This document shows, one piece after another, positions 1 to 64,000 of a stretch of DNA of 64,000 nucleotides; the stretch's first letter is position 1; every line of letters starts with the position of its first letter. The notes beneath the pieces were generated by a model that saw only the letters and a program-made list of their open reading frames with translations, ran no database searches and had not been told where the DNA came from. The translations under genes were made by a program, and so were the position numbers. This DNA comes from an uncultured Prochlorococcus sp. (GTDB taxonomy: Bacteria > Cyanobacteriota > Cyanobacteriia > PCC-6307 > Cyanobiaceae). The stretch spans positions 1-64,000 of the forward strand of contig CACGBT010000007.1 in NCBI GenBank assembly GCA_902571335.1, written 5' to 3'.

Positions 1-2826
1 TAAATCAGCTCCTTTCCAGCCATATATCCTGTCTTTACCAGCTCTACCAAATAATTCATCATCTCCATCTTTTCCATAAAGTTTATTATCTCCAGCATTT
101 CCAATAAGCGTATTGTCTAAAGAATTACCAGAACCATTGATATTGGATGAGCCTGTAAGAGTTAGATTTTCTACATTTGCAGATGCAGTAAATGTAACTG
201 AGGAATAAATCAAATCAGTTCCTTCTCCAGATTTTTCTTTAACAAGATCACCTTTAGTATTTACGTAATAAGTATCATCACCTTTACCTCCTGTTAATAC
301 ATCATCATCATCTGTGCCATAGAGAATATTATCCTGGGAATTTCCAGTAATGTTATTTTCTAGACGATTATCTTCACTTAAATTTGGGGTTGATCCCCAA
401 CCATTAGCAAGCATTTGATCAGCACCATAAAAAATATGAAGTGGTTTTCCATTAACTGAATCCAAATCCCAACCTTTTAGATCCTGATCAAAATCAGTCG
501 CGAAAGCGAACATTCCCTTAAAATCAGTTCCTTTGCTTACATCCCATTCGCCAATATCTTGATTAAAAGAAGTCGCTCCAAAAAACATATAATCAAATCT
601 TTTACCATTACTTACATCCCAATCGCCAATGTCTTGATTAAAACTTGTAAAGATAAACATTCCTTCAAAATCATCTCCATTACTTACATCCCAATCACTA
701 ATATCTTGATTAAAAGAAGTCGCTCCAAAAAACATACTGTCAAATTCAATTCCACTACTTACATCCCAACCGCCTATATCTTGATTAAAAGATCTTGCGT
801 ATGCAAACATTTCGCTGAAATCTGTTCCACTGCTTACATCCCAATCGCCAATATCATGATTGAATTCAGTCGCTCCTTCAAACATTGAATTAAAACTAGT
901 TCCTTTGCTTACATCCCAGTCACTAATATCTTGATTGAATACAGAATTTCCATAACATAAGAACATCGCATGAAAGTTTGTCCCACTACTGACATCCCAA
1001 TCGCCAATATCTTGATTAAACGCTGATGCTTCAGAAAAAATAAATGAAAAATCAGTTCCTTTGCTTACATCCCAATCGCTAATATCTTGATTAAATGATG
1101 TTGCATCTTCAAATATCCCTGAAAAATCATTTCCATTACTTACATCCCAGTTACCTATATCAGAATTAAAAGTTGCTTTATCTCTAAAAAGACTAGAAAA
1201 ATCAGTTATCGCACTTACATCCCAATCATTAATTTCGCCATAAGTATTGGTTGCCGAAGACTCATCTGAAATCCATAAATCAACTGCAGTATCAAGTTCT
1301 GATCTACTTGTAAATCCGTATGAAGATGAACTCTCAGATAATGTTTCATTTCCACCTGATTCAGATGAAGAACCATTACTACTATCACTATTTGTAGTTT
1401 CTGCACTCCCACCTCCACTAAAATCAGAGATATTTGGTGTTGCTGACCACCCATTATCAAGCATTTGATCAGCACCATAAAAAATATTAAGTGGTTTTCC
1501 AATAATTGAATCCAAATCCCAATCTGTTAGATCCTGATCAAAATCAGTCGCGAAAGCAAACATTCCATCAAACTCATTTCCATTACTTACATCCCAGTTC
1601 CTAATATCTTGATTAAAAGAAGTCACTCCTATAAACATATAATCAAAATCTGTTCCATTACTTACATCCCAATCACTAATATCTTGATTAAAACTTGTTA
1701 GCCCGAAGACAGTTTCAAAATCAATTCCACTACTTACATCCCATTCGCCAATGTCTTGATTGAATTCAGTCGCTCCAAAAAACATTCCCTCAAAATCAGT
1801 TCCACTGCTTACATCCCAATCGCCAATATCTTGATCAAAATCAGTCGCGAAAGCGAACATTTCTTCAAAATCTTTTCCACTGCTTACATCCCAATCGCCA
1901 ATGTCTTGATCAAATACATACGCTTCATGAAACATTTCATCAAAATCTGTTCCACTGCTTACATCCCAATCGCCAATATCTTGATTAAATACATACGCAT
2001 TATGAAACATATATTCAAAATCTGTTCCACTGCTTACATCCCAGCTTCCAATATCTTGATTGAATGATGTTGCATCTTCAAACATCCCTGAAAAATCAGT
2101 TCCTTTACTTACATCCCAATCGCCAACATCTTGATTAAATGATGTTGCGTCTCTAAAAATCCCTGAAAAATCTGTTCCATTGCTTACATCCCAATCGCCA
2201 ATATCTTGATTAAATTCTGATGCACCTGAAAACACACTTTCTAAATTAGTTCCACTACTTACATCCCAATCGCCAATATCTTGATTGAATGATGTTGCAT
2301 CTGCAAACATACATTCAAAGCTTGATCCCTTACCTACATCCCATGAACCTAAATCTTGATTAAATTCTGATGTAATACTAAACATATATCCAAAATCAGT
2401 TCCTTTACTTACATCCCATTCACCAATATCTTGATTAAATATCTCAGCTCCCATAAACATATGACGAAAATCTGTTCCTTTACTTACATCCCATCCACCA
2501 ATATCTTGATTAAATGCTTTTGCATCTGAGAACATTAATGAGAAATCAGTACCTTTACTTACATCCCAATCGCCAATGTCTTGATTAAATCCTTCTGAAT
2601 CTTGAAACATTCTTCCAAAGTTTGTTCCACTACTTACATCCCAGTTACCTATATCAGAATTGAAAGTTGCTTTATCTCTAAAAAGACTAGAAAAATCTGT
2701 TATCGCGCTTACATCCCAGGTATTAATATCACCATAAGTATTGGTAGCCGAGGCTTCATCAGAAATCCACAAATCAACTGCAGTATTAAGTGCTGATCTA
2801 CTTGTAAATTCATATCCTGTAGACAT
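1..2826 (-). CDS. RTX surface protein with BspA/DUF285-type repeats (partial, 3' end outside window)
   Basis: The frame is open from an ATG at 2826 to the window edge (942 codons), so the C-terminus is missing. There is no N-terminal signal peptide. Module 1 (residues about 4-467) has 16 copies and module 2 (about 501-820) has 10 copies of a 25-residue repeat of the type WDVSSGTDFEGMF plus FNQDIG, which matches the BspA-like DUF285 surface repeat. Each module opens with the same cap (FTSRS, TAVDLWISDE) and closes with the same tail (YGADQML, NGW). A Ser/Gly/Glu-rich linker joins them at about 468-500. From residue about 830 come hemolysin-type calcium nonapeptides (GGKGDDTYY, GKDGDDELF, GRAGKDRIY) and a typical RTX spacer (NVENLTLTGS). 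I infer a type I secreted adhesin or surface protein. The binding target is unknown. Confidence 0.9.
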   Translation of the reverse strand, partial: MSTGYEFTSRSALNTAVDLWISDEASATNTYGDINTWDVSAITDFSSLFRDKATFNSDIGNWDVSSGTNFGRMFQDSEGFNQDIGDWDVSKGTDFSLMFSDAKAFNQDIGGWDVSKGTDFRHMFMGAEIFNQDIGEWDVSKGTDFGYMFSITSEFNQDLGSWDVGKGSSFECMFADATSFNQDIGDWDVSSGTNLESVFSGASEFNQDIGDWDVSNGTDFSGIFRDATSFNQDVGDWDVSKGTDFSGMFEDATSFNQDIGSWDVSSGTDFEYMFHNAYVFNQDIGDWDVSSGTDFDEMFHEAYVFDQDIGDWDVSSGKDFEEMFAFATDFDQDIGDWDVSSGTDFEGMFFGATEFNQDIGEWDVSSGIDFETVFGLTSFNQDISDWDVSNGTDFDYMFIGVTSFNQDIRNWDVSNGNEFDGMFAFATDFDQDLTDWDLDSIIGKPLNIFYGADQMLDNGWSATPNISDFSGGGSAETTNSDSSNGSSSESGGNETLSESSSSYGFTSRSELDTAVDLWISDESSATNTYGEINDWDVSAITDFSSLFRDKATFNSDIGNWDVSNGNDFSGIFEDATSFNQDISDWDVSKGTDFSFIFSEASAFNQDIGDWDVSSGTNFHAMFLCYGNSVFNQDISDWDVSKGTSFNSMFEGATEFNHDIGDWDVSSGTDFSEMFAYARSFNQDIGGWDVSSGIEFDSMFFGATSFNQDISDWDVSNGDDFEGMFIFTSFNQDIGDWDVSNGKRFDYMFFGATSFNQDIGEWDVSKGTDFKGMFAFATDFDQDLKGWDLDSVNGKPLHIFYGADQMLANGWGSTPNLSEDNRLENNITGNSQDNILYGTDDDDVLTGGKGDDTYYVNTKGDLVKEKSGEGTDLIYSSVTFTASANVENLTLTGSSNINGSGNSLDNTLIGNAGDNKLYGKDGDDELFGRAGKDRIYGWKGADL

Positions 2827-3221
2827 TATTAGTTAATACTTTAATTTCTATTTTAATAGGTGAAATTATATCATTTCCCCTCAAATCACTTTGTATCATT
2901 TGTTTTAAGTGTTAAATTATATAGTTTTTTCTAATTCTAGAACCTTAAAATCGTCTTCTTTTTGGAGGATTTATTAAAAGCTTCTGGTAATACCCATATG
3001 GAGTAATTTCTTTTTAATTTTGATCAACTGTCGATAAATTTTATTTAGATAATTACTAGAAGGCTCTACGTCTCAGGTACGATTCTGTCGACCCGACCAT
3101 TTAAAACCAAATTTATAATTATGAGTTTCTCAGACTCTAGTTTTAATTCTCTTAATTATGGCGTTTTTGTTTTGCATCAAAATCCCTCAAAAGAAATATT
3201 GTTAGCAGAAACAGAATGCCT
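2827..3221. other. Intergenic region upstream of the RTX gene
   Basis: This 395-bp stretch separates the start of the RTX gene from the stop of rluF. I see no convincing gene. A short GC-richer patch at about 3063-3103 can fold as a small hairpin (GGT and CGA pairing with TCG and ACC around a TTCTG loop, one bulged A). It has no T-run, so it does not look like a terminator. The promoter of the RTX gene must lie in the AT-rich part just above 2826. Confidence 0.4.
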
Positions 3222-3950
3222 TTATGATTTGTCAAATGTTTTTGAGGAATTTTTGAGTAATCCATTTAATTCTAGAAGTTCTTCTTTGGTAAGTTCGCGA
3301 TATTTTCCTGTTGGTACGTCTAACTTAATATTCATAATTCTTACACGCTTTAATTTTTTTACTCTGTAGCCTAAGTTCTCACACATTCTTCTAATCTGAC
3401 GGTTAAGACCTTGAGTAAGGATGATTTTAAATTTTTTTGGCCCTAATTTTTCTACGAAACAATTTTTAGTTATTGTATCTAGGATTTTAACTCCATTACT
3501 CATGCCTCGAATAAAGTCTCTATTAATAGGTCGATTAACGCTTACGATGTATTCTTTTTCATGATTGTTTCTCGCTCTAAGTATTTTATTTACGATATCG
3601 CCATCGTTGGTTAAAAGAATTAATCCTTCACTAAGCTTATCCAATCTTCCAATAGGAAAAATTCTTTTAGGGTATTTAATGAAATCTATAATATTGTCAG
3701 GTTCTACTTTTCTATCAGTTGTACAAACAACTCCTACAGGTTTATTAAAAGCTAAGTATGTATTATTTTGTTTTATTATTTTTCTAATTATTTGGCCTTC
3801 AACTTTAACTTGATCATTTTCCTTGACCTTGGCTCCCAATTCTGGGATTTCACCATTGATGGTTACTTTTCCTTCTTCAATAAGAGAATCTGCTACTCTT
3901 CTAGAACAGAAACCTACTTCACTTAAATATTTATTAATCCTTGCCGACAT
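3222..3950 (-). CDS. rluF: 23S rRNA pseudouridine synthase, RluF-like
   Basis: The 242-residue protein has an N-terminal S4 RNA-binding domain (residues 4-50, RINKYLSEVGFCSRR) and an RsuA/RluB/RluE/RluF-type catalytic domain. The catalytic motif GRLDKLSEGL at 101-110 contains the nucleophile Asp104. Blocks HEKEYIVSV (130-138), FIRGMSNGV and QGLNRQIRRMCENLGY match Escherichia coli RluF closely, better than RluB or RluE as I recall them. In E. coli RluF converts U2604 of 23S rRNA to pseudouridine and can also act on tRNA-Tyr; the target here is inferred. The E. coli enzyme has a basic C-terminal tail that is absent here. The family is sure, the RluF subtype likely. Confidence 0.88.
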   Translation of the reverse strand: MSARINKYLSEVGFCSRRVADSLIEEGKVTINGEIPELGAKVKENDQVKVEGQIIRKIIKQNNTYLAFNKPVGVVCTTDRKVEPDNIIDFIKYPKRIFPIGRLDKLSEGLILLTNDGDIVNKILRARNNHEKEYIVSVNRPINRDFIRGMSNGVKILDTITKNCFVEKLGPKKFKIILTQGLNRQIRRMCENLGYRVKKLKRVRIMNIKLDVPTGKYRELTKEELLELNGLLKNSSKTFDKS

Positions 3951-3972
3951 TTTGAAAACTCACCTTTCTATA

Positions 3973-4176
3973 TTATTTTAAATTTAATGGATTATATTTA
4001 TAGCTAATATAATTTTTTATACTATCAAGATCAATTTTTCTAAATTTTCTAATTTTTAATAATTTTTTCTTAAAGAGATAACTAAAGACTTTTTTTAAAA
4101 AATCTATGAATAAATAAATAGTAGTAATATGAATTTTAATATAAATTTTCACTTCTCTTCTTTTTGAATCAATCAA
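3973..4176 (-). CDS. Hypothetical small basic protein
   Basis: A 67-codon frame starts 22 bp upstream of rluF on the same strand. The product is Lys/Ile/Phe-rich with one possible hydrophobic stretch (TTIYLFIDFLKKVFSYLF) and many lysines. I recognise no family. Composition is close to what random AT-rich DNA would give, so it may be spurious. Confidence 0.3.
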   Translation of the reverse strand: MIDSKRREVKIYIKIHITTIYLFIDFLKKVFSYLFKKKLLKIRKFRKIDLDSIKNYISYKYNPLNLK

Positions 4177-4210
4177 CTATTAAGATAATAATCTGGTCAA
4201 AGATTTAACT

Positions 4211-4381
4211 TTAATTATGCTTTTGAACTTTTGATTTTCTAGTTCCTCCGTAAGAATACTCGTTTTCTTTTGAAACAATAAGCCAACACTTTTTACAACA
4301 AAAAATCCAATCTTTGTAATTTATAGATCTTACCCTGTAATGAATACCATCTAATTTGCTGCATAAATCGCACTTCTTCAT
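4211..4381 (-). CDS. Small zinc-ribbon-like protein (56 aa)
   Basis: ATG at 4381 reads through to TAA at 4211. The protein begins MKKCDLCSKLDG and has a second cysteine group FCCKKCW at about residues 27-33, followed by a basic tail (GGTRKSKVQKHN). The two CxxC pairs about 25 residues apart suggest a single metal-binding ribbon, with possible nucleic-acid or protein binding. Function is unknown. The regular cysteine spacing makes a real gene likely although it is short. Confidence 0.65.
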   Translation of the reverse strand: MKKCDLCSKLDGIHYRVRSINYKDWIFCCKKCWLIVSKENEYSYGGTRKSKVQKHN

Positions 4382-4435
4382 TTATTTAGTAAGTATTTGA
4401 TCAAGATAGTTGGCATATAAAACATTATTCATTTG

Positions 4436-4639
4436 TTAGCTCAAAGGAATATAAGTTAACAACATTAGGATTTCTTTCTCATCATTTTTAGAAATTACAT
4501 ATTGAGAATTTTGTTGCTTAACCCATAATTTACATTCTCCAAATGAGGGATAATTTGGCTCTTTATCGGTTATCCAATCAGCTAATCTGTGAAATAATTC
4601 TTTTTTAAATTCTTTATTCAAAATAAAAAAAAGTATCAA
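4436..4639 (-). CDS. Conserved-looking hypothetical protein (67 aa)
   Basis: The product has a hydrophobic N-terminus (MILFFILNKEF), then a soluble part containing LADWITDKEPNYPSFGECKLWVKQQ. The aromatic and charged pattern looks like true coding sequence, and this type of small protein is common in Prochlorococcus. The real start may be internal, since the first ten residues derive from A/T-rich DNA. I know no function. Confidence 0.5.
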   Translation of the reverse strand: MILFFILNKEFKKELFHRLADWITDKEPNYPSFGECKLWVKQQNSQYVISKNDEKEILMLLTYIPLS

Positions 4640-4784
4640 TGAATTTCAATTTTAAAAAAAAACTACGTCCTTAGTTGGTAAAAAGTAATTAAATTTACTT
4701 ACTCAGTAATGAAATTCATCAATATAAATCAAAACCATAAATAATTCCTATAGATACTATTGCTGGAACGAGAAAGCTTTTTAT

Positions 4785-5423
4785 TTAAAACAAACTCATT
4801 TGATCAGTTTCCTTTTTCTCTACATCTTCCACTAGCCAACCATCAGGTGACCAACCCAACATCATTGGAAGTAAACCTTTTAATTCATCAGTATCTTTAA
4901 CCTGCTCTGTCCATTGCTCCTCATATCCCTTAGGGATAATTACAGGCATGCGGTTATGTAAAGGTTTAACTAATTCATTTGGTTCAGTTGTTAAAACGCA
5001 GCAACTCTCAAGTTCTGCTCCATCTGGTGAGGTCCACTTACTCCAAATTCCTCCCAACCAAAAAGTCTCATAATTCGCTTTTCGAACACGATATTTTTTT
5101 TCAAAAAAACCGCTCGCAGGTATTAGGCACCTTTTTTGTTTCCAACTTCCACTAAATAATTTTTTTTCTTCTACGGTTTCCGATCTGGCATTAAATGGCC
5201 TTGGTCTCTCTTTATCAAATGGGTCTCTCGCCCAAGAAGAAATAAAGCCCCATGTCATAAAAGTAGTTTTAATTCTTCCTTCGTTTTTAATTACTAGCAC
5301 AGGATCATTAGGTCTTATTATATTTTGAGTCTCATATTTAGAATCAAGTCCACTTGGATAGTCTTGTTTCAAAACTGTTGGCAACTTCTCAAATTCAGTT
5401 TTCAGCTCAAATCTTCCGCACAT
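4785..5423 (-). CDS. SRAP-family abasic-site DNA-protein crosslink protein (YedK/HMCES-like)
   Basis: The 212-residue protein starts MCGRFELKTEF. The invariant Cys2 becomes the N-terminus after Met removal and forms a thiazolidine bond with abasic sites in single-stranded DNA in the known family. The other expected active-site residues are visible: Asn78 in FNARSET, Glu108 in PASGFFE, and His156 in LHNRMPVII. Length is normal for bacterial YedK-type proteins. It protects abasic sites at replication forks. The gene stands alone, on the same strand as the small genes downstream of it. Confidence in the family is high; no regulation can be read. Confidence 0.93.
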   Translation of the reverse strand: MCGRFELKTEFEKLPTVLKQDYPSGLDSKYETQNIIRPNDPVLVIKNEGRIKTTFMTWGFISSWARDPFDKERPRPFNARSETVEEKKLFSGSWKQKRCLIPASGFFEKKYRVRKANYETFWLGGIWSKWTSPDGAELESCCVLTTEPNELVKPLHNRMPVIIPKGYEEQWTEQVKDTDELKGLLPMMLGWSPDGWLVEDVEKKETDQMSLF

Positions 5424-5611
5424 TGATTTTTAAAATATTTTAAAAACTCACTTAAAAAACACAGTAAATTTACCTTATGTTAGATCTATTTTCAGTTTTC
5501 TCAAAAAAACATTATTTGATCGTAGAAAATTTAACATCTAAATAATTAAAAGAAAATATAGATATTCAAAAAGCTTCCTCAAATTTAATTTTAATATTTC
5601 AAAATTAAAAC

Positions 5612-5755
5612 ATGACAGATCCAATTCTTTATTTATCTATGTTACTAGGGCTTGGAGGAGTTTATGTATTAATCTCTTCCTTTCATGATGATGACGATGA
5701 TGATGATGGAGAAAAATATATCTATAATCTCCAACATACTAATTTGGCTGGCTAG
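5612..5755 (+). CDS. Small single-span membrane protein with poly-Asp run (47 aa)
   Basis: ATG at 5612, TAG at 5753-5755. Residues about 4-22 form one hydrophobic helix (ILYLSMLLGLGGVYVLI). A run of seven aspartates follows directly, then a short polar tail. The acid run after the helix suggests the tail lies on the cytoplasmic side or binds cations. No known family. The codon pattern and clean start support a real micro-gene. Confidence 0.5.
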   Translation: MTDPILYLSMLLGLGGVYVLISSFHDDDDDDDGEKYIYNLQHTNLAG

Positions 5756-6007
5756 TTGATGTGTTTATAAAACATTAGGTTATAAGGGAAAGTTACTTTC
5801 GCAAACAAGATCCAATCGTATAAGAGATTTATAAGGTTAGAGGGAAATTATATTTGTTTTGTTGGAATATATTGAACTATTATATTCATTTTTAAATTTA
5901 GTTGTTGGTCCTCTATCCGTATATGTTTGTGCCTTAAACCGTACATTCTTATTAGTCGGTTAATGAGCATAACTAGTTAGAACTTAGTGGTAACAGAAAT
6001 AAAGTAA

Positions 6008-6193
6008 ATGCCTTCAACACCGATCAAATCTTGTAATAAATATGTGCTGAGTTACAAAGATTCATTAAATAAGACACATGAAGTTGGCTTCTACGCACGA
6101 GATGCATACGATTGCCTAATGCTTGCGAGAGAATTCAACTCTTACGTACATGACAACCCAGGATCTGTAATCAGAATCCAACAAAAATTTTAA
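6008..6193 (+). CDS. Conserved-looking hypothetical protein (61 aa)
   Basis: The soluble 61-residue product contains YVLSYKDSLNKTHEVGFYARDAYDCLMLAREFN. It has the look of a small alpha/beta protein with a strand-helix core. It precedes the 54-codon gene at 6205 by 11 bp and may share its transcript. No family recognised. Confidence 0.6.
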   Translation: MPSTPIKSCNKYVLSYKDSLNKTHEVGFYARDAYDCLMLAREFNSYVHDNPGSVIRIQQKF

Positions 6194-6204
6194 GGGAATT
6201 AATT

Positions 6205-6369
6205 ATGAATTTAAAAAGATCACCATTCGCAATTCAAGATAAAAATGCAAGAGATCTTGATAATACAAAAGATTATCCAACAATTGCAGATTTAATGAGA
6301 GAACAGAAAGCTCCACATGAGGACGGAAATACAGTGCACCATCGGAGAGATTTAGACTCTCTCGGTTAG
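6205..6369 (+). CDS. Hypothetical hydrophilic protein (54 aa)
   Basis: ATG at 6205 is preceded by AAGGGAATT, a usable ribosome-binding site. The product is charged and has no membrane segment (MNLKRSPFAIQDKNARDL, then ADLMREQKAPHEDGNTVHHR). It sits 11 bp after the 61-residue gene and is probably co-transcribed with it. Function unknown. Confidence 0.55.
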   Translation: MNLKRSPFAIQDKNARDLDNTKDYPTIADLMREQKAPHEDGNTVHHRRDLDSLG

Positions 6370-6460
6370 TTTACGATAATTGCTATTTACTAATTTTTAA
6401 AAATCAAAGATCATGATTAATGCCATTTGCGATTCATTCATAAGGTAATATTTTTCTTCT

Positions 6461-6625
6461 TTAAGTTTTTTTAAGCTCAGAAGGCATATTTGCAATATCT
6501 TTTTTTATTGCATCAATGACATCTTTAAACTTTTTAGGTTCAGCTAAAAGCAATTTTATTAAATTGTATTGCCTTTCAATTTCTTGAGAATAAAATTTTT
6601 CCCGTAAAAAATGGGTATTACCATT
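6461..6625 (-). pseudogene. Possible gene remnant without a start codon
   Basis: A protein-like frame (54 codons) runs from just after an in-frame TAA to the stop at 6461-6463. It reads FYSQEIERQYNLIKLLLAEP, then KKFKDVIDAIKKDIANMP, an amphipathic helical pattern. There is no ATG or GTG in frame, and the first TTG is deep inside. I infer the C-terminal half of a small helical protein whose 5' part is lost or frameshifted. It could also be chance. Confidence 0.3.
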
Positions 6626-6665
6626 TTATTTTAGATCAACCGTCAAACACTCAAAAGATTAACTA

Positions 6666-6977
6666 TTAGTTGGAGGCTGCAGCAATTTCTTTATGAACGG
6701 AAAGAAATTCTTTATCCGTCAAAACTGGTGTAACTTCAATTTCTACGCCAAAATTATCGACCCAGATACTACTCCATTTCCAAATGTTCTGATGGTTTGA
6801 AGATTCAACTATTGCCCAACCATTAGCTCCCTCTGGATTTACTACTCTATTAAGAACTTTAAACCCATCAAATTCATCACCTTCGCATCCTCCTTCCACA
6901 AATCCCGCAAATGCTTCGGCCCCTTGCATATGACTTTCTTGATCTGGGAATTGCCAGTGTACGATGTAAGTTTGCAT
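6666..6977 (-). CDS. DUF3303 family protein
   Basis: The 103-residue protein begins MQTYIVHWQFPDQESH and contains GAEAFAGFVEGGCEGDEFDGF and GWAIVESSNHQNIWKWSSIW. This matches the small DUF3303 family of marine bacteria and cyanobacteria, which has a ferredoxin-like fold with no assigned function. Full length for the family. A monocistronic gene as far as I can see. Confidence 0.78.
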   Translation of the reverse strand: MQTYIVHWQFPDQESHMQGAEAFAGFVEGGCEGDEFDGFKVLNRVVNPEGANGWAIVESSNHQNIWKWSSIWVDNFGVEIEVTPVLTDKEFLSVHKEIAAASN

Positions 6978-7083
6978 GAATAAAATTATTTATCTAATTA
7001 TTAATTATCTAATTTAAAAATTAAATAAAAAGTCTTTAAACACTAATTAAAAAGGCTTAAGCCTGAAAAGCAAAATACCAAAA

Positions 7084-7269
7084 AAAAAGACTCTTACGAG
7101 CCTAGGTGATGGGGACTCCTATAATGACAAATTAAACAGAAACAAACAACCCCATCAATAGGTAATTTTAAATACTTACAAACACCATATGTAGTGCTAG
7201 GATTCTAAAAAGGCTGGGTGATGGGGATTATCCCGCTTTTGATTGGGGCGAAGCTAACGCCCTTTTTTT
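7084..7269 (+). ncRNA. Candidate small RNA or leader with alternative hairpins
   Basis: The 573-bp gap between 6978 and 7550 has no gene but holds a structured element. The 11-mer GGTGATGGGGA occurs at 7105-7115 and again at 7217-7227. Between them, CCCCATCA at 7151-7158 is complementary to TGATGGGG in both copies. With copy 1 the pairing extends (CCTA at 7101-7104 with TAGG at 7160-7163). The element ends in an intrinsic terminator at 7246-7269. This arrangement suits an sRNA or an attenuator. No promoter was confirmed and no known family recognised. The rest of the gap shows nothing firm. Confidence 0.4.
7246..7269 (+). terminator. Intrinsic terminator
   Basis: GGGCG (7246-7250), loop AAGCTAA, CGCCC (7258-7262), then seven T. 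GC stem in an otherwise AT-rich gap, oriented for plus-strand transcription. Confidence 0.75.
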
Positions 7270-7550
7270 ATTGAAAAATTTACTTTAATCAATAAAACCA
7301 AATCGAGTATTTAAGTATTTAAACCCTTTGAAAATAGTTAAAAGAAATTCTTCTATTATTAATGAAATTCTAATCTCTTATGGTTGTGTTTTTAAGCGAT
7401 CAAGTAAGCCAATTATAAAAGGTTCTAGGGTTGTAAATCTATAGAAGAAGCAAGAAACGAATAAACAAAAAAGGTGGATAGGTACTTTACCTAAAATTTG
7501 ACTTTATTAAAAATTAGTTGCTAGATAAGCTTCATAATGAAAGATTAACC

Positions 7551-7718
7551 ATGCAAAAAGACATTTATTCGAATATTAAAGATTCAGATGCTATGGAGAG
7601 TTTTTTTGAATGTATAACTTCTTGAAGTATCAATAGTGAGGGAGTAGATTGCGCCACAGCATGTTATGTAAAACATTTTGAACCAAACAATATTGATTAC
7701 CCTTTAAAATTTTCATAA
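7551..7718 (+). pseudogene. Small cysteine-containing protein interrupted by in-frame TGA
   Basis: ATG at 7551 reads 24 codons ending FFECITS, then TGA at 7623-7625, then continues in the same frame for 30 codons (SINSEGVDCATACYVKHF) to TAA at 7716-7718. The join FFECITS-TGA-SINSEG with CATACY resembles small Prochlorococcus proteins having a CxxxC ... CxxxC pattern, where a Cys (TGT/TGC) would stand at the TGA. The simplest reading is a one-base nonsense mutation. Readthrough or recoding is not excluded. Confidence 0.55.
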
Positions 7719-7751
7719 GCAACGTTGATAGATAATTGTTATGTTTTATTG

Positions 7752-7865
7752 ATGTTATTTCCACCTCCTCAAGTTATTTTTGGTCTATTGCTTTTATCTA
7801 TAGCAGTAGTTTTAATTTGGGATATTAGATACAACCCTTTTGGAGAAGACGAAGATGGTATTTAA
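7752..7865 (+). CDS. Small single-span membrane protein (37 aa)
   Basis: ATG at 7752, TAA at 7863-7865. PPPQVIFGLLLLSIAVVLIW forms one transmembrane helix, followed by a short acidic tail ending GEDEDGI. No family known. A clean hydrophobic-then-acid layout like the 47-residue protein at 5612, which hints at a shared membrane-tail design. Confidence 0.5.
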   Translation: MLFPPPQVIFGLLLLSIAVVLIWDIRYNPFGEDEDGI

Positions 7866-7868
7866 TCT

Positions 7869-7997
7869 TCAACTAGGGAGCTGATTTGTTGGTGGTGCAT
7901 GAAATCGCCTTTTCTTTCTTTTGAGTCTTTTGTAAGCAACTAAAGATCCTAGTAATAACAATGTAACAGCTATTGAATTAATCACATCAAATACCAT
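7869..7997 (-). CDS. Small single-span membrane protein with basic tail (42 aa)
   Basis: ATG at 7997, TGA at 7871-7869. One helix (INSIAVTLLLLGSLVAY) is followed by a strongly basic stretch (KRLKRKKRR). The positive tail predicts a cytoplasmic C-terminus. It is convergent with the 37-residue gene at 7752, with only 3 bp between their stop codons. No function known. Confidence 0.5.
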   Translation of the reverse strand: MVFDVINSIAVTLLLLGSLVAYKRLKRKKRRFHAPPTNQLPS

Positions 7998-8170
7998 TTA
8001 TACATATAAAAACAAATATGTTCTAAATATCAATGATTAAAAATTATTTTTTTAAAAAGTACTTAATTATGCACTAATTTTTAATATTCAGCTGTAACAA
8101 TAGATTTGCAAAACCACCAAGGAGAAATGCTTTTTTAACCATAAATAATTGCTATGCAATTAAGAATAAA

Positions 8171-8275
8171 TCACTTTTTCTTATTTCTCATTTGATACTG
8201 CAAAATAGCTTTGAGGTGTTGAACTTCTTTTTCTAAACTATCAATTCTTTTTTCTAGTTCTTCATTAGTTGCCAT
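8171..8275 (-). CDS. Short coiled-coil peptide (34 aa)
   Basis: ATG at 8275, TGA at 8173-8171. The peptide (MATNEELEKRIDSLEKEVQ, then HLKAILQYQMRNKKK) shows a clear heptad pattern with Ile/Leu/Val at a and d positions, so it probably forms a dimeric coiled coil, as seen in SlyX-like or YbgF-N-like helices. No membrane segment. Likely a real micro-gene because of the regular heptads. Confidence 0.5.
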   Translation of the reverse strand: MATNEELEKRIDSLEKEVQHLKAILQYQMRNKKK

Positions 8276-8371
8276 ATTTTTGAGAGATAAATTCCTTGAT
8301 ATTTATATTATTAAAAAAAGTAACTTGTTACCCATATCAAATTATAAATAAGTATTAGGGCCTATTGATGG

Positions 8372-8397
8372 GCATAATTTATCTAGATAAATTATGC
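8372..8397. promoter_or_regulatory. Perfect 26-bp palindrome, candidate operator
   Basis: Half-site GCATAATTTATCT (8372-8384) is followed with no spacer by its exact reverse complement AGATAAATTATGC (8385-8397). It lies 24 bp before the ATG of the operon at 8422. A TATAAA box at 8402-8407 lies just downstream, so the palindrome would overlap the -35 area. No T-run follows, so it is not an ordinary terminator. I infer a dimeric regulator site; the regulator is unknown. Confidence 0.6.
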
Positions 8398-8421
8398 AGA
8401 GTATAAATTTAGGGGGAATTT

Positions 8422-8565
8422 ATGAGTGGAGATTATGAGACACTAGAAATAAATCAACCAAATATCACATATTTTCAGAAACGGACCGAAAATAATACAG
8501 AATGGTTAGATGAATTAATCAACCAAATTGAAAATATGAAAAACAATATATCCAAATCTGCTTAA
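8422..8565 (+). CDS. Hypothetical protein, first gene of the metal/thiol operon (47 aa)
   Basis: ATG at 8422 follows an unusually strong ribosome-binding site (AGGGGGAA). The protein is soluble and acidic (MSGDYETLEINQPNITYF, NTEWLDELINQIENMK) with a C-terminal helix. Its stop TAA at 8563-8565 overlaps the ATG of the next gene by one base, so translation is coupled. No family recognised. Confidence 0.6.
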   Translation: MSGDYETLEINQPNITYFQKRTENNTEWLDELINQIENMKNNISKSA

Positions 8566-8681
8566 TGACAGAAAAAGAGTTGAAGGAATTAGAGAAATTT
8601 GCAAAAGAAAATGGATACAATGACGAGCTAAAAGATATATATTTAAGGGATGTTATTGACAGAAATAAAGAATACGAATGA
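8565..8681 (+). CDS. Hypothetical 38-residue protein of the same operon
   Basis: The start overlaps the previous stop (TAATG) and the stop overlaps the next start (ATGA at 8678). The product is a charged helix pair (TEKELKELEKFAKENGYND). The double overlap is the best evidence that this tiny frame is translated. Function unknown. Confidence 0.6.
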   Translation: MTEKELKELEKFAKENGYNDELKDIYLRDVIDRNKEYE

Positions 8682-8908
8682 GCTCAAATTTTCGACCAAA
8701 CATTTTATTAGCTACAAACATTCTTTTAGTTATTGGTACTTTTGCAATTGCTTTAAAGATTACTCCAATAGCAAAGGTATATCAGGAAAAAAATTTATGT
8801 ATTAAATATTTAAAACATCAAATAGATCGAGAAAAACTTATCAAAAGACTAAAAATAGTTAAACAAGCAAATCCATCTAGTATTTGTGATTCTGTCCTTA
8901 AAAGTTAA
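8678..8908 (+). CDS. Single-span membrane protein with two cysteines (76 aa)
   Basis: Residues about 8-28 form one membrane helix (ILLATNILLVIGTFAIALKI). The following domain holds two cysteines (in NLCIKYL at about 41 and SSICDS at about 70) with helical segments between, and probably lies in the periplasm. It overlaps the gene before it by 4 bp and ends 2 bp before the MauE-like gene. The cysteine pair and the operon suggest a redox or metal-handling role (inference). Confidence 0.62.
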   Translation: MSSNFRPNILLATNILLVIGTFAIALKITPIAKVYQEKNLCIKYLKHQIDREKLIKRLKIVKQANPSSICDSVLKS

Positions 8909-8910
8909 AA

Positions 8911-9363
8911 ATGAAGATTAAGTCATTTACCCCCTTAATTGCAGTCTTTGGTACTTCATTTTTAATAACTATTACATTGCTTAAAAGTTTCCAAATTTAT
9001 ATGGGTATATCAATTTGTCTTTTAGCAATGCTTAAGCTTATGGATATCGAAGCTTTTGGAACAAGTTATAAGAAATATGATTTAATATCTTCTCAATTTG
9101 ATAACTGGAAATATATTTATCCTTTTTGCGAATTATTAATTGGAATAAGTTTTCTTAATTCTTCTCCACCGCCTTTAATTATTGTTATCGCACTAGTATT
9201 AGGAATTTCTGGAATGATTTCAGTATTTAAGGCTGTTTATTTGGATAAATTAAAATTAAATTGTGCATGTATCGGTGGATATGCAAAAACTCCTTTGGGA
9301 GTTATTAGTTTTATCGAAAATCTTTTAATGGCAATTATGAGTTTCTTGATTTTGTTTAAATAG
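8911..9363 (+). CDS. MauE/DoxX-like redox-associated membrane protein
   Basis: The 150-residue protein has four predicted membrane helices and the layout of the MauE/DoxX-like family: MLKLMDIEAFGTSYKKYDL, then YIYPFCELLIGISF, then NCACIGG (Cys118, Cys120) with TPLG. Members supply or relay thiol redox for periplasmic partners, often beside heavy-metal proteins. Cys73 in PFCELL may also take part. Start 2 bp after the preceding gene. The family call is by motif memory, not a search. Confidence 0.7.
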   Translation: MKIKSFTPLIAVFGTSFLITITLLKSFQIYMGISICLLAMLKLMDIEAFGTSYKKYDLISSQFDNWKYIYPFCELLIGISFLNSSPPPLIIVIALVLGISGMISVFKAVYLDKLKLNCACIGGYAKTPLGVISFIENLLMAIMSFLILFK

Positions 9364-9424
9364 CAACTTTATAAATTTTCAATTATGGTTGATTTAAATA
9401 TTCAAAAATAATGTATTAATTGTT

Positions 9425-9943
9425 ATGGCTTCTAATAAAAAATCTAATAAAAAAAGATTTTTAAATACTCTAATTTTTTCTGGAATCCTTTTTACAAATA
9501 TAATTAATCCAAATAAGAGTATTGCTTTAACTCAAGAAATTATAGATATTCCAAAAGTTGTTTCTTACAGATCAGAATCATGTGGTTGTTGCAAAAAATG
9601 GATCAATCATTTAAGAGATAATGGATTAGAAGTTGTTGATAATATTCTTGAAGATGTTTCAGTAATGAAAAACAAATATCAAATTCCCAATAATTTGAGA
9701 TCATGTCACTCTGCTCAAATAGCTAACTATATAGTTGAAGGACATGTTCCGATTGAATCAATCAACAAACTTTTTAGAGAAAAACCAAATATCAATGGGA
9801 TAGCTGTACCGGGCATGCCAATTGGCTCTCCAGGTATGGAAATGCATTCTCACGACTCACACTCTCATGATTATCAGAACTACAAAGTAGTTTCATTTAA
9901 TAAAACTGGCAAAACAAAAATATTTGATAAAATTTCTCATTAA
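9425..9943 (+). CDS. DUF411 metal-binding protein (CopG-like), secreted
   Basis: 172 residues. An N-terminal basic then hydrophobic segment (about 9-35, ending SIALT) is a likely signal peptide or anchor. The DUF411 core is clear: YRSESCGCCKKWINHL with CGCC at 53-56, then SCHSAQI (Cys94, His95), GHVPIESI, and PGMPIGSPGMEM at 129-140. It ends with a His-rich segment HSHDSHSHD (141-149). DUF411 proteins occur in copper-resistance operons. The cysteine cluster, methionines and histidines fit copper binding in the periplasm. Confidence 0.88.
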   Translation: MASNKKSNKKRFLNTLIFSGILFTNIINPNKSIALTQEIIDIPKVVSYRSESCGCCKKWINHLRDNGLEVVDNILEDVSVMKNKYQIPNNLRSCHSAQIANYIVEGHVPIESINKLFREKPNINGIAVPGMPIGSPGMEMHSHDSHSHDYQNYKVVSFNKTGKTKIFDKISH

Positions 9944-9965
9944 TACAAATACTTAATTTAAAATA

Positions 9966-10187
9966 ATGCATATTTTCCTTAGAAATCTAAAATTTTTTAT
10001 TTTTTTATTTTCCTTATTTCTAAATTTCAATAGTTATTTACATGCACATATGAGGGGTACATTTCTTTCTAAAGAGGACGCCGAAAATAGATCTTTAGAA
10101 CTTGGTTGCGAAGGAATACATAAGAACCAAGATAAATGGATGCCATGCAAAAACGAAAAAGAATTTCATATTTATTTGAGGAAATAA
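9966..10187 (+). CDS. DUF3721-like small secreted protein (73 aa)
   Basis: A signal peptide covers residues about 1-27 (hydrophobic FFIFLFSLFLNF, cut near LHA). The mature part has GTFLSKEDAENRSLELGCEG and IHKNQDKWMPCKNE, matching the DUF3721 pattern (GC.G.H ... WMPC). Cys48, His52 and Cys61 are candidate metal or disulfide residues. It follows the DUF411 gene by 22 bp and abuts the next start, so it belongs to the operon. Confidence 0.72.
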   Translation: MHIFLRNLKFFIFLFSLFLNFNSYLHAHMRGTFLSKEDAENRSLELGCEGIHKNQDKWMPCKNEKEFHIYLRK

Positions 10188-10448
10188 ATGGGGAAATTAA
10201 AAACCGATAAAAGAAAAATTCACAGAAAAATAACGGTAATTTCAGCAATCCCTTTACTAATTACTATTTCATCTGGGACTATTTATAGTATTCTTCAGCC
10301 ATTAGGGGTAGATGCTTTTTGGTTAATCAAATGGCATACAGGTAATTTTGGCATTATTAATTTGCAACCTTTCTACTCAATATTCCTTGGTATCGCATCA
10401 ATAATCTCTATAATATCTGGCCTAAGACTATTACAAAAAAGAACTTAG
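10188..10448 (+). CDS. PepSY-associated-type membrane protein (86 aa)
   Basis: The ATG directly follows the preceding TAA. Three membrane helices are predicted (about 17-37, 43-55 and 60-80). His12 in KRKIHRKI and His50 in KWHTGNFG are placed like the heme/metal-ligand histidines of PepSY-associated TM proteins. Likely an inner-membrane electron- or metal-handling subunit. It closes the seven-gene operon. Confidence 0.6.
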   Translation: MGKLKTDKRKIHRKITVISAIPLLITISSGTIYSILQPLGVDAFWLIKWHTGNFGIINLQPFYSIFLGIASIISIISGLRLLQKRT

Positions 10449-10477
10449 ATAAATTATAAGTAAGGCCAAAAATCTAA

Positions 10478-10678
10478 TTAATTAATAATATTTGCTCCGC
10501 CACTGACTAAGAAAATTATCGCTCCTAGTGCCATAGTTGCCACACCCATATAAGGGTATTTCCTAATTCTTGATTTGGTAATAGGAAGCCATGAAATGTA
10601 TCTATCAGATTTATCTAAATCAACTTTTTTTTGTCTAGGTGGCAATCCCAATTCCTCTCTTCTTTTAGCTTCGCCCAT
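10478..10678 (-). CDS. DUF2839 family protein
   Basis: 66 residues beginning MGEAKRREELGLPPRQKK, the signature of DUF2839, with a C-terminal membrane helix (MGVATMALGAIIFLVSG). A cyanobacterial family of unknown function. A second member lies at 12867-13082. Convergent with the operon ending at 10448. Confidence 0.85.
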   Translation of the reverse strand: MGEAKRREELGLPPRQKKVDLDKSDRYISWLPITKSRIRKYPYMGVATMALGAIIFLVSGGANIIN

Positions 10679-10782
10679 AATTTTAAACTTATTTACATAC
10701 CAATATTAAAAATTATGTTCTGAACCTGCGAGTTAATTTTATTTAAAAAATAGGCCTTGTAATAAGGATAAATAATTTAAAT

Positions 10783-10929
10783 TTATTTAGCCTTCTTTAA
10801 ATACAGATTCTTTGTATTTGCCTGATCTGATGTAAATAACAAAATTAATATAGTTCCAACTAGAAATGAAAAAATCATTGTTAAACCAACAACTTCAACC
10901 ATCTCACTAGGCAGATAATTTAGAAACAT
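10783..10929 (-). CDS. Small single-span membrane protein (48 aa)
   Basis: ATG at 10929, TAA at 10785-10783. One helix (VVGLTMIFSFLVGTILILLF) between a polar N-terminus and a basic tail (KNLYLKKAK). No known family. Good hydrophobic profile for a real micro-protein. Confidence 0.5.
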   Translation of the reverse strand: MFLNYLPSEMVEVVGLTMIFSFLVGTILILLFTSDQANTKNLYLKKAK

Positions 10930-11083
10930 AATACATAGATCTCTTATTTTAAATTTAGCAATTGTATTTTTTATGTAAAGTAAGTATTGTTTCTTAAATT
11001 TCGAAAAGAGCTCATTGAGACTTCATATTCTTTACTTATCTCTATGTTCAGAATAAATCTTTACTTATTCCATAAAAATTTTC

Positions 11084-11290
11084 TTACTTAGCTATCCCAA
11101 TTTTCTTAAGCAATTTCAGGTAAGGCAAGGCCCAATTACCAAAGGTAAAAGAAATTGTCGTATTTTTTGTAGTTGGGAATAATGTTTTAGAACGCATAGA
11201 GGCTAATTTAGAGAATTTCTTAATAGTCTCTGCTTCTAAATTATCCATATACAATTTTTTTTGAACACCTCGATCTTTCTTCTGTGGCAA
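11084..11290 (-). CDS. Hypothetical protein, probably longer or 5'-damaged
   Basis: From a TTG at 11290 it encodes 68 residues (KLYMDNLEAETIKKFSKLAS ... FTFGNWALPYLKLLKK). The same frame stays open upstream for about 45 more codons (KLDQVLWFIENYLPQKKD) without ATG or GTG before a stop near 11425. The upstream part looks protein-like, so the true gene was probably longer and has lost its start. Function unknown. Confidence 0.4.
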   Translation of the reverse strand: MPQKKDRGVQKKLYMDNLEAETIKKFSKLASMRSKTLFPTTKNTTISFTFGNWALPYLKLLKKIGIAK

Positions 11291-11562
11291 ATAATTTTCT
11301 ATAAACCATAGGACCTGATCTAACTTTGATTTATTGGTTGAGTTATTAAATTGGTTATTTTTCTTTTTAAAAATGTTTATGTACCTATTTAATCCTAAAT
11401 TAAATTTGCCATTTATATATTTTTAAATCAATAGTAAAAACATCAGAATAATTTTCTTTTAATAATTGAGAATCGGCAAAAGATATATATTTTATTTCTT
11501 AATAAAAAAAGAGGGATCAATCCCTCTCCTTTTGATCAGTTCCAAATAAGAATTTAAATTTT

Positions 11563-11724
11563 TTAGTCTTTCAATTTCATTCCTTTTTGTGTTTGCCTGA
11601 TTCTTTCTTCAAAGACGGATCTTTTGTATGGAATTACTTCTCCATTTTTAGTTGCCAAAAGTTTAGCTATGTGAATCCTATTTGCTCTTTTGATTTTTTC
11701 TCTTATTTGTAAGAGGTTATTCAT
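11563..11724 (-). CDS. Small basic hypothetical protein (53 aa)
   Basis: ATG at 11724, TAA at 11565-11563. The product (LLQIREKIKRANRIHIAKLL, then NGEVIPYKRSVFEERIRQ) is helical and strongly basic, and might bind nucleic acid. Monocistronic. No family known, but the charge periodicity looks real. Confidence 0.5.
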   Translation of the reverse strand: MNNLLQIREKIKRANRIHIAKLLATKNGEVIPYKRSVFEERIRQTQKGMKLKD

Positions 11725-11911
11725 GGTCTTGTGCAGTTAATGAGAATCCCGTTCCCTATTCCCATGTCATGCGTCCAGAATTATAAACTTGGATGAACGT
11801 AAATGAACAATAACACCTCATAAAAAATAACGCGAGAGCAATTTTTACTAATTATTTTCTTAAGAAAAAGACTTTTTAAATTGGAAAAAAAATATTTTAA
11901 TATTGAGTAGA

Positions 11912-12187
11912 TTAAGATAAGAAAATAGTCTGAGAACCATCATTTTTATTCTGAATCACTATTTTTTTATTTGGGAATATATCTGTTAATATTTTCTTCA
12001 AATTTGAATTATCTGAATAAATTTCATTTTCCATATTTTTTGAATTAATTTTCCAATTTTCATCTACAAATAGTTCTTTATCTTCACTTTTTTTTATCTC
12101 AACTGATGTCTTATTTATAATCTTAAGTAACAATTCGGAATCATAATCTCTAAATTCTTCACGGCTCTCTTTGAAATTTTCAATCAT
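11912..12187 (-). CDS. Hypothetical acidic protein (91 aa)
   Basis: Soluble product rich in Glu, Asp, Lys and Asn (MIENFKESREEFRDYDSELL ... KILTDIFPNKKIVIQ). No membrane segment and no recognised motif. Mixed helix then strand pattern at the C-terminus. Probably a real gene of the accessory region, function unknown. Confidence 0.5.
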   Translation of the reverse strand: MIENFKESREEFRDYDSELLLKIINKTSVEIKKSEDKELFVDENWKINSKNMENEIYSDNSNLKKILTDIFPNKKIVIQNKNDGSQTIFLS

Positions 12188-12466
12188 TATTTAAAAATCT
12201 AATGTTTCTAAATCTTGCATTAGAAATCTCAAGAATACAAGGTATTAATTACCTAATAATTTCTTTTAAAATAAAAAATTCTGATGAAATTAAAATATTT
12301 TTTTTGTAAAAAATTTAATTTCAAAATAGTTAAAGAATGATATTTAAAAAGATTAATTAACCATTTAAACCATTTATTTACTTGTTAATTTGCAAATAAG
12401 AGATTCAGGAAAATGGCAAGAATAATTAACAAAAAAATTAGACTTTTAATATAGTTAAACTCAAGT

Positions 12467-12544
12467 ATGATACTGCCATTTATCTTTATGGCTGCATCCT
12501 CATCTATTATTCTTTATGGTGTTTTATTTCTCCTAATAAAATAG
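12467..12544 (+). CDS. Very short hydrophobic peptide (25 aa)
   Basis: ATG at 12467, TAG at 12542-12544. The whole peptide is one membrane helix (FIFMAASSSIILYGVLFLLI). Hydrophobic micro-ORFs arise easily in AT-rich DNA, so support is weak. Confidence 0.25.
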   Translation: MILPFIFMAASSSIILYGVLFLLIK

Positions 12545-12553
12545 CTTTCTAAT

Positions 12554-12688
12554 TTAAGCAGCTAAGTTTTCCTCTGATTCAGACTTAATCATTGCAGCTT
12601 TTTTTAATAAACTAACTACTTCTTTTCTTCCAACCGCATTATGAGCTTGACGCATTATTTCAGCATATTTTTTATTTATGTTTTTCAT
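12554..12688 (-). CDS. Small KKYAE/GRKE-type protein (44 aa), paralogue of 21682-21816
   Basis: ATG at 12688, TAA at 12556-12554. MKNINKKYAEIMRQAHNAVG then RKEVVSLLKKAA forms two charged helices. The protein at 21682-21816 shares the pattern M-K-x-I-x-K-K-Y-A, Q-A-x-N, GRKE, SL-x-K-x-A, and the identical length of 44. Two independent copies of such a short frame strongly support that it is translated. Function unknown. Confidence 0.7.
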   Translation of the reverse strand: MKNINKKYAEIMRQAHNAVGRKEVVSLLKKAAMIKSESEENLAA

Positions 12689-12866
12689 AAATAGTTTTAA
12701 TTTAATTCAAAATTACAGCACAATAAGATGGTGTCAATCGTAAATAAGTCTCATATATTATTTATTTGATTTTTTTTGCATAATAAAAATTTCTCATTTT
12801 TTATCCTTAAAGTTTTTAATTGATGATACAAAGATTCATAAATATCAAAATTAAGAACCATGATAA

Positions 12867-13082
12867 TTAAGCAATATTAAAGGATTTGAAAACATAAAAT
12901 AAACCTCCAATTAAGATCAAAATTGCAGCTCCATAAAAAAGAAAAGGGATAATTGGATATTTATATAATGTAGACCTAACTTTTTGTTGTATTGCTTTTT
13001 TATCAAGTTGAGGCAATTTTATATCTTCAGTTTTTTCTCTAGGCGGAATACCTAAATTTTTTCTTCTCTTTGCCTCTCCCAT
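12867..13082 (-). CDS. DUF2839 family protein, second copy
   Basis: I chose the ATG at 13082 because the product then begins MGEAKRRKNLGIPPREKT, as in the first copy at 10478-10678; a longer frame from 13109 would add nine residues without family support. 71 residues with a C-terminal membrane helix (FLFYGAAILILIGGLFYVF). It follows the gene at 13085 with a 2-bp gap, so the two are co-transcribed. Confidence 0.83.
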   Translation of the reverse strand: MGEAKRRKNLGIPPREKTEDIKLPQLDKKAIQQKVRSTLYKYPIIPFLFYGAAILILIGGLFYVFKSFNIA

Positions 13083-13084
13083 AA

Positions 13085-13315
13085 TTAATACTGAGGAATT
13101 CCCATACATTTTAAATAATTATTATCTGCTAAATCTAAAATTTGATTCCATTCTTCATGAGATGTTTCCAAATTATTTTTAAAATCTTTTTCGAATTTAA
13201 GAATACATCTTTTTTCTATATTTTCTGGAGAATTATAGTTTCTTAAAAAAGTAAAACTCAAATAGGATAATGATGAAAAAATTATAATTACTTTAGCAAT
13301 TCCATAACTATTCAT
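13085..13315 (-). CDS. Membrane-anchored hypothetical protein (76 aa)
   Basis: N-terminal helix (GIAKVIIIFSSLSYLSFTFL) then a soluble charged part with two cysteines (KRCILKFEKDF and YLKCMGIPQY). Possibly a signal-anchored periplasmic protein. It lies directly upstream of a DUF2839 gene with only 2 bp between them. Confidence 0.55.
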   Translation of the reverse strand: MNSYGIAKVIIIFSSLSYLSFTFLRNYNSPENIEKRCILKFEKDFKNNLETSHEEWNQILDLADNNYLKCMGIPQY

Positions 13316-13397
13316 ATCTTAGATGATATTTCCTTATAAATAAATAAGTTACTTTTTGGTTTTATAATTAATTTAATCTATTTAAAACAATTATCAA

Positions 13398-13595
13398 ATG
13401 ATAAATTCGGTAAATTATAACCATTTGCCTATTCAGGATTTGGTTGTTTCAGGGTTAATAATCTTTATAATGTCGACGATTATTGCCAATATTTATGACC
13501 CATTATTAGCAATACTTTATGCATTTGGAAATATACTTAGTCTTACTTTTTTGAGTTGGTTATACCAAGAAACTTGGAGTGATCCAAGTAAATAA
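13398..13595 (+). CDS. Small membrane protein (65 aa)
   Basis: Two hydrophobic segments (about 16-32, VSGLIIFIMSTIIANIY, and 35-53, LLAILYAFGNILSLTFLS) linked by a short turn, then LYQETWSDPSK. Divergent from 13085-13315, sharing an 82-bp intergenic region. No family recognised. Confidence 0.55.
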   Translation: MINSVNYNHLPIQDLVVSGLIIFIMSTIIANIYDPLLAILYAFGNILSLTFLSWLYQETWSDPSK

Positions 13596-13639
13596 AAGCG
13601 ATTAAGGAAAAAAGATTAATATAGATATATATATTTATT

Positions 13640-13753
13640 CTACTTTTGTATTTTTAACTTTGAAGAATACTTTAAATTTACAATGTATGTAGCAACAAGA
13701 GATAATATTAAGAAAAATAATAAGCTCTCTAAAGTAGATTGAGGCATAACCAT
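13640..13753 (-). CDS. Small single-span membrane peptide (37 aa)
   Basis: ATG at 13753 (a second in-frame ATG two codons later), TAG at 13642-13640. One helix (LLFFLILSLVATYIV) then a basic tail (LKYSSKLKIQK). It lies 81 bp downstream of the NRAMP-like gene on the same strand. Function unknown. Confidence 0.4.
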   Translation of the reverse strand: MVMPQSTLESLLFFLILSLVATYIVNLKYSSKLKIQK

Positions 13754-13834
13754 AATTAGTACCAAAAATAATACATTTCTAGAAAAACGAATTCTGAAGA
13801 AAAATCAACCCTTTAATTATTTTTTATTTTCAAA

Positions 13835-15151
13835 TTAATAAATCCCAATCCCAAAGAATGAATTTGCGATAAATAAAAAACTAAATAATGTTAAGAAAAT
13901 TAATCCCATCCAACTTATTGTTTTTAGAAATAATCCATACCTATTTTTAATTGGTACTAATTTGCTATTTATAGTATCCATTGCCATCCAAGCAAATAAA
14001 GGTGCGGTTAGAAAACTTCCCGTCATTGCAGCAAATACAAAATCTTTTACCCCTATACCTCCAGACCTTGCAATAAGCAAAGCTATTAATGATGCAAAGA
14101 TATGTACAATCATCCACAGTTGAAATCTATTTCGCTCTGCCTTGGAATCCATATGTCCAAAATCAGTTCCTCTTAATAAACCTTGAATAGCAGAAATACT
14201 TCTTGGATATGCATCTACACAAGTAATTGTGGTACTAAACATTGCGGCAAATGCTGCAGGTATAATGATCCATTTAGCCCAACTGCCAATGGATTTAGTG
14301 TAAAGGAGTATTAATTTTTGAGCAAAGGAGACTCCACTTCCTGAAAGCATTCCATCGCCCGTACCATACATTGTTATGGCTCCAAGAGTAAGGAAGAAAA
14401 TAGCAGTAACAACAGTTATTACGTAACCGAGATTAAAATCAAATTCTGCTTCACTAATATTTGGTTTATAATTTGAATCTTTTGCTCGAGAAAACATCCA
14501 TAAAGAAGGCCAAACACATAACTCTACTGGGCAAGGCATCCATCCCATTAGGGGGATCAAAAAAGCTAAATTTGTTAACTTCCATGGGCTGATTTCTGGT
14601 TCAAAAAAACTCATATTTAGAGAATCATTTATTGAACCTTTGAATAAAAGCGATAAAACTGCAAATAATGTTAAAAAAGTCAGGAGAGATACTAAAAATT
14701 TTGAAATCCTATCAAGGGCTTTATATTTACCAAGAATTAATATCATTCCAGAAACAATTAGGATTCCTATAGATAAATCCATGGCTGGAAAAGCTGAGAA
14801 AAAGGGAATATTAGTTAAAAGGACACCAGAGACAAAACTTACAGCCGCTATTGTGAAAGTACCTGTAATTAGACTAACTATTAGAAATAAAGGAAGATAT
14901 AAAGAATTCCGCTCTTTGAAACCTTCTAATAATGATTTACCAGTAGATGCTGTAAATCTAGTCCCAACCAACAAGAATGGATATTTTAAAAGATTAGTAA
15001 GAAGGATTAGGCCAACTAATGAAAATCCAAACCTTGCACCAGCAGTAGTTGATGACAATAAATGTGAACCGCCAATAGCCGCTCCAGCTAGCAAAATTCC
15101 TGGACCTAAACTTTTTTGTATTCCTTTTGTTAATTTCATGTCTTTAATCAA
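13835..15151 (-). CDS. NRAMP-family divalent cation transporter, divergent
   Basis: 438 residues with about eleven membrane helices and the overall NRAMP layout (GPGILLAGAAIGGSHLLSST at the start of helix 1; FAAMFSTTITCVDAYPRS late). Canonical NRAMP proteins carry DPGN in helix 1 and a Met-Pro-His motif in helix 6. Here helix 1 reads AAIGGSHLL and helix 6 reads GWMPCPVELCVW, so the metal site is altered. Substrate may be Mn, Fe, Mg or another ion. An alternative start five codons in (MKLTKGIQ) is possible. A 38-residue gene ends 5 bp upstream. Confidence 0.85.
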   Translation of the reverse strand: MIKDMKLTKGIQKSLGPGILLAGAAIGGSHLLSSTTAGARFGFSLVGLILLTNLLKYPFLLVGTRFTASTGKSLLEGFKERNSLYLPLFLIVSLITGTFTIAAVSFVSGVLLTNIPFFSAFPAMDLSIGILIVSGMILILGKYKALDRISKFLVSLLTFLTLFAVLSLLFKGSINDSLNMSFFEPEISPWKLTNLAFLIPLMGWMPCPVELCVWPSLWMFSRAKDSNYKPNISEAEFDFNLGYVITVVTAIFFLTLGAITMYGTGDGMLSGSGVSFAQKLILLYTKSIGSWAKWIIIPAAFAAMFSTTITCVDAYPRSISAIQGLLRGTDFGHMDSKAERNRFQLWMIVHIFASLIALLIARSGGIGVKDFVFAAMTGSFLTAPLFAWMAMDTINSKLVPIKNRYGLFLKTISWMGLIFLTLFSFLFIANSFFGIGIY

Positions 15152-15156
15152 ATGAT

Positions 15157-15273
15157 TTAATTTAATTTTTGAGCCCTTCTAAACTTATTTTTTAATACTC
15201 TTTTTTTAAACGCAACATCAGATAATGAGTGAAAAATAAAAAGAATAATTAGTAATCCTATTCGTACTTTCAT
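15157..15273 (-). CDS. Small hydrophobic-basic peptide next to the transporter (38 aa)
   Basis: ATG at 15273, TAA at 15159-15157, 5 bp before the start of the NRAMP-like gene. An N-terminal helix (VRIGLLIILFIFHSLSDVAF) is followed by a very basic tail (KKRVLKNKFRRAQK). The tight spacing suggests co-translation with the transporter, as a subunit or leader peptide (inference). Confidence 0.5.
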   Translation of the reverse strand: MKVRIGLLIILFIFHSLSDVAFKKRVLKNKFRRAQKLN

Positions 15274-15300
15274 AAGATATCTCCTTCAATTACGCTTTTA

Positions 15301-15417
15301 TCAGATATTTATTTTGTATTCAACCTCTTTTCTCCATAAGATCCTCAAAAACCTATCTAAAACATCTAATTCCTTTTTATCAAAACTTTTTATTTCCTTT
15401 TTATTATGTTTTTGCAT
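15301..15417 (-). CDS. Small charged peptide (38 aa)
   Basis: ATG at 15417, TGA at 15303-15301. The product (KKEIKSFDKKELDVLDRFLR, then ILWRKEVEYKINI) is one long amphipathic helix. 27 bp upstream of the 38-residue membrane peptide, same strand. Function unknown. Confidence 0.45.
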   Translation of the reverse strand: MQKHNKKEIKSFDKKELDVLDRFLRILWRKEVEYKINI

Positions 15418-15508
15418 AACTTATTACTTAAGTATTTCAACTTTAAACTGAGCTAAAAAAAACACAATAAGCAAAACTTCTTAAAACTCAAGGTAGTTTG
15501 GATCGTTT

Positions 15509-15901
15509 TTAATTTGATATATATTTTTCTGCCCTTCTTAAGGCTTTTATTGCTCCTCTATAATCAAGATTTTTTAATTTTTCCTGACTTTTACGTTCCA
15601 ACATTTTCACTATTTCATTTATCTTTATTTCATTAATTTTCAGTTTATGATCGAATATAAGATCAAATTTTGAGCAATACAAACTAGATAATTCTTTTCT
15701 ATATTCTTGAATCATTTTTTCATCACACGATTTAGATTTCAATATTGCATTAGCTTTAATTTTATCGTCTAAAGCGCCTTTAAAATTTCCTCTTTTAAAT
15801 TTATTTTCACTTGATCTAGTTAGCTTGATAAGATTTTCCAATATCAATCTCCCAGAATCTTCCATTTTTTTATGCTGACCTAATATCAATCCTAACAGCA
15901 T
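15509..15901 (-). CDS. Helical hypothetical protein, TPR-like end (130 aa)
   Basis: Alpha-helical and basic. Segments KRGNFKGALDDKIKANAIL and LKNLDYRGAIKALRRAEKY have the spacing of tetratricopeptide-type helix pairs (G.(F/Y).GA....A...), so a protein-interaction role is plausible. No signal peptide. No family assigned. Confidence 0.55.
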   Translation of the reverse strand: MLLGLILGQHKKMEDSGRLILENLIKLTRSSENKFKRGNFKGALDDKIKANAILKSKSCDEKMIQEYRKELSSLYCSKFDLIFDHKLKINEIKINEIVKMLERKSQEKLKNLDYRGAIKALRRAEKYISN

Positions 15902-15945
15902 TAAGAAAAAACGAATTCATTTTTAATAATCAAATAAATAACTAA

Positions 15946-16245
15946 TTAGCCAATAACAAGTCCTTTTTCAAGAAGTAAATCGAAAACCTCCACACTTTTC
16001 GTTTTCCCAAATTGTGTGGGCTTATGTAAATCTAATATTTCAGCAAGGCACATTATCCAATAAGTATCTTTTTTTAAATTAAGACCTTCGCAAATATGAG
16101 AGGGAGCAGATTTAAAACATTCAAATTCTGTTGATATATTAATGTTCATGATTTGAGTTTCAAGTTCCAGACTTAAGAGTTCTATTTCTTGCTCAGAAAG
16201 GGATGAACCAAAAGAATATGATTCGATTAAAAGTTGGTAATTCAT
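15946..16245 (-). CDS. Hypothetical protein, remote relative of 21926-22216 (99 aa)
   Basis: Soluble acidic protein. The segment SHICEGLNLKKDTYWIMCLA ... ILDLHKPTQFGK ... FDLLLEKG aligns by eye with KNICKKLGLDEKSCWQLCCA ... LDSSRPLKNGQ ... FKKLINR in the 96-residue protein at 21926. Shared Cys, Trp, Cys and Leu-Asp positions suggest one small family with two members here. Function unknown. Confidence 0.6.
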   Translation of the reverse strand: MNYQLLIESYSFGSSLSEQEIELLSLELETQIMNINISTEFECFKSAPSHICEGLNLKKDTYWIMCLAEILDLHKPTQFGKTKSVEVFDLLLEKGLVIG

Positions 16246-16260
16246 AAAAGAAATATTTTT

Positions 16261-16541
16261 TTAAGAAATCCAGCGAGTAATTTTTGTCCCCGCGTAAATA
16301 TGTCCTGAAGCTTCAACTATAGGTTTTGTTTCAGGATCCAAAAAATATCACATAAAACATTTTCTAGTCCTTGAAAAAATACAGTCGCCCTTAGAGGATC
16401 ATCTAATTATTTACCAATATAAAATATTTTAACTCCCATTTCTTTAAACATATTCTGCTGTTCTTTTGCATTCATGTATGATTCATACTGCTCATAGGTA
16501 TTACTTAGTTGAAAATCTAAAATAGTCGTTTCAATAGTCAT
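16261..16541 (-). pseudogene. Broken DUF3764-type gene (nonsense plus frameshift)
   Basis: ATG at 16541 gives TIETTILDFQLSNTYEQYES ... MFKEMGVKIFYIGK, then TAA at 16409-16407. The frame continues (LDDPLRATVFFQGLENVL) to the A-run at 16340-16345, where a one-base shift is needed to reach DPETKPIVEASGHIYAGTKI and TRWIS. The combined reading has the order of DUF3764 proteins (ETTIF.F.LSNTF ... SGHIYD.TKIT.W). Two separate lesions show that the gene is dead. Confidence 0.75.
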
Positions 16542-16675
16542 AAGAATAATTAAAGTTTTTTAATTCTAAATTTTTATCAAAAAAATTAGTCAAAAAAAAT
16601 TAGTTTTTATTAAGCAAAGTGTTAACTAATTTTCATTTATGAGTTATAAATCAACTATAAAAAACGATTTTAATT

Positions 16676-18019
16676 TTGGACTCAAAAATTTCTCAGAGAG
16701 AACAATGGACTAGTAAGCTAGGATTCATTCTCGCAGCTGCAGGTAGTGCAGTAGGTCTAGGCAACCTTTGGGGTTTTGCTTATAGAGCATCTCAAGGTGG
16801 AGGGGCGGCGTTTGTACTTTTATATATACTGATTGTTTTAATTGTATGTCTTCCAGTATTTGTTGCTGAAATGGCTCTAGGGAGAAACGCAATGGCAAGC
16901 ACATTGCTTGCTCCTGTAAAGCTGGCTGGGAAGAATTGGTATCCATTAGGAATTCTTTTCTTCATTGCTCCTCTAGGAATAGCATCTTATTATTCAGTGA
17001 TAATGGGATGGACTGCAGATACGTTGTTCCATTCTTTATTTTTTGGATTACCAAAGAATTTAACTGAAGCAGAAACCTTCTTTGGCTCGATTAGTAGTGG
17101 CAGCAGTGTTTTGTTGGGGCACCTATTAAGCCTTGTACTTACAGCAATAATAGTTTCATCAGGTATAAAAAAAGGTATAGAAAAGGTTACTAGATATTTC
17201 ATGCCAATCCTTTTCATAATTATTGTAATTCTTGCTATTTGGGCTACTTCACTTTCAGGTGCATGGGAAGGATATAAAACATTTCTACTTAAGTTTGATT
17301 TTAATGAATTGAGAAATCCTCAAACAATAAGAAACGCTTTTACACAAGCATTCTTTTCATTAAGCTTAGGGATTGGAATTATGGTTACCTACGCATCTTA
17401 TTTAAATAAAAAAAGTAATCTTCCAAAACTAAGTGTTGGAGTCGCATCATTAGATACTTTGGTTGGACTAATGGCTGGATTTATAACTTTCCCCATAGTT
17501 TTAACATTCGGTTTAAGTGACGCTATTTCTGAGTCCACTGTTGGTGCTTTATTTATCTCAATTCCAACAGGTCTAGGTTCATATGGTGCAGCAGGGAGAA
17601 TTGTAGCCGTTGCATTTTTTGCTCTAGCTTATATCGCAGCCATAACTTCATCTGTTTCATTATTAGAGGTTCCAGTTTCCTCTTTAATGGATAAATTCGG
17701 CTTTAAAAGAGAAAAATCGGTTTGGTTGATAACTCTTTTCCTATTCTTAGCAGGCATCCCTTCTGCATTAAATTTAAATATTCTTGGAACAGTTGATTCG
17801 ATTTTTGGTGGCGTATTACTAATCTTTGGTGGATTCTTGGTTACTTTCTTTATGGGATGGGTAGTCCCTGGAAAATTTAATGAAGAACTTAGTGATTCAA
17901 AAGTTGGAATCAAAACGACACGTTATTTGAAATTCATGACAAGATGGGTTGCGCCCCCAATTATTGGTTTTGGACTATTTATTAGTGTGTTTGATTTGCT
18001 GAAAGGCTGGGTAAGTTAA
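16676..18019 (+). CDS. Sodium-dependent transporter, NSS/SNF family
   Basis: 447 residues, about eleven to twelve membrane helices. The start is typical: REQWTSKLGFILAAAGSAVG then LGNLWGFAYRASQGGGAAF, with helix-1 residues GSAVGLGN that form the sodium and substrate sites in LeuT-fold members. The bacterial norm is (I/L)WRFPY; here it is LWGFAY, so the gate arginine is missing. Start TTG at 16676 is chosen because an in-frame TAA lies at 16658; the nearby ATG at 16639 is in another frame. Substrate probably an amino acid or similar, not determinable. Confidence 0.9.
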   Translation: MDSKISQREQWTSKLGFILAAAGSAVGLGNLWGFAYRASQGGGAAFVLLYILIVLIVCLPVFVAEMALGRNAMASTLLAPVKLAGKNWYPLGILFFIAPLGIASYYSVIMGWTADTLFHSLFFGLPKNLTEAETFFGSISSGSSVLLGHLLSLVLTAIIVSSGIKKGIEKVTRYFMPILFIIIVILAIWATSLSGAWEGYKTFLLKFDFNELRNPQTIRNAFTQAFFSLSLGIGIMVTYASYLNKKSNLPKLSVGVASLDTLVGLMAGFITFPIVLTFGLSDAISESTVGALFISIPTGLGSYGAAGRIVAVAFFALAYIAAITSSVSLLEVPVSSLMDKFGFKREKSVWLITLFLFLAGIPSALNLNILGTVDSIFGGVLLIFGGFLVTFFMGWVVPGKFNEELSDSKVGIKTTRYLKFMTRWVAPPIIGFGLFISVFDLLKGWVS

Positions 18020-18359
18020 AAATATATTAAAAATAATAATTTATAAAATTGAATAAATTTACTGCGATATAGTGCGAAAATAGGGAGAGGGGTAGAAGTC
18101 AATAATTAAGTACTTGCAATTGTTATTAATTAAAAAATTGATATAAAGGCTAAGTGGTTTGTTTTATTTTTAAAGTTTAAATATTTTTCTCAAAAAAATG
18201 TTTTACTGCAGAACTTTTTTTTAAAGAAATATTAAATTTTAACTCCTATTTAATCTCAAATGTATCGGCAAAAACCATTGCTAATAGAATCTATATAAAA
18301 TAAATTTAGTTTTTAATTTAAATAAATTAGAAAGACTACAAGAATAGATAAGAAATTTG
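18020..18359. other. Intergenic region between transporter and selO
   Basis: 340 bp, very AT-rich. I see no gene, RNA or terminator. A short purine patch (GGGAGAGGGG at about 18082) stands out but has no partner. The selO promoter should lie in the last 100 bp. Confidence 0.4.
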
Positions 18360-20063
18360 ATGTCAACCAAATCTGATTCATTAAAAGGAAAACTTACTGA
18401 AAATTTTTCTGAATTTTCTCAACTTTCTGACTATTCTTTTATGAATTCTCTCAAAGCAGATCCTCAATCAACAAAAGATGGAAATGATCATAAACCGCGT
18501 TCAGTATATTCGGGTCATTACGTACCAGTTGTTCCAACTGCTATACCAGAAGCAGAATATATTTCCCATAGCAACAAACTTTTTAAAGAACTAAGACTAA
18601 GCTCAGATCTTACAAGAGACCAGAATTTTTGTCGTTTTTTCTCAGGTGATATTTCTGTTGCTAATTATCCAATGAGTCCTGTTGGTTGGGCAACAGGTTA
18701 TGCATTATCAATTTATGGGACTGAATATACCCAGCAATGTCCCTTTGGCACTGGCAATGGTTATGGCGATGGAAGAGCAATTTCTGTTTTTGAAGGTTTA
18801 TTCAATGGGAAAAGAATGGAGATGCAACTCAAAGGGGGAGGTCCAACTCCCTACTGTCGTGGAGCCGATGGTAGAGCTGTCTTAAGGTCTAGCGTACGAG
18901 AATTTCTCGCACAGGAATTAATGGATGCTTTGGGAATCCCTACCTCAAGATCTTTAACACTTTATGTCTCACGTTCAGAAATAGTTAGAAGACCGTGGTA
19001 TACCAAAAGGTCAAGGTATTTTGAACCTGACATCATGATCGATAATCCAGCGGCGATTACTACGAGAGTCGCTCCATCTTTTTTACGTGTAGGTCAGATT
19101 GAACTTTTTGCGAGACGAGTTCGGGATAATGCGCATGCTGAGGCCCTTAATGAACTAAAGATGATAGTTAAACATCTTATTGATAGAAATTATAAAGATG
19201 AAATTGAATATGAGATTTCAATTGAAAGTAAGGTAATAAAACTTGCATCTTTATACAGATCAAGACTCATATCACTTATAGCCAACTGGATGCGAGTTGG
19301 TTATTGCCAGGGGAACTTCAATAGTGATAATTGTGCTGCTGGAGGTTATACCTTGGATTATGGCCCCTTTGGATTCTGTGAATTATTTGATCCAAGATTT
19401 CAACCATGGACAGGTGGAGGTGAACATTTCTCATTTTTCAACCAACCTTCTGCTGCGGCAATCAATTTTAAAACATTCTGTTCCTCTCTTAGTCCGTTAC
19501 TTTCAGGAAACAAAAAAGATCAAGAAAAGTTAGATCAAATCGAAAAGGATTTTTCAGAATTGATGAACAAAGAGTTGAAGAAAATGTGGGCCAACAAGCT
19601 TGGTTTAGAACATTACAACGAAACTCTAATAAATGATTTTTTTAATCTCATGGTCATTTCAAAAGCAGACTATACAATTTTGTTCCGTAAACTCTCTGAA
19701 ATACCTGATAACTTAGATTATTTAAAAGACAGTTTCTATTTTCCAATTAATGATGAGCTCAATAATAGATGGGAGGTATGGCTTGAAAACTGGAAATCAA
19801 TCTTGAAGAAAGAGGGAAATATTAAAGCAAAATCGGCATCAATGAAATCCCTTAATCCAGTCTATACTTGGCGCGAATGGATGGTCGTTCCAGCATATGA
19901 AGAAGCTGAAAAAGGAAATTACAAAAAAATAAAAGAGTTACAGGACGTTTTCAGTAACCCATATATAGAACAACCCTCAGAAATAGATCAAAAATATAAT
20001 CGACTAAAGCCAAGCCAGTATTTTAACTATGGAGGAATATCTCACTACAGCTGTTCTTCATAA
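18360..20063 (+). CDS. selO: Protein adenylyltransferase SelO (pseudokinase, UPF0061)
   Basis: 567 residues from the ATG at 18360 (a TTG directly before it is less likely). Family blocks are clear: FGTGNGYGDGRAISVF, MQLKGGGPTPYCRGADGRAV with LRSSVREFLAQELM and LGIPTSRSL, then GYCQGNFNSDNC and TLDYGPFGFCE. Known SelO proteins transfer AMP from ATP to Ser/Thr/Tyr of targets and act in oxidative-stress control, often of glutaredoxin-type proteins. Many SelO proteins carry a C-terminal selenocysteine or cysteine; this one ends SHYSCSS with a Cys. Single gene followed by a hairpin at 20066. Confidence 0.93.
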   Translation: MSTKSDSLKGKLTENFSEFSQLSDYSFMNSLKADPQSTKDGNDHKPRSVYSGHYVPVVPTAIPEAEYISHSNKLFKELRLSSDLTRDQNFCRFFSGDISVANYPMSPVGWATGYALSIYGTEYTQQCPFGTGNGYGDGRAISVFEGLFNGKRMEMQLKGGGPTPYCRGADGRAVLRSSVREFLAQELMDALGIPTSRSLTLYVSRSEIVRRPWYTKRSRYFEPDIMIDNPAAITTRVAPSFLRVGQIELFARRVRDNAHAEALNELKMIVKHLIDRNYKDEIEYEISIESKVIKLASLYRSRLISLIANWMRVGYCQGNFNSDNCAAGGYTLDYGPFGFCELFDPRFQPWTGGGEHFSFFNQPSAAAINFKTFCSSLSPLLSGNKKDQEKLDQIEKDFSELMNKELKKMWANKLGLEHYNETLINDFFNLMVISKADYTILFRKLSEIPDNLDYLKDSFYFPINDELNNRWEVWLENWKSILKKEGNIKAKSASMKSLNPVYTWREWMVVPAYEEAEKGNYKKIKELQDVFSNPYIEQPSEIDQKYNRLKPSQYFNYGGISHYSCSS

Positions 20064-20065
20064 AA

Positions 20066-20089
20066 GTTCAATCCTCATGCAGATTGAAC
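20066..20089 (+). other. Hairpin just after selO
   Basis: GTTCAATC (20066-20073), loop of eight, GATTGAAC (20082-20089): a perfect 8-bp stem 3 bp after the selO stop. No T-run follows on either strand, so it may stabilise the mRNA end or be a weak terminator. Confidence 0.5.
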
Positions 20090-20105
20090 AAATTACAGAA
20101 AAATA

Positions 20106-20546
20106 TTATTTATTTATGGCCGTAGGCATTCCAACTACTGATACAACACCCACATGAAGTATGGCCGGCTTCTTCCCAACATTTTTAACAAAGTGGGGGC
20201 CCCCATTGTTACTCTCTATAAATGCATCACCTGCTTTAAAGAAATTAATTTCTTCACCCCTAACATGCTTTAATCTTCCTCTAGTGACATGAATCAACAT
20301 TGGGGCAGGATGAGTATGAATTGGAGTTTTCAAGCCAACTGGAATCTTTACTTTTAAGAGTCTTAATTCAGGCTTACCCTCGAGATAATTAAAATTTTTA
20401 CCACTAAGTCCTTTTGAACTTTGAATAAGGGGTATAACTTCAATCTTTTCTTCAGCAAGAGATGGGTATGGTAAAGCTAAAGTCCCAATAAAAAGGAAGC
20501 AAAATGGAATAAATTTTTTTAATTTCACTAGATATTTGATTTTCAC
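20106..20546 (-). CDS. Secreted cupin-domain protein
   Basis: 146 residues. Signal peptide 1-31 (FIPFCFLFIGTLALPYPSLA, cut before EEK). The cupin core has the first metal-ligand motif TPIHTHPAPM (His77, His79), GRLKHVRGEE, and a late His118 in GGPHFVKN. Likely a periplasmic small beta-barrel binding a metal or small molecule. Monocistronic and convergent with selO. Substrate unknown. Confidence 0.82.
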   Translation of the reverse strand: MKIKYLVKLKKFIPFCFLFIGTLALPYPSLAEEKIEVIPLIQSSKGLSGKNFNYLEGKPELRLLKVKIPVGLKTPIHTHPAPMLIHVTRGRLKHVRGEEINFFKAGDAFIESNNGGPHFVKNVGKKPAILHVGVVSVVGMPTAINK

Positions 20547-20581
20547 TAATAATAGTTAGTTTAAAAAAATAAAAAACTAAT

Positions 20582-20743
20582 TTATTTTTTATATAACTTT
20601 TCTAATTGCTTAATTTCCTCTCTTAAATCCTTACCTCTCTTATTTAATTTATTATTCTTAATAACTATTGGGATAATCCACCAAGCTTGAAGACCTAAAA
20701 AGATAAATACTAGAATCAATAATTCAAAAGTTCCAGGCTGCAT
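20582..20743 (-). CDS. Small membrane protein with coiled-coil tail (53 aa)
   Basis: ATG at 20743, TAA at 20584-20582. One helix (ELLILVFIFLGLQAWWIIP) is followed by a charged coiled-coil segment (KRGKDLREEIKQLEKLYKK). It lies 35 bp upstream of the cupin gene on the same strand. Function unknown. Confidence 0.55.
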   Translation of the reverse strand: MQPGTFELLILVFIFLGLQAWWIIPIVIKNNKLNKRGKDLREEIKQLEKLYKK

Positions 20744-20816
20744 TTAATAAATTAACCTTCTTTGTTAATACCAATATTCTAAAAGCTATTAAATATTAAT
20801 GAGATTTGCAATATTT

Positions 20817-20999
20817 CTAGGCTGCTGCTATTTCAATATGAAGTTCAATACCTTTTGATATTATTGCTTCTTTAAAGTCAATAAGTTGGCCAATAATTTT
20901 TTGCTTCTCCTGTTCGGTTTTATAGACATCCTCTACAACCTCCTGTATCGCAAGTTTTACTTTTTGTAGTTTGATTTCTAAATCTTCCCTATAATTCAT
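20817..20999 (-). CDS. Coiled-coil hypothetical protein (60 aa)
   Basis: All-helical product (EIKLQKVKLAIQEVVEDVYK, then TEQEKQKIIGQLIDFKEAI) with heptad hydrophobics. No membrane segment or known motif. Plausible small gene. Confidence 0.5.
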   Translation of the reverse strand: MNYREDLEIKLQKVKLAIQEVVEDVYKTEQEKQKIIGQLIDFKEAIISKGIELHIEIAAA

Positions 21000-21149
21000 A
21001 AGCTCAACTAAATTATCTTTTTTTATTAAAAAGCAAAATAATTACTAGTAAATAAGTACATTACCCTAAAAAGATTGACAGCAAAACAAAAAGACTATAA
21101 TTTATAATACAAATGTACTAATATTCAAATAGCCTATTAAGGTGAATGC

Positions 21150-21419
21150 ATGAAGCCTAATTACTCATTTGGTTGTAGCAGTAGCATGCCAAACGGATGT
21201 CTACTAAATCCCGAAGGCAGCAGGATGATCTTTTTCGAAGAATGCAAAAATTCTCCTAAACCTAATTTAAAAATTCATACTCATCTTTTCTACACAAATC
21301 ACCTTGGAGAACCAGGAGGTTACAAATCCTCTGAAAAACTCAAAATTGATTCGGCCTAGGAAAAGTGGCACGAACTTCACCAAAAAGGGTGGACAGAAGT
21401 ATCGCACAATTACGGATAA
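21150..21419 (+). pseudogene. DUF1651-type gene with premature TAG
   Basis: ATG at 21150 gives 69 codons (CLLNPEGSRMIFFEECKN ... LGEPGGYKSSEKLKIDSA), then TAG at 21357-21359. The same frame continues EKWHELHQKGWTEVSHNYG to TAA at 21417-21419. The combined protein has the DUF1651 order (GEP..KS..L....A...W..L...GW). One nonsense mutation separates the last 20 residues. A truncated protein may still be made. Confidence 0.65.
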
Positions 21420-21568
21420 GGGATCCCTCCAATAAAAAGCATTTTTATTTATTTGAACATTTTCAATCCTATTCATGGATAACTATAAATTAAATCAGGG
21501 TTTGAAAACAATGTAATCGTAAATACCAACAGCTTTTTCATTAATTGATTATAAATTAAAAACACGAG

Positions 21569-21636
21569 TTGACCGGTTCCGATTTGTTGACTCTGAGGTT
21601 TTAACCGTTGACTCCTCATCAACTTCTAGTTTTGAC
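21569..21636 (+). repeat. Four short direct repeats of TTGAC
   Basis: TTGAC occurs at 21569, 21587, 21608 and 21632, the last three as TTGACTC, in a 68-bp patch richer in G and C than its surroundings. Spacings are 18, 21 and 24 bp. They resemble neither a CRISPR array nor a coding repeat. They might be sites for a regulator of the small gene at 21682. Confidence 0.3.
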
Positions 21637-21681
21637 TCGCTAGATTCAAGATTCAAAAACGGTGTTTATATAATTTAAATC

Positions 21682-21816
21682 ATGAAAAAAATAGCAAAGA
21701 AATACGCCGATCTTATAGCCCAGGCTAATAATTCAACGGGCAGAAAAGAAGCTTTGTCATTAATTAAACAAGCAACAAAATTAAAAACTAAACTTGATCA
21801 ATACGAAATGATGTAG
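21682..21816 (+). CDS. Small KKYA/GRKE-type protein (44 aa), paralogue of 12554-12688
   Basis: ATG at 21682, TAG at 21814-21816. KKIAKKYADLIAQANNSTG then RKEALSLIKQATKLKTKLD shares its conserved positions and exact length with the copy on the opposite strand at 12554. Two amphipathic helices with a GRKE turn. Function unknown, but duplication and conservation support a real protein. Confidence 0.7.
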   Translation: MKKIAKKYADLIAQANNSTGRKEALSLIKQATKLKTKLDQYEMM

Positions 21817-21925
21817 TTTCTTAACGATCGATTGGCGATTCAAGATGAGGTATAATTAGCTCCTTTTTTATCTTGCTATACAAATACTAAGAGATTATTT
21901 AACTACTTCTGTTTCAATAAAATTT

Positions 21926-22216
21926 ATGGAATTAACTGAACTAATTAAGGATTACGTTGCTACAGAATTATTATCAAATATTGAAATTGATTTTCTTGAA
22001 GGAGAATTATGGGAAACCACTCAACATATTGCAGAAATAAATACAGTTATCAAAGCTCCAAAAAATATATGCAAGAAATTGGGACTAGATGAAAAATCTT
22101 GCTGGCAATTATGTTGTGCAGCCGTTCTTGACTCCTCAAGACCATTAAAAAATGGACAAAATAGAGTAGATGCTTTTAAAAAATTAATTAATCGATATGA
22201 AATTAGCTACATATAA
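21926..22216 (+). CDS. Hypothetical protein, remote relative of 15946-16245 (96 aa)
   Basis: Acidic soluble protein with NICKKLGLDEKSCWQLCCAAV and LDSSRPLKNGQNRVDAFKKL. It shares a Cys/Trp/Cys pattern with the protein at 15946. It begins a probable three-gene unit with 22229 (12-bp gap) and 22522 (4-bp overlap). Function unknown. Confidence 0.65.
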   Translation: MELTELIKDYVATELLSNIEIDFLEGELWETTQHIAEINTVIKAPKNICKKLGLDEKSCWQLCCAAVLDSSRPLKNGQNRVDAFKKLINRYEISYI

Positions 22217-22228
22217 ACTAAAGACTCA

Positions 22229-22525
22229 ATGATTCGTTTACTTATTGCATCAATTCTTTTTTTTACCCCACTAGGAGGTTTTGCTGATGAAAAGCAAAGA
22301 GAAATTGAGAATGAAGCTATAAATCTTGTTATTAAAAAATATGGAAAAGGCTTAGAAAATAGATTAAAAGGAACGGGAGTAACTCCCAGTTATCGAAGTT
22401 GGTATGAAAATGATTGTTTTGTAAGTATTGCAGCAGGTACATACCAAGAAGATACTTGGTCGGCAATGAAGTGGTTTAGCGTTAATGTCTGTTCGGAATC
22501 AGCTGAAATAATGGAAAGTGAATGA
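22229..22525 (+). CDS. Small secreted protein (98 aa)
   Basis: Signal peptide of about 19 residues (IRLLIASILFFTPLGGFA, cut before DEK). Mature part of about 79 residues with two cysteines (ENDCFVSIAAGTYQ and NVCSESAE), which could form a disulfide in the periplasm. Its stop overlaps the next start (ATGA), so it is translationally coupled to the glutamine amidotransferase. No family known. Confidence 0.65.
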   Translation: MIRLLIASILFFTPLGGFADEKQREIENEAINLVIKKYGKGLENRLKGTGVTPSYRSWYENDCFVSIAAGTYQEDTWSAMKWFSVNVCSESAEIMESE

Positions 22526-23259
22526 AGGAAATAAAACGCCTATTAGTTTTGCAGCATTTAGAAATAGAGGGGCCTGGTCTTTTTGAACAATTTGCTAAAG
22601 AAAGAGATTTAAAAATAGAAATTATTCGTTTAGATAATAAAAATGCTCTGCCGCAAACAAAAAAAGGTGACTTAATCTTAATTATGGGTGGACCAATGGG
22701 TGTTAAAGATATTGGAAGCGGAAAATATCCATGGCTTAAGTTAGAAAGAGATTTTATAAAAAAAGAATTAGAAAATGAGAGACCTATAGTCGGTGTTTGC
22801 TTAGGTGCTCAGTTGCTTGCGAGTGCTGCTGGGGGAGATGTAGAAATTCTTAAATATGGATCACCTCCAAAAGCATTACCAGAAATTGGATGGTCTCAAA
22901 TTTTTATAGACAAATCGAATAAAGACTTTAAAGCACTGTTTGAAGAACCTTTTCATGTACTGCATTGGCATGGAGATAGGATTTTATTACCTAATAAAGC
23001 AGTACTCATTGCTAGTAGTGCACGTTGTAAGGAACAGTTTTTTAGGATTGGTAATTTTGCTTACGGATTACAATTCCATATAGAAACGACGGGTAGAATG
23101 ATAAATAACTGGATTAAAGAAGATAAAGAGTTTGTCCTTAAAGGATTAGGCTTAAATGGTCAGGAAATTTTAAAAGAAGAGAATAAAAAATATATTGATA
23201 AAACATTTTCAAAAAGAAAGCTTCTAATAAGTAAATTATTTGAATTATTAGATAATTAA
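22522..23259 (+). CDS. Class I glutamine amidotransferase-like protein
   Basis: 245 residues of the GuaA N-terminal type. MGGPMGVKD (55-63), nucleophile Cys93 in GVCLGAQLLA, and the dyad His186/Glu188 in QFHIETTG are all present, so it should be active. Stand-alone members hydrolyse glutamine or gamma-glutamyl compounds (for example glutathione or gamma-glutamyl-polyamine). It lacks a synthetase domain. Overlaps the preceding secreted-protein gene by 4 bp. Confidence 0.9.
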   Translation: MKEIKRLLVLQHLEIEGPGLFEQFAKERDLKIEIIRLDNKNALPQTKKGDLILIMGGPMGVKDIGSGKYPWLKLERDFIKKELENERPIVGVCLGAQLLASAAGGDVEILKYGSPPKALPEIGWSQIFIDKSNKDFKALFEEPFHVLHWHGDRILLPNKAVLIASSARCKEQFFRIGNFAYGLQFHIETTGRMINNWIKEDKEFVLKGLGLNGQEILKEENKKYIDKTFSKRKLLISKLFELLDN

Positions 23260-23276
23260 AAAGGGCATAATCCAGT

Positions 23277-23299
23277 AAAAAAGGGCTTGATAAAGCCCT
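23277..23299 (-). terminator. Intrinsic terminator of the minus-strand hli gene
   Basis: AGGGCTT (23282-23288) pairs with AAGCCCT (23293-23299) around a 4-base loop. On the minus strand it is followed by six T (A-run 23277-23282 on plus). It lies 25 bp after the hli stop. Confidence 0.8.
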
Positions 23300-23323
23300 G
23301 AAAAAATTTAAAAAGGATTTTTA

Positions 23324-23452
23324 TTAGAAAATACCTGGAAGAATTTGACCAGTAAAATAGTAGGCTCCTACAAGAGAAAACATTCCAAGCATTGCTGCTT
23401 TACCATTAAGCTTTTCAGCTTTTTCGGTCATAATTTTTTTTGCGAATTCCAT
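23324..23452 (-). CDS. hli: High-light-inducible protein (Hli), 42 aa
   Basis: ATG at 23452, TAA at 23326-23324. AEKLNGKAAMLGMFSLVGAY holds the chlorophyll-binding helix motif (E..NG..AM.G), and the C-terminus ends YFTGQILPGIF. A single-helix relative of plant light-harvesting proteins that binds chlorophyll and carotenoid and protects photosystem II assembly. It is divergent from the hli operon at 23757. Its own terminator lies at 23277. Confidence 0.93.
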   Translation of the reverse strand: MEFAKKIMTEKAEKLNGKAAMLGMFSLVGAYYFTGQILPGIF

Positions 23453-23705
23453 AATAAAGTGAAATAAATTATATCTAAAAACTAATTATTCAAATTTCAG
23501 AATGATGTAGTTTTTTCTACCAAATTGATATCTTTCTAAGGATTTAAAAATAAATACTCGACCAACAAATTGAACTCTCAATAGTTTTCGAGTCAATCTG
23601 TAGAGTGTAGCAAGCCTAAAAAACAACTATTTAAATATATATGCCACGATTATGTTACATATATGTAGCAAATATCTTGAAAATAACTTATTTTTTGCTT
23701 AATAC

Positions 23706-23744
23706 TTTACATTTGTTAATAGTAGTGTTACATTAATTAACAAT
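23706..23744 (+). promoter_or_regulatory. hli operon promoter with HLR1-like (RpaB) site
   Basis: In the 304-bp divergent region 23453-23756. TTTACA (23706-23711), 17 bp, TACATT (23729-23734) makes a -35/-10 pair. GTTACATT, AA, TTAACAAT (23727-23744) resembles the HLR1 box bound by the response regulator RpaB, one base off in the second half. The same arrangement stands before the second hli pair (34482-34520). The rest of the region shows nothing clear. Confidence 0.6.
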
Positions 23745-23756
23745 TACACAACTTTA

Positions 23757-23963
23757 ATGGCTAATTCAAACGTTACTACTGAATCAGGTGGCAGGCAGAA
23801 TATGTTTCCTACTGAGACACGTCCTTACATAGATGAGTCTGTTTCTTACGACAGCTACCCACAAAATGCAGAAAAAGTTAACGGTCGTTGGGCAATGATT
23901 GGCCTTGTTGCGTTATTAGGTGCTTACGTTTCAACCGGACAAATTATTCCTGGCATTTTTTAA
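23757..23963 (+). CDS. hli: High-light-inducible protein, copy A1 (68 aa)
   Basis: A soluble N-terminal part (TTESGGRQNMFPTETRPYI) precedes the chlorophyll-binding helix AEKVNGRWAMIGLVALLGAY and the end TGQIIPGIF. Typical of the Prochlorococcus multicopy Hli class. Its TAA overlaps the next ATG by one base. A near-identical gene lies at 34536. Confidence 0.95.
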   Translation: MANSNVTTESGGRQNMFPTETRPYIDESVSYDSYPQNAEKVNGRWAMIGLVALLGAYVSTGQIIPGIF

Positions 23964-24223
23964 TGAGTGCACTTTCAGGTTTCTTAGCCGTAATTGTATT
24001 CTTTACAGCCATCCTCGTTGCTTATTTAACCAAGCAATTTCAAAACGAAAATTTAAACTATTCATCTTCTAATCAAATGAAAAACACAAACACAAAAGCC
24101 AAAACAATCGAAAAAGAAAAAGTTGTTGCTGAAACTCTTAACGGCAGATTCGCAATGCTTGGATTAATTGCTGCTGTTGGAGCATACCTAACAACAGGTC
24201 AAATAATTCCTGGTTTTGTTTAA
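23963..24223 (+). CDS. hli: High-light-inducible protein with N-terminal anchor, copy A2 (86 aa)
   Basis: I use the ATG at 23963, overlapping the previous stop (TAATG). An N-terminal membrane helix (SGFLAVIVFFTAILVAYL) and a polar linker precede the Hli helix AETLNGRFAMLGLIAAVGAY and the end TTGQIIPGFV. So it has two helices, unlike the minimal Hli proteins. It is duplicated at 34745. Confidence 0.93.
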   Translation: MSALSGFLAVIVFFTAILVAYLTKQFQNENLNYSSSNQMKNTNTKAKTIEKEKVVAETLNGRFAMLGLIAAVGAYLTTGQIIPGFV

Positions 24224-24258
24224 AAACCTACTATTTAACATTTCTACAAATCAGAAAA

Positions 24259-24387
24259 ATGGAAAATTCAAAAACAACTTATTGGCAAAACGCCGAGAGA
24301 ACTAATGGAAGAATGGCAATGATGGGCTTATTTGCATTAGTTGTAAATTATGGCTTATTCGGATGGATAATCCCAGGGATTTTTTAA
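24259..24387 (+). CDS. hli: High-light-inducible protein, third in the cluster (42 aa)
   Basis: ATG at 24259, TAA at 24385-24387. WQNAERTNGRMAMMGLFALV carries E..NGR.AM.G, and the end is WIIPGIF. Follows copy A2 by 35 bp. This third gene is not repeated in the second cluster at 34.5 kb. Confidence 0.92.
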   Translation: MENSKTTYWQNAERTNGRMAMMGLFALVVNYGLFGWIIPGIF

Positions 24388-24388
24388 A

Positions 24389-24568
24389 ATGAATTTAGGC
24401 TTACTTTTTCTTAAAGTAAATACTTTGGGAGTTATAACTCTTTCTGAACTTGATTGGATAACTAACCATCAATCTGAATTTTCAAGGTTAGATATGGCTT
24501 TAGTTATTAAGATCGGCCGTCTTATGGATTCTGGAGTAGTGGAAATTGATAATAGATTGCCTGTTTAA
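24389..24568 (+). CDS. Conserved hli-cluster hypothetical protein (59 aa)
   Basis: ATG at 24389, one base after the hli stop; TAA at 24566-24568. FLKVNTLGVITLSELDWITN ... RLDMALVIKIGRLMDSGVVE looks like a small helical protein that I recall beside hli genes in Prochlorococcus. No cofactor motif. Closed by the strong terminator at 24591. Confidence 0.75.
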   Translation: MNLGLLFLKVNTLGVITLSELDWITNHQSEFSRLDMALVIKIGRLMDSGVVEIDNRLPV

Positions 24569-24590
24569 TTTTTAAAAAATGATCGTCATG

Positions 24591-24627
24591 AGTGTTTGTC
24601 AATAGGGATACTGACAAACACTTTTTT
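24591..24627 (+). terminator. Intrinsic terminator of the hli operon
   Basis: AGTGTTTGTC (24591-24600) pairs perfectly with GACAAACACT (24613-24622), followed by a T-run to 24627. Confidence 0.9.
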
Positions 24628-24645
24628 ATGAGAAAAAATATTTGT

Positions 24646-24688
24646 AAAAAAAAAAAAAGAGATTGTTTCTTAGCTAAAAACAATCTCT
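24646..24688 (-). terminator. Intrinsic terminator for minus-strand transcripts
   Basis: AGAGATTGTTT (24658-24668) pairs with AAACAATCTCT (24678-24688), an 11-bp perfect stem. A 13-base A-run at 24646-24658 gives the T-run on the minus strand. It serves the genes at 24782-25645. Confidence 0.85.
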
Positions 24689-24781
24689 CAATTACCTAAT
24701 TCTTACGTGAAAATTTCAAGTAAGCTTTCAGATCTTAACTGATTAGTTTTTATAGTAAATCCGTAAAAATACTTTTGTAAT

Positions 24782-24997
24782 TTATCTTTTTAAACCACCT
24801 CTTTTTATCCAAAGGAACCATGTAACCCAAATAGGAGGGAGGAATCTTATTAAAAAAGAAATTTTATACATATAAAATGGGGCATTTTCACTTTGAAATA
24901 AATTCATCAAAAAGGAAGATATAGTTACCCAAAGTAAAATTATTAATATATTTGCTCCCAACAAAGCGAACTTATTTTGTTTGAATATTTTTGGCAT
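24782..24997 (-). CDS. Small membrane protein (71 aa)
   Basis: Two hydrophobic helices (about 10-31, FALLGANILIILLWVTISSFL, and 45-64, ISFLIRFLPPIWVTWFLWI) and a basic tail (KRGGLKR). Last gene of a minus-strand run of three small membrane genes ended by the hairpin at 24646. No family known. Confidence 0.55.
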   Translation of the reverse strand: MPKIFKQNKFALLGANILIILLWVTISSFLMNLFQSENAPFYMYKISFLIRFLPPIWVTWFLWIKRGGLKR

Positions 24998-25055
24998 AAG
25001 TTTATTTTTTTATATTCTTAATTTTAAATAACCTTGGGAAGTAAATTATACATTT

Positions 25056-25307
25056 TCAAAAAAACTTTAAATTTAAAATCCATATCCAAATAAAAAAAAT
25101 ACTAAATTTTAATCCCTCTCCAAATAATATTCCGAAAGTAATAGGAGGCGAAAATATTAAAAAAAGAATAGAGAATAAACTAAATAAAGCAAATGCTCCT
25201 CTTAAAAAATAATTCTTTCTTTTTGTTCTTCTTAAATTTTTTAAGGTATTCCACTCCCATTGAATAAGCCTGTAGAACTTTTCTGACAATAAAAATAAAT
25301 ACTTCAT
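25056..25307 (-). CDS. Small membrane protein (83 aa)
   Basis: A basic N-terminal part (RLIQWEWNTLKNLRRTKRKN) precedes two helices (FALFSLFSILFLIFSPPITF and FSIFFIWIWILNL). Same strand as 24782 and 25361. Function unknown. Confidence 0.5.
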   Translation of the reverse strand: MKYLFLLSEKFYRLIQWEWNTLKNLRRTKRKNYFLRGAFALFSLFSILFLIFSPPITFGILFGEGLKFSIFFIWIWILNLKFF

Positions 25308-25360
25308 TAATATTATTAATTTCTATCGGCTTTTCTTATTTATAAAATTAATTTCACCTG

Positions 25361-25645
25361 TTAGCAATAAACCTTATCCCCTTCTTCAGAAAGATAGTAA
25401 ATTTTATTTTCTGAACTTACGAAGAAAGTTAATCCCTTATATTGTGATCTTTTAAATTTATCTAATCTAAGTTTGTGTAAATCCCAATTATCAGTACTTA
25501 TGTCAGGATTAAATTCTTGTTCTTTTAAAAAAGGTACATAAGTTGGACTAATTATTGTTTTTTGGACTAACCCTCTATTTCGTTTTGAATAAAAAAGTAA
25601 TGAAAATAAAAGTACAAAAAAAAGAATTAATAATATATTTGTCAT
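25361..25645 (-). CDS. Membrane-anchored hypothetical protein (94 aa)
   Basis: I choose the ATG at 25645 over a TTG two codons upstream. One N-terminal helix (ILLILFFVLLFSLLFY) followed by a soluble domain with ISTDNWDLHKLRLDKFKR, YKGLTFFVSSENKIYYLSEE and a C-terminal Cys. The soluble part is strand-rich. No family recognised. Confidence 0.6.
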   Translation of the reverse strand: MTNILLILFFVLLFSLLFYSKRNRGLVQKTIISPTYVPFLKEQEFNPDISTDNWDLHKLRLDKFKRSQYKGLTFFVSSENKIYYLSEEGDKVYC

Positions 25646-25805
25646 TGTCAATTTTTCTAATTTGAAAAAACTTTATTTGGAGAATCAAGAACTTTTCACA
25701 ATAAATTTCTTAGTAAGTAAAAAATCCTATTTTTATATTCTTGTATTTTTGAATACTTATCAAGGGGTTACCTAAATCAGATTATAAAATGAGTCGCATT
25801 TCAAC

Positions 25806-25949
25806 ATGACTCAAAATTCCATGAATACTCCTTATGCAAAAAGAGTAGCTGAAAAATTTAGAGAGGCTCAAAACTATTTAAAAACTAATGGTTTTAGTAG
25901 ATCAACTAAACATTTACTAGAAGATATTGAAAATTCTGTTGAAAAATAA
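25806..25949 (+). CDS. Small helical hypothetical protein (47 aa)
   Basis: ATG at 25806, TAA at 25947-25949 overlapping the next ATG (TAATG). TPYAKRVAEKFREAQNYLK, then SRSTKHLLEDIENSVE: two charged helices. Overlap with the next frame supports coupled translation. Confidence 0.6.
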   Translation: MTQNSMNTPYAKRVAEKFREAQNYLKTNGFSRSTKHLLEDIENSVEK

Positions 25950-26107
25950 TGCCAATACCTCCTCACTTACCACAACTACAATATGGCTACGATGATGGCT
26001 TTACAACCATTGTTTTTGGATTAATAGGCAGTTGCTTAGGATGTATTTTAATTTTATTAATTTCATTTTTTGAATTTAAATTCAAAAAGCAAAATAGTAA
26101 GCCTTAA
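25949..26107 (+). CDS. Small single-span membrane protein (52 aa)
   Basis: ATG at 25949 overlaps the previous stop. A polar, Pro/Tyr-rich N-terminus (PIPPHLPQLQYGYDDGFTT) precedes one helix (IVFGLIGSCLGCILILLISF) with two cysteines and a basic tail. Convergent with ychF (8 bp between stops). Function unknown. Confidence 0.6.
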   Translation: MPIPPHLPQLQYGYDDGFTTIVFGLIGSCLGCILILLISFFEFKFKKQNSKP

Positions 26108-26115
26108 GAGACTTA

Positions 26116-27207
26116 CTAAACGTTAAATAAGAACTCCATTACATCACCTTCGTTAACAATATATTCCTTACCTTCACTTCTTAAAAGACCTTTAGTTTTT
26201 GCATTGGCAATTGAACCTGAATCAATTAAATTTTGATACGAAATAGTCTGAGCTCTTATAAATCCTTTTTCAAAATCAGTATGAATTACTCCTGCTGCCT
26301 GTGGCGCAGTCATCCCATCTTTTATTGTCCAAGCTTTTGTCTCCTTTTCTCCGGTAGTGAAATAAGTTTTTAATCCCAATAATTTATATGTTGATCTAAT
26401 TAATGAACTTAATCCCCCTTCTTCTACTCCTAAGCCAATAAGGTAGTCTTTTTTATCTTGTAGTTCTAACTCTATTAATTCAGATTCGACTTGCGCTGAT
26501 ATTTTTATACATTCTGTATTTTCATTGCTTGCAAAACTCTGAACTGTTGATGAAAAATCATTACCTTCAGCTAAATCATTTTCATTCAAATTAGTTGCGT
26601 AAATAATTGGTTTAGCAGTAAGGAATCCTAATTGCTTAATTATTAAATTTTCTTCTTCATTCAAAGATATTGATCTAACTGAAAGGCCTTTCTCTAGCTC
26701 TTCTTCAATTTTTTCTAGTAAGGTATCTTCTTTAGCTGCCTCTTTACTAGTTCTAACCTGTTTTTTAATTCTTTCTCTTCTTTTTTGGAGTTGAGATAAA
26801 TCAGCTAAATTCAATTCCAGATTAATTATCTCAATGTCATCCAGGGGATCTACCTTTCCAGAAACATGAATTACATCACTATCTTCAAAGCACCTTACAA
26901 CATGAACTATTGCATCAACCTCCCTAATATTTGATAAGAATTTATTTCCCAAACCTTCGCCTTTACTAGCTCCTTTTACTAGTCCTGCGATATCAACAAA
27001 TTCAATTTTTGTTGGGATAATATTTTGGCTAGAACTTAAATTACCTAACTCTTGCAACCTTTGATCTGGGACTGAAACTATGCCTTTATTAGGTTCTATA
27101 GTACAAAAGGGAAAATTAGCCGCTTGGGCCTTAGCATTTTCTACAAGTGCATTAAATAGAGTTGATTTTCCAACATTTGGTAATCCAATAATACCTGCTT
27201 TTAACAT
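26116..27207 (-). CDS. ychF: Obg-like ATPase YchF
   Basis: 363 residues, normal length. P-loop GLPNVGKST at 8-16, switch region VDIAGLVKGASKGEGLGNKF, and the C-terminal TGS-like domain (TGEKETKAWTI, QAAGVIHTDFEKGFIRAQTI, YIVNEGDVMEFLFNV). The altered G4 position (TNLNENDL, not NKxD) fits the known ATP preference of YchF. It binds ribosomes and acts in translation and oxidative stress. Divergent from the gene at 27352. Confidence 0.97.
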   Translation of the reverse strand: MLKAGIIGLPNVGKSTLFNALVENAKAQAANFPFCTIEPNKGIVSVPDQRLQELGNLSSSQNIIPTKIEFVDIAGLVKGASKGEGLGNKFLSNIREVDAIVHVVRCFEDSDVIHVSGKVDPLDDIEIINLELNLADLSQLQKRRERIKKQVRTSKEAAKEDTLLEKIEEELEKGLSVRSISLNEEENLIIKQLGFLTAKPIIYATNLNENDLAEGNDFSSTVQSFASNENTECIKISAQVESELIELELQDKKDYLIGLGVEEGGLSSLIRSTYKLLGLKTYFTTGEKETKAWTIKDGMTAPQAAGVIHTDFEKGFIRAQTISYQNLIDSGSIANAKTKGLLRSEGKEYIVNEGDVMEFLFNV

Positions 27208-27351
27208 TTGAAAAAACTTATGGAAAAATTATCAAGAAAACATCTTCTAGTAATATAGTATTTACTTAACCAATCTTGGATAAGTTAATTATAATCGTCT
27301 TGATTATTTATTTAGTTCCTAAATATTCTCTACTTCTGCTTTTAAAAAGAA

Positions 27352-28413
27352 ATGTTTGATTTAATAAAAAAAAATATAAATCTAAGAAGTGGAATTATAT
27401 TGCTTTCTCTAGCTATATTTTTCGTTTTCATAACCAATTCCTTCAAGAAAAATAAGTCAAAAGATATTTCTGATTTTGTAGTTCAAGTCGAAAAAGGTAT
27501 CCTCTCAGATTCAATTAATACTAGTGGTGAAGTAAAAGCAATAAGGACAAGCAATATTGGGCCCCGGAAGCAAGGCGTAATAAAAGAAATCAAAGTAGAT
27601 GAGGGAGATCTTGTAAAAAAAGATCAGGTTTTAGCTTCTCTTGATGATGAAGATTTTATCTATAAAATTGAAGAACTTGAATTAAATGTAGAAAAACAAA
27701 AATCTGAATTTTTAAGAAGGGAATATTTATATCAAGAAGGTGCAGTAAGTAAAGAAGACTATGAAAGTTATAAAAATAATTACAACATTAGTAGCGCAAA
27801 ACTTAATGATGCAAAAGCTGAAAAAAGTTTCTATCTAATTAAAGCTCCTTATGAAGGAAAGATAACTGCAAAATATGCTGAGATAGGATCTTATGTCACA
27901 CCAAGTACAAACTTAAGTTCAGACCCTAAAACCAAAAACTTTATTTTTGAACTATCAGAGGGCCTAGAAATTGTTGCTAAAGTTCCTGAGAGTGACATTG
28001 GCAGAATAAACATAGGTCAAGAAGCCTTAGTAAGAATTGAGGCTTATCCCTCAAAAAAATATAGTGCCATAGTTAAAAGAATAGCTACAAGAGCTGTAAA
28101 AGATAATAATGTAACCTCATTCGAAGTAACTTTAAATTTTAAAGATATTTCTGAAGAAATTAAAATTGGAATGACTGCAGATCTTGAATTTAGAGTCGAA
28201 GGTAATGAAGAAAAAATCTTAGTACCAACAGTTTCTATTGTCACTGAAAAAGGTGAAAAAGGAATTTTGAAAGTTGATCAAAACAATTCTCCCAAATTTG
28301 AAAAAATCGAAATTGGTATTAGTAGTGGAAATAAAACTTCAGTAATTGATGGATTAGAACCTGGAGAGCAAATCTTTATTGATATTCCACCTTGGGCTAA
28401 GAAGAGAAAATGA
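27352..28413 (+). CDS. Membrane fusion protein (HlyD/MacA-like periplasmic adaptor)
   Basis: 353 residues. N-terminal helix (SGIILLSLAIFFVFITNSF), then a biotinyl-lipoyl half (IKEIKVDEGDLVKKDQVLAS), a short coiled coil (residues about 105-140), the second lipoyl half (YLIKAPYEGKITAKYAEIGS), and beta-barrel domains. It should join an inner-membrane exporter to an outer channel, but no exporter gene is adjacent. Its stop overlaps polA by 4 bp (ATGA), so the two are coupled. Confidence 0.87.
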   Translation: MFDLIKKNINLRSGIILLSLAIFFVFITNSFKKNKSKDISDFVVQVEKGILSDSINTSGEVKAIRTSNIGPRKQGVIKEIKVDEGDLVKKDQVLASLDDEDFIYKIEELELNVEKQKSEFLRREYLYQEGAVSKEDYESYKNNYNISSAKLNDAKAEKSFYLIKAPYEGKITAKYAEIGSYVTPSTNLSSDPKTKNFIFELSEGLEIVAKVPESDIGRINIGQEALVRIEAYPSKKYSAIVKRIATRAVKDNNVTSFEVTLNFKDISEEIKIGMTADLEFRVEGNEEKILVPTVSIVTEKGEKGILKVDQNNSPKFEKIEIGISSGNKTSVIDGLEPGEQIFIDIPPWAKKRK

Positions 28414-31340
28414 GTTTAAAATCTGAAAACTCTAAAAAACCAATTTTACTTTTAGTCGATGGCCACTCACTTGCTTTTAGAAGCTTCTATGCATTTAGCA
28501 AAGGGATTGATGGAGGTTTAACTACCAAAGAGGGATTTCCAACAAGTGTCACTTATGGATTTCTAAAAAGCCTTCTGGATAATTGTAAAAATATTAGTCC
28601 TGAGGGTGTTTGTATTACGTTTGATACCGAAAAACCTACTTTCAGACATGAATTAGATCCAAATTATAAGGCCAATAGAGATGTAGCACCAGATGTTTTT
28701 TTTCAGGATATTGAACAACTAGAAATCATTTTAGAAGAAAGCCTTAATTTACCAATTTTTAAATCTCCAGGATACGAAGCAGATGATCTCCTAGGCACAA
28801 TTGCAAATGATGCTGCTTCTAAAGGATGGTGCGTGAATATTCTTTCTGGAGATAGGGACTTATTTCAATTAGTAGATGATCAAAAAGATATTTATGTACT
28901 TTATATGGGTGGTGGTCCATATGCGAAAAGTGGAAATCCAACTCTTATGAATGAAAATGGAGTAAAAGAAAAATTAGGTGTTGCTCCAGAAAGAGTAGTT
29001 GATCTCAAAGCCCTAACTGGTGATAGTTCTGATAATATTCCAGGTATTAAAGGAGTAGGGCCAAAAACTGCAATTAATCTACTAAAAGAGAACGATACGC
29101 TTGATGGAATCTATCAGGCTTTGGACAAGATTCTGCTGAACAACGATAAGAAATATAAAGGATTCATCAAAGGTTCAGTTATAGAAAAGCTCAGAAACGA
29201 TAAACATAATGCTTTTCTTTCCAGGGATTTAGCAAAAATAAATACTGAGGTGCCTTTAATTTTAAGTAACGGTTATGAATTAAAGAATATAAATCAAGAA
29301 CTACTTTCAGAGTCACTGAAAAAATTAGAACTATCAACACTACTTAGACAAATTGATATTTTCAATTCAACTTTCAGCAAAGGTGGTTTTGACAAAAATA
29401 ATGTAGCTAAAGAGGAGGAGAAGGCACCAAAAGTCCCAGGCAATAATGAATTAGAAAATAGTGAAAATAAAATCCCTAAAATCAACGTAACTGTTGTAAA
29501 TGATTTCGAATTACTTGATAAATTAATTCAAAGATTAGACAAGACTAATCAAATAGTTTCTTTAGATACAGAGACCAATAGTTTGAATCCAATCGATGCG
29601 GAACTTGTTGGGATAGGGTTATGTCTTGGAGAAGAAAATGATGATTTATTTTATATACCTCTTGGTCATCAAACAAAAAAGGAGTCCCCCAATCAATTAT
29701 CAATTGAAGATGTTTTCTCAAAGCTAAGAAATTGGATAGAAGATCCAAAAAAAGAAAAGGCACTCCAAAATTCTAAATTTGATAGGCAAATATTTTTTAA
29801 TCATGGACTTGATCTTAAAGGCGTAACCTTTGACACCTTGTTAGCAGACTACCTTCTTAATAATCAGGAGAAACATGGGTTAAGTGAAATTAGTTTTAGA
29901 TTATTTGGATTTAAGCCTCCTTCATTTAAGGAGACAGTTGGAAAAAATAAAGACTTTTCATTTGTTGCTATTGATGAAGCAAGTATTTACTGCGGTTATG
30001 ATGTTTTTCTAACTTTTAAAATTATAAAAATTTTTAAAGAAAGTTTTTCAAAGGAAAAAGATGAATTAATCAAATTGTTCGAAGAAATCGAGCTGCCTTT
30101 AGAGCCGGTATTGTCCCAAATGGAAATGAATGGCATAACCATCGACATCCCTTATTTGGATAAACTCTCAAAAGAATTAAAAAGTACCTTAGAAGATATT
30201 GAAAGTAAAGTTTATGAGTTAGCAGAGGAAAGTTTCAATCTATCTTCACCAAAACAACTTGGTGAGATCTTGTTTGAAAAATTAAATTTGGATAAGAAAA
30301 AATCACGGAAAACAAAAACAGGATGGAGCACAGATGCAGTAGTTCTGGAAAGATTAGTCGACGAACATGAAATAATCCAACATTTAATAAAACATAGAAC
30401 TCTTAGCAAATTACTTAGCACCTATATTGATGCTCTTCCAAATCTTATTAACGAAAAGACAGGAAGAGTTCATACAAACTTTAATCAAGCTGCTACAGCG
30501 ACTGGTAGACTAAGTAGTAGCAATCCTAATCTTCAAAATATCCCTGTTAGGACTGAATTTAGTAGGAGAATCAGAAAAGCATTCTTGCCTGAAAAAAATT
30601 GGAAACTTTTATCAGCTGATTATTCTCAGATCGAATTAAGAATACTCGCTCACTTAGCGGATGAAGAAATACTAATAAATGCATTTCATAAAAATGATGA
30701 CATTCATTCTTTGACTGCAAGATTAATTTTTGAGAAACAAGAAATTTCTTCTGATGAAAGGAGAGTTGGGAAAACAATAAATTTCGGAGTTATCTATGGT
30801 ATGGGAATTAAAAAGTTTGCACGTTCTACAGGAGTAAGTACTCTAGAAGCAAAAGAATTCCTAATAAAATACAAAGAAAGATATTCAAAAATTTTCAAAT
30901 TTCTTGAACTTCAAGAAAGGCTTGCCTTATCAAAAGGTTATGTAAAAACAATCTTTGGTAGAAAGAGAGAATTTAAGTTTGATAAAAATGGACTTGGAAG
31001 ATTACTAGGAAAAGATCCTTACGAAATTGACTTGCAAGCTGCAAGAAGAGCTGGCATGGAAGCACAGTCACTAAGAGCCGCAGCCAATGCCCCAATTCAG
31101 GGTTCAAGTGCAGATATTATTAAAATTGCAATGGTTCAACTAAATAAGAAATTCATAGAAATGAATGTTCCCGCAAAAATGCTTTTGCAAGTACATGATG
31201 AATTATTGTTTGAAGTTGAACCGGATTCTTTGGAAATTACTACGAAATTAGTAAAGAAGACTATGGAAGATTGTGTAAAATTAAATGTGCCTCTTTTAGT
31301 TGATATTGGTATTGGAGACAATTGGATGGAGACAAAATAA
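28410..31340 (+). CDS. polA: DNA polymerase I
   Basis: 976 residues. N-terminal 5'-3' exonuclease (about 1-300: LLLVDGHSLAFRSFYAF, GYEADDLLGTIA, GDSSDNIPGIKGVGPKTA). 3'-5' proofreading domain with intact acids (SLDTETNSL, LQNSKFDRQIFF, YCGYDVFLTF). Polymerase domain with motif A DYSQIELRILAHLADE, motif B RRVGKTINFGVIYGMG and motif C QVHDELLFEVE. Acts in repair and Okazaki fragment processing. cysS follows by 24 bp. Confidence 0.98.
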   Translation: MSLKSENSKKPILLLVDGHSLAFRSFYAFSKGIDGGLTTKEGFPTSVTYGFLKSLLDNCKNISPEGVCITFDTEKPTFRHELDPNYKANRDVAPDVFFQDIEQLEIILEESLNLPIFKSPGYEADDLLGTIANDAASKGWCVNILSGDRDLFQLVDDQKDIYVLYMGGGPYAKSGNPTLMNENGVKEKLGVAPERVVDLKALTGDSSDNIPGIKGVGPKTAINLLKENDTLDGIYQALDKILLNNDKKYKGFIKGSVIEKLRNDKHNAFLSRDLAKINTEVPLILSNGYELKNINQELLSESLKKLELSTLLRQIDIFNSTFSKGGFDKNNVAKEEEKAPKVPGNNELENSENKIPKINVTVVNDFELLDKLIQRLDKTNQIVSLDTETNSLNPIDAELVGIGLCLGEENDDLFYIPLGHQTKKESPNQLSIEDVFSKLRNWIEDPKKEKALQNSKFDRQIFFNHGLDLKGVTFDTLLADYLLNNQEKHGLSEISFRLFGFKPPSFKETVGKNKDFSFVAIDEASIYCGYDVFLTFKIIKIFKESFSKEKDELIKLFEEIELPLEPVLSQMEMNGITIDIPYLDKLSKELKSTLEDIESKVYELAEESFNLSSPKQLGEILFEKLNLDKKKSRKTKTGWSTDAVVLERLVDEHEIIQHLIKHRTLSKLLSTYIDALPNLINEKTGRVHTNFNQAATATGRLSSSNPNLQNIPVRTEFSRRIRKAFLPEKNWKLLSADYSQIELRILAHLADEEILINAFHKNDDIHSLTARLIFEKQEISSDERRVGKTINFGVIYGMGIKKFARSTGVSTLEAKEFLIKYKERYSKIFKFLELQERLALSKGYVKTIFGRKREFKFDKNGLGRLLGKDPYEIDLQAARRAGMEAQSLRAAANAPIQGSSADIIKIAMVQLNKKFIEMNVPAKMLLQVHDELLFEVEPDSLEITTKLVKKTMEDCVKLNVPLLVDIGIGDNWMETK

Positions 31341-31364
31341 ACCTTATGAAATACTTAATTTAAG

Positions 31365-32834
31365 ATGATCAAACTTTTTAATACTTTAAGCAGAAGAGTT
31401 GAGGTTTTTAAGCCTATTGATGATGTAGTAAAAATTTATTGTTGTGGAGTAACTGTTTATGATTTATGTCATCTTGGTCATGCCAGAAGTTATATAGCTT
31501 GGGATGTATTGAGAAGATTTTTAATTTACAGTGATTACAAAGTGAAGTATGTTCAAAATTTTACAGATATTGATGACAAGATCTTAAAAAGAGCCAAAGA
31601 AGAAAGCAGTTCAATGAAGGAAGTATCTGAAAAAAATATTATTGAATTTCATAAAGATATGGATTCTTTAAGAATAATGCGTCCAGATAGCATGCCAAGA
31701 GCAACGAATCATATATGCAATATCTGCTCCTTCATAACAATTCTTGAGGACAAAGGTTATGCATACTCTAGGGATGGAGATGTTTATTATTCTGTTTTTA
31801 AAAATAAAAATTATGGAAAGCTAAGTAACCAAAATATACAAGCACAAAATATCAATCAGCAAGGAAGAATGGCTAATGATGAAAATAGTAAAAAACTTAA
31901 TCCGCAAGATTTTGCACTATGGAAAAAAGCCAAAGATGATGAACCATTTTTTGATTCACCATGGGGTAAAGGTAGGCCAGGATGGCATATTGAATGTTCG
32001 GCGATGGTTAAAGATGAATTAGGAGATACTATCGATATCCATTTAGGTGGTTCTGATTTGATTTTTCCACATCATGAGAATGAAATCGCCCAATCAGAAG
32101 CAGCCAATGGCAAAAAGCTAGCGAACTATTGGTTACACAATGGAATGGTCAATGTAAATGGACAAAAGATGAGCAAGTCCCTTAAAAATTTTAAAACTAT
32201 CAGAGAGCTAATTAAGTCAGGTATAAGCCCTATGACTTTGCGATATTTTGTTATGACTGTGAATTATAGAAAACCACTTGATTTTACTGAAGAAGCTTTA
32301 AGGAGTGCTTCAGAAGCTTGGAAAAACATTAATATAGCCCTTTCTTTTATGGACCTCACAAAAGGTGTTTTTAGATCTATTGATAAAAATGAATCTATCG
32401 AAGAAGAATATAAAGAGAAAATAAGCTTTGAATTATCTCAAAAAAAGCTAAATTTTTCAGAGGCTCTTGGAAATGATCTTAATACAGCAGGTGCTATTGC
32501 AATTATTTACGATTTAGCAAAACCATTAAAAAACTTTTTAAACCAATTTCAAAGGGTCGAAGGTTTTAAAATAGACCTAAATGAAAAATTCTTTCTACTT
32601 GAGAATTTTAAAACTCTTGAGAATTTGACTGAGGTACTTGGTCTTAAAAAAGAGGTTTTAGTAAAAGAAAGTAAAATAACAGAAGAAGAAATATCAACGC
32701 TTATTAATGAAAGATTGAAAGCGAAAAAGGAAAAGAATTATACGAAGGCAGATGAAATTAGGAATTTGTTAAAAGAAAAAGGTATTGAACTTATTGATCA
32801 ATCAAAGGAAATAACAAAATGGATACGGATCTAA
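31365..32834 (+). CDS. cysS: Cysteinyl-tRNA synthetase
   Basis: 489 residues, class I. Zinc-site cysteines and HIGH-type motif in YCCGVTVYDLCHLGHARSY, the block GRPGWHIECSAM, HLGGSDLIFPHHENEIAQSE, and KMSKS in GQKMSKSLKNF. The C-terminal editing-like helical domain ends with NYTKADEIRNLLKEKGI. Charges tRNA-Cys with cysteine. Probably co-transcribed with polA. Confidence 0.98.
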   Translation: MIKLFNTLSRRVEVFKPIDDVVKIYCCGVTVYDLCHLGHARSYIAWDVLRRFLIYSDYKVKYVQNFTDIDDKILKRAKEESSSMKEVSEKNIIEFHKDMDSLRIMRPDSMPRATNHICNICSFITILEDKGYAYSRDGDVYYSVFKNKNYGKLSNQNIQAQNINQQGRMANDENSKKLNPQDFALWKKAKDDEPFFDSPWGKGRPGWHIECSAMVKDELGDTIDIHLGGSDLIFPHHENEIAQSEAANGKKLANYWLHNGMVNVNGQKMSKSLKNFKTIRELIKSGISPMTLRYFVMTVNYRKPLDFTEEALRSASEAWKNINIALSFMDLTKGVFRSIDKNESIEEEYKEKISFELSQKKLNFSEALGNDLNTAGAIAIIYDLAKPLKNFLNQFQRVEGFKIDLNEKFFLLENFKTLENLTEVLGLKKEVLVKESKITEEEISTLINERLKAKKEKNYTKADEIRNLLKEKGIELIDQSKEITKWIRI

Positions 32835-32916
32835 ATTTTAAGAAAAAAACCAATTTGAAATTTTTGTTTTTTAAATACACCTTTAAATGGGAAGATATTA
32901 GAAATATCAGAGAAAA

Positions 32917-34146
32917 TTGAAATACATTACTGTGCTCGGTTCTACTGGTTCAATTGGGACTCAAACTCTCGAAATAGCTAGTGAGCAGCCTGATAAGTTT
33001 AAAGCCGTAGCTCTTTCGGCAGGAAGAAATATTAATTTATTAACCGAACAAGTTAAAACACATAAACCAGAAGTAGTTGCGATTGAGGATGAAAATCTTA
33101 TAGAAGATTTAAAAGATAATATTAATAACTTAGATTTGGATAGTGCTCCCTTGGTTTTGAGTGGAAAAGAGGGGATTAACGCAGTTGCAGCATGGGATAA
33201 GGCAGATACTGTGGTTACAGGGATAGTAGGATGTGCAGGCTTAATTCCAACAATGTCAGCAATTAATGCGGGGAAAAATATTGCACTTGCTAACAAAGAA
33301 ACTTTAATTGCGGCAGGGCCAATTGTTATTCCTGCATTAAAGAAAAATAATAGTAGGCTTTTACCTGCTGATTCTGAACACTCTGCTATCTTTCAATGTT
33401 TGCAAGGATTACCCAATTATGAAAATGCAGATTTTTCAACAGGAGAGATACCTAAAGGTTTAAAAGCCTTACATTTAACAGCTTCTGGTGGTGCTTTCAG
33501 AGATTGGGCCGTTGAGGATTTAAAGCATGTCACAGTTGAAGATGCAACTTCACATCCTAATTGGGATATGGGAAAAAAAATAACTGTAGATTCTGCAACT
33601 CTTATGAATAAAGGATTAGAAGTTATAGAAGCTCATTATTTATTTGGGACCTCTTACGAAAATATCGAAATAGTTATCCACCCTCAAAGTATTATTCATT
33701 CAATGATTGAGATGGAAGATTCTTCAGTATTAGCTCAATTAGGTTGGCCAGATATGAAACTACCTATTTTATATGCGATGAGTTGGCCTGAAAGATTTAA
33801 AACAAATTGGAAAAGATTAAACCTAAGTGAAATTGGAAAATTAACTTTTAAAGAGCCAGACGAGTTTAAATATCCATGCATGGGACTTGCCTATGCCGCA
33901 GGAAAATCTTCTGGGACTATGCCTGCAGTCTTAAATGCTGCTAATGAAATGGCTGTTGAACAATTCCTTAAAGAAAAAATTTCTTTTCAAGAAATTCCAA
34001 CATTTATAAATAAAGCTTGTGAATCACATGTGGAGAATTTGAATTTAAGTCCCGAATTGGAGGATATTCTTGAAGTAGACAATTGGGCCAGACTTTTTGT
34101 TGAGCAAGAAATTAAAAAAGGGAAAAAATACGTAAGTATTGGATAA
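32917..34146 (+). CDS. dxr: 1-deoxy-D-xylulose 5-phosphate reductoisomerase
   Basis: 409 residues from a TTG start at 32917 placed just before [20 protein letters not shown], the NADPH-binding turn. [38 protein letters not shown] and the [20 protein letters not shown] block carry metal and substrate residues. It makes 2-C-methyl-D-erythritol 4-phosphate in the non-mevalonate isoprenoid pathway. It follows cysS by 82 bp. Confidence 0.98.
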
Positions 34147-34481
34147 AAGTGAATATTAAAAAGCATCTGATACACTAAACCCACTTTAAACATTTTAAGC
34201 AATTCCTAAGAACCCTTTATTACAATATTTTTTAAGCAAAAGACAATATAAAAGTACCAACACCATCCATAGACTTCTCAACAGAGCTTTATGAGAGGAC
34301 TACATACATAATTTAAGTAAATATATTTTGATCAGTCAAAAGCAAATCCGAAGAAGCTTTTTCATATCTCCATGATCTTTTAATTATTAGTTTCAACTTT
34401 AAAAATTAATTACTAACTGTTACGTATCTGTATCAGAATTGATTTAAAAGTGCCGAATTACACATATTTTGGATATTTTTC
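34147..34481. other. Intergenic region after dxr, left edge of a probable insertion
   Basis: No gene or clear terminator visible. The promoter of the second hli cluster starts at 34482, so the gene-free stretch is 389 bp in all. I looked for tRNA ends or direct repeats that could mark an attachment site and saw none. Confidence 0.4.
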
Positions 34482-34520
34482 TTTACATTAGTTAATAAGA
34501 ATGTTACGTTTATTAACAAT
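34482..34520 (+). promoter_or_regulatory. Second hli promoter with HLR1-like site
   Basis: TTTACA (34482-34487), 17 bp, TACGTT (34505-34510); GTTACGTT, TA, TTAACAAT at 34503-34520. Same order, spacing and flanks as at 23706-23744. The ATG lies 33 bp after the start of the HLR1-like box here, versus 30 bp in the other copy. Confidence 0.6.
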
Positions 34521-34535
34521 TAAATTATTTAACCA

Positions 34536-34745
34536 ATGACTAATTCTTCATACATAACTACAGAATCAGGTGGAAGGCAAAATATTTTTCCAACTGAACC
34601 TCGTCCTTATGTTGATCAATCTGTTTCTTACGATGGATATCCTCAAAACGCAGAAAAAGTTAATGGTCGTTGGGCAATGATCGGTTTAGTTGCACTTTTG
34701 GGAGCTTATGCAACTACAGGCCAAATAATTCCAGGTATTTTTTAA
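34536..34745 (+). CDS. hli: High-light-inducible protein, copy B1 (69 aa)
   Basis: Nearly identical to copy A1 at 23757 (same AEKVNGRWAMIGLVALLGAY helix and TGQIIPGIF end), with a few N-terminal changes. Its stop overlaps the next start (TAATG). Binds chlorophyll and protects photosystem II under high light or other stress. Confidence 0.95.
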   Translation: MTNSSYITTESGGRQNIFPTEPRPYVDQSVSYDGYPQNAEKVNGRWAMIGLVALLGAYATTGQIIPGIF

Positions 34746-35005
34746 TGTCTCCTCTTTCAGGTTTTTTAGCTGTAATCGTATTCTTCACAGCTATCCTCGT
34801 TGCTTATCTAACCAAGCAATTTCAAAACGAAAATTTAAACTATCTAATTTCAAATCCAATGACAAATTCAAACCCTAAAGTAAAAACAATCGAAAAAGAA
34901 AAAGTTGTTGCAGAAACTCTCAATGGCAGATTCGCAATGCTTGGATTAATTGCTGCTGTCGGAGCTTACTTAACAACTGGCCAAATAATACCAGGTTTTG
35001 TCTAA
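34745..35005 (+). CDS. hli: High-light-inducible protein with N-terminal anchor, copy B2 (86 aa)
   Basis: The ATG at 34745 overlaps the previous stop. Same two-helix layout as copy A2; the regions SGFLAVIVFFTAILVAYLTK and AETLNGRFAMLGLIAAVGAY are identical, while the linker differs. The TAA at 35003-35005 abuts the ATG of the next gene. Confidence 0.93.
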   Translation: MSPLSGFLAVIVFFTAILVAYLTKQFQNENLNYLISNPMTNSNPKVKTIEKEKVVAETLNGRFAMLGLIAAVGAYLTTGQIIPGFV

Positions 35006-35236
35006 ATGCTTTTACTTTCTGTACCATTCTACGATTTTCCATCTTCGCCCATACTAATAATTGGCGCAATAGGGATTGTTGTAGCACTGGCTGTATTTTT
35101 TCTAGCTTACAAAAAGTACTTCAATTCTCCATTTAACAAAGAACTTCAATTAAAGAAAAAAGCTCTATTGAAAGAGAAAACAGAACTAAACAAAAAACTT
35201 GAGAAAATAGAGCAAGATTTAAAAAATTTATCGTAA
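35006..35236 (+). CDS. Membrane protein with coiled-coil tail (76 aa)
   Basis: Starts directly after the hli stop. One helix (ILIIGAIGIVVALAVFFLAY) then a Lys/Glu-rich coiled coil (LLKEKTELNKKLEKIEQDLK). Position in the hli operon suggests a thylakoid-linked accessory role (inference). Confidence 0.65.
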   Translation: MLLLSVPFYDFPSSPILIIGAIGIVVALAVFFLAYKKYFNSPFNKELQLKKKALLKEKTELNKKLEKIEQDLKNLS

Positions 35237-35242
35237 AATCCA

Positions 35243-35332
35243 ATGAACATAGACATTTTCTTAATCTCTTTCTTTACTTATCTCTTAGTACCAGTAGTAA
35301 TGATAGCTAAAGGGAAAAAAGCAACTAACTAA
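35243..35332 (+). CDS. Very small membrane peptide (29 aa)
   Basis: ATG at 35243, TAA at 35330-35332. IDIFLISFFTYLLVPVVMIA is one membrane helix, followed by a basic end (KGKKATN). It lies 6 bp after 35006-35236, so it probably belongs to the same transcript. The size resembles small photosystem or cytochrome subunits, but I recognise none. Confidence 0.5.
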   Translation: MNIDIFLISFFTYLLVPVVMIAKGKKATN

Positions 35333-35426
35333 GAAAGATTTAGACTCCCAAAATAAGAATTTAAACTCTATTCAATACTTACAAAGTCGTTATAGAGTTT
35401 TATATAAGTTTAAGGAGGGTAATCTT

Positions 35427-35585
35427 ATGACCAACCTCGCTATCGAGCTACTGGTCTTGACTGTAGTTTTAGTAAATTTTGGAGCAATCCTTACAGCTAA
35501 TATCTATTCAAAATCAGTAAAGAAATTTAAACGCAATAGATTATTTTGCAGTAAGTCTTTCAGCAATCCCTATTGCATTATCTGA
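35427..35585 (+). CDS. Small membrane protein (52 aa)
   Basis: ATG at 35427 behind a strong ribosome-binding site (AAGGAGGG). One helix (ELLVLTVVLVNFGAILTANI), then a basic segment and two late cysteines (RLFCSKSFSNPYCII). The C-terminal 15 residues look less regular, so a late frameshift is possible. Function unknown. Confidence 0.5.
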   Translation: MTNLAIELLVLTVVLVNFGAILTANIYSKSVKKFKRNRLFCSKSFSNPYCII

Positions 35586-35618
35586 GTAAAATTTTTGCTC
35601 CTAATTTAATAGGTCTTT

Positions 35619-35687
35619 AGCGATCGACATAAAACGAGAATTTGCTAATCTTTGGCAACTTCGGAGAAGTGGGTCGCTTTTCATTTT
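35619..35687 (+). other. Possible structured RNA end
   Basis: AGCGA (35619-35623) can pair with TCGCT (35674-35678), enclosing a small hairpin ACTTC, GGA, GAAGT (35658-35670). A T-rich stretch follows. It may be the terminator of the plus-strand transcript or a small RNA. Weak evidence. Confidence 0.25.
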
Positions 35688-35715
35688 GTAAAAATTTGAC
35701 AATAATAATTAAAGT

Positions 35716-36402
35716 TTAAGCAACCCTAAATTCCCGTTTCATATTCATTTCAGGCAGGTCATTCATTGAGTCTCTCCATTCCTGGGCCCACTCACTTTGA
35801 CTATGTTTATAAATTCTAATTAGTTCATCTACAGAGGAATCATGATAATCAACTCTCAGATCTAAAAGAGGAAAGCCTAGTTCTCCACTAACTTTTAGAG
35901 CGCTTGAGGTTGAATGGAGGCTACGTTTATCTCCACCTACACTTTCTCCTGCATTAAGAGCATCAAGTAGTCTTTTCCCTAATTTAATATTTGGATCACT
36001 TTGTTTGAAAACATCAGCCATCACCTCAAGAACTTCAATATTCTCTAGAAAATTGCCAGCTACAGAAAAGTTTTCTCCACTAATATGTCCGCTTGTCTGA
36101 AAACATTCTTGACCTGTCCAGCATGCGCTTCTCCCATACTTATCAATTAAGTGAACCTGTCTTTTTTCCCTGCCAAAATCTTCTTTAATTAAATCTTCCA
36201 AAACAATTTTTGAATCAGAGCAAGATTGGAGTGACTCAAGACTTCTTATTCCTAAATAAGGATTAGTTTGCCCTTGAGTTGCAACAGCACCAACCTGTGA
36301 TCTAACGAATGAAACTGTTGAGCCAACAGCTATATGGCAAGAAGAAACTGCAACACCAAATCTATTTTTTAAAGGATCAAAACCAATAATTGAAAATGTC
36401 AT
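35716..36402 (-). CDS. DUF1028 family protein
   Basis: 228 residues. MTFSIIGFDPLKNRFGVAVS, SCHIAVGSTVSFVRSQVGAV, ATQGQTNPYLGIRSLESL and GHISGENFSVAGNFLEN match DUF1028, an Ntn-hydrolase-like fold with no assigned reaction. It lies 20 bp after the M20 hydrolase and is the last gene of a four-gene operon. In this setting it may act on an amide or ureido bond (inference). No signal peptide. Confidence 0.88.
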   Translation of the reverse strand: MTFSIIGFDPLKNRFGVAVSSCHIAVGSTVSFVRSQVGAVATQGQTNPYLGIRSLESLQSCSDSKIVLEDLIKEDFGREKRQVHLIDKYGRSACWTGQECFQTSGHISGENFSVAGNFLENIEVLEVMADVFKQSDPNIKLGKRLLDALNAGESVGGDKRSLHSTSSALKVSGELGFPLLDLRVDYHDSSVDELIRIYKHSQSEWAQEWRDSMNDLPEMNMKREFRVA

Positions 36403-36422
36403 TTATATCATTAGAGGCTTGT

Positions 36423-37679
36423 CTAAAAATTCTTATCAATGGAAAATATTGTATTGAATAAAACCTCAATACCATTAGCACATTGATCAAGAGAAGTATA
36501 TTCCTTATAGGAATGACTCAGACCATTTCTGCTTGGAACAAAGATCATAACCATAGGACAGATCCTTCCTATTTCTTGTGAGTCATGACTTGCTTTGCTT
36601 GGTAAGATTCCAGTTTTAAATCCCAACTTTTCAGATTCATGAAATGAAGAGCTCACTAATTTAGGACATGACTTAGTGGGGATCACTTCAAATTGAGGTT
36701 CTATCTGTACTACGCATCCAGTACCTTCTTGAATTTCTGAGCATAGATTCTCAATTCTTAAGCTCATTTTCCCAATCACATCTTCATCCAAATCTCTCAT
36801 ATCTATTGTGAATACTGCCTCTCCTGGAATAACATTTGCCGCATTGGGATGTAATTTCAATTTACCAACAGTTGCGACTGCACTTTCAGAAGTAGTTTTA
36901 GCTATCTGTTCAATGCCAACAATAATTTTAGAGGCAGCCAAAAGTGCGTCATTTCTATTTGACATCGGCGTAGTTCCTGCATGATTTGCCTGCCCTTTAA
37001 CCCTAACGGTTATTCTTTTTTGACCTACTATTCCATTAACAATTCCGATATCCAAACCACCATCTTCAAGTACCTTTCCCTGTTCAACGTGTAATTCAAG
37101 AAAAGCAAATATATCTTTTTTACTTCTTGCCGCACTTTTAATCTCAAGCCAGTTTCCACCAATCCGAGAAAGATTATCAATTATTGAACAGGAATTACTG
37201 GTAACAAAATCTTCTTCGTTTACAGATAAATTACCAGTAAAGCCTTTACAACCAATCATTGTCGATTCTTCATCAGCAAAGACAATTATTTCAAATGGTC
37301 TATTTAATTTAATGTCATTTTCCTGAAGGAAAAAAGCAATTTCAATTCCTGCAATCACTCCTAAAGTTCCGTCATACTTACCTCCCTTTGGAACAGTGTC
37401 GAGATGAGATCCGGTAACAATGGGAGGTAGATTATTATCATGCCCATCTAATCTTGCAATAATATTTCCTGCAGTATCAATTCTTATTTTCAAACCTAAT
37501 TCCTTGAGGGTTTTCATAAAAAAATCTCTTGCATATATGTCTTCATCAGAAAAACCTCTTCTTGAAACAGAACCATTCTCAGAAGCTCCGATTGAAGAAA
37601 AAGAATTTATCAAGTCTTGGATTCTCTCCCTATTTATTACCTGTGGCTCTAGGATATTTAATCCCGCGCTATAACTCAT
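36423..37679 (-). CDS. M20-family amidohydrolase (N-carbamoyl-L-amino acid hydrolase / allantoate amidohydrolase type)
   Basis: 418 residues. Metal-site motifs SHLDTVPKGGKYDGTLGV (His92, Asp103), FADEESTMIGCKGFTG (Glu137/138), ELHVEQGKVLE (His197), the dimer-domain signature GQANHAGTTPMSNRNDAL, and the late His in LSHSYKEYTS are all present. Family members remove a carbamoyl group from an L-amino acid or hydrolyse allantoate or ureidoglycolate, releasing ammonia and CO2. The operon context favours a carbamoyl substrate. 93 bp after the asparagine synthetase-like gene. Confidence 0.9.
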   Translation of the reverse strand: MSYSAGLNILEPQVINRERIQDLINSFSSIGASENGSVSRRGFSDEDIYARDFFMKTLKELGLKIRIDTAGNIIARLDGHDNNLPPIVTGSHLDTVPKGGKYDGTLGVIAGIEIAFFLQENDIKLNRPFEIIVFADEESTMIGCKGFTGNLSVNEEDFVTSNSCSIIDNLSRIGGNWLEIKSAARSKKDIFAFLELHVEQGKVLEDGGLDIGIVNGIVGQKRITVRVKGQANHAGTTPMSNRNDALLAASKIIVGIEQIAKTTSESAVATVGKLKLHPNAANVIPGEAVFTIDMRDLDEDVIGKMSLRIENLCSEIQEGTGCVVQIEPQFEVIPTKSCPKLVSSSFHESEKLGFKTGILPSKASHDSQEIGRICPMVMIFVPSRNGLSHSYKEYTSLDQCANGIEVLFNTIFSIDKNF

Positions 37680-37772
37680 ACTTCAATTACTTAAACCTAC
37701 TTAAGGTCTCTTATTTTTTAAATAAAACCTGTATTGGTTTACACCTTTTCAGAAATTAATTTAAAAACGAAT

Positions 37773-39785
37773 TCAAACTTTCCAGCCCAAATTATCAGCC
37801 ATCTTTTGAGCCTTATCTGGGATATCCTCAATTATAAAAATCTTATATAAGATCTGAACGCTTAAAAGATGATTGATTATTGCATCCAGCTGTACTTTTT
37901 CTGAGGCATCAAGCTCTGAACTGAAAAATTTATTCAGCAAATTATTTACTTCTTTTTCATCCAAGATTCCAAATTCTCTAATCCTCTCAGGACTTAAGAA
38001 TTCATTAACTATTTCCTGCATAGAACTTAAATTATCTTTATCTGCATGGGAAGGTGGAGCCATGAAAGGAAATTTTTCACGTTTATATAATGATTCAGGC
38101 AGCAATCCTGACATGGCTTCTCTTAAAACATACTTCTCGACATTGTCTTTAATCCTTAATTCAGGGGGGACAGCAACGGCAGCTTCAGCTAGGTGATGAT
38201 CTAAAAATGCAGGTCTGGCTTCCATTGAATTTGACATATCCACTCTATCTCCACCCCATGTGAGAATTTGGCCCTCAAGCATAGTCTTCATCCAAACATA
38301 CTGAGCCTGATCAATTGCGTATCTATCTTCCAACTGTTTAATATCAAGTTCTCCAAAAATTGCCGCCCCGGGATCATAAGTTTCCGTTATCTCTTTATAT
38401 TTACTTGAGACTAGACTTTTTGCATAAGTTTCACATGCAAGCCAAGGTTGAAGGCAACTTGGCGTAAATCCTAAATATTCCTTGAAAGACTGATTACTAA
38501 TCTCTTCATTAGCCAGCATCGCGCCCTTGAAAATATCATTTGAATTTTCCAGATTTTCTTTGAGATTCTCAGATTCTGAATTAGAAATTCCCACCCCAAA
38601 GGTATACATATCTTTTCTAAAAGCGGGATAGCCACCAAACAATTCATCTGAACCCTCTCCTGTCATAACAACCTTATAATCGAGCTCATTCACTCTTTTA
38701 CTCATAAGGTATTTGGCAATTGCGAGGGTGTTATAAATAGATCTTTCAGTAAACCACAGAACCTTTTCAAAATTCCCATACAGATCATCTCCATTTATTT
38801 TTAAAATCTCATGATCTGCATTTGTGGCGACAGCCATCTCTTTTGCTATCGAAGTTTCATCATATCTTTCATCACTGAAACCAATCGTGAATGCCTTTAC
38901 TGATTTTTGACTTATGGCAGAAGCCAATCCCAAAATTGAGCAACTATCGATTCCTCCGGACAAATAACAGCCGACAGGAACATCAGCGACCATTCTTAGT
39001 TCAACTGCTCTCAATAATTCTTTTCTAATATTTTCAATAAAATATTTTTCACTTTTATCTCTTTCATAAGTGTTTTTCTTAGGGAAATTTATATCCCAGA
39101 ATTTTTCTTCTGTTATCTCAAATTTATTATTTACTCTTTTGACCTTGAGGATATATCCGGGCTTAACTTGTTTAACACCTGCGAATGCTGTAGAGCCAGG
39201 TACCATTACCTGCATCAGTTGATGAACCAGTCCTTCACCCGTAAATTTCCTTTCAACTGATGGATGGGCAAATAATACTTTTAATTCCGAGCCAAATATT
39301 ATGGAATCATCGGTCTCAATCCAGTATTGAGGTTTAATCCCAAAACGATCTCTTACAAGATAAAGACAATCCTGTTCTGCATCAAACAATGAAAAGGCGA
39401 ATTCTCCTCGCAGATAGGATAATGATTCATCAATGCCATATTTCTCATAAAGCCTAAGCAATATTTCCGAATCACTTTTTGAAGAAAAGCTTACGCCCTG
39501 GGCAACAAGATCAGCCCTGATTCTCTGAAAGTCATAGAATTCACCATTATGCGCCATCAGAATATGATTTTCGTTACCACCGACAAAAGGCTGTCTGGCT
39601 CGATTTTCATTTAAATCAATTATTGATAATCTCGCATGACAGAATCCTACAGAAGCATCATCTGATAATTTATATCCAAAACCATCAGGTCCACGATGAC
39701 TTTGAATAGCCGCCATATTTACAAGAATCTGAGGTTCAACAGATTTATCTTTTGATTTATTAAAAACCCCGCCTATTCCACACAT
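37773..39785 (-). CDS. Asparagine synthetase (glutamine-hydrolysing)-like protein
   Basis: 670 residues. N-terminal glutaminase with nucleophile Cys2 (MCGIGGVFN), the block SHRGPDGFGY at 29-38, and HNGEFYDF. The ATP-pyrophosphatase P-loop SGGIDS is at 276-281, with GEGSDELFGGYPAF further on. Domain order and length fit AsnB. It may make asparagine, or, given its neighbours, amidate a carbamoylated carboxylate as do AsnB relatives in secondary metabolism (inference). It begins 4 bp after the carbamoyltransferase stop. Confidence 0.92.
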   Translation of the reverse strand: MCGIGGVFNKSKDKSVEPQILVNMAAIQSHRGPDGFGYKLSDDASVGFCHARLSIIDLNENRARQPFVGGNENHILMAHNGEFYDFQRIRADLVAQGVSFSSKSDSEILLRLYEKYGIDESLSYLRGEFAFSLFDAEQDCLYLVRDRFGIKPQYWIETDDSIIFGSELKVLFAHPSVERKFTGEGLVHQLMQVMVPGSTAFAGVKQVKPGYILKVKRVNNKFEITEEKFWDINFPKKNTYERDKSEKYFIENIRKELLRAVELRMVADVPVGCYLSGGIDSCSILGLASAISQKSVKAFTIGFSDERYDETSIAKEMAVATNADHEILKINGDDLYGNFEKVLWFTERSIYNTLAIAKYLMSKRVNELDYKVVMTGEGSDELFGGYPAFRKDMYTFGVGISNSESENLKENLENSNDIFKGAMLANEEISNQSFKEYLGFTPSCLQPWLACETYAKSLVSSKYKEITETYDPGAAIFGELDIKQLEDRYAIDQAQYVWMKTMLEGQILTWGGDRVDMSNSMEARPAFLDHHLAEAAVAVPPELRIKDNVEKYVLREAMSGLLPESLYKREKFPFMAPPSHADKDNLSSMQEIVNEFLSPERIREFGILDEKEVNNLLNKFFSSELDASEKVQLDAIINHLLSVQILYKIFIIEDIPDKAQKMADNLGWKV

Positions 39786-39789
39786 CTAG

Positions 39790-40902
39790 TTAAACGACAT
39801 CCATCACTCTTGTTGTTCTATCCATCAGACAGGTAAGTAATGCCATTCTTACAAATACCGCTCCTCTTGACTGAGCAAAATACCAATTTTTTGAGGTCTG
39901 ATCCAGTGATGTTGACAATTCAGGTCCACGAGCAAGTGGATGCAATATTATGGAATCTTTTTTAAATGGCAACTCACTGTGCAATTTAAATGAACTTCCA
40001 TGAACCTCATAATTTTCTCCCACCCATGCAATTGCATTTATATATGTAACGTCCAGGGAAGGCAATACTTTTTGCATATCATTCTCCAGCTCAATCTTCA
40101 GATCAGATTCAATAAGTTGTTCCAGCTGGCCTTCATCAAATAGATCGTTCTGATCAATGGTTTTGTCATCGTAAATGACAATAATTTTTTTTATGAAATA
40201 TGGGAACTTGCAGAATAATTTCAGAAGAGATCTGACTGTTCTCATACGTGATGGAACTCCGATGATACCAATGGTTATTTTTTCACTATCATCAATTGAT
40301 TTGTTAACCAGATGCGGTCTCCATTTAAAAATCGTATAAAGATCAGCCATCGCCTGAGTGGGATGTTCATCTATTCCGTTACCGGCATTGATTATTGGAA
40401 TTCTCAATGATTTTGTCATTTCAAAGATCGCCTCATTGTCACTTTCTCTAAGGACAACGCAGTCACCGTAATTATTAAACATATGAGCAATATCCAGATG
40501 GGATTCTCCCTTGGCAATTCCAGTGGAACTTTTATCGGTGATATTTATTGAATCGCCCCCCAGCCTGTGCCATGCGCTGTCAAAGGATAACCTTGTTCTG
40601 GTGCTTGGTTCATAGAAGGCATTTATGAGGATCTTTCCCTTGAGGGGACTGTTATGGGAAATATATCTGTTTGGATTACTTTCAAATTTTGCCGCCAGCC
40701 TGAAAAGTTGTAGAAGACAATCTTTACTGAACGGGTCTATGGAAATTACATGCCTGTCCAATAACTCATATAGAAATTCCGCTCTTTCCTTTATTTCAGA
40801 TAATAAATTCTGAGGATGAGTGGAGCCGTAAATATCAGGTCCGATTCTTGAAAAAGAATATGATTTTTCCTTATGTAAGGTTTTTACTTTATATGGTCCC
40901 AA
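39790..40902 (-). CDS. Aspartate/ornithine carbamoyltransferase-family protein, unusual
   Basis: 370 residues from a TTG at 40902; an in-frame TAG lies just upstream. Carbamoyl-phosphate motifs are intact: PSTRTRLSFD (STRTR 100-104), GIAKGESHLDIA (Lys131), HPTQAMADLY (180-189) and HPLARGPELS (321-330). About 45 extra residues precede the usual start. The segment that in ATCase holds the aspartate-binding Arg/Gln (TRxQxER) reads YINAIAWVGEN, so the acceptor is probably not aspartate. First gene of the operon. Its DNA looks more GC-rich than the core genes. Confidence 0.85.
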   Translation of the reverse strand: MGPYKVKTLHKEKSYSFSRIGPDIYGSTHPQNLLSEIKERAEFLYELLDRHVISIDPFSKDCLLQLFRLAAKFESNPNRYISHNSPLKGKILINAFYEPSTRTRLSFDSAWHRLGGDSINITDKSSTGIAKGESHLDIAHMFNNYGDCVVLRESDNEAIFEMTKSLRIPIINAGNGIDEHPTQAMADLYTIFKWRPHLVNKSIDDSEKITIGIIGVPSRMRTVRSLLKLFCKFPYFIKKIIVIYDDKTIDQNDLFDEGQLEQLIESDLKIELENDMQKVLPSLDVTYINAIAWVGENYEVHGSSFKLHSELPFKKDSIILHPLARGPELSTSLDQTSKNWYFAQSRGAVFVRMALLTCLMDRTTRVMDVV

Positions 40903-41291
40903 AATATTAAAGTTCTAAAATTTGTGTTGATAACTACATTTTTATAAACAAAAATCAATAAAGACAAGTAATTTCAAAGAAAAATCTCAAAAAAAGTCTA
41001 ATCATTATCAGTTTCTGTATAGATGTAATACAGGAAATTATTAATGCAGTTCAGAATTTAATAGGATAAAAATTACTTTCAAATTCAGGATGAGAAGATT
41101 CCAGAGCATCTACAAAATCTCAGCAAAAACTCCACATATTCATAAAAAAGAAACTAATTTCCACTAATTTCAGATCAAATATTAATGATATAAATATAAG
41201 AATTTGCTTTAATTGTTGAAAATTTTTTTTAACAGGTGCTTCTTTCATCCCTTAGAATCAACTTGAAAACACCTAGGAAAAGTTTTTCAAA
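40903..41291. other. Intergenic region between the carbamoyl operon and the ferredoxin gene
   Basis: 389 bp, divergent promoters. No gene that I trust. It contains the 19-bp dyad at 41016-41034 and a 25-codon frame near 41090 that I do not call. Confidence 0.4.
41016..41034. promoter_or_regulatory. Inverted repeat upstream of the carbamoyl operon
   Basis: CTGTAT (41016-41021), 7 bp, ATACAG (41029-41034), with flanking T and A bases adding weak symmetry. It lies about 115 bp before the carbamoyltransferase start. The inner GTA and TAC are 9 bp apart, so it is not a standard NtcA site (8 bp). Candidate operator. Confidence 0.4.
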
Positions 41292-41642
41292 ATGGGGAAA
41301 GAGGTTTCTAAACACCTTCTACTATGCGCAACTCCCACAAAAAAGAAATGCTTTAAAGGCAATGAAGGTCAAAAAACATGGGAATGTCTGAAAAAGACTT
41401 TAAAAAAATTTGAGAATGATCTCTGTGCAAAAAACGTTCATATATTAAGATCAAAAGCTGACTGTTTAAGGATATGTAAAAACGGCCCAATTCTTCTTGT
41501 TTGGCCTGATGGTATTTGGTACGAGAAAGTTTCTCCAGAAAAAATTTCAGAAATTTTTACCTCACATATTATTAACGGTAAGCCAATTGAAAAATGGATT
41601 TTTAAAAAAACCCCATTTTTAGATAGTCCTAGATACTTATAA
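41292..41642 (+). CDS. Thioredoxin-like [2Fe-2S] ferredoxin
   Basis: 116 residues. HLLLCATPTKKKCF (Cys12, Cys20) and SKADCLRICKNGPILLVWPD (Cys58, Cys62) give the four-cysteine pattern of thioredoxin-fold 2Fe-2S ferredoxins. An electron carrier with unknown partner. Convergent with the hydrolase at 41629; the two ends overlap by 14 bp. Confidence 0.87.
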   Translation: MGKEVSKHLLLCATPTKKKCFKGNEGQKTWECLKKTLKKFENDLCAKNVHILRSKADCLRICKNGPILLVWPDGIWYEKVSPEKISEIFTSHIINGKPIEKWIFKKTPFLDSPRYL

Positions 41643-42714
41643 ACCAGTTCTTTACGACTTCGTCTGACCAGCAGCCATTAATCGAATGAAAACCATTATG
41701 ACCTCCTTTTTCAGTTATAAAAATAGTAAATTTATCAATAAATTTGTCTCTTAAATTAAAAGTTGCATTATATGGAACCCAAGGATCATCCTTGGCATGA
41801 ATAAAAAGCATTTGAGGTAATTTTTTTATTGAGTTTTGGATTCTAAATATTGGAGAAGCTTCAACATAATAATCTTCTAAAGAATTAAATCCCCAACTTG
41901 GAGCTGTAAATTTCTGGTCAAATTCCCTTATACTTTTTAAAGTTCTAATTTTTTTTCTTAATTTCTCATCATTAAGAATTTTGCCTTCATCATTAAATCC
42001 ATCCCATAACTGATTTTTTAAGCGATGAAGTAACCATTTTTGGTAGATATAATTTCTAGATTTTTCAATACAGAGACTGCATGATGATAAATCTAAAGGG
42101 CTACTCACACAGGCTAGGCCATCTAAAAGTTTTTCTCCTTTGTTTTCATCGTAATCTAAGCAGGCATTTAAAAGAATTGTTCCGCCTAAAGATAATCCAA
42201 CTCCGTAAATTGGAAGATTATTCATCTTAATGAGCTCTTTAAATTCTAAGTTAATGAATTTTTTAAAATAATTAATTGCTGAAATAACATCACTAGAGCA
42301 TCTAGCACAATAATTTCCTTTAGCTAAATATCTCGCAGAACCAGATCCTCTTAGATTTAATTTAAGAACTCCATAACCATTATTTGCTAATTTACTAGAG
42401 ATTCTTCTTAAACCAAACCGTTTAGTTGAGCCCCCTAACCCATGTGTAACGATTACAAAACCCCTAAGTGAGTTTAAGTTCTCAGGTAATTCTAAAAACC
42501 CTAGAAGATAATCACATTCAAATTTTTTAGAAAGAATTTTATTAATCGGAAACAATATTTTTTTATTTTTTTTTGATTTACCAAAATCAATAACAAAAGT
42601 ATCTCTTAAAGTTTGTAAGTCACCACCTATCCAAGGTAAGACTTCTCGAAATGGCTTATTTTTTAAGTAATTTGAAAAACTAGAAGATATACTATTATTT
42701 CTCCCCAACTCCAA
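41629..42714 (-). CDS. Alpha/beta hydrolase, YheT-type
   Basis: 361 residues. VTHGLGGSTKRFGLRR (oxyanion region), LKLNLRGSGSARY, nucleophile elbow GVGLSLGGTILLN, acid in HAKDDPWVPYNA, and histidine in EKGGHNGFHS. Family known as UPF0017/YheT, ester hydrolases of unclear substrate. Starts with TTG inside the end of pntB (20-bp overlap), so the two are coupled. Confidence 0.9.
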   Translation of the reverse strand: MELGRNNSISSSFSNYLKNKPFREVLPWIGGDLQTLRDTFVIDFGKSKKNKKILFPINKILSKKFECDYLLGFLELPENLNSLRGFVIVTHGLGGSTKRFGLRRISSKLANNGYGVLKLNLRGSGSARYLAKGNYCARCSSDVISAINYFKKFINLEFKELIKMNNLPIYGVGLSLGGTILLNACLDYDENKGEKLLDGLACVSSPLDLSSCSLCIEKSRNYIYQKWLLHRLKNQLWDGFNDEGKILNDEKLRKKIRTLKSIREFDQKFTAPSWGFNSLEDYYVEASPIFRIQNSIKKLPQMLFIHAKDDPWVPYNATFNLRDKFIDKFTIFITEKGGHNGFHSINGCWSDEVVKNWFISI

Positions 42715-44134
42715 GATCCTTTAATTCTCCAATCAAATCATTAAGTACCTTTTTTGCATCACCAAATACCATTGAGGTATTTGGCAGATCAAATAAATCA
42801 TTTTTTATTCCGGAGTAACCTGCACTCATACCACGTTTAATTACAAATACTGTTCTTGCTTCCTGAACATCAAGAACAGGCATGCCATATAAAGGAGAAG
42901 AGCTATCATTTTTAGCTTGAGGATTAACCACATCATTTGCTCCTAAAACTAAAACAACATCCGTTGCTGGAAAATCAGGATTTACGACGTCCATCTCTTT
43001 AAGTTGTTCGTAAGGAACATCTGCTTCTGCTAAAAGTACATTCATATGTCCAGGCATCCTCCCTGCTACAGGATGAATTGCGTAAACAACTTCAATACCA
43101 TTTTGCTCTAGTTTTTTTGTCACTTCCCTTAAAGTATGTTGAGCTTGTGCTACCGCTAGACCATAACCAGGAACAATAATTACCTTGTTGGCTGCCTCTA
43201 AAGTCAATGCACATTCTTCAACACTGCAAGAAGTTATATTCGTATATTCTCCTGAACCAGAAGAGGCTGTACTTTGGGCAGATAAAGATCCTCCAAAAAG
43301 AACTGAGACCAATGATCTATTCATACCCTTGCACATTACTTGAGTAAGTATTAGACCTGCTGCTCCGACCATTGCGCCTGCTACTATCAAAAGCTGACTA
43401 TCTACAACGAAACCTGCTGATGCTGCTGCAATACCTGAATAGCTATTTAATAAAGATATAACGACTGGCATATCAGCTCCACCAATTGGCAAAGTAACTC
43501 CAATACCTAATAAAGAGGAAACTATAACTAAGAGCCAAATAGAACTTGTATTGCCGTTTATCAAATCAAAAAAGGCTATCAAGGAAGCAACTGCAAAAAC
43601 AATATTTACAAAATGTCTAACTTTGCTCTGAGTCCATCCTGGAGTTGACAACCAACCCTGTAACTTTGCCATCGCCACAATTGAACCTGTGAAAGTTATG
43701 GCACCAACAAATATAGAAACAGATATTGAAACTTCGTTAATCAGTGACTTAAAAAAATCAAAATTTTCTTGGCCACCAGATATAGGAAAAATAGCTACTC
43801 CTAAGGCCACTAAAAGTGATGACATTCCTCCACAGCCATTGAACAATGCCACTGTTTCAGGCATGGAGGTCATAGGTACTTTTTTTGCAAGAATTGCTCC
43901 TAATAAACTACCTATGATTGATCCAATTATTATCCAAATCCAGGACTGAATAGCAATTCCAGAAGTTCCTAAATAATAGGAAAGTAATCCTACTACTGAT
44001 AGCGACATTGCAAATGCAGCTAATCTATTGGCATCCCTTGCTGATTTTACTTTTGACAATCCTTTTATTCCCAAAGCCAGTAAAAGTACGGCTAGAAGGT
44101 CAATAACAAATTTAATAATTACAGGTAGATTCAT
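42695..44134 (-). CDS. pntB: NAD(P) transhydrogenase subunit beta
   Basis: 479 residues: eight to nine membrane helices, then the NADP-binding domain III (KVIIVPGYGLAVAQAQHTLR, AIHPVAGRMPGHMNVLLAEA, VVLVLGANDVVNPQAKND, RGMSAGYSGIKNDLF). Uses the proton gradient to make NADPH from NADH. Third gene of the pnt operon, 8 bp after pntA2. Confidence 0.97.
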   Translation of the reverse strand: MNLPVIIKFVIDLLAVLLLALGIKGLSKVKSARDANRLAAFAMSLSVVGLLSYYLGTSGIAIQSWIWIIIGSIIGSLLGAILAKKVPMTSMPETVALFNGCGGMSSLLVALGVAIFPISGGQENFDFFKSLINEVSISVSIFVGAITFTGSIVAMAKLQGWLSTPGWTQSKVRHFVNIVFAVASLIAFFDLINGNTSSIWLLVIVSSLLGIGVTLPIGGADMPVVISLLNSYSGIAAASAGFVVDSQLLIVAGAMVGAAGLILTQVMCKGMNRSLVSVLFGGSLSAQSTASSGSGEYTNITSCSVEECALTLEAANKVIIVPGYGLAVAQAQHTLREVTKKLEQNGIEVVYAIHPVAGRMPGHMNVLLAEADVPYEQLKEMDVVNPDFPATDVVLVLGANDVVNPQAKNDSSSPLYGMPVLDVQEARTVFVIKRGMSAGYSGIKNDLFDLPNTSMVFGDAKKVLNDLIGELKDLGVGEK

Positions 44135-44142
44135 GTTAAAAA

Positions 44143-44436
44143 TTACTTCTTATTTGATGGTTTACGACTAAACATGGCGAGCATTCGATCAGTTACAAAG
44201 AAACCGCCTACAACGTTGAAAAGAGCAAATCCAAGAGAAACTGAACCAATGATTAAAAGTGGTACGTTACCTTCTGCTTTTACAATTAAAGTCAAGGCTG
44301 CAAGCATTGTTATTCCTGAAATTGCATTTGCTCCACTCATTAGAGGTGTGTGAAGAGTAGGAGGAACTTTTCCAATTAACTCGAGACCCAATAAACTACC
44401 AAGTAAAAGAACCCAAAGAAGACTTATAAAAGACAT
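44143..44436 (-). CDS. pntA2: NAD(P) transhydrogenase subunit alpha 2
   Basis: 97 residues with three membrane helices (FISLLWVLLLGSLLGLELIG, HTPLMSGANAISGITMLAAL, GSVSLGFALFNVVGGFFVTD). HTPLMSGANAISG is the conserved proton-channel helix. It is the membrane half of PntA as a separate gene, usual in cyanobacteria. 12 bp after pntA1. Confidence 0.95.
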   Translation of the reverse strand: MSFISLLWVLLLGSLLGLELIGKVPPTLHTPLMSGANAISGITMLAALTLIVKAEGNVPLLIIGSVSLGFALFNVVGGFFVTDRMLAMFSRKPSNKK

Positions 44437-44448
44437 AATTTTAAAACC

Positions 44449-45579
44449 TCAATTTTCAAAAACTTTATTTTGAAGAACAACCCCTTCATCGCTTAATAAA
44501 CATCCAGAAATGAGTTCATCCTCTTTATCTAATTTAATTACACCATCTTTTATAAATGGTGTAATCAAAGATGTTAAGTTCTTAGCATAAAGTGAACTTG
44601 CATCATAAGGAACTGAAGAGGGTAATTCGCCCGCTCCTATAAGTTTTACCCCATCTTTGATAATAGTTTCATTAGATTTTGTTCCTTCGCAGTTCCCTCC
44701 CTGAGAAACTGCCAAATCAATAACTACTGCTCCAGGCCTCATTTTTTCAATCATGGGTGAGTCTATTAAAACAGGGGCCTTTTTACCTAGAACTTGCGCA
44801 GTACAAATAGCAACATCAGCTTCAGATAAATATTTAGTTAAAGTTGCCTTCTGTCTTGAGAGGAATTCGGGTGTTACAGCTTTTGCATAACCTCCTGCCT
44901 CGCCTGGCTTTTCCTCAACTTCAGGAAGTTCTATAAATCTTGCTCCTAGAGACTCTACCTGCTCTTTAACAGCAGGTCTAATATCAGATACAAATACTAT
45001 TGCTCCAAGTCTTTTCGCCGTCGCGACTGCCTGTAATCCTGCAACACCTCCACCAAGAACCACTACTTTTGCAGGTTGGACTGTCCCTGCTGCAGTCATA
45101 AGCATTGGGAAATATCTATCTAACTCACTTGCAGCCAAAAGAACTGCTTTATATCCAGCAATATTGGCCTGTGAAGAAAGAACATCAGAAGATTGAGCTC
45201 TACTAATCCTTGGAAGCAACTCTAGTGATAAAGCTGAAATCTTATAACTATTTATAATCCTAAGAAGCTCCTTATTACCATATGGGTTAAGAAGACCAAG
45301 AAGAACAGCGCCTTTCTTTAACTTATTTAAATTATCCTCTGATGGAGTTTGAACACAAAATATTAAGTCGGCCTCACCCCAAATTTTTTTATCTAAGTTG
45401 TTTATTATTGTTCCGCCTGATTCTTCATATGATAAGTCACTAAATCCTGATAATTTTCCTGCTGAACTTTCAATATAAACATCACATCCAAGGCTTTTTA
45501 ATTTCTTTACCGCTTCTGGTGTAGCTGAAACTCTCCTTTCACCAGAGCTTGTTTCGGAAGGAATAAGTATCTTTGTCAA
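44449..45579 (-). CDS. pntA: NAD(P) transhydrogenase subunit alpha 1
   Basis: 376 residues, soluble NAD-binding domain I. ERRVSATPEAVKKL, ALSLELLPRISRAQSSDVLS and the Rossmann turn VLGGGVAGLQAVATAKRLGA are present, as is SLGARFIELPEVEE. Start TTG at 45579. First gene of the operon pntA1-pntA2-pntB-hydrolase. Confidence 0.96.
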   Translation of the reverse strand: MTKILIPSETSSGERRVSATPEAVKKLKSLGCDVYIESSAGKLSGFSDLSYEESGGTIINNLDKKIWGEADLIFCVQTPSEDNLNKLKKGAVLLGLLNPYGNKELLRIINSYKISALSLELLPRISRAQSSDVLSSQANIAGYKAVLLAASELDRYFPMLMTAAGTVQPAKVVVLGGGVAGLQAVATAKRLGAIVFVSDIRPAVKEQVESLGARFIELPEVEEKPGEAGGYAKAVTPEFLSRQKATLTKYLSEADVAICTAQVLGKKAPVLIDSPMIEKMRPGAVVIDLAVSQGGNCEGTKSNETIIKDGVKLIGAGELPSSVPYDASSLYAKNLTSLITPFIKDGVIKLDKEDELISGCLLSDEGVVLQNKVFEN

Positions 45580-45706
45580 TTTATTTATTTTTTTAACATA
45601 CTAAATATAAATTGAAGAAAGTCAAAAGTCTTGGATTTTTGTTAAAAATATATTTTCTTTTCTATAAAAAATGGCTATCTAGAATATATAAGTACTAAAT
45701 AATCCA

Positions 45707-46285
45707 ATGAGTATAAAAGCAATCGAATGTCCTGATGGAGTGTGCCACAGTCATCATGGTGGTCATGCTGTTCCAAGGCAAGCTATGCAGAAAAATCTAG
45801 AAAAGCATGGTAAAGACTGGTGCGAGAAATTAGCAGAGAGAATTTATGAAATGTCAGTTGATACTTATTCACAGACAGTCATGCCTAGTCTCCACTCGGC
45901 AGGTTGGCAAAGAAGACATTTAGATTGGGAATTTAAGCTGGCAGAAAATGATTCTGAACCGGATGAAGCTCTTGTTGAAGGAATTATTAATGCCACAGAA
46001 AGCTTTCTGAGGAGTAGTGAGGTTCATCGATTATTTATTCAAGAATTAGTTCAGGGCACATTCGAGGAGGCAAATGATAAAAAAATAATTTCTAAAGCAA
46101 TAAAATCTATCATTGAAGAAGAAATTGTTAGTTCACTAAGAGAAAAAAAAGAAACTCTTTTAAAGAAAATATCCGCAAAATTAATATCAGAAGAAAAAGT
46201 TAGCGAGGAACTTGCAATAAATTCAGCTAAAGAGGGTTTTGAGGAAGTTGAAAGACTTCTTGCAAATCACAGCGAGGCAGTCTAA
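45707..46285 (+). CDS. Conserved cyanobacterial hypothetical protein (192 aa)
   Basis: CPDGVCHSHHGGHAVPRQAM near the N-terminus offers a cluster of Cys and His that could bind a metal. The rest is helical (EKLAERIYEMSVDTYSQTVM, GWQRRHLDWEFKLAEND). I recall this as a conserved protein of marine picocyanobacteria with no known role. Divergent from the pnt operon. Confidence 0.75.
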   Translation: MSIKAIECPDGVCHSHHGGHAVPRQAMQKNLEKHGKDWCEKLAERIYEMSVDTYSQTVMPSLHSAGWQRRHLDWEFKLAENDSEPDEALVEGIINATESFLRSSEVHRLFIQELVQGTFEEANDKKIISKAIKSIIEEEIVSSLREKKETLLKKISAKLISEEKVSEELAINSAKEGFEEVERLLANHSEAV

Positions 46286-46439
46286 CTTTATTTCTTTATA
46301 TTTTCTTTATATTTAATCCAAGAATTGGCTCAAATATAAATTAAAGATTAAATTATTGTTTGGAAGTACAAAGTTGTAACTTATTAGACAATATATAGGT
46401 TCTCTGATGTGTTTATCTATATACAACTTTAAACTTTCA

Positions 46440-46664
46440 ATGGACAATTTCATTAGAAAAAGGATCGACATAGCGACCTGTTGGGCTACCAACAGAATTT
46501 CTGCAATGGACACTTTAGAAAGGTATGAAGATAGTTATGCAATCGCAGAAGAATTTAGAGAGTGGATATTACATATTGGAGAAAAGAACGAAAATTTAAA
46601 AGATTCTGTTTTAAATTTCCCAAAGGAATTAAAAAAGTTATTAGACCAAAAAGTTAACGATTAA
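46440..46664 (+). CDS. Conserved-looking hypothetical protein (74 aa)
   Basis: I choose the ATG at 46440 (MDNFIRKRIDIATCWATNRI) over one eleven codons earlier, because the upstream residues look like non-coding DNA. Helical and acidic, with SAMDTLERYEDSYAIAEEF. No known domain. Lies 78 bp before the thioredoxin reductase gene. Confidence 0.6.
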   Translation: MDNFIRKRIDIATCWATNRISAMDTLERYEDSYAIAEEFREWILHIGEKNENLKDSVLNFPKELKKLLDQKVND

Positions 46665-46742
46665 GTAATAAATCTATCGAGTGAAATCCGCCCTACATTA
46701 TTTGGGTTTGTTTATTATTATTATTAGTGAATTAGCAAATAA

Positions 46743-48119
46743 ATGGAAAATAAAGAGAAGATTCCAAACGTAGAAAATGTTGTAATTATAGGGTCGGGAC
46801 CTGCAGGTTACACCGCTGCAATATATGCCGCACGAGCAAATCTTCAACCATTACTTGTAACAGGATTTAATTCTGGTGGAATTCCAGGTGGGCAATTAAT
46901 GACTACAACTTTTGTTGAAAATTATCCAGGGTTCCCAGATGGAGTACTGGGTCCTGAATTGATGGATCTAATGAAGGCTCAAGCAGAAAGATGGGGCACT
47001 AATTTATACGAAAGTGATGTAGTTTCAATTAATACCGATACACATCCCTTTGAATTAAAAACTTTAGAAGGAACTATAAAATCTAATTCAATTATTATTG
47101 CAACTGGAGCAAGTGCAAATAGATTAGGAGTGATAAATGAAGATAAATTCTGGAGTAAAGGAATAAGTGCTTGTGCAATATGTGATGGAGCTACCCCACA
47201 ATTTAGAGATGAAGAACTAGCTGTTATTGGAGGGGGAGACTCTGCATGTGAAGAAGCAGCATATCTCACAAAGTATGGAAGCAAAGTGCATTTGATTGTT
47301 CGATCAGAAAAATTAAGGGCTAGCGCAGCAATGGTTGATAGAGTAAAAGCTAATCCAAAGATAGAAATTCATTGGAACACTAAAGTTGAAAAAGCGGATG
47401 GTTCTGAATGGCTTGAGAGAATAGAAACTATTCACTCTCAAGAAGGTAAAAGGGAAATCAAGATAAAAGGTCTTTTTTACGCGATAGGGCACACACCTAA
47501 TACGAAGTTCTTAGGCAACAAAATTGATTTAGATAATAAAGGCTATATTGCTTGCAAATCGGGAAGGCCAGAAACATCTATTGAAGGCATCTTCGCAGCA
47601 GGTGATGTTGTTGATTCTGAGTGGAGACAAGGAGTTACCGCTGCTGGAACTGGATGCATGGCAGCATTAGCTACTGAAAGATGGTTAGCCGAGAAAAACT
47701 TAGCAAAAACTATAGTCAGAGAGACTCCCGAACCAGAAAAAAAACTTAATTCATCAGATTTTAATGAAGAAGAAGTTAATGAAGATACTTTCGATTTAAA
47801 TTCTGAATGGCAAAAAGGGAGTTATGCATTAAGAAAGCTTTATCACGAGAGTAAAAAACCTCTCTTAGTTATTTTTAGCTCCCCAAGCTGCGGCCCATGC
47901 CATGTCCTGAAACCTCAGTTAAAAAGAGTAATTAAAGAACTTGAGGGTGCAGTTCTTGGAATTGAAATAGATATTGATAAAGATCAAGATATTGCTAAAC
48001 AAGCTGGAATTAACGGCACACCAACAGTTCAACTTTTTAAAGAAAAATTATTAAAAAAACAATGGCAAGGTGTTAAACAAAGAAGTGAGTTTAAAGAAGC
48101 TATAGAAAATATTATCTAA
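46743..48119 (+). CDS. trxB: NADPH-thioredoxin reductase fused to thioredoxin (NTRC)
   Basis: 458 residues. FAD-binding IIGSGPAGYTAAIYAARANL, redox pair Cys144/Cys147 in ACAICDG, NADPH-binding GGGDSACEEAAYL, and FAD block EGIFAAGDV. After a linker (about 330-360) comes a thioredoxin domain with SCGPC (Cys383, Cys386) and NGTPTVQLF. The fusion is the plant/cyanobacterial NTRC that reduces 2-Cys peroxiredoxin and regulates chlorophyll and carbon metabolism in low light. Confidence 0.96.
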   Translation: MENKEKIPNVENVVIIGSGPAGYTAAIYAARANLQPLLVTGFNSGGIPGGQLMTTTFVENYPGFPDGVLGPELMDLMKAQAERWGTNLYESDVVSINTDTHPFELKTLEGTIKSNSIIIATGASANRLGVINEDKFWSKGISACAICDGATPQFRDEELAVIGGGDSACEEAAYLTKYGSKVHLIVRSEKLRASAAMVDRVKANPKIEIHWNTKVEKADGSEWLERIETIHSQEGKREIKIKGLFYAIGHTPNTKFLGNKIDLDNKGYIACKSGRPETSIEGIFAAGDVVDSEWRQGVTAAGTGCMAALATERWLAEKNLAKTIVRETPEPEKKLNSSDFNEEEVNEDTFDLNSEWQKGSYALRKLYHESKKPLLVIFSSPSCGPCHVLKPQLKRVIKELEGAVLGIEIDIDKDQDIAKQAGINGTPTVQLFKEKLLKKQWQGVKQRSEFKEAIENII

Positions 48120-48128
48120 AGTAACTTT

Positions 48129-48395
48129 TTATTTATTATTTCTTTTAGGATTATTTTTATTAGTAGTAGGTCTAGCATTACCCGCGTTTCTTTCTCTATA
48201 AGTTATCCTCCCTCTAGAAAGATCATAAGGACTTATCTCAACTAAAACTTTATCTCCAGCTAATAATTTAATTCTAAATTTAGTCAATTTACCTGCAGCT
48301 CTACATAAACATTGATGTCCTTCAGGCTGTTCTAAGGTAACCAAATAAAATCCATTTCCCTGCTCTTTTTCTATAACACCTGAAGTTTCAATCAT
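48129..48395 (-). CDS. infA: Translation initiation factor IF-1 (S1-like)
   Basis: 88 residues. OB-fold with GVIEKEQGNGFYLVTLEQPE, AAGKLTKFRIKLLAGDKVLV, and EISPYDLSRGRITYRERN, followed by a basic Asn/Lys-rich tail of about 18 residues, longer than the usual 72-residue IF-1. Convergent with trxB (9 bp between stops). Confidence 0.93.
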   Translation of the reverse strand: MIETSGVIEKEQGNGFYLVTLEQPEGHQCLCRAAGKLTKFRIKLLAGDKVLVEISPYDLSRGRITYRERNAGNARPTTNKNNPKRNNK

Positions 48396-48487
48396 TAATT
48401 AGTCTTTTACTAAATTCATATTATCAGAAAAAGATTGGCCAAAATTGATTTAAGAAAAATTACATCAGTAAAAATACTAAATGCAAT

Positions 48488-48700
48488 TCAAATTGAAAAT
48501 TTTATTTCATTTATAATTTGAAGTTGACCATAGTAAAAATTTGCTTTCGCAATTTTTTCAGAATCTTCTAATTGGTCAAAAAAAACAAAACCAAGGCTTT
48601 CCCATAATGAAGATTCGCAAACATTATTCAATTCATTTTTTGCTTCTTTTGCAAAATTATCTAGTTTTCGTTCAAGATTTTTAGATTTAGAAACTGACAT
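48488..48700 (-). CDS. Conserved-looking hypothetical protein (70 aa)
   Basis: Helical and charged: LERKLDNFAKEAKNELNNV, then SSLWESLGFVFFDQLEDSEK. It lies 93 bp upstream of infA on the same strand. No motif for a function. Confidence 0.55.
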   Translation of the reverse strand: MSVSKSKNLERKLDNFAKEAKNELNNVCESSLWESLGFVFFDQLEDSEKIAKANFYYGQLQIINEIKFSI

Positions 48701-48752
48701 AATTAAAAATAGTTATAGTACAAATATACTATAAAAGTCAGGAATTGCAATA

Positions 48753-49715
48753 TTAAAAAGGTAATCTCTTTTTTTCTTCAATATTTAGATCTGCTTCCAT
48801 TTCCCTTAATCTTTTAAGTATTTGTTGGTAGTACTCCTTTATATAACTCTCTAGTGAGGTCATATCCTCTTTTTTAAGTTCCAATATTTCGTAAGTTTTG
48901 CTCATGTCAGCATCTAATGATTCACCACTACTAGTTACTTCAGCAAAAGCCAATCTTTCAGCAACATTTAAAGAATCTTGAAAAAAGGAAACTACTTTTT
49001 GAGTGACGCTAATAAGGAAGGGGGAAACTCTAAAAATTTTCGCCTTTTTTTCACTAAATTTTTCACATAATGATATAACTTCTTCTGAATCCCATGCTTT
49101 GGGACCTACTAATGGCAATGATGTTCTGTGAGTTTTAGGATTATTTATTGCTGCTACAACAACTTTTGCCATATCTTGAGTATTCATATAAGCAATTTTA
49201 GTTGGAGTCCCACTCATCCATACTGCTTGACTATCCAAGATTGGGATAGCGAATTGACCTATAACCCCTTGCATAAAAGCTGCACATTTGAAAATTGTAT
49301 ATTCTAAATCTGATTTCTCAAGAAGTTTTTCAGTGCAAAATTTAACATCCATTAAAGGAACATTTCTAAACTTTTCTGTTAAAAGAATTGAAAGGAATAT
49401 TACCCTTTTTACTTCTAAAGATTCACAAGCATTAAATAAGTTAAGTTTTCCATCCCAATCTATTTCATAAATACTTTTAGGATCATCTGGCCTGCTAGTC
49501 GCTGCATCAATAACTACTTCGATATCTTGTAATGCATATTCAATATCAGAAGAATTCAATAAATTACCTTTTGTTAGTTCACAACCCCACTCTTGTAGAA
49601 AGGAAGCTTTTCTTGGGTTCCTTACAAAGCATCTAACTTCATGTCCATCTCCTATAGCTTGCTTTGCTATTTGTCTACCAAGTGTCCCTGTTGCTCCTAC
49701 TAAAAGAATCTTCAT
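48753..49715 (-). CDS. ycf39: Ycf39-type photosystem II assembly protein (atypical SDR)
   Basis: 320 residues. NAD(P)-binding turn LLVGATGTLGRQIAKQA at the N-terminus, RCFVRNPRKASFLQEWG, and VVIDAATSRPDDPKSIYEID, typical of Ycf39/HCF244. In cyanobacteria Ycf39 pairs with Hli proteins to deliver chlorophyll to new D1 protein, which fits the many hli genes here. petM follows the same strand upstream, so they may be co-transcribed. Confidence 0.93.
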   Translation of the reverse strand: MKILLVGATGTLGRQIAKQAIGDGHEVRCFVRNPRKASFLQEWGCELTKGNLLNSSDIEYALQDIEVVIDAATSRPDDPKSIYEIDWDGKLNLFNACESLEVKRVIFLSILLTEKFRNVPLMDVKFCTEKLLEKSDLEYTIFKCAAFMQGVIGQFAIPILDSQAVWMSGTPTKIAYMNTQDMAKVVVAAINNPKTHRTSLPLVGPKAWDSEEVISLCEKFSEKKAKIFRVSPFLISVTQKVVSFFQDSLNVAERLAFAEVTSSGESLDADMSKTYEILELKKEDMTSLESYIKEYYQQILKRLREMEADLNIEEKKRLPF

Positions 49716-49772
49716 ATTTAAGATTTACTTAACTTGTAGACCATAACTCAAATTGTGATGTATTCGTGAGAA

Positions 49773-49871
49773 TCAATCCCCCTGAAACTTTAACAACAAA
49801 GCACCACCAATCAATCCAATTGGTATCAATATCCAAAAAACTGCTGCAATACTAAAAATTTCTTTTGCCAT
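49773..49871 (-). CDS. petM: Cytochrome b6f subunit PetM (32 aa)
   Basis: ATG at 49871, TGA at 49775-49773. [20 protein letters not shown] is the single membrane helix and LLKFQGD the typical PetM end. Subunit VII of the cytochrome b6f complex. It lies 57 bp upstream of ycf39. Confidence 0.9.
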
Positions 49872-49964
49872 AGTAAAATCTAATGATTACTATAATTTAC
49901 ATTCAATATACATTTATTTGTTAAAAAAGTAGATAATGCAAATATCTTGAAAATTTTTAAATAA

Positions 49965-50906
49965 ATGAACAATAATTTTGTAGAAAATATAAACTTTCCT
50001 AATTACTGGAATTGGAATGGTTTTAAAATTTGTTGGAGTGTTTCAGGCGAAGATAATGAAATTCCAATAATTTTTCTCCACGGATTTGGCGCTAATCGAA
50101 AACATTGGAGAAACAATTTAGATTATTTTGCGAAAAGGAATTGTGCATCATATTCTTTAGATTTAATAGGTTTTGGAGATTCAGATCAACCGGGGATAAG
50201 ACAAATTGGAAGATTAAATAATGAGGTTTGGTGTAATCAAGTGAAAGACTTTATTTCACAGGTGATAAGACCAAAGAATTCGGGGAAAGTCATTCTTATT
50301 GGCAATTCATTAGGTTCACTAGTTGCTTTAACATGTGCTGTTTCATTAGATGACCAGATTGCAACAGTGATTGCATCGCCTCTGCCAGATCAAATTCAAG
50401 AAAATAAAAAGTCAATAACAAAAAAATCATCATTTAGAAAATTTAAAGATAGGTTTATAAAAATATTTTTTATTTTTTTCCCTTTGGAGATTATTTTATT
50501 TTTAATAACCAGATTAGGGGTTATAAAATTGGGACTAAATTCTGCCTACTTTAAAAAAGATAATATTGATCAAGAACTAATAGATTTGGTGACAAAACCA
50601 GTTTTAAGGAAAACTTCAGCTAGATCATTAAGAGCAATGTGTATTGGAATGTCTTCAAGAGATGAAAAATTTCAAGCTTCTTACCTTTTGAGAAAACTTG
50701 GCGAATCAAAAAAAGTTCCTTTTTTATTGATTTGGGGAGAAAAAGATAATTTCATACCTTTGTTTGTTGGTAAAAAGATTGCAAATTTCCATAGATGGGT
50801 AAAATTAAAAATAGTATCCAATTCAGGTCATTGTATCCATGATGAAGATCCTTCAGTATTCAATAGAATCTCTTATGAATGGATTAGAGATTTAAAAAAC
50901 TTTTAA
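49965..50906 (+). CDS. Alpha/beta hydrolase
   Basis: 313 residues. IIFLHGFGANRKHWRNNL (oxyanion), nucleophile elbow GNSLGSLVALTCA, acid in IWGEKDNFIPLF, and His in NSGHCIHDEDP complete the triad. A hydrophobic segment at about 165-185 (FIFFPLEIILFLITRLG) forms the lid. Similar cyanobacterial proteins are often near lipid or pigment genes; substrate unknown. ilvH starts 3 bp after it. Confidence 0.88.
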   Translation: MNNNFVENINFPNYWNWNGFKICWSVSGEDNEIPIIFLHGFGANRKHWRNNLDYFAKRNCASYSLDLIGFGDSDQPGIRQIGRLNNEVWCNQVKDFISQVIRPKNSGKVILIGNSLGSLVALTCAVSLDDQIATVIASPLPDQIQENKKSITKKSSFRKFKDRFIKIFFIFFPLEIILFLITRLGVIKLGLNSAYFKKDNIDQELIDLVTKPVLRKTSARSLRAMCIGMSSRDEKFQASYLLRKLGESKKVPFLLIWGEKDNFIPLFVGKKIANFHRWVKLKIVSNSGHCIHDEDPSVFNRISYEWIRDLKNF

Positions 50907-50909
50907 AAT

Positions 50910-51434
50910 ATGAAACATACATTATCAGTTCTTGTAGAAGACGAATCTGGAGCCTTGAGTAGAATCTCAGGTCTCTTTGCTAGAAGGGGATTCAACATAG
51001 ATAGCCTTGCAGTAGGACCTGCAGAATCTAAAGGGATTTCAAGGTTAACAATGGTAGTAGAGGGTGATGATGAAACTCTTCAACAAATGACTAAGCAACT
51101 TAATAAGTTATTTAATGTTCTGGGAGTTGTAGATTTTACTAATCTCGCAGCTGTTGAGAGGGAATTGATGTTACTAAAAGTTTCCTCTAAAGAAGATACC
51201 AGGAGCAATATCCTTGATATAGTACAGATTTTCCGTGCGAAAGTTGTTGATGTATCAGATATGGCCTTAACTCTCGAGGTAGTTGGAGATCCTGGGAAGT
51301 TAGTTGCTTTAGAAAAATTACTCGAACCTTACGGAATTCTTGAAATAGCAAGAACAGGCAAAGTTGCTCTTAAACGCTCTTCGGGAGTTAATACAGAAAT
51401 GTTAAAAATCAACAAATATTCTCTAGAAATTTAA
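50910..51434 (+). CDS. ilvH: Acetolactate synthase small (regulatory) subunit
   Basis: 174 residues. N-terminal ACT domain ([36 protein letters not shown]) and the C-terminal domain with [13 protein letters not shown]-type ending. Binds valine for feedback control of branched-chain amino acid synthesis. Only 3 bp after the hydrolase. Confidence 0.96.
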
Positions 51435-51446
51435 TTAGATGTCTTT

Positions 51447-52052
51447 TTAATTAGATATCTTTACTTGCTTAATAAAATCCTCTTTGTTAATTTTTTCAAG
51501 GACATCATATCCTTTAATAATTTTTCCAAAAATTGAATATCTTCCATCAAGTTCTGGAATATTATTAGTTACAAAAAAAAATTCAGTAGATGAAGAGTAG
51601 TTCTTACCGGTCTTAACCATAGCGATTGAACCACGCTCAAAAATATTTACTAAATTTTCTGTTTCATCAGGATTTTTTATTTGATAGTTGTATCTTGGTT
51701 TAATTTCTTCTTTAAACTTGATTTCTAAAGGTATTGAATCAATTATTTTATTTCGAATTTGATTTTTTCCAATATAGGATTTATTTTCGGGATCAATACC
51801 TCCGTGGATTAACTTTATTTGAGAGAAATCTATTATTTTATAAAATTTTCGATTTAGGTAAATATTATTAGTAATGTTTTTTAGAAAGTTTGACACTGTA
51901 ACAGGGTTGTCTTTTCCAAATAATTCGAGCTCAAAATTACCTTTTGAAGTCTCAAAAAAAATTACTTCATTATCTTTAGCACATACAAGTTTAAGTTTTT
52001 GACAGTAATAATTTGAGTTAATCTCATTTTTGAATTTGCAAGCTGAAACCAA
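51447..52052 (-). CDS. Cyclophilin-type peptidyl-prolyl isomerase, probable lipoprotein
   Basis: 201 residues from a TTG at 52052. ETSKGNFELELFGKDNPVTV, NRKFYKIID, GSIAMVKTGKNYSSSTEFFF and NIPELDGRYSIFGKII give the cyclophilin order, though several catalytic positions look altered. The frame extends upstream as a lipoprotein signal (FLKAISFLQVFFLVSAC) without ATG, GTG or another TTG. A GGAGGG at 52115-52110 stands 6 bp before an in-frame ATA at 52103-52101, which may be the real start. Confidence 0.8.
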   Translation of the reverse strand: MVSACKFKNEINSNYYCQKLKLVCAKDNEVIFFETSKGNFELELFGKDNPVTVSNFLKNITNNIYLNRKFYKIIDFSQIKLIHGGIDPENKSYIGKNQIRNKIIDSIPLEIKFKEEIKPRYNYQIKNPDETENLVNIFERGSIAMVKTGKNYSSSTEFFFVTNNIPELDGRYSIFGKIIKGYDVLEKINKEDFIKQVKISN

Positions 52053-52099
52053 AAAGAAAACTTGAAGGAAAGATATTGCTTTTAAAAAATATTTACTTT

Positions 52100-52657
52100 T
52101 TATTTTAAACCCTCCAAATTAACATCCAAAAATTTAGCTAGACGAGCTCCTTCTTCTTCAACTTGCAGCAGTGGTTTAAGTTCACCTGCTCCACTTAAAG
52201 GTAGAGGTTTTTTTCTACCTTTTAGTACCAAAGCAATCCTTCTTCTAGGATTAAATCCCTCACTTATATCCAACTTAACAGATTTAATTTCATCGAAATT
52301 TAATTTAACTTCAACATCTTTAAATAATCCTTTTCTTTTTATTTCTATAGATTTCGATGATTTATCAAAATAATTACTTCCCGAACCAAAGTTTATGTAT
52401 ACCAAATACCACAAGTAAAAATTTAATAAGTTGGCTATTACTCCATATGCTCCCATTATTATTCCTTGAGGGATAAACAATAAAGTTGAAGGATTTCCTA
52501 AAGGCAATAAATCCCTTCCTGTATAGCTAGATATAGAGGCCAAAAGAAAACCAATACCTCCTATCGTTAGCATTCCTCCAATAATATAATTTGAAATTTT
52601 TCTTGATCCACCAATTTTTTGTTCGATTTTATCGAAAGAGGTAAGGTCTGAATTCAT
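52100..52657 (-). CDS. ycf4: Photosystem I assembly protein Ycf4
   Basis: 185 residues. Two membrane helices (YIIGGMLTIGGIGFLLASIS and LLFIPQGIIMGAYGVIANLL) with YTGRDLLPLG between, then FNPRRRIALVLKGRKKPLPL. Normal Ycf4 length and order. Divergent from psbD. Confidence 0.95.
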   Translation of the reverse strand: MNSDLTSFDKIEQKIGGSRKISNYIIGGMLTIGGIGFLLASISSYTGRDLLPLGNPSTLLFIPQGIIMGAYGVIANLLNFYLWYLVYINFGSGSNYFDKSSKSIEIKRKGLFKDVEVKLNFDEIKSVKLDISEGFNPRRRIALVLKGRKKPLPLSGAGELKPLLQVEEEGARLAKFLDVNLEGLK

Positions 52658-52840
52658 TTTTATCCTCGTTTTAGAGCCTAATTCTGATAATTTAACAAAC
52701 TAAGGGAGTATTCTTACCTAATTTTTAATAAAAAAGTCAGGAAAGCTTTACAAGGCATTTCAGATATACAAATATTTCCCCACATTACTCTCAATCTTTG
52801 TTACAGTCACTGCGTATCCCGAAGCTAAAAACGATTTCTC

Positions 52841-53917
52841 ATGACGATCGCAGTTGGTAGCGCCCCACAAAGAGGATGGTTTGATGTCCTCGATGATTGG
52901 TTGAAGCGCGACCGCTTTGTATTTATTGGTTGGTCCGGATTACTCTTACTACCTTGTGCATATCTTGCAATTGGTGGTTGGTTTGTCGGAACAACATTTG
53001 TTACCTCTTGGTACACACATGGAGTTGCAAGCTCATACCTTGAAGGTTGTAACTTTTTAACAGCAGCTGTAAGTACCCCTGGTGATGCCATGGGACACAG
53101 TCTTCTATTTTTATGGGGTCCTGAAGCCCAAGGTAGTTTCGTAAGATGGCTACAACTTGGTGGTCTTTGGAACTTCGTTGCATTACATGGAGTATTTGGC
53201 CTTATTGGTTTTATGCTTCGTCAGTTTGAAATTGCTGGCCTTGTTGGAATTAGACCATACAACGCGTTAGCTTTCTCAGCAGTAATTGCAGTTTTCACAA
53301 GTATTTTCCTTATTTATCCTTTAGGACAGCATAGTTGGTTCTTCGCACCTTCATTCGGTGTTGCAGCAATCTTCCGTTACATCCTGTTCATTCAAGGTTT
53401 TCACAATATCACTTTAAATCCATTCCACATGATGGGAGTTGCTGGAATTCTTGGTGGTGCACTACTTTGCGCTATTCATGGAGCTACAGTACAAAATACT
53501 TTGTATGAAGATACAAGTATTTATACAGATGGTAAGGTTCAAAGTTCAACATTTAGAGCTTTTGATCCAACTCAAGAAGAAGAAACTTATTCAATGATTA
53601 CAGCGAATAGATTCTGGAGTCAGATTTTCGGTATTGCTTTCTCAAACAAGCGTTTCTTACATTTCTTGATGTTATTTGTACCTGTTATGGGTATGTGGAC
53701 ATCTTCAATCGGTATTGTCGGCTTAGCACTAAACTTAAGAGCTTATGATTTTGTAAGCCAAGAAATCCGTGCAGCAGAAGATCCAGAATTTGAAACTTTC
53801 TATACAAAAAATATACTTTTGAACGAAGGTATGCGAGCATGGATGTCTTCTGTGGATCAACCACACGAAAACTTTGTATTCCCTGAGGAGGTTCTTCCAC
53901 GTGGAAACGCCCTTTAA
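52841..53917 (+). CDS. psbD: Photosystem II D2 protein
   Basis: 358 residues from ATG at 52841 ([20 protein letters not shown]). Contains the chlorophyll and iron-ligand histidines (for example [20 protein letters not shown]), the D2 tyrosine region, and the C-terminus [16 protein letters not shown]. Reaction-centre subunit. GC of this gene is above that of its surroundings, as usual for psb genes. psbC overlaps it by 17 bp. Confidence 0.98.
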
Positions 53918-55283
53918 TAATTTATTAAGAGCTCCAAACCAAAGTATTGAGGAAACTGGTTATGCCTGGTACGTAGGCAACGCTAGATTAATCAACTTAT
54001 CTGGACGTTTATTAGGAGCTCACATTGCTCACTCTGGACTAATAGTCTTTTGGGCGGGAGCAATGATGCTCTTTGAGGTTAATCATTTTACTTTTGATAA
54101 ACCAATGTGGGAGCAAGGTTTAATCTGTATGCCACACGTTGCAATGTTTGGTTATGGAATAGGCCCTGGTGGTGAAGTTACTGATATCATGCCTTTCTTC
54201 CAAGCTGGCGTGGTTCACTTGATAGCTTCAGCTGTTCTTGGTTTTGGTGGTATTTACCATTCATTAGCAGGCCCAGAAAAACTCGAGGAAGATTTTCCAT
54301 TTTTCTCCACTGATTGGAGAGATAAAAATCAAATGACAAACATCCTTGGATATCATTTGATTGTTCTAGGTGTAGGTGCATTAGCATGGTCAGTTAACTG
54401 GTGTTTCATTGGCGGTGCATATGACACATGGGCACCTGGTGGTGGTGAAGTCAGACTTGTTAACCCAACTTTAGATCCAAGAGTTATTCTTGGTTACTTA
54501 TTTAGATCTCCATGGGGAGGAGCTGGTTCAATAATCGGTGTTAACTCCATTGAAGATATTGTTGGTGGACATGTTTATGTGGGTATTACTGCAATAATTG
54601 GAGGAATATTCCATATCTTTACCAAACCTTTTGGATGGGCAAGAAGAGCGTTTATTTGGAACGGTGAAGGACTACTAAGTTATGCACTTGGTGGAATTTG
54701 TGTTGCAAGTTTTATCGCTTCAACATTCATCTGGTTTAATAACACTGCTTACCCTTCTGAATTTTATGGCCCAACAAATGCTGAAGCTTCACAGGCTCAA
54801 AGCTTTACCTTCCTTGTGAGGGACCAAAGAATTGGAGCTAATGTAGGTTCAACAATGGGACCAACAGGTTTAGGTAAGTATCTCATGAGATCTCCTACTG
54901 GTGAAATTATATTTGGTGGTGAAACAATGAGATTTTGGGATTTCAGAGGGCCATGGTTAGAACCTCTAAGAGGACCTAACGGATTGAGCCTTGAGAAAAT
55001 TCAAAATGATATTCAGCCTTGGCAGGTAAGAAGAGCAGCTGAATACATGACTCATGCTCCTAACGCTTCCATTAACTCTGTTGGTGGAATCATTACAGAG
55101 CCTAATGCCGTTAACTTTGTTAACTTAAGACAATGGTTAGCTGCTGCTCAGTTCTTCTTAGGATGGTTTACTTTCATCGGTCACCTTTGGCATGCTGGAC
55201 GTGCTAGAGCAGCCGCTGCTGGTTTCGAAAAAGGAATCGACAGAAAGAGTGAACCAGCTCTAGAAATGCCTGATTTAGATTAA
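53901..55283 (+). CDS. psbC: Photosystem II CP43 protein
   Basis: I use the GTG at 53901 ([12 protein letters not shown]), the conserved cyanobacterial psbC start inside psbD, behind GAGGAGG at 53885-53891. 460 residues, six helices, with many chlorophyll-ligand histidines ([29 protein letters not shown]) and the large lumenal loop carrying [20 protein letters not shown], which contacts the manganese cluster. Terminator at 55297. Confidence 0.97.
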
Positions 55284-55296
55284 TTTCTAACTCATT

Positions 55297-55330
55297 AAAA
55301 AAACCCTATCTAAAGATAGGGTTTTTTTTT
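55297..55330 (+). terminator. Intrinsic terminator between psbC and maf (bidirectional)
   Basis: CCCTATC (55304-55310), loop TAAA, GATAGGG (55315-55321), nine T on plus and an A-run at 55297-55303 giving T on minus. It serves both convergent genes. Confidence 0.93.
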
Positions 55331-55341
55331 GCTCAATTTTA

Positions 55342-55953
55342 TTATCTAAATAAATTTTCTCTGAGCCATGGCAAACTTAAACCCATTACATTACTGAAAC
55401 AACCATCTATTTTTTCTATATATTTACCGCCTATACCTTCCAAGGCAAATCCTCCAGCGCAATATAAAGGTTCATTTGTATCTACATAACTCTTGATTTC
55501 CCAATCCTTAATCTTAGAAAAATAAACTTTTGAACTTACTGTTTTTTTTATTATTTCAGTGATTTCAAAAATTTTGGAAGTTGATTCAAAATTCCCAATT
55601 ATTAAAGTATGACCAGTATGTAAAAATCCAAATTCTCCAGACATTTTTTTCCATCTATTAAATGCCTCCTCTTTATTAGATGGTTTTCCATAAGCTTCTC
55701 CTTTAAATTCAAAAATTGAATCACACCCAAGTATTTCCAAATGACCAGAATTAAATTCTTCGGGCAATGATATGTTTTGAATATTTTCAGATAAACTATT
55801 AGCCTTTTGAAAAGATAATTCCAAAGCTAAATTAAATATATTCTTTTCTTGAATAGTAGTTTCATCAAAGTCACTTGATATCTGGATAAATTCAATTTGA
55901 CAATTTTCTAGTAATTTCTTTCTAGATTGAGAAGCAGAGGCTAGAATTAACAC
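55342..55953 (-). CDS. maf: Maf/YhdE-type nucleotide pyrophosphatase
   Basis: 203 residues. N-terminal [15 protein letters not shown] and [20 protein letters not shown] with the HTGHTLI segment fit the Maf family, which hydrolyses modified or non-canonical NTPs. Convergent with psbC across the shared terminator. Confidence 0.92.
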
Positions 55954-56019
55954 AAATTTTTTACTAAATTATAATTCAATTTAATAATTAATAAATTTTA
56001 AAATTAATATAAATTACTA

Positions 56020-57549
56020 ATGGAGTTAGAAGCAAAATTACATGAAATAAGGAAACCAATAATGGTCCTAGGTACTTCCAGTGGAGCAGGGAAATCGTTA
56101 ACTGTTACTGCTATTTGCAGGATTCTTAAAAATTTAGGAGAAGAACCAATACCTTTTAAAGGACAAAATATGAGTAACAACGCTTGGGTTGATTGGGAAG
56201 GGGGAGAGATGGCATATTCACAGGCACTTCAAGCTTTTGCTTGTGGTATAAATCCCTCTGCAGAGATGAATCCCATTTTATTAAAGCCACAAGGTAATTC
56301 AATAAGTGAGGTTATTCACCTTGGCAAAAGCATAGGGACCACAACCGCACAAAATTACTATAAAGATTGGTTTAGCCCAGGCTGGGAAGTAATTAAAAAA
56401 AGTTTAAAGTCTATTTACGAAAGGAATCCTAATTGCCGTTTAATTATCGAAGGAGCTGGAAGTCCGGTAGAGATGAATTTGATTCATAGAGATCTGACTA
56501 ATTTAAGAGTTGCTAAATATTTAGATGCAAATTGCATTTTGGTTACCGATATTGAAAGGGGAGGCGTATTTGCACAAATAATTGGTACTCTTGAATTAAT
56601 GAAGCCTGAAGAAAAGAAGCTTATTAAAGGAATTATTATAAATAGATTCAGAGGAGATCTCACATTATTTGAAAATGGAAAAAAATGGATAGAGAATAAA
56701 ACTCAAATTCCCGTTATTGGAATTATTCCATGGTTAAATGATTCATTTCCTCCAGAGGATTCTTTAGATTTAATAGAAAAAAAATCACTTTCTAAAAATC
56801 CTGAAATCAAAGTTGGAATTATAAAATTACCTTCTATAAGTAACTTTTCAGATTTTGATCCATTAGAAAATGAAGAATCAATATCTATTGAATGGATTAA
56901 AGAATCGAAAAATTTGAACAATTACGACTTTATTATTCTTCCGGGAAGTAAACAAACCATTAAAGATCAAATATTTCTTGAAGAGTCAGGTTTATCTGAA
57001 GATATAAGAGAATATTCTAATAATAAGGGAGACATTATTGGAATCTGCGGTGGTTTACAAATGTTAGGTACATTTCTTGAAGATCCTTATTTAAAAGAAG
57101 GCTTGAAAACTTACACAGAACAGAAAATTAGAGGTATTGGATTACTACCATTAAAAACCACTTTCTTTAAGAAAAAATTAACCCGTCAAATCAGTTCCGA
57201 ATCTTTATGGCCATGCCAATCCAAAATTAATGGTTTTGAAATTCACAATGGCCAGACTAAATTAGATACTACTCAAAAATCATTAAACATAAACCATATC
57301 TTCAAAGACTTAAACCTAGGTTGGTACAAAGAAAATAAAGAAGGTGGAACTATTGCAGGTACATACATTCATGGGATCTTTGAAAATGATATTTGGAGAG
57401 ATCAATATCTAAATTTAATAAGAAAGAAGAAAAAATTACCAGCATTGAAGAAAAAAACAAACTCTTATAAAGTTAAGAGAGAATCAATAATTGAAAATCT
57501 CGCAAATGAATTTAATAAGCATTTAAATCTCTCATCATTACTAAATTGA
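56020..57549 (+). CDS. cobQ: Cobyric acid synthase
   Basis: 509 residues. N-terminal P-loop VLGTSSGAGKSLTVTAICRI, PFKGQNMSNNAWV, IEGAGSPVEMNL, VTDIERGGVFAQIIGTL; C-terminal glutaminase with Cys in GICGGLQMLG and His in IHGIFEND. Amidates four side chains of the corrin ring in B12 synthesis. The ferredoxin gene overlaps its stop by 4 bp. Confidence 0.97.
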   Translation: MELEAKLHEIRKPIMVLGTSSGAGKSLTVTAICRILKNLGEEPIPFKGQNMSNNAWVDWEGGEMAYSQALQAFACGINPSAEMNPILLKPQGNSISEVIHLGKSIGTTTAQNYYKDWFSPGWEVIKKSLKSIYERNPNCRLIIEGAGSPVEMNLIHRDLTNLRVAKYLDANCILVTDIERGGVFAQIIGTLELMKPEEKKLIKGIIINRFRGDLTLFENGKKWIENKTQIPVIGIIPWLNDSFPPEDSLDLIEKKSLSKNPEIKVGIIKLPSISNFSDFDPLENEESISIEWIKESKNLNNYDFIILPGSKQTIKDQIFLEESGLSEDIREYSNNKGDIIGICGGLQMLGTFLEDPYLKEGLKTYTEQKIRGIGLLPLKTTFFKKKLTRQISSESLWPCQSKINGFEIHNGQTKLDTTQKSLNINHIFKDLNLGWYKENKEGGTIAGTYIHGIFENDIWRDQYLNLIRKKKKLPALKKKTNSYKVKRESIIENLANEFNKHLNLSSLLN

Positions 57550-57797
57550 AAAAATCAAAAATTAAAATTATTTGGCCAAATAATATTGAAACATATGTTT
57601 CTGAAGGAGAAGATTGGTTCTCTACTGCAGAAAAAGCAGGTTTAAAAATTCCTACTGGCTGCCTAACAGGAAGTTGTGGTGCCTGTGAAATTGATGTTAA
57701 TGGAGAAACTATAAGAGCTTGCATAAGCAATATTGAAAGTAAAAAAAAATCTTCATTAAAAATTTCTCTGACTACAGATCCGTTCTGGGAAGTCTAA
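57546..57797 (+). CDS. Plant-type [2Fe-2S] ferredoxin (83 aa)
   Basis: TTG start at 57546 overlaps the cobQ stop (TTGA). Cysteine ligands Cys39, Cys44, Cys47 and Cys59 are seen in PTGCLTGSCGACEIDVNG and IRACIS; the usual spacing to the last Cys is much longer, so this is a compact variant. An electron donor, possibly to a cobalamin-pathway step because of the coupling (inference). Confidence 0.85.
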   Translation: MKKSKIKIIWPNNIETYVSEGEDWFSTAEKAGLKIPTGCLTGSCGACEIDVNGETIRACISNIESKKKSSLKISLTTDPFWEV

Positions 57798-58032
57798 ATT
57801 ATTTTTTTATTTAATATAAAATTTAATTCCAACTCGAGGTTTTTTCTTAAAGAATTTGTTCAAGATCCAGAATGTCAGAAGAATTAAAATAATAGAATAT
57901 AATATAAAAATTCTTCAATTTTAAAACAACATCTCAATGCAATATTAGAATTCAAATCTGAGTATTTTTTTAAGAGTAATATTGGCTCTGTTGTTACAAC
58001 TTTATTTCCAAACTAAATCCAATTTTAGGAGC

Positions 58033-59691
58033 TTATTTTGGGGTCCCAAAACGCCAAACCAGACTAGCGTCCAAGGTATTAGCATCTAGATTCCCTTCTT
58101 TAGAAATCACTTTTCCTATGCCAGTTTGAAGGCTGAAGTCCTTACTGAGATTGTACTCTAACCCAATACTTGGTTTGTATAACAAGGCGCTACCACTATC
58201 GACACCTCCTCCCCCACCAGCACCAATAAGCATTTCACCATAGAGTTGAAAGTTCTTCCAGCTTGGGCCAAGAATACCTATCCCCCAGTGTCCCTCTGAA
58301 TAGCCACCGGCTCCTCCTTCATATGCACTTAATCCTTGTCCTGTAAGGTACCACCAATCACCTCCCATCCAGTCAATTTTTCCTCCTAGAAGGTTCATAT
58401 CGCGTGAAGAGCCTCCCTTACGTTGAGCACTAAAATACCATTGGTGCGCTGGGCGATAGCGCCATTTAGTAGTTTGGATAATATCTGTTTCCGCTAGAGG
58501 AGTTCCTTTTTTATCCTGAGCGAAGGTTTCCATTATGTATGCCAAATTGAAGCCGAGATATTGAGTGTCAAAATTGCCATCTAGTGCGGTTAGATAGCCG
58601 CCGTCCATAATTAAACTTAAATCAGGTGAAAGTCGGTATTCCAATCCTAAATTTGCTCGGGTAACAAATCCTCCTCCGGTGCCGACGTCCCCGCCACCAG
58701 CACCTCCGATGGTTAGGGCAGGGAGTAAGGCCAGACGATCATCTTTAGTTAGGGGGAATCGATAGCCTAAACCGGCTAAAAGTTCGGCGTATCCGCCTAC
58801 CCCACCTGATAGTGCACCGGAAGTTTCAAAGGTGGTAAACCAGTTTTCATCAAGAAAGTAAGAATACTCTACGCCGACCAGACCTTGTGAATTTTCAAGT
58901 GAGGCTCCTGAAGCTCTCTTGCTGCCGCTGACTGGAGAATAGGTTCGCACGCGTGCAGCTAGATGCGATCGGTGGCGGCTTAAATTACTCCAGTCGGCTT
59001 GGAAGTAATCGATAGAAGTCATCCCATCATTCTCTTCTGAATTGTTTATCAGTGAACTGAAAGGGAAATCAAGTGAAAGCGAAATTGCATCGCTGGAAAT
59101 ATCTCCGTTGGGGAAGTCTACATAGGTATAATTAAGGCCCATCAAGCCCCAGCTAAAGTCGTACTTGAGACCTATATGGGGGCGTAAATGTAACCCTCCT
59201 CCATCACGCGCTGCCCCACCGCCCCCGGCACCCGCATATGCTCCGGCATCAAGAATCCAGTTATCTGTCAACTTGCTTTCAATGCCTAAGGTGTAGCCTC
59301 CAGTGAAAAACCCACCACGTCGTCCTGTTGCGGCGCCATAAGCTGTGATACCGCCATAAAGCCAAGGGTTGAATCGTTCATAAGCACCTATACCGTACAA
59401 GCCCATTTTTTCTCCAGCATCTGGCATATCAATTTCCTCAAAGGAAACCCTCAAGATACGATTACGCCATATTGGAGGCTTTATTGTATTTTCTAAGATC
59501 TGATCTTCAAAATAACTTTCATCATTTTTGTATGATCTCCAAATAATCTTTTGTAATGGGTTAGATTTCTTTTCTAACTTCTCCCACTTAACTGAATTTA
59601 ATTGAGACGAATCTTCTTTTTCTTTTTGAGCAAAAACATCAAGAAAGTTAAATAGTTGACTAATTAAAAATATATAGAAAAAAAACCTCAT
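58033..59691 (-). CDS. Gly-rich outer-membrane beta-barrel-like protein
   Basis: 552 residues with a signal peptide (FFFYIFLISQLFNFLDVFA, about 1-21). The body has alternating aromatic strands and repeated glycine turns (GAYAGAGGGGAAR, IGGAGGGDVGTGGG, LIGAGGGGGVDSG). Each is followed by a block of the type GLEY-x-LS-x-D-x-SL ... GN-x-D-A, at least three times. It ends VWRFGTPK. I infer a barrel in the outer membrane. The DNA from 58080 to 59440 is clearly more GC-rich than its surroundings, and codons such as GCG and CCG are frequent, suggesting transfer. No family named. Confidence 0.75.
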   Translation of the reverse strand: MRFFFYIFLISQLFNFLDVFAQKEKEDSSQLNSVKWEKLEKKSNPLQKIIWRSYKNDESYFEDQILENTIKPPIWRNRILRVSFEEIDMPDAGEKMGLYGIGAYERFNPWLYGGITAYGAATGRRGGFFTGGYTLGIESKLTDNWILDAGAYAGAGGGGAARDGGGLHLRPHIGLKYDFSWGLMGLNYTYVDFPNGDISSDAISLSLDFPFSSLINNSEENDGMTSIDYFQADWSNLSRHRSHLAARVRTYSPVSGSKRASGASLENSQGLVGVEYSYFLDENWFTTFETSGALSGGVGGYAELLAGLGYRFPLTKDDRLALLPALTIGGAGGGDVGTGGGFVTRANLGLEYRLSPDLSLIMDGGYLTALDGNFDTQYLGFNLAYIMETFAQDKKGTPLAETDIIQTTKWRYRPAHQWYFSAQRKGGSSRDMNLLGGKIDWMGGDWWYLTGQGLSAYEGGAGGYSEGHWGIGILGPSWKNFQLYGEMLIGAGGGGGVDSGSALLYKPSIGLEYNLSKDFSLQTGIGKVISKEGNLDANTLDASLVWRFGTPK

Positions 59692-59983
59692 ATAAAGTAG
59701 TTCTTAGTTTATTAGTTTATTAGTTTTTTATACTATAATTGGGGAGTTAATGCATCAATTGAACTATTTCTTTAAAAATTTTTCCAAAGTTTTTAAAGCA
59801 TACATTTTTGATATTCTTATATTTGGCAAAATAGATTCCCTACAAAAGTAATTTTTTTCTTTAAGTATCAAGATAAATTAATAAGTTCTAAACTTCACCA
59901 GTTAAAGATTATAAATCAATTAAAGAATATAAATATAGTTAAAAATTATTTAAAAAATTTAATAATTTTTAAGTAATAAATTT

Positions 59984-60535
59984 CTAATAAACATTCCATA
60001 TTATTAAATACAGGAAAATATAATAAAAAAGTGAACCTAAAAAAGTATTTATAAAAATAACACTTTTTTTGATTTTTGAAGAGGCGATAATATAACTACC
60101 TAAAATATGAGGCAAAATTGGAAATGACCTTATAACTACTATATAAGAAGATCTAAAGGGAACATTTTCAAAAAATTTCAAAAAATAATTATTTTTTAGT
60201 TTTTTATAAAAAAATATACTTCTTGAAAATTTAAAATTAATTTTTCTCAAAATTAATACTTGAATGACACTTAAGATAGTTAAAACAGGAAAAAAAAATA
60301 AAACATATTTTAAACCTAAAAGCTTTATCAACATAAAGTCAAAAACAATTGATAAAGGCAACCCTAAAAATATAGAAATTAAGTTCAAAACTATCAAATA
60401 ATTGTATTGAATATTATTTAGTAAGGATTCAAAATTATAGTTATATCTAAATATTAATGCCAAAAAATAGACAACTGAATAGGTAAAAAAAACTTTGAAA
60501 AATATTGATTTAAAATTAAGATCTTTTAGAAACAT
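59984..60535 (-). CDS. Polytopic membrane protein, VTT/DedA-like (183 aa)
   Basis: About five helices. GLPLSIVFDFMLIKLLGLKY and VIRSFPILPHILGSYIIASS resemble the re-entrant loop and Arg-Pro motif of the VTT/TVP38/DedA group, but the match is partial. Extremely AT-rich. Probably an inner-membrane protein, role unknown. Flanked by about 290-bp gaps in which I see no gene; the left gap has three copies of TAGTTTAT-type repeats near 59705. Confidence 0.55.
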   Translation of the reverse strand: MFLKDLNFKSIFFKVFFTYSVVYFLALIFRYNYNFESLLNNIQYNYLIVLNLISIFLGLPLSIVFDFMLIKLLGLKYVLFFFPVLTILSVIQVLILRKINFKFSRSIFFYKKLKNNYFLKFFENVPFRSSYIVVIRSFPILPHILGSYIIASSKIKKSVIFINTFLGSLFYYIFLYLIIWNVY

Positions 60536-60823
60536 ATAAGTTCAACCATTCCAAACAATAATCAAAAAAATTATTTTAAATAAACATTTTTCAAAGGTAA
60601 CACTTATAAAAATATAAAAAATTAAAAAAGTATCTTTTTTAATAATTATTAAGCAATTCTAGAATTTGTAAAAAAGAAAAATTAAAAATTATCTTAAGCT
60701 AATATTGCGCCAAATATTAAGCTTATAAGAACTATTAATTCAAAGGAGAAATTATTAGAACAATAATATGATTAAGAAAAAGATTGGGTTAAAGCGTAGT
60801 ATTAAATAGATATTTTTATTCAA

Positions 60824-62029
60824 TTAAATTTCTTTAAGAGAATCTGATTTATCTTTAAAAGTTCCTAATAATAATTTCAAGTAACTTACCCTTCTTAGTT
60901 TGATGTTTGCTTTTAGAGACATACCGACTTGTAAAGGTAATTTTCGTCCATTTTTTAATTTTAGAGTTTGGCTATCAAGTTTTATTCTACCTGGGAAATA
61001 AAGACCCAATTGATCATTATTATTATTTGATTCAAGAACATCAGACCCTATAGATTCTATTTCACCCTTTAGTGAACCAAAATCACTCGCCGGGAAAGAA
61101 TCAATACTAATTTCTACAGGCATGCCTAATTTTACAAATCCAATTTTACTACTTGGAATTTTGATATCAGCCTCCAAATTATTAAAAGGCACTATTTTCA
61201 TAACTGGCTCACTAGATTGTGCAACAAATCCCGATGATGTAGGTTTTAAATCAAAAATCAATCCTTCAACTGGAGCTCTTAAAGACTTATATCCGAGAAG
61301 AACTCTTGCCTCTATTTTCCTTGCAAGAAGTTCTGACAACTCTGAATCAATAACTTTTATTTGTTGATCAAGGATTAATGACTGTCTTTGTAAATCTTTT
61401 TGATTATCGATAATTTTTCCTGATATCTGATTTTCTTTGTTAATTTCTTCCAAATATCTCAATTCAGGCACAGCACCTTCTTCTAAGAGAGATTGAAATT
61501 TTGCAAGAATATTTTTTTGAATATTTAATCTTTTTTGTAATACATTAATTCGTTCTAAATAAAGTTCAGTTGTTTTATTTTTTTCTTCTTTTTTAAGTTC
61601 TAATTGGATATTTTTTTGATAAAGTTGATCTTCTAAAGATTTTAAATTTTGCTGTGATATTTCTTTATCTAGAACTATTAAAATCTCTCCTTTAGAAACT
61701 TTATCTCCAGCTTTAACTAAGATCTCTTTAATAACACCACCAACTGGAATTTGTATTTTTTTAACATCTCCAATAGGTTCTAATTTGCCATTTACTAAAA
61801 CAACTTCATCAGTATAAGCAAAAACAAGCCAAGTTATTGCAAAGCCTGTGGAAGCTATTAAACCCCAGGTTAATGTCTTTATAAAAAAATTACTTTGCTT
61901 AAGAAAATTTTGATCCAACTTTAAAGATGGAAAATTTCTCTCAACCTTATCTTGAAGATCTCTAAGAAATGATATAAATATTTTACGTTTGCTCAAATTA
62001 GTTATCTCCCTGCTGTCTATAAAGTGCAT
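60824..62029 (-). CDS. Type I secretion adaptor (HlyD family)
   Basis: 401 residues. N-terminal cytoplasmic part, one membrane helix (TLTWGLIASTGFAITWLVFA, about 52-71), lipoyl half-motif GVIKEILVKAGDKVSKGEIL, a long coiled coil (about 125-240), the second lipoyl half (YKSLRAPVEGLIFDLKPTSS), and a beta-barrel end (QVGMSLKANIKLR). It links the ABC exporter to a TolC-like channel. The ATG at 62029 overlaps the exporter gene by 32 bp; a TTG eleven codons in would nearly remove the overlap. Confidence 0.93.
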   Translation of the reverse strand: MHFIDSREITNLSKRKIFISFLRDLQDKVERNFPSLKLDQNFLKQSNFFIKTLTWGLIASTGFAITWLVFAYTDEVVLVNGKLEPIGDVKKIQIPVGGVIKEILVKAGDKVSKGEILIVLDKEISQQNLKSLEDQLYQKNIQLELKKEEKNKTTELYLERINVLQKRLNIQKNILAKFQSLLEEGAVPELRYLEEINKENQISGKIIDNQKDLQRQSLILDQQIKVIDSELSELLARKIEARVLLGYKSLRAPVEGLIFDLKPTSSGFVAQSSEPVMKIVPFNNLEADIKIPSSKIGFVKLGMPVEISIDSFPASDFGSLKGEIESIGSDVLESNNNNDQLGLYFPGRIKLDSQTLKLKNGRKLPLQVGMSLKANIKLRRVSYLKLLLGTFKDKSDSLKEI

Positions 62030-64000
62030 AGTATCGGCCTTTCTTCTTTATTAATTCTTCGTGTGTACCTACTTCATCAATAACCCCTTGATGCATCATA
62101 ATTATGGAATCTGCTTTTTTTACATTTGAAAGCCTATGAGTAATAAAAAAAACAGTACATTCATCTAGATTATTAGATAAATTATCACATACTTTTCTTT
62201 CACTTTCATAATCAAGAGCACTTGTAGCTTCGTCTAAAATGAGAATCCTTGGTTTACTTAATAGAGTTCTTGCAATAGTAATTCTTTGTCGTTGACCACC
62301 ACTCAAAGAACTTCCCCTTTCCCTTACTTCAGTACTATATCCATTTGGAAGTTCCATTATAAAATCATGAGCATTAGCTAATTTTGCTGCATTTATAATT
62401 TCCTCTTCGCCAATTTCAGAATTTGTAAGAGATATATTATCTCGAATTGTGCCTCTAAATAGTAAGGAGTCTTGAGGTACTATTCCAATTTGTCTCCTTA
62501 AAGAATCTAATTCAACTTTTTGAATATCATATCCATCAATAAGAATCTTTCCTTCATTAGGTGTGTATAATCTTGGCAAAAGTTTCATCAATGTACTTTT
62601 ACCACTACCGCTTTGGCCAACTACTCCTACTAATTTTTTAGATACTATAGAAAGATTAATATTATTTAAAATGGGTTTGCTTTCTTTAAAGAAGTTAAAT
62701 TTAATTCTTTCAAAGATAATAGATCCCTTTATTTTTGGAATTGAAATTTTACTTTTTTCAAGTTCATTATTTTCTTTTTGAGTATCTATTACATCAGCCA
62801 ATCTATCGAAACTTACTTTTAATTCTTGTATATCCTGCCAAATAGTTGAAAGCCTTAAAATAGGTTGGGTTACATATCCAGAAATAATTCTAAACGCAAT
62901 AAGTTGACCTAAAGTTAAAGATCCATTTAGTACCATTCTGGCACCTACCCATAAAACAAATAATTGAGAAATCTTTTGTAAAACTTGACTTGTTTGTACT
63001 AGGGATGTACCGGTTATAGTTTTTTCGAAATTGCGATTAATATATTTACTATAAAGTTCCTGCCATTTCCATCTAGTTTTGATCTCTACATTTTGAGATT
63101 TAACAGTTTCTATACCATTGAGAACCTCCACTAGATGGCTTTCTGTTTTAGCATTTGCTTCTGCCACCGCTCTAAATTGTCTTCTGAATAGAGGAGCCCC
63201 AACTAATGTAATAAATATCTGAATAGGTAAAACAAGTAATGAAATTAAAGTAAGGCTTATGCTATAGAGGAGCATTACAAAAATATAAATAACTGAAAAA
63301 GTTGCATCCAAAATTGTTGTAAAAGCTTGCCCAGTTAAAAAATTACGAATTTTTTCAAGCTCGCTAACCCTTGAGGAAAGTTCTCCAGTTGGACGAATCT
63401 GAAAAAAATATAACGGCAAACCTAAAAGATGATCAATAACCTCAGAGGCAAGCTTTTGATCAATTCTATTAGTAGTTTCTGATAAAAGAAAAGTTTTTAA
63501 AGCTGAAAGTATACCCTCCAAAATAGTGACGACAAGAAGCGCGAATCCAAGCACTTGAAGAGTATCAAGACTCCTTTGAGAGATAACTTTATCGATTATT
63601 ACTTGAATTAATAATGGATTAGCCAAAGTGAAAAGTTGCACCACAAAGCTTGCTACTAAGACTTGAAGGAGAACGCCCTTATACTTTTTAATTGCAGGAA
63701 AAAACCAGCTAGGTCCAAATGACTTATTTTGAGTAATATTTGATCTTTCTAAGAAAAGAATTTCAATATCCTCTGTAAAAAAATTTTCAATCTCAGATGT
63801 ACTAATTTTTAGATATCCTTCATTTGGAGTTGCAATTTTAATTCCTTTTTGATTGCTATTTAAAATTATCGCAAAAGTATTTTTCCATTTTATTAATCCA
63901 GGCGTTTTTATATTTGTAAGAACATTAGGATCCAATTTTGCAATACTTACTTGGAGTGCATGATAGGATCCAATTTTTGCACATAGTTGCAAAGATATAA
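61998..64000 (-). CDS. Type I secretion ABC exporter (HlyB-like), 5' end outside window
   Basis: The frame is open to the window edge; a TTG at 63992 is only the first possible start inside, so I treat it as truncated. Order: C39-like domain lacking the catalytic pattern (KTPGLIKWKNTFAIILNSNQ), six membrane helices (from LQVLVASFVVQLFTLANPLL), then the ATPase with GQSGSGKSTLMKLL, LSGGQRQRITIARTLL, ILILDEATSALDYE and FITHRLS. The degenerate C39-like domain is typical for exporters of RTX proteins with C-terminal signals. Pairs with the HlyD gene. Confidence 0.94.
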   Translation of the reverse strand, partial: ISLQLCAKIGSYHALQVSIAKLDPNVLTNIKTPGLIKWKNTFAIILNSNQKGIKIATPNEGYLKISTSEIENFFTEDIEILFLERSNITQNKSFGPSWFFPAIKKYKGVLLQVLVASFVVQLFTLANPLLIQVIIDKVISQRSLDTLQVLGFALLVVTILEGILSALKTFLLSETTNRIDQKLASEVIDHLLGLPLYFFQIRPTGELSSRVSELEKIRNFLTGQAFTTILDATFSVIYIFVMLLYSISLTLISLLVLPIQIFITLVGAPLFRRQFRAVAEANAKTESHLVEVLNGIETVKSQNVEIKTRWKWQELYSKYINRNFEKTITGTSLVQTSQVLQKISQLFVLWVGARMVLNGSLTLGQLIAFRIISGYVTQPILRLSTIWQDIQELKVSFDRLADVIDTQKENNELEKSKISIPKIKGSIIFERIKFNFFKESKPILNNINLSIVSKKLVGVVGQSGSGKSTLMKLLPRLYTPNEGKILIDGYDIQKVELDSLRRQIGIVPQDSLLFRGTIRDNISLTNSEIGEEEIINAAKLANAHDFIMELPNGYSTEVRERGSSLSGGQRQRITIARTLLSKPRILILDEATSALDYESERKVCDNLSNNLDECTVFFITHRLSNVKKADSIIMMHQGVIDEVGTHEELIKKKGRYYALYRQQGDN

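Follow-up and report, generated by a model that had tools for sequence, protein, structure and literature searches.

A seven-gene run in an uncultured Prochlorococcus probably holds a slimmed, polymorphic variant of a known copper cluster

Introduction

Copper tolerance in coastal Synechococcus is tied to genomic islands, and a role in the disulfide-linked maturation of cofactors is known for MauE families. Among the solved DUF411 proteins, 6wis has been identified as CopG (PMC7558416), and the copper-binding motifs of CopG and CutG (CxCC and M-X6-M) have been described (PMC7558416, PMC8456105). The DUF411 protein PA4714 is copper-responsive in P. aeruginosa (PMC6444534), and CutG, the CopG homologue of R. 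capsulatus, is not a major determinant of copper detoxification (PMC8456105). In Cupriavidus metallidurans, periplasmic Cu(I) oxidation has been proposed for the copper-linked operon GigPABT (PMC10304878). For the coastal strain Synechococcus CC9311, a review lists a 'membrane thioredoxin' gene among those induced by copper and reports that it contributes to resistance (PMC4284471), and another paper describes Prochlorococcus as the most copper-sensitive among the picophytoplankton compared (PMC13374865).

Here we characterise a run of seven frames, A to G, at positions 8422-10448 of the window, by which we mean the whole stretch of 64,000 nucleotides analysed. It comes from an uncultured Prochlorococcus genome of 1,482,711 bases in 53 contigs (87% complete). 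A first-pass annotation had read the run as a seven-gene operon forming a compact copper or thiol-redox module in the periplasm, with three undescribed small subunits at its head.

Results

All seven forward-strand frames are real, intact and under purifying selection, with median pairwise dN/dS over 45-51 loci of 0.13, 0.22, 0.21 and 0.16 for A, B, C and D, and of 0.29, 0.25 and 0.22 for E, F and G. As first described, they follow one another head to tail with overlaps or short gaps: A and B share TAATG, B and C overlap by ATGA, F and G abut as TAAATG, and gaps of 2, 61 and 22 nt separate C from D, D from E and E from F, respectively. The cysteine, histidine and methionine motifs noticed at the outset (CGCC, NCAC, HSHDSHSHD and GMEMH) were all found, and the count of five membrane or exported proteins agrees with the hydrophobic segments seen by eye in C, D, E, F and G. 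The same seven frames were intact and in the same order in 67 of 97 related loci, a frequency biased by the make-up of the set, 80 loci of which had been found through D; because so many relatives keep this order, the gene run is more than chance. Nearly all of the best 80 genome-scan matches to D were from Prochlorococcus. As a functional unit of seven genes the operon did not survive comparison, since in other genomes A-B is split from C-G and D-E from C-F-G. A phage origin of the locus was rejected, as only two distant matches to phage records were obtained and none was confirmed in viral contigs. Elsewhere in the window, at 559-2067, open frames on the + strand contain repeated KISSTAYIPIANILIK-like units; these frames may lie antisense to the gene of a long, repetitive protein at the start of the contig.

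Frame E (9425-9943, +) encodes an exported protein of 172 aa that scored 86.2 bits against Pfam DUF411 (cut-off 27) and matched the solved DUF411 structures 6wis and 6wje, the E-value for 6wis being 2e-28 with the single sequence and 5e-45 as a profile. Its alignment with CopG extends over the whole mature part and keeps the CxCC, Trp, SCH and M-X6-M elements, with the predicted copper ligands at C53-G-C55-C56 (the CGCC motif, 9581-9592, +) and at M131-X6-M138 (9815-9838, +; motif described in PMC8456105). Judged by this alignment, E is a CopG homologue with all of the described cluster ligands. Among Prochlorococcus-type sequences, CxCC was present in 79 of 80 and M-X6-M likewise in 79 of 80. 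A His-rich segment, HSHDSHSHD (9845-9871, +), sits beside the predicted copper-binding methionines, with HSHxSHSH directly after GSPGME; within the compared sets it is confined to the Prochlorococcus type, where all 80 sequences carry such a segment with at least three histidines, versus 0 of 29 of the Synechococcus type. One genome (G128) carries two CopG modules (L064, 9509-10027, and L074, 9624-10142): in the E copy that follows A-B the motifs are damaged (CRCC, SFH and PAM), while the other copy is intact, which looks like relaxed selection after duplication.

The preceding frame, D (8911-9363, +), encodes a MauE-family membrane protein of 150 aa, an assignment made in the first-pass annotation and borne out by a Pfam MauE score of 38.1 bits (cut-off 27). 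In Synechococcus the homologue of D is fused to an N-terminal glutaredoxin domain. D shares 47-52% identity with the membrane half of these glutaredoxin-MauE fusions; the glutaredoxin domain is absent from D, which begins where the membrane half of the fusion begins, and the NCAC motif (9259-9270, +) is invariant across Prochlorococcus and Synechococcus. By homology, D corresponds to the membrane half of such a fusion. When charges and helices are counted by eye, the CxC pair of D falls on the cytoplasmic side, as does the fused glutaredoxin, and direct contact between D and E is therefore doubtful. An AlphaFold model of D (pLDDT 69, pTM 0.60) was too weak to settle the topology, and a fold search with D returned weak VKOR matches among other membrane proteins, the best at an E-value of 0.07 and none at 0.001. 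D is broken in some strains in which E-F-G remains, among them genome G313, where stops interrupt it.

Downstream of E, frame F (9966-10187, +; 73 aa) encodes an exported protein whose DUF3721 assignment was upheld by Pfam at 59 bits (cut-off 27), with C48, H52 and C61 invariant. DUF3721 occurs in 184 of 200 genus genomes, often in several copies; further copies lie, for example, at G100:C1:105374-105965 and G103:C4:68084-68681, and some are 145-147 aa long and in tandem with a shorter frame. In the E-G interval of another genome (G018; L009 1780-2354), a divergent DUF3721 protein (56% identical) replaces F, and G starts about 100 bases later. Frame G itself (10188-10448, +; 86 aa) has two hydrophobic helices and invariant histidines at positions 12 and 50. 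Its initial description as PepSY-like stands to the extent of a sub-threshold similarity to Pfam PepSY_TM (19.3 bits against a cut-off of 28.8, covering only the last 41 profile positions; its relatives reached 3e-5 at best, likewise below cut-off), and falls short in that Pfam detected no PepSY domain in G. Profile searches with F and G returned no relative of solved structure.

To place D-E-F-G in context, we compared gene neighbourhoods in relatives. Three Synechococcus loci (L084, L086 and L088) each hold E, the glutaredoxin-MauE fusion corresponding to D, F and G, together with a MerR-type regulator and a DUF305 protein; RND and two-component genes lie near the clusters of L084 and L088, and a multicopper oxidase is present in L084 and L086, Pfam having been run mainly on L084 and the counterparts in L086 and L088 recognised by similarity. 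Glutaredoxin-MauE adjoins DUF411 in several Synechococcus genomes and F-G in others, and the adjacencies E-D, F-G and D-F-G recur separately. On the Sphingomonas plasmid pR1b, a single stretch contains RND genes, a two-component system, MerR, glutaredoxin-MauE, DUF411, two DUF305 proteins, a PepSY protein, CopB and a multicopper oxidase. A Picosynechococcus plasmid combines CopB, a multicopper oxidase, a two-component system and a MerR-type regulator with the fusion, and on plasmids of Acaryochloris and Gloeocapsa the fusion adjoins RND genes and a metal-responsive regulator. A genetic link of the E family to multicopper oxidase, CopA or CusCBA, as is usual for CopG, is present in L084, L086 and pR1b and was not seen in the 87%-complete source genome. 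No Cu-oxidase or ACR_tran match was obtained in that genome, so the usual CopG partners were not found in it; one frame with an HMA domain, of about 775 aa, has the size of a P-type ATPase. In another genus of the same family (L090 and L091), E-F-G are adjacent. Within L090 6128-10278, an ArsR-like regulator and an ACR3-like transporter, both identified by eye, stand about 2 kb away from E-F-G. The literature searched yielded no copper transcriptome covering these genes.

The two frames at the head of the run, A (8422-8565, +; 47 aa) and B (8565-8681, +; 38 aa), match no Pfam family. A belongs to a multi-copy family present in 77 of 81 genus genomes, also in those without DUF411; the A-B pair occupies the same place in DUF411-negative genomes, and in G024 it lies 27 kb away from C-D-E-F-G. 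Given their occurrence without DUF411 and this separation, A and B are residents of the locus and not dedicated subunits, and we ruled them out as parts of the module; from their distribution they are probably bystanders on the same putative transcript. The proposal of three undescribed subunits at the module head accordingly fails for these two. Small frames are not missing beside DUF411 in relatives, an absence that the proposal had named as evidence against itself; their presence is, however, not specific to DUF411. About 25 nt upstream of A, at window 8372-8397, lies a perfect 26-bp palindrome, GCATAATTTATCTAGATAAATTATGC, with 0 expected by chance. The right half is strongly conserved upstream of A in relatives and the left arm is imperfect; as the palindrome also precedes A with or without D-E, we rejected it as a metal operator.

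The third small frame, C (8678-8908, +; 76 aa), likewise matches no Pfam family. It has one hydrophobic segment and two cysteines, at positions 41 and 70 (29 residues apart); these belong to a near-invariant C-terminal part, the hydrophobic part being variable. C was detected in 127 of 200 genus genomes at strong E-values (133 at 0.001 or better), and it accompanied DUF411 in 85 of 91 positive genomes and occurred in 42 negative ones, a Fisher odds ratio of 22.6 computed on genomes that are often incomplete and not independent of one another. With C kept in those 42 genomes and C-F-G retained in the sampled loci lacking D-E, its role as head of a D-E unit only was discarded: it accompanies F-G even where D-E is gone. 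Neither the CXXXC (or CXXC) motif nor the C-terminal proline (PP) motif of CutF is present in C. An AlphaFold model (pLDDT 67, pTM 0.29) was too weak to settle the cysteine pair; C is probably a membrane-anchored accessory protein whose two cysteines are joined by a disulfide or a metal. On the opposite strand, a further 76-aa protein, encoded at window 13085-13315 (-), is C-like in layout, with two cysteines and a single hydrophobic segment, and has no Pfam match.

Whole-genome searches placed DUF411 in 91 of 200 genus genomes. In 13 DUF411-negative loci, window base 8913 is joined directly to 9955, giving A-B-C-F-G without D-E; the missing two-gene segment corresponds to 8914-9954, with a junction ambiguous by about 12 nt, and all seven junctions that were read out are identical. 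In L271 the beginning of D and the end of E survive as remnants, so this locus represents an independent deletion; L269 lacks C-G and part of B. Mapped onto trees, the D-E-less state required 12 changes for the left flank (shuffled mean 12.1), 9 for the right flank, 10 for A-C and only 1 for F+G. The simplest reading of this pattern is one indel event, tied to the F-G allele and spread over many backgrounds by recombination. The adjacency of E-F-G in L090 and L091 favours deletion over insertion as the source of the D-E-less state, on trees that are unrooted.

Discussion

We conclude that the seven-gene run holds a slimmed, polymorphic variant of a known copper cluster, with copper handling as the probable function of D-E-F-G. 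On our reading (probability about 0.6), D-E-F-G, usually with C in front, would form a compact copper-handling module of the periplasm and membrane, a streamlined relative of the clusters found in Synechococcus and other bacteria. To that extent the copper or thiol-redox module proposed at first stands, through the CopG homology, the Synechococcus and plasmid context and the conserved ligands; A and B drop out of it.

In such a module, exported E would take up periplasmic copper through CxCC and M-X6-M, with the His-rich segment as a possible extra collecting or docking site, and would interconvert Cu(I) and Cu(II), the activity suggested for CopG. Through its CxC pair, D would maintain the proper redox state of the system's thiols, G with its two invariant histidines is a candidate membrane electron carrier, and F, with its cysteines and histidine, a candidate small copper or thiol partner in the periplasm. 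As neither an RND pump nor a multicopper oxidase was found in the genome, the module would act on periplasmic copper by buffering and redox detoxification, not by export.

The conserved cysteine motifs of both D and E, the role of MauE families in cofactor maturation and the VKOR matches of D would also fit a general thiol-disulfide module of the envelope, in which D and E make or repair disulfides of exported proteins and copper is incidental. We consider this unlikely, as the M-X6-M ligands are conserved beside CxCC, copper genes are the neighbours in Synechococcus and on plasmids, and the fold matches of D did not reach significance. The same neighbourhoods bear on a module serving another metal or metalloid (arsenic, mercury or zinc) through CopG-like thiols: several metals are bound by thiols and histidines, and the ArsR-like and ACR3-like genes near E-F-G in L090 point that way, but the linkage that recurs is to multicopper oxidase, CopB, MerR and RND genes and E keeps the copper ligands of CopG, which makes such a specificity improbable.

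Streamlining raises a different question, namely whether the run is a decaying relic of a copper island with no present use. D-E is gone from many genomes, D is broken in some, and the regulators and pumps seen in clusters of the ancestral type are absent; against this, dN/dS stays at 0.13-0.29 over all frames and the His-rich segment is kept in 80 of 80 sequences, so that we regard decay as highly improbable. Slighter still is the chance that A, B and C serve as regulatory leaders, tuning the translation of D-E with copper, as CutF does in cutFOG. Small overlapping frames do head a CopG operon here, and C has two conserved cysteines; yet A-B occurs without D-E, C-F-G persists without it, and C lacks the CXXXC and proline motifs of CutF (PMC8456105).

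The copper-handling reading of D-E-F-G can be extended, though only tentatively and with the odds against it, to a pump-free and oxidase-free copper defence of Prochlorococcus. This would be made up of a His-elaborated CopG, a glutaredoxin-free MauE protein, a DUF3721/PepSY_TM-like electron path and the accessory C, with D-E as an on/off trait moved by recombination. A minimal module of copper type in about half of the sampled genomes, with a clean presence or absence of D-E, would offer a natural experiment on copper tolerance. Since they travel with copper genes, functions are also hinted at for DUF3721, for the two-helix PepSY_TM-like family and for the membrane half of the glutaredoxin-MauE fusions, and the His-rich segment appears to be an elaboration of CopG.

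Compared with CopG/CutG (DUF411, PF04214; 6wis and 6wje), Prochlorococcus E is alike in CxCC, Trp, SCH and M-X6-M, and differs in adding HSHxSHSH after GSPGME, in a genome that yielded neither a multicopper oxidase nor an RND pump. R. capsulatus cutFOG likewise is a tight operon that includes a CopG-family gene and opens with a small frame; there is no multicopper oxidase here, and the CXXXC and proline motifs of CutF are absent from C (PMC8456105). The Gig system resembles the present one in pairing a DoxX-like membrane protein of 3-4 helices (GigT) with a small exported Cys-containing protein (GigP), D and GigT being likened by description; it differs in that GigA and GigB have no counterparts here and the exported partner is of the CopG type. 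Comparable to D are the glutaredoxin-MauE fusions of copper clusters, for example those of Sphingomonas pR1b, the plasmid of Picosynechococcus sp. PCC 73109 and Synechococcus L084, L086 and L088. NCAC is common to the Synechococcus fusions and D, whereas D has no glutaredoxin and stands before E, the fusion following E in L086 and L088. The 'membrane thioredoxin' of CC9311 could be such a glutaredoxin-MauE fusion and hence a relative of D.

Follow-up and report, generated by a model that had tools for sequence, protein, structure and literature searches.

The window, a 64,000-nucleotide stretch of DNA from an uncultured Prochlorococcus sp., contains a four-gene operon, with all four ORFs on the minus strand (35716-40902). 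In order, the genes encode a carbamoyltransferase-like protein (CTase; 39790..40902, 370 amino acids from a TTG start as called), an AsnB-like glutamine-dependent amidotransferase (37773..39785, 670 amino acids), an amidohydrolase of the M20 hydantoinase/carbamoylase family (36423..37679, 418 amino acids), and a DUF1028 protein (35716..36402, 228 amino acids). The intergenic gaps are 4, 93, and 20 bp. The initial annotation had described these four families, in one direction and with these gaps, and both ORF calling and strong family matches agree with it.

The linkage of the operon's genes is not due to chance. The CTase and AsnB-like genes are adjacent in 30/30 Cyanobiaceae-type loci among the matches listed (30 of 56, with the window's locus included). 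In 20 of 20 wider loci, all four families lie together within ~6 kb, and the CTase and AsnB-like genes are adjacent in every one. The same pair is adjacent in 36/36 gammaproteobacterial loci from a scan of named genomes (all 36 have an SSS symporter as well), in 18/18 loci with a strong CTase from a sample of the class, and in 19/20 loci from the family of one phototrophic gammaproteobacterium (G639, discussed below). The exception is L240, a solitary CTase: no AsnB lies closer to it than ~9 kb. Rather than lying apart, then, the genes usually co-occur, and CTase and AsnB form a conserved core that spans two phyla: it recurs in marine Synechococcus, in some Prochlorococcus, and in a set of Gammaproteobacteria, often with a DUR3/SSS-type symporter. 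The named gammaproteobacterial carriers belong to genera that we take to be marine or halophilic. Among the named strains with a locus are Prochlorococcus MIT 9314 (L072), Synechococcus RCC307 (L096), and Kangiella aquimarina (L099). Overall, the CTase is present in 55/300 Cyanobiaceae-type genomes and in 24/369 of the Gammaproteobacteria sampled. The initial annotation spoke of a streamlined phototroph, but the core, often with the symporter, is found in Gammaproteobacteria too and is thus no peculiarity of such an organism.

The symporter is linked to the core in marine Synechococcus and many Gammaproteobacteria; the Prochlorococcus loci have no symporter nearby. Its best solved match is DUR3, at only 105 bits; urea is a possible substrate. 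In phototrophic Gammaproteobacteria, the core has varying neighbours, including genes for M20, isochorismatase-fold, MscS, and MarR proteins, sucrose synthase, and fructokinase. Neighbours were counted with tblastn: across 38 gammaproteobacterial loci, sucrose synthase was found in 13, PfkB in 16, and MscS in 9. Since a single lineage supplies most of the cases with sucrose synthase, MscS, and fructokinase beside the core, these may reflect just one event. MarR-type regulators and a small upstream protein were sought instead by clustering the ORFs of 73 gammaproteobacterial loci. (Two loci, L102 and L122, were excluded for being too short or of cyanobacterial origin, and reverse-strand clusters of spurious ORFs in GC-rich loci were ignored.) MarR-type regulators were present in 41 of the 73 loci and lay at most 5 kb from the CTase in 32.

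The CTase has both Pfam domains of its family (PF02729 or OTCace_N, 140.2 bits; PF00185, 38.4 bits) and the STRTR and HPTQ motifs, and it is the third carbamoyltransferase of its genome. Exactly three CTases were found in 7/7 genomes with the core that were searched, and two in the single genome without it. In a phylogenetic tree, the core CTases form one clade (support 98/99) that excludes the PyrB and ArgF paralogues encoded alongside them. (The naming of paralogues as ATCase or OTCase is our own assignment from motifs and the tree.) This tree omits the distant CTase G564_2 and a 13-amino-acid fragment (G480) and includes a newly extracted Pseudoalteromonas sequence; N-termini were trimmed, as they were in the tree before it. 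In an earlier tree that included G564_2, with G480 and a 7-amino-acid Pseudoalteromonas row left out, grouping the core sequences needed two changes, because the long branch of G564_2 fell beside the cyanobacterial rows.

The active site suggests a different acceptor from that of aspartate carbamoyltransferase (PyrB). The core CTase shares PyrB's fold family and carbamoyl-phosphate site: STRTR, HPTQ, and the equivalents of R105, K84, and R167 are kept in all 13 core CTases that were inspected, out of 17 aligned. But at R229 and Q231, which we take to be the residues that hold the side chain of aspartate, these 13 proteins read N-[AS]-I-[AS]-W, while 8 PyrB rows read R-x-Q. Another core CTase (L056) reads NAIVP, again without the arginine or the glutamine. 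Since the other active-site residues are kept, the enzyme can probably still grip the alpha-carboxylate of an amino acid, but is poorly equipped for a second carboxylate in the side chain. This pattern agrees with an uncharged acceptor, for instance glutamine; on residues alone, asparagine, serine, citrulline, or other neutral amino acids would be allowed. (The predicted CTase structure was of low quality, with pLDDT of 62.9, and no result rests on it.)

The AsnB-like protein is the best match to Asn_synthase in its genome (288-289.8 bits; the next proteins score 36.2 and 19.9 bits), and it retains Cys2 and the PP-loop SGGIDS. However, it scores just 262.7 bits against the AsnB equivalog model PRK09431, whose cut-off is 499. 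In 12/12 core proteins, the TTIRAS stretch of true AsnB, presumably its aspartate site, is replaced by ER[TS]IYNT. The core proteins also form one clade (100/100), apart from a true AsnB and from amidotransferases of the N-acetylglutaminylglutamine amide (NAGGN) type. Because the six non-core rows in this tree have very long branches, the one conclusion we draw from it is that the core proteins group together. Four core proteins score 301-314 bits against the NAGGN model TIGR03104 (cut-off 570.1), while the NAGGN-type enzyme of another phototrophic gammaproteobacterium (G423) scores 964 bits.

We also considered that these might be ordinary paralogues of aspartate carbamoyltransferase and asparagine synthetase that are neighbours by accident. 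Automatic annotation would indeed call the second protein AsnB, as it scores 431.7 bits against the broad model TIGR01536 (cut-off 267.1). But the CTase is under the cut-off of the PyrB equivalog model TIGR00670 (186.7 versus 236.95 bits), lies outside PyrB in the tree, and lacks R229 and Q231, and the CTase-AsnB pairing spans two phyla. Such ordinary paralogues are extremely unlikely. We rejected an ordinary PyrB and an ordinary asparagine synthetase on scores, residues, and trees; in the trees, neither protein groups with the PyrB or AsnB sequences included.

A known compound carries both of the groups that these two enzymes would add. Carbamoylglutamine amide (CGA) was described from Ectothiorhodospira marismortui (= E. 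mobilis) by Galinski and Oren in 1991, as cited in PMC1224877 and PMC3857566. In the available parts of these sources, CGA is an uncommon salt protectant whose one reported producer to date is this halophilic purple bacterium. CGA is C6H12N4O3, with four nitrogens and a computed [M+H]+ of 189.098. The literature searched named no genes for CGA, the accessible portions of the CGA literature contain no report of it in cyanobacteria, and those of PMC5818414 and PMC9716671 have nothing on CGA. Searches for DUF1028, and for Prochlorococcus with both enzyme names, returned no papers; a search for marine Synechococcus, salinity, and both enzymes found no paper on the operon.

Two gammaproteobacterial genomes, G639 and G423, carry reaction-centre genes as well as the core. 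For both HiPIPs found in G639, the top match is 1hpi (95.5 and 100.1 bits), which we take to come from Ectothiorhodospira vacuolata; a search for the source organism of 1hpi returned nothing. A comparison of reaction-centre proteins with PDB entries left the genus of G639 undecided. From the HiPIP matches, we infer that G639 and G423 are Ectothiorhodospira and its kin. In the family of G639, presumably Ectothiorhodospiraceae, 41/47 genomes have the CTase. Given that only one producer has been reported, either CGA has been overlooked or the product differs.

Because CGA is a known compound, we selected glutamine as the acceptor. We propose that the CTase is an L-glutamine N-alpha-carbamoyltransferase and that the AsnB-like protein is an N-carbamoyl-glutamine 1-amidotransferase. 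The same chemistry and osmolyte role could apply to another neutral acceptor, so that the product is, for instance, an N-carbamoyl-asparagine, an N-carbamoyl-citrulline, or the amide of another carbamoyl amino acid. All that the CTase residues tell us is that the enzyme does not bind a side-chain carboxylate as ATCase does, and the gene (24/369 Gammaproteobacteria and 55/300 Cyanobiaceae-type genomes) is far commoner than the single reported producer of CGA. But of the compounds named in the available parts of the cited literature, only CGA bears exactly both modifications; the CTase is in most genomes of the family inferred for the producer's genus (the 41 of 47 above); and the second-best named model for the M20 protein is an N-carbamyl-L-glutamate hydrolase. 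We consider a different acceptor to be fairly unlikely.

That M20 protein matches Peptidase_M20 (75 bits) and is over the cut-offs of NF006771 and of the hydantase/carbamoylase model TIGR01879 (384.4 versus 204 bits). H92, D103, E138, H197, and H365, which we take to be metal ligands, are invariant across 12 aligned rows. Its best solved match is 3n5f (258.7 bits), from the family to which the L-carbamoylases and ErtE, the N-carbamyl-L-glutamate amidohydrolase, belong. ErtE was the second-best model for 5/5 M20 proteins tested (414 bits for the Synechococcus protein), although the window's protein is under the cut-off of the ErtE model NF058540 (386.6 versus 520 bits). We propose that M20 is an N-carbamoyl-L-glutamine (ureido) hydrolase for turnover. 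Its best family name, allantoate amidohydrolase, suggested purine or allantoin catabolism as the primary role. We rejected this because the core of the system is CTase and AsnB, and M20 shifts in place or strand or is not nearby: by tblastn, it was not near the core in 16/36 loci of the Kangiella/Idiomarina/Pseudoalteromonas type. Nor did tblastn find a gene for DUF1028 or an isochorismatase in any of these 36 loci. Not every carrier, then, would turn the product over in the way proposed.

The DUF1028 protein (PF06267, 199 bits versus a gathering score of 26.2) was found in none of 18 gammaproteobacterial genomes with the core, and was seen only in cyanobacterial loci. T2 is invariant in 14/14 aligned rows. 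A structure model (pLDDT 84.5) matches Ntn folds, with Z = 16.5 for taspase-1 and 11.5-12.5 for HslV and proteasome chains, and many of the alignments start with model residue 2 at proteasome residue 1. The model thus combines the sandwich fold of Ntn hydrolases with a candidate N-terminal threonine nucleophile, and the protein is probably an N-terminal-threonine hydrolase. It is similar to the DUF1028 protein SPO2555 (2imh; Z = 30.2, rmsd 3.1 over 211 residues), which was deposited as a hypothetical protein, whereas its relative in the window has a defined pathway context. We propose that it is an amidohydrolase that removes the 1-amide.

Could the operon serve nitrogen storage or scavenging instead, with the ureido-amide stored for its nitrogen or imported as a source of it? 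In picocyanobacteria, M20 and DUF1028 are inside the operon, most other carriers have a DUR3-like symporter linked to the core, and the product would hold four nitrogens. But pure scavenging needs neither CTase nor AsnB, the named carriers belong to marine or halophilic genera, MscS and sucrose genes adjoin the core in many Ectothiorhodospira-type loci, and a MarR gene is near the core, as in the NAGGN operon (PMC8070244). We judge this role to be unlikely. Alternatively, the CTase might phosphorolyse an imported ureido compound, the resulting carbamoyl phosphate serving to make ATP, while AsnB separately produces asparagine. Some CTases (those for oxamate and putrescine) do run in the catabolic direction, and a symporter and hydrolases are linked to the core. 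However, in all loci but one, the CTase's partner is the special AsnB-like clade without the aspartate-site stretch; M20 would squander the same substrate as ammonia; and the carriers include phototrophs, which have little need for fermentative ATP. A catabolic CTase is very unlikely.

Among the known systems closest to the proposed CGA pathway is the NAGGN operon of Pseudomonas aeruginosa (asnO-ngg-peptidase, PA3459-PA3461). According to the accessible part of PMC8070244, its plan is AsnO, an N-acyl transferase, a hydrolase, and MarR. Similarly, the CGA operon would combine an AsnB-family amidotransferase, an N-acyl transferase, a hydrolase, and a nearby MarR gene to produce an uncharged glutamine-based amide, and in the loci compared, it is a CTase gene that lies beside the AsnB-like gene. 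The proposed acylation differs in using a PyrB-fold carbamoyltransferase where NAGGN synthesis uses the GNAT Ngg; there would be no dipeptide step; and M20 takes the place of the aminopeptidase. By analogy, the plan matches that for NAGGN, with carbamoyl for acetyl.

We think it reasonably likely that the operon makes and recycles CGA as a compatible solute. The CTase would carbamoylate L-glutamine at its alpha-amino group, with carbamoyl phosphate as the donor. The AsnB-like protein would adenylate the free 1-carboxylate and amidate it with glutamine-derived ammonia, giving CGA; a described analogue is the reaction by which AsnO completes NAGGN. When osmolarity drops or the cell requires nitrogen, the 1-amide would be removed by the DUF1028 Ntn hydrolase (in Ectothiorhodospira-type Gammaproteobacteria, an isochorismatase-fold hydrolase may do so instead), and M20 would cleave the ureido group of N-carbamoyl-glutamine to give glutamine, CO2, and NH3. 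In marine Synechococcus and many Gammaproteobacteria, the linked DUR3/SSS symporter may take up CGA or a precursor. The earlier idea that the operon makes, amidates, and hydrolyses a carbamoylated compound holds up, with a candidate substrate and product; in place of a nitrogen store, signal, or small-molecule pathway, a compatible-solute pathway with CGA as the candidate product seems a better description. It would be surprising, though, for cells to make a solute so rich in nitrogen where ocean water has little of it.

More tentatively, and with less than even confidence, we suggest that the CTase is the founder of a new enzyme class and that CGA is a common but unnoticed nitrogen-rich marine osmolyte, taken up by carriers that have the linked symporter and recycled by M20 and an interchangeable amidase, either DUF1028 or the isochorismatase-fold type. 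If so, CGA would be a means of trading nitrogen and salt tolerance among Synechococcus, Prochlorococcus, and halophilic Gammaproteobacteria. Our proposal offers functions for one clade of carbamoyltransferases, one clade of AsnB-like proteins, and one DUF1028 protein. It also puts forward genes that may make a compatible solute which, since its description from a single halophile in 1991, has been an orphan, and it predicts that some of the ocean's most abundant phototrophs contain an osmolyte rich in nitrogen.

The operon in the window comprises four minus-strand genes, which encode a carbamoyltransferase-like protein (CTase; 39790-40902), an AsnB-like amidotransferase (37773-39785), an M20 protein of the hydantoinase/carbamoylase type (36423-37679), and a DUF1028 protein (35716-36402). 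Our ORF calls bore out the coordinates, strand, and gaps from the initial annotation (4, 93, and 20 bp, computed from the coordinates), and the family assignments from Pfam match those from NCBIfam. In the source genome (1.48 Mb, 87% complete, with the window on contig 7), we found three carbamoyltransferases including this CTase, one strong Asn_synthase match (289.8 bits) and two more at 36.2 and 19.9 bits, and no symporter match (searched without a positive control). Divergent from the operon, 41292-41642 (+) encodes a 116-amino-acid, cysteine-containing protein with no Pfam match; it resembles 2Fe-2S ferredoxin-like proteins.

We call the CTase and AsnB-like pair the core. In our tree, the core CTases form one clade (support 98/99) beside the PyrB and ArgF proteins of the same genomes. 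In aspartate carbamoyltransferase (ATCase), the alpha-carboxylate is held with the help of R167 and K84, and the side-chain carboxylate is held by R229 and Q231. (Of these roles, we confirmed the contact of R167 with a bisubstrate analogue and the turning of R229 into the active site.) The 13 core CTases printed in the alignment, of 17 rows, retain both the motifs for carbamoyl phosphate and residues equivalent to K84, R105, and R167 of ATCase; at the site where eight PyrB rows read R-x-Q, these 13 read N-[AS]-I-[AS]-W. (The core CTase of locus L056 has NAIVP at this position.) Since the alpha-carboxylate residues are kept and R-x-Q is lost, the sequence leads us to expect, as the acceptor, an alpha-amino acid whose side chain is neutral.

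The AsnB-like proteins also form a clade (support 100/100). In all 12 that we aligned, Cys2, SGGIDS, and GEGSDE are kept, and the TTIRAS stretch found in a true AsnB is missing. The four that we tested scored under the cut-off for the amidotransferase of N-acetylglutaminylglutamine amide (NAGGN) synthesis; the gammaproteobacterial genome G423, which has the core, separately encodes a clear NAGGN-type amidotransferase.

If the amino group of glutamine were carbamoylated and its carboxyl group amidated, the product would be exactly carbamoylglutamine amide (CGA). We infer, with somewhat better than even confidence, that this is the product of the operon; the substrate and a salt response are likewise predicted. 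The NAGGN operon has AsnO, the Ngg acyltransferase, an aminopeptidase, and a MarR repressor (PMC8070244), and the plan of our operon repeats this one. It would work like the known osmolyte operons, but with different chemistry.

All five M20 proteins that we tested, from both phyla, belong to one NCBIfam subfamily (NF006771), and the runner-up model for each was ErtE, N-carbamyl-L-glutamate amidohydrolase. The predicted structure of the DUF1028 protein is confident (pLDDT 84.5) and resembles 2imh (Z 30.2, rmsd 3.1, 211 aligned), taspase-1 (Z 16.5, rmsd 3.3, 194 aligned), and HslV and proteasome chains (Z 11.5–12.5). Many structure-alignment rows begin with residue 2 of the model at proteasome residue 1, and Thr2 is invariant in our DUF1028 alignment. 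As modelled, DUF1028 has the Ntn-hydrolase fold.

With the window's CTase as the query (E ≤ 1e-30), we found matches in 55 of 300 sampled genomes of its family, in 10 of 59 genera, with a lowest score of 458 bits. In the window's own genus, three sampled genomes had the CTase and at least 20 did not. All 17 genomes with the CTase in a phylum-wide sample of 386 belong to the window's family. AsnB adjoins the CTase in 30 of 30 loci examined, out of 56 same-family matches. In 20 wider same-family loci, all four operon families were always present, and an SSS (DUR3-like) symporter lay upstream in 18; the other two are from same-genus genomes.

We also scanned named genomes and analyzed the best 80 of 193 confirmed CTase relatives. 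Among these 80, 28 loci have CTases that are 95–98% identical to the window's. Most are named Prochlorococcus, three are "Synechococcaceae cyanobacterium," and one is a Trichodesmium MAG. These Prochlorococcus-type loci include M20 (24 loci) and DUF1028 (23 loci), with the contig ending first in the remainder. None of the 28 has the symporter, and 22 of them extend 3 kb or more beyond the CTase on its upstream side; all 16 Synechococcus-type loci among the best 80 have it. One Synechococcus-type genome (G181) carries the complete five-gene cluster twice (L042 and L043), at sites about 850 kb apart. In six loci (L047, L050-L052, L054, and L055), AsnB and M20 are separated by an inverted, divergent DUF1028 gene (39–41% identity). 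Picocyanobacterial clusters also appear in MAGs labeled "Trichodesmium" (L061, CTase 98% identical) and "Gammaproteobacteria" (L093, 66%, with a Synechococcus-like symporter); these contigs are probably mis-binned.

Within the same best 80 of 193, CTases of 57–62% identity occur in Kangiella, Aliikangiella, Pleionea, Idiomarina, Pseudidiomarina, Aliidiomarina, Pseudoalteromonas, and others. All 36 gammaproteobacterial loci have the order SSS-CTase-AsnB (a contig end cuts two), 20 have M20 within about 5 kb on either strand, and none has a DUF1028 or isochorismatase query match nearby. In a sample of 369 gammaproteobacterial genomes, 24 have a CTase at E ≤ 1e-70. We examined 18 loci with strong CTases and two with weak ones. 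M20, an isochorismatase-fold hydrolase, CTase, and AsnB occur together in all 18 strong loci, with SSS in 14. The weak CTases (L192:9236-10255 and L193:3866-4846, 34–39% identity) have no AsnB match nearby, one of them being on a 5-kb contig; they are possibly a further carbamoyltransferase subfamily.

Six of the 369 genomes have photosynthetic reaction-centre genes, and two of these, G423 and G639, have the core. Two of the four HiPIPs of G639 were searched, and both matched 1hpi best (95.5 and 100.1 bits, versus about 44 and 31 bits for 1pih/2hip). We take 1hpi to be from Ectothiorhodospira vacuolata and 1pih/2hip from Halorhodospira halophila; because 1hpi is the best match, G639 appears to be an Ectothiorhodospira. 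Ectothiorhodospira marismortui, which NCBI equates with E. mobilis, is the reported producer of CGA (cited in PMC1224877 and PMC3857566). Of 47 genomes in the family of G639, 41 encode the CTase, and 19 of 20 loci examined combine M20, isochorismatase, CTase, and AsnB (SSS in 8 of 20). The exception, L240, has a lone CTase. (This core-type CTase, at L240:9408-10493, lies apart from AsnB; from reading the sequence, we judged its neighbours to be lipid A acyltransferase-like and 2-oxoglutarate dehydrogenase-like.)

Across these 20 loci and the 18 strong ones, sucrose synthase (13/38), a PfkB kinase (16/38), or an MscS channel (9/38) is encoded nearby; these names, and isochorismatase, come from Pfam scans of example proteins and tblastn. 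A MarR-type regulator is encoded in 41 of 73 gammaproteobacterial loci (in 32 of them less than 5 kb from the CTase), and all four example regulators pass Pfam's MarR cut-off. Within 5 kb in 52 of the 73 loci is a small protein, two examples of which have no Pfam match. It lies just upstream of SSS or M20 (such as L099:7931-8467 or L176:5313-5759) and, by eye, has an apparent signal peptide and a C-terminal transmembrane stretch.

The isochorismatase-fold enzyme of the Ectothiorhodospira-type loci and the DUF1028 of picocyanobacteria seem to occupy a single slot, and the two did not turn up together. We found no isochorismatase match in the cyanobacterial loci, and whole-genome searches found no DUF1028 in 18 of 18 core-bearing gammaproteobacterial genomes (few, if any, of the isochorismatase type). 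This pattern suggests that the two enzymes are exchangeable amidases; loci with neither exist.

Searching open-licence papers by compound names and compatible-solute terms, we found no biosynthetic genes for CGA. A candidate CGA pathway in Prochlorococcus would be surprising to physiologists of halophiles or picocyanobacteria, and it makes the question of this orphan solute directly testable.
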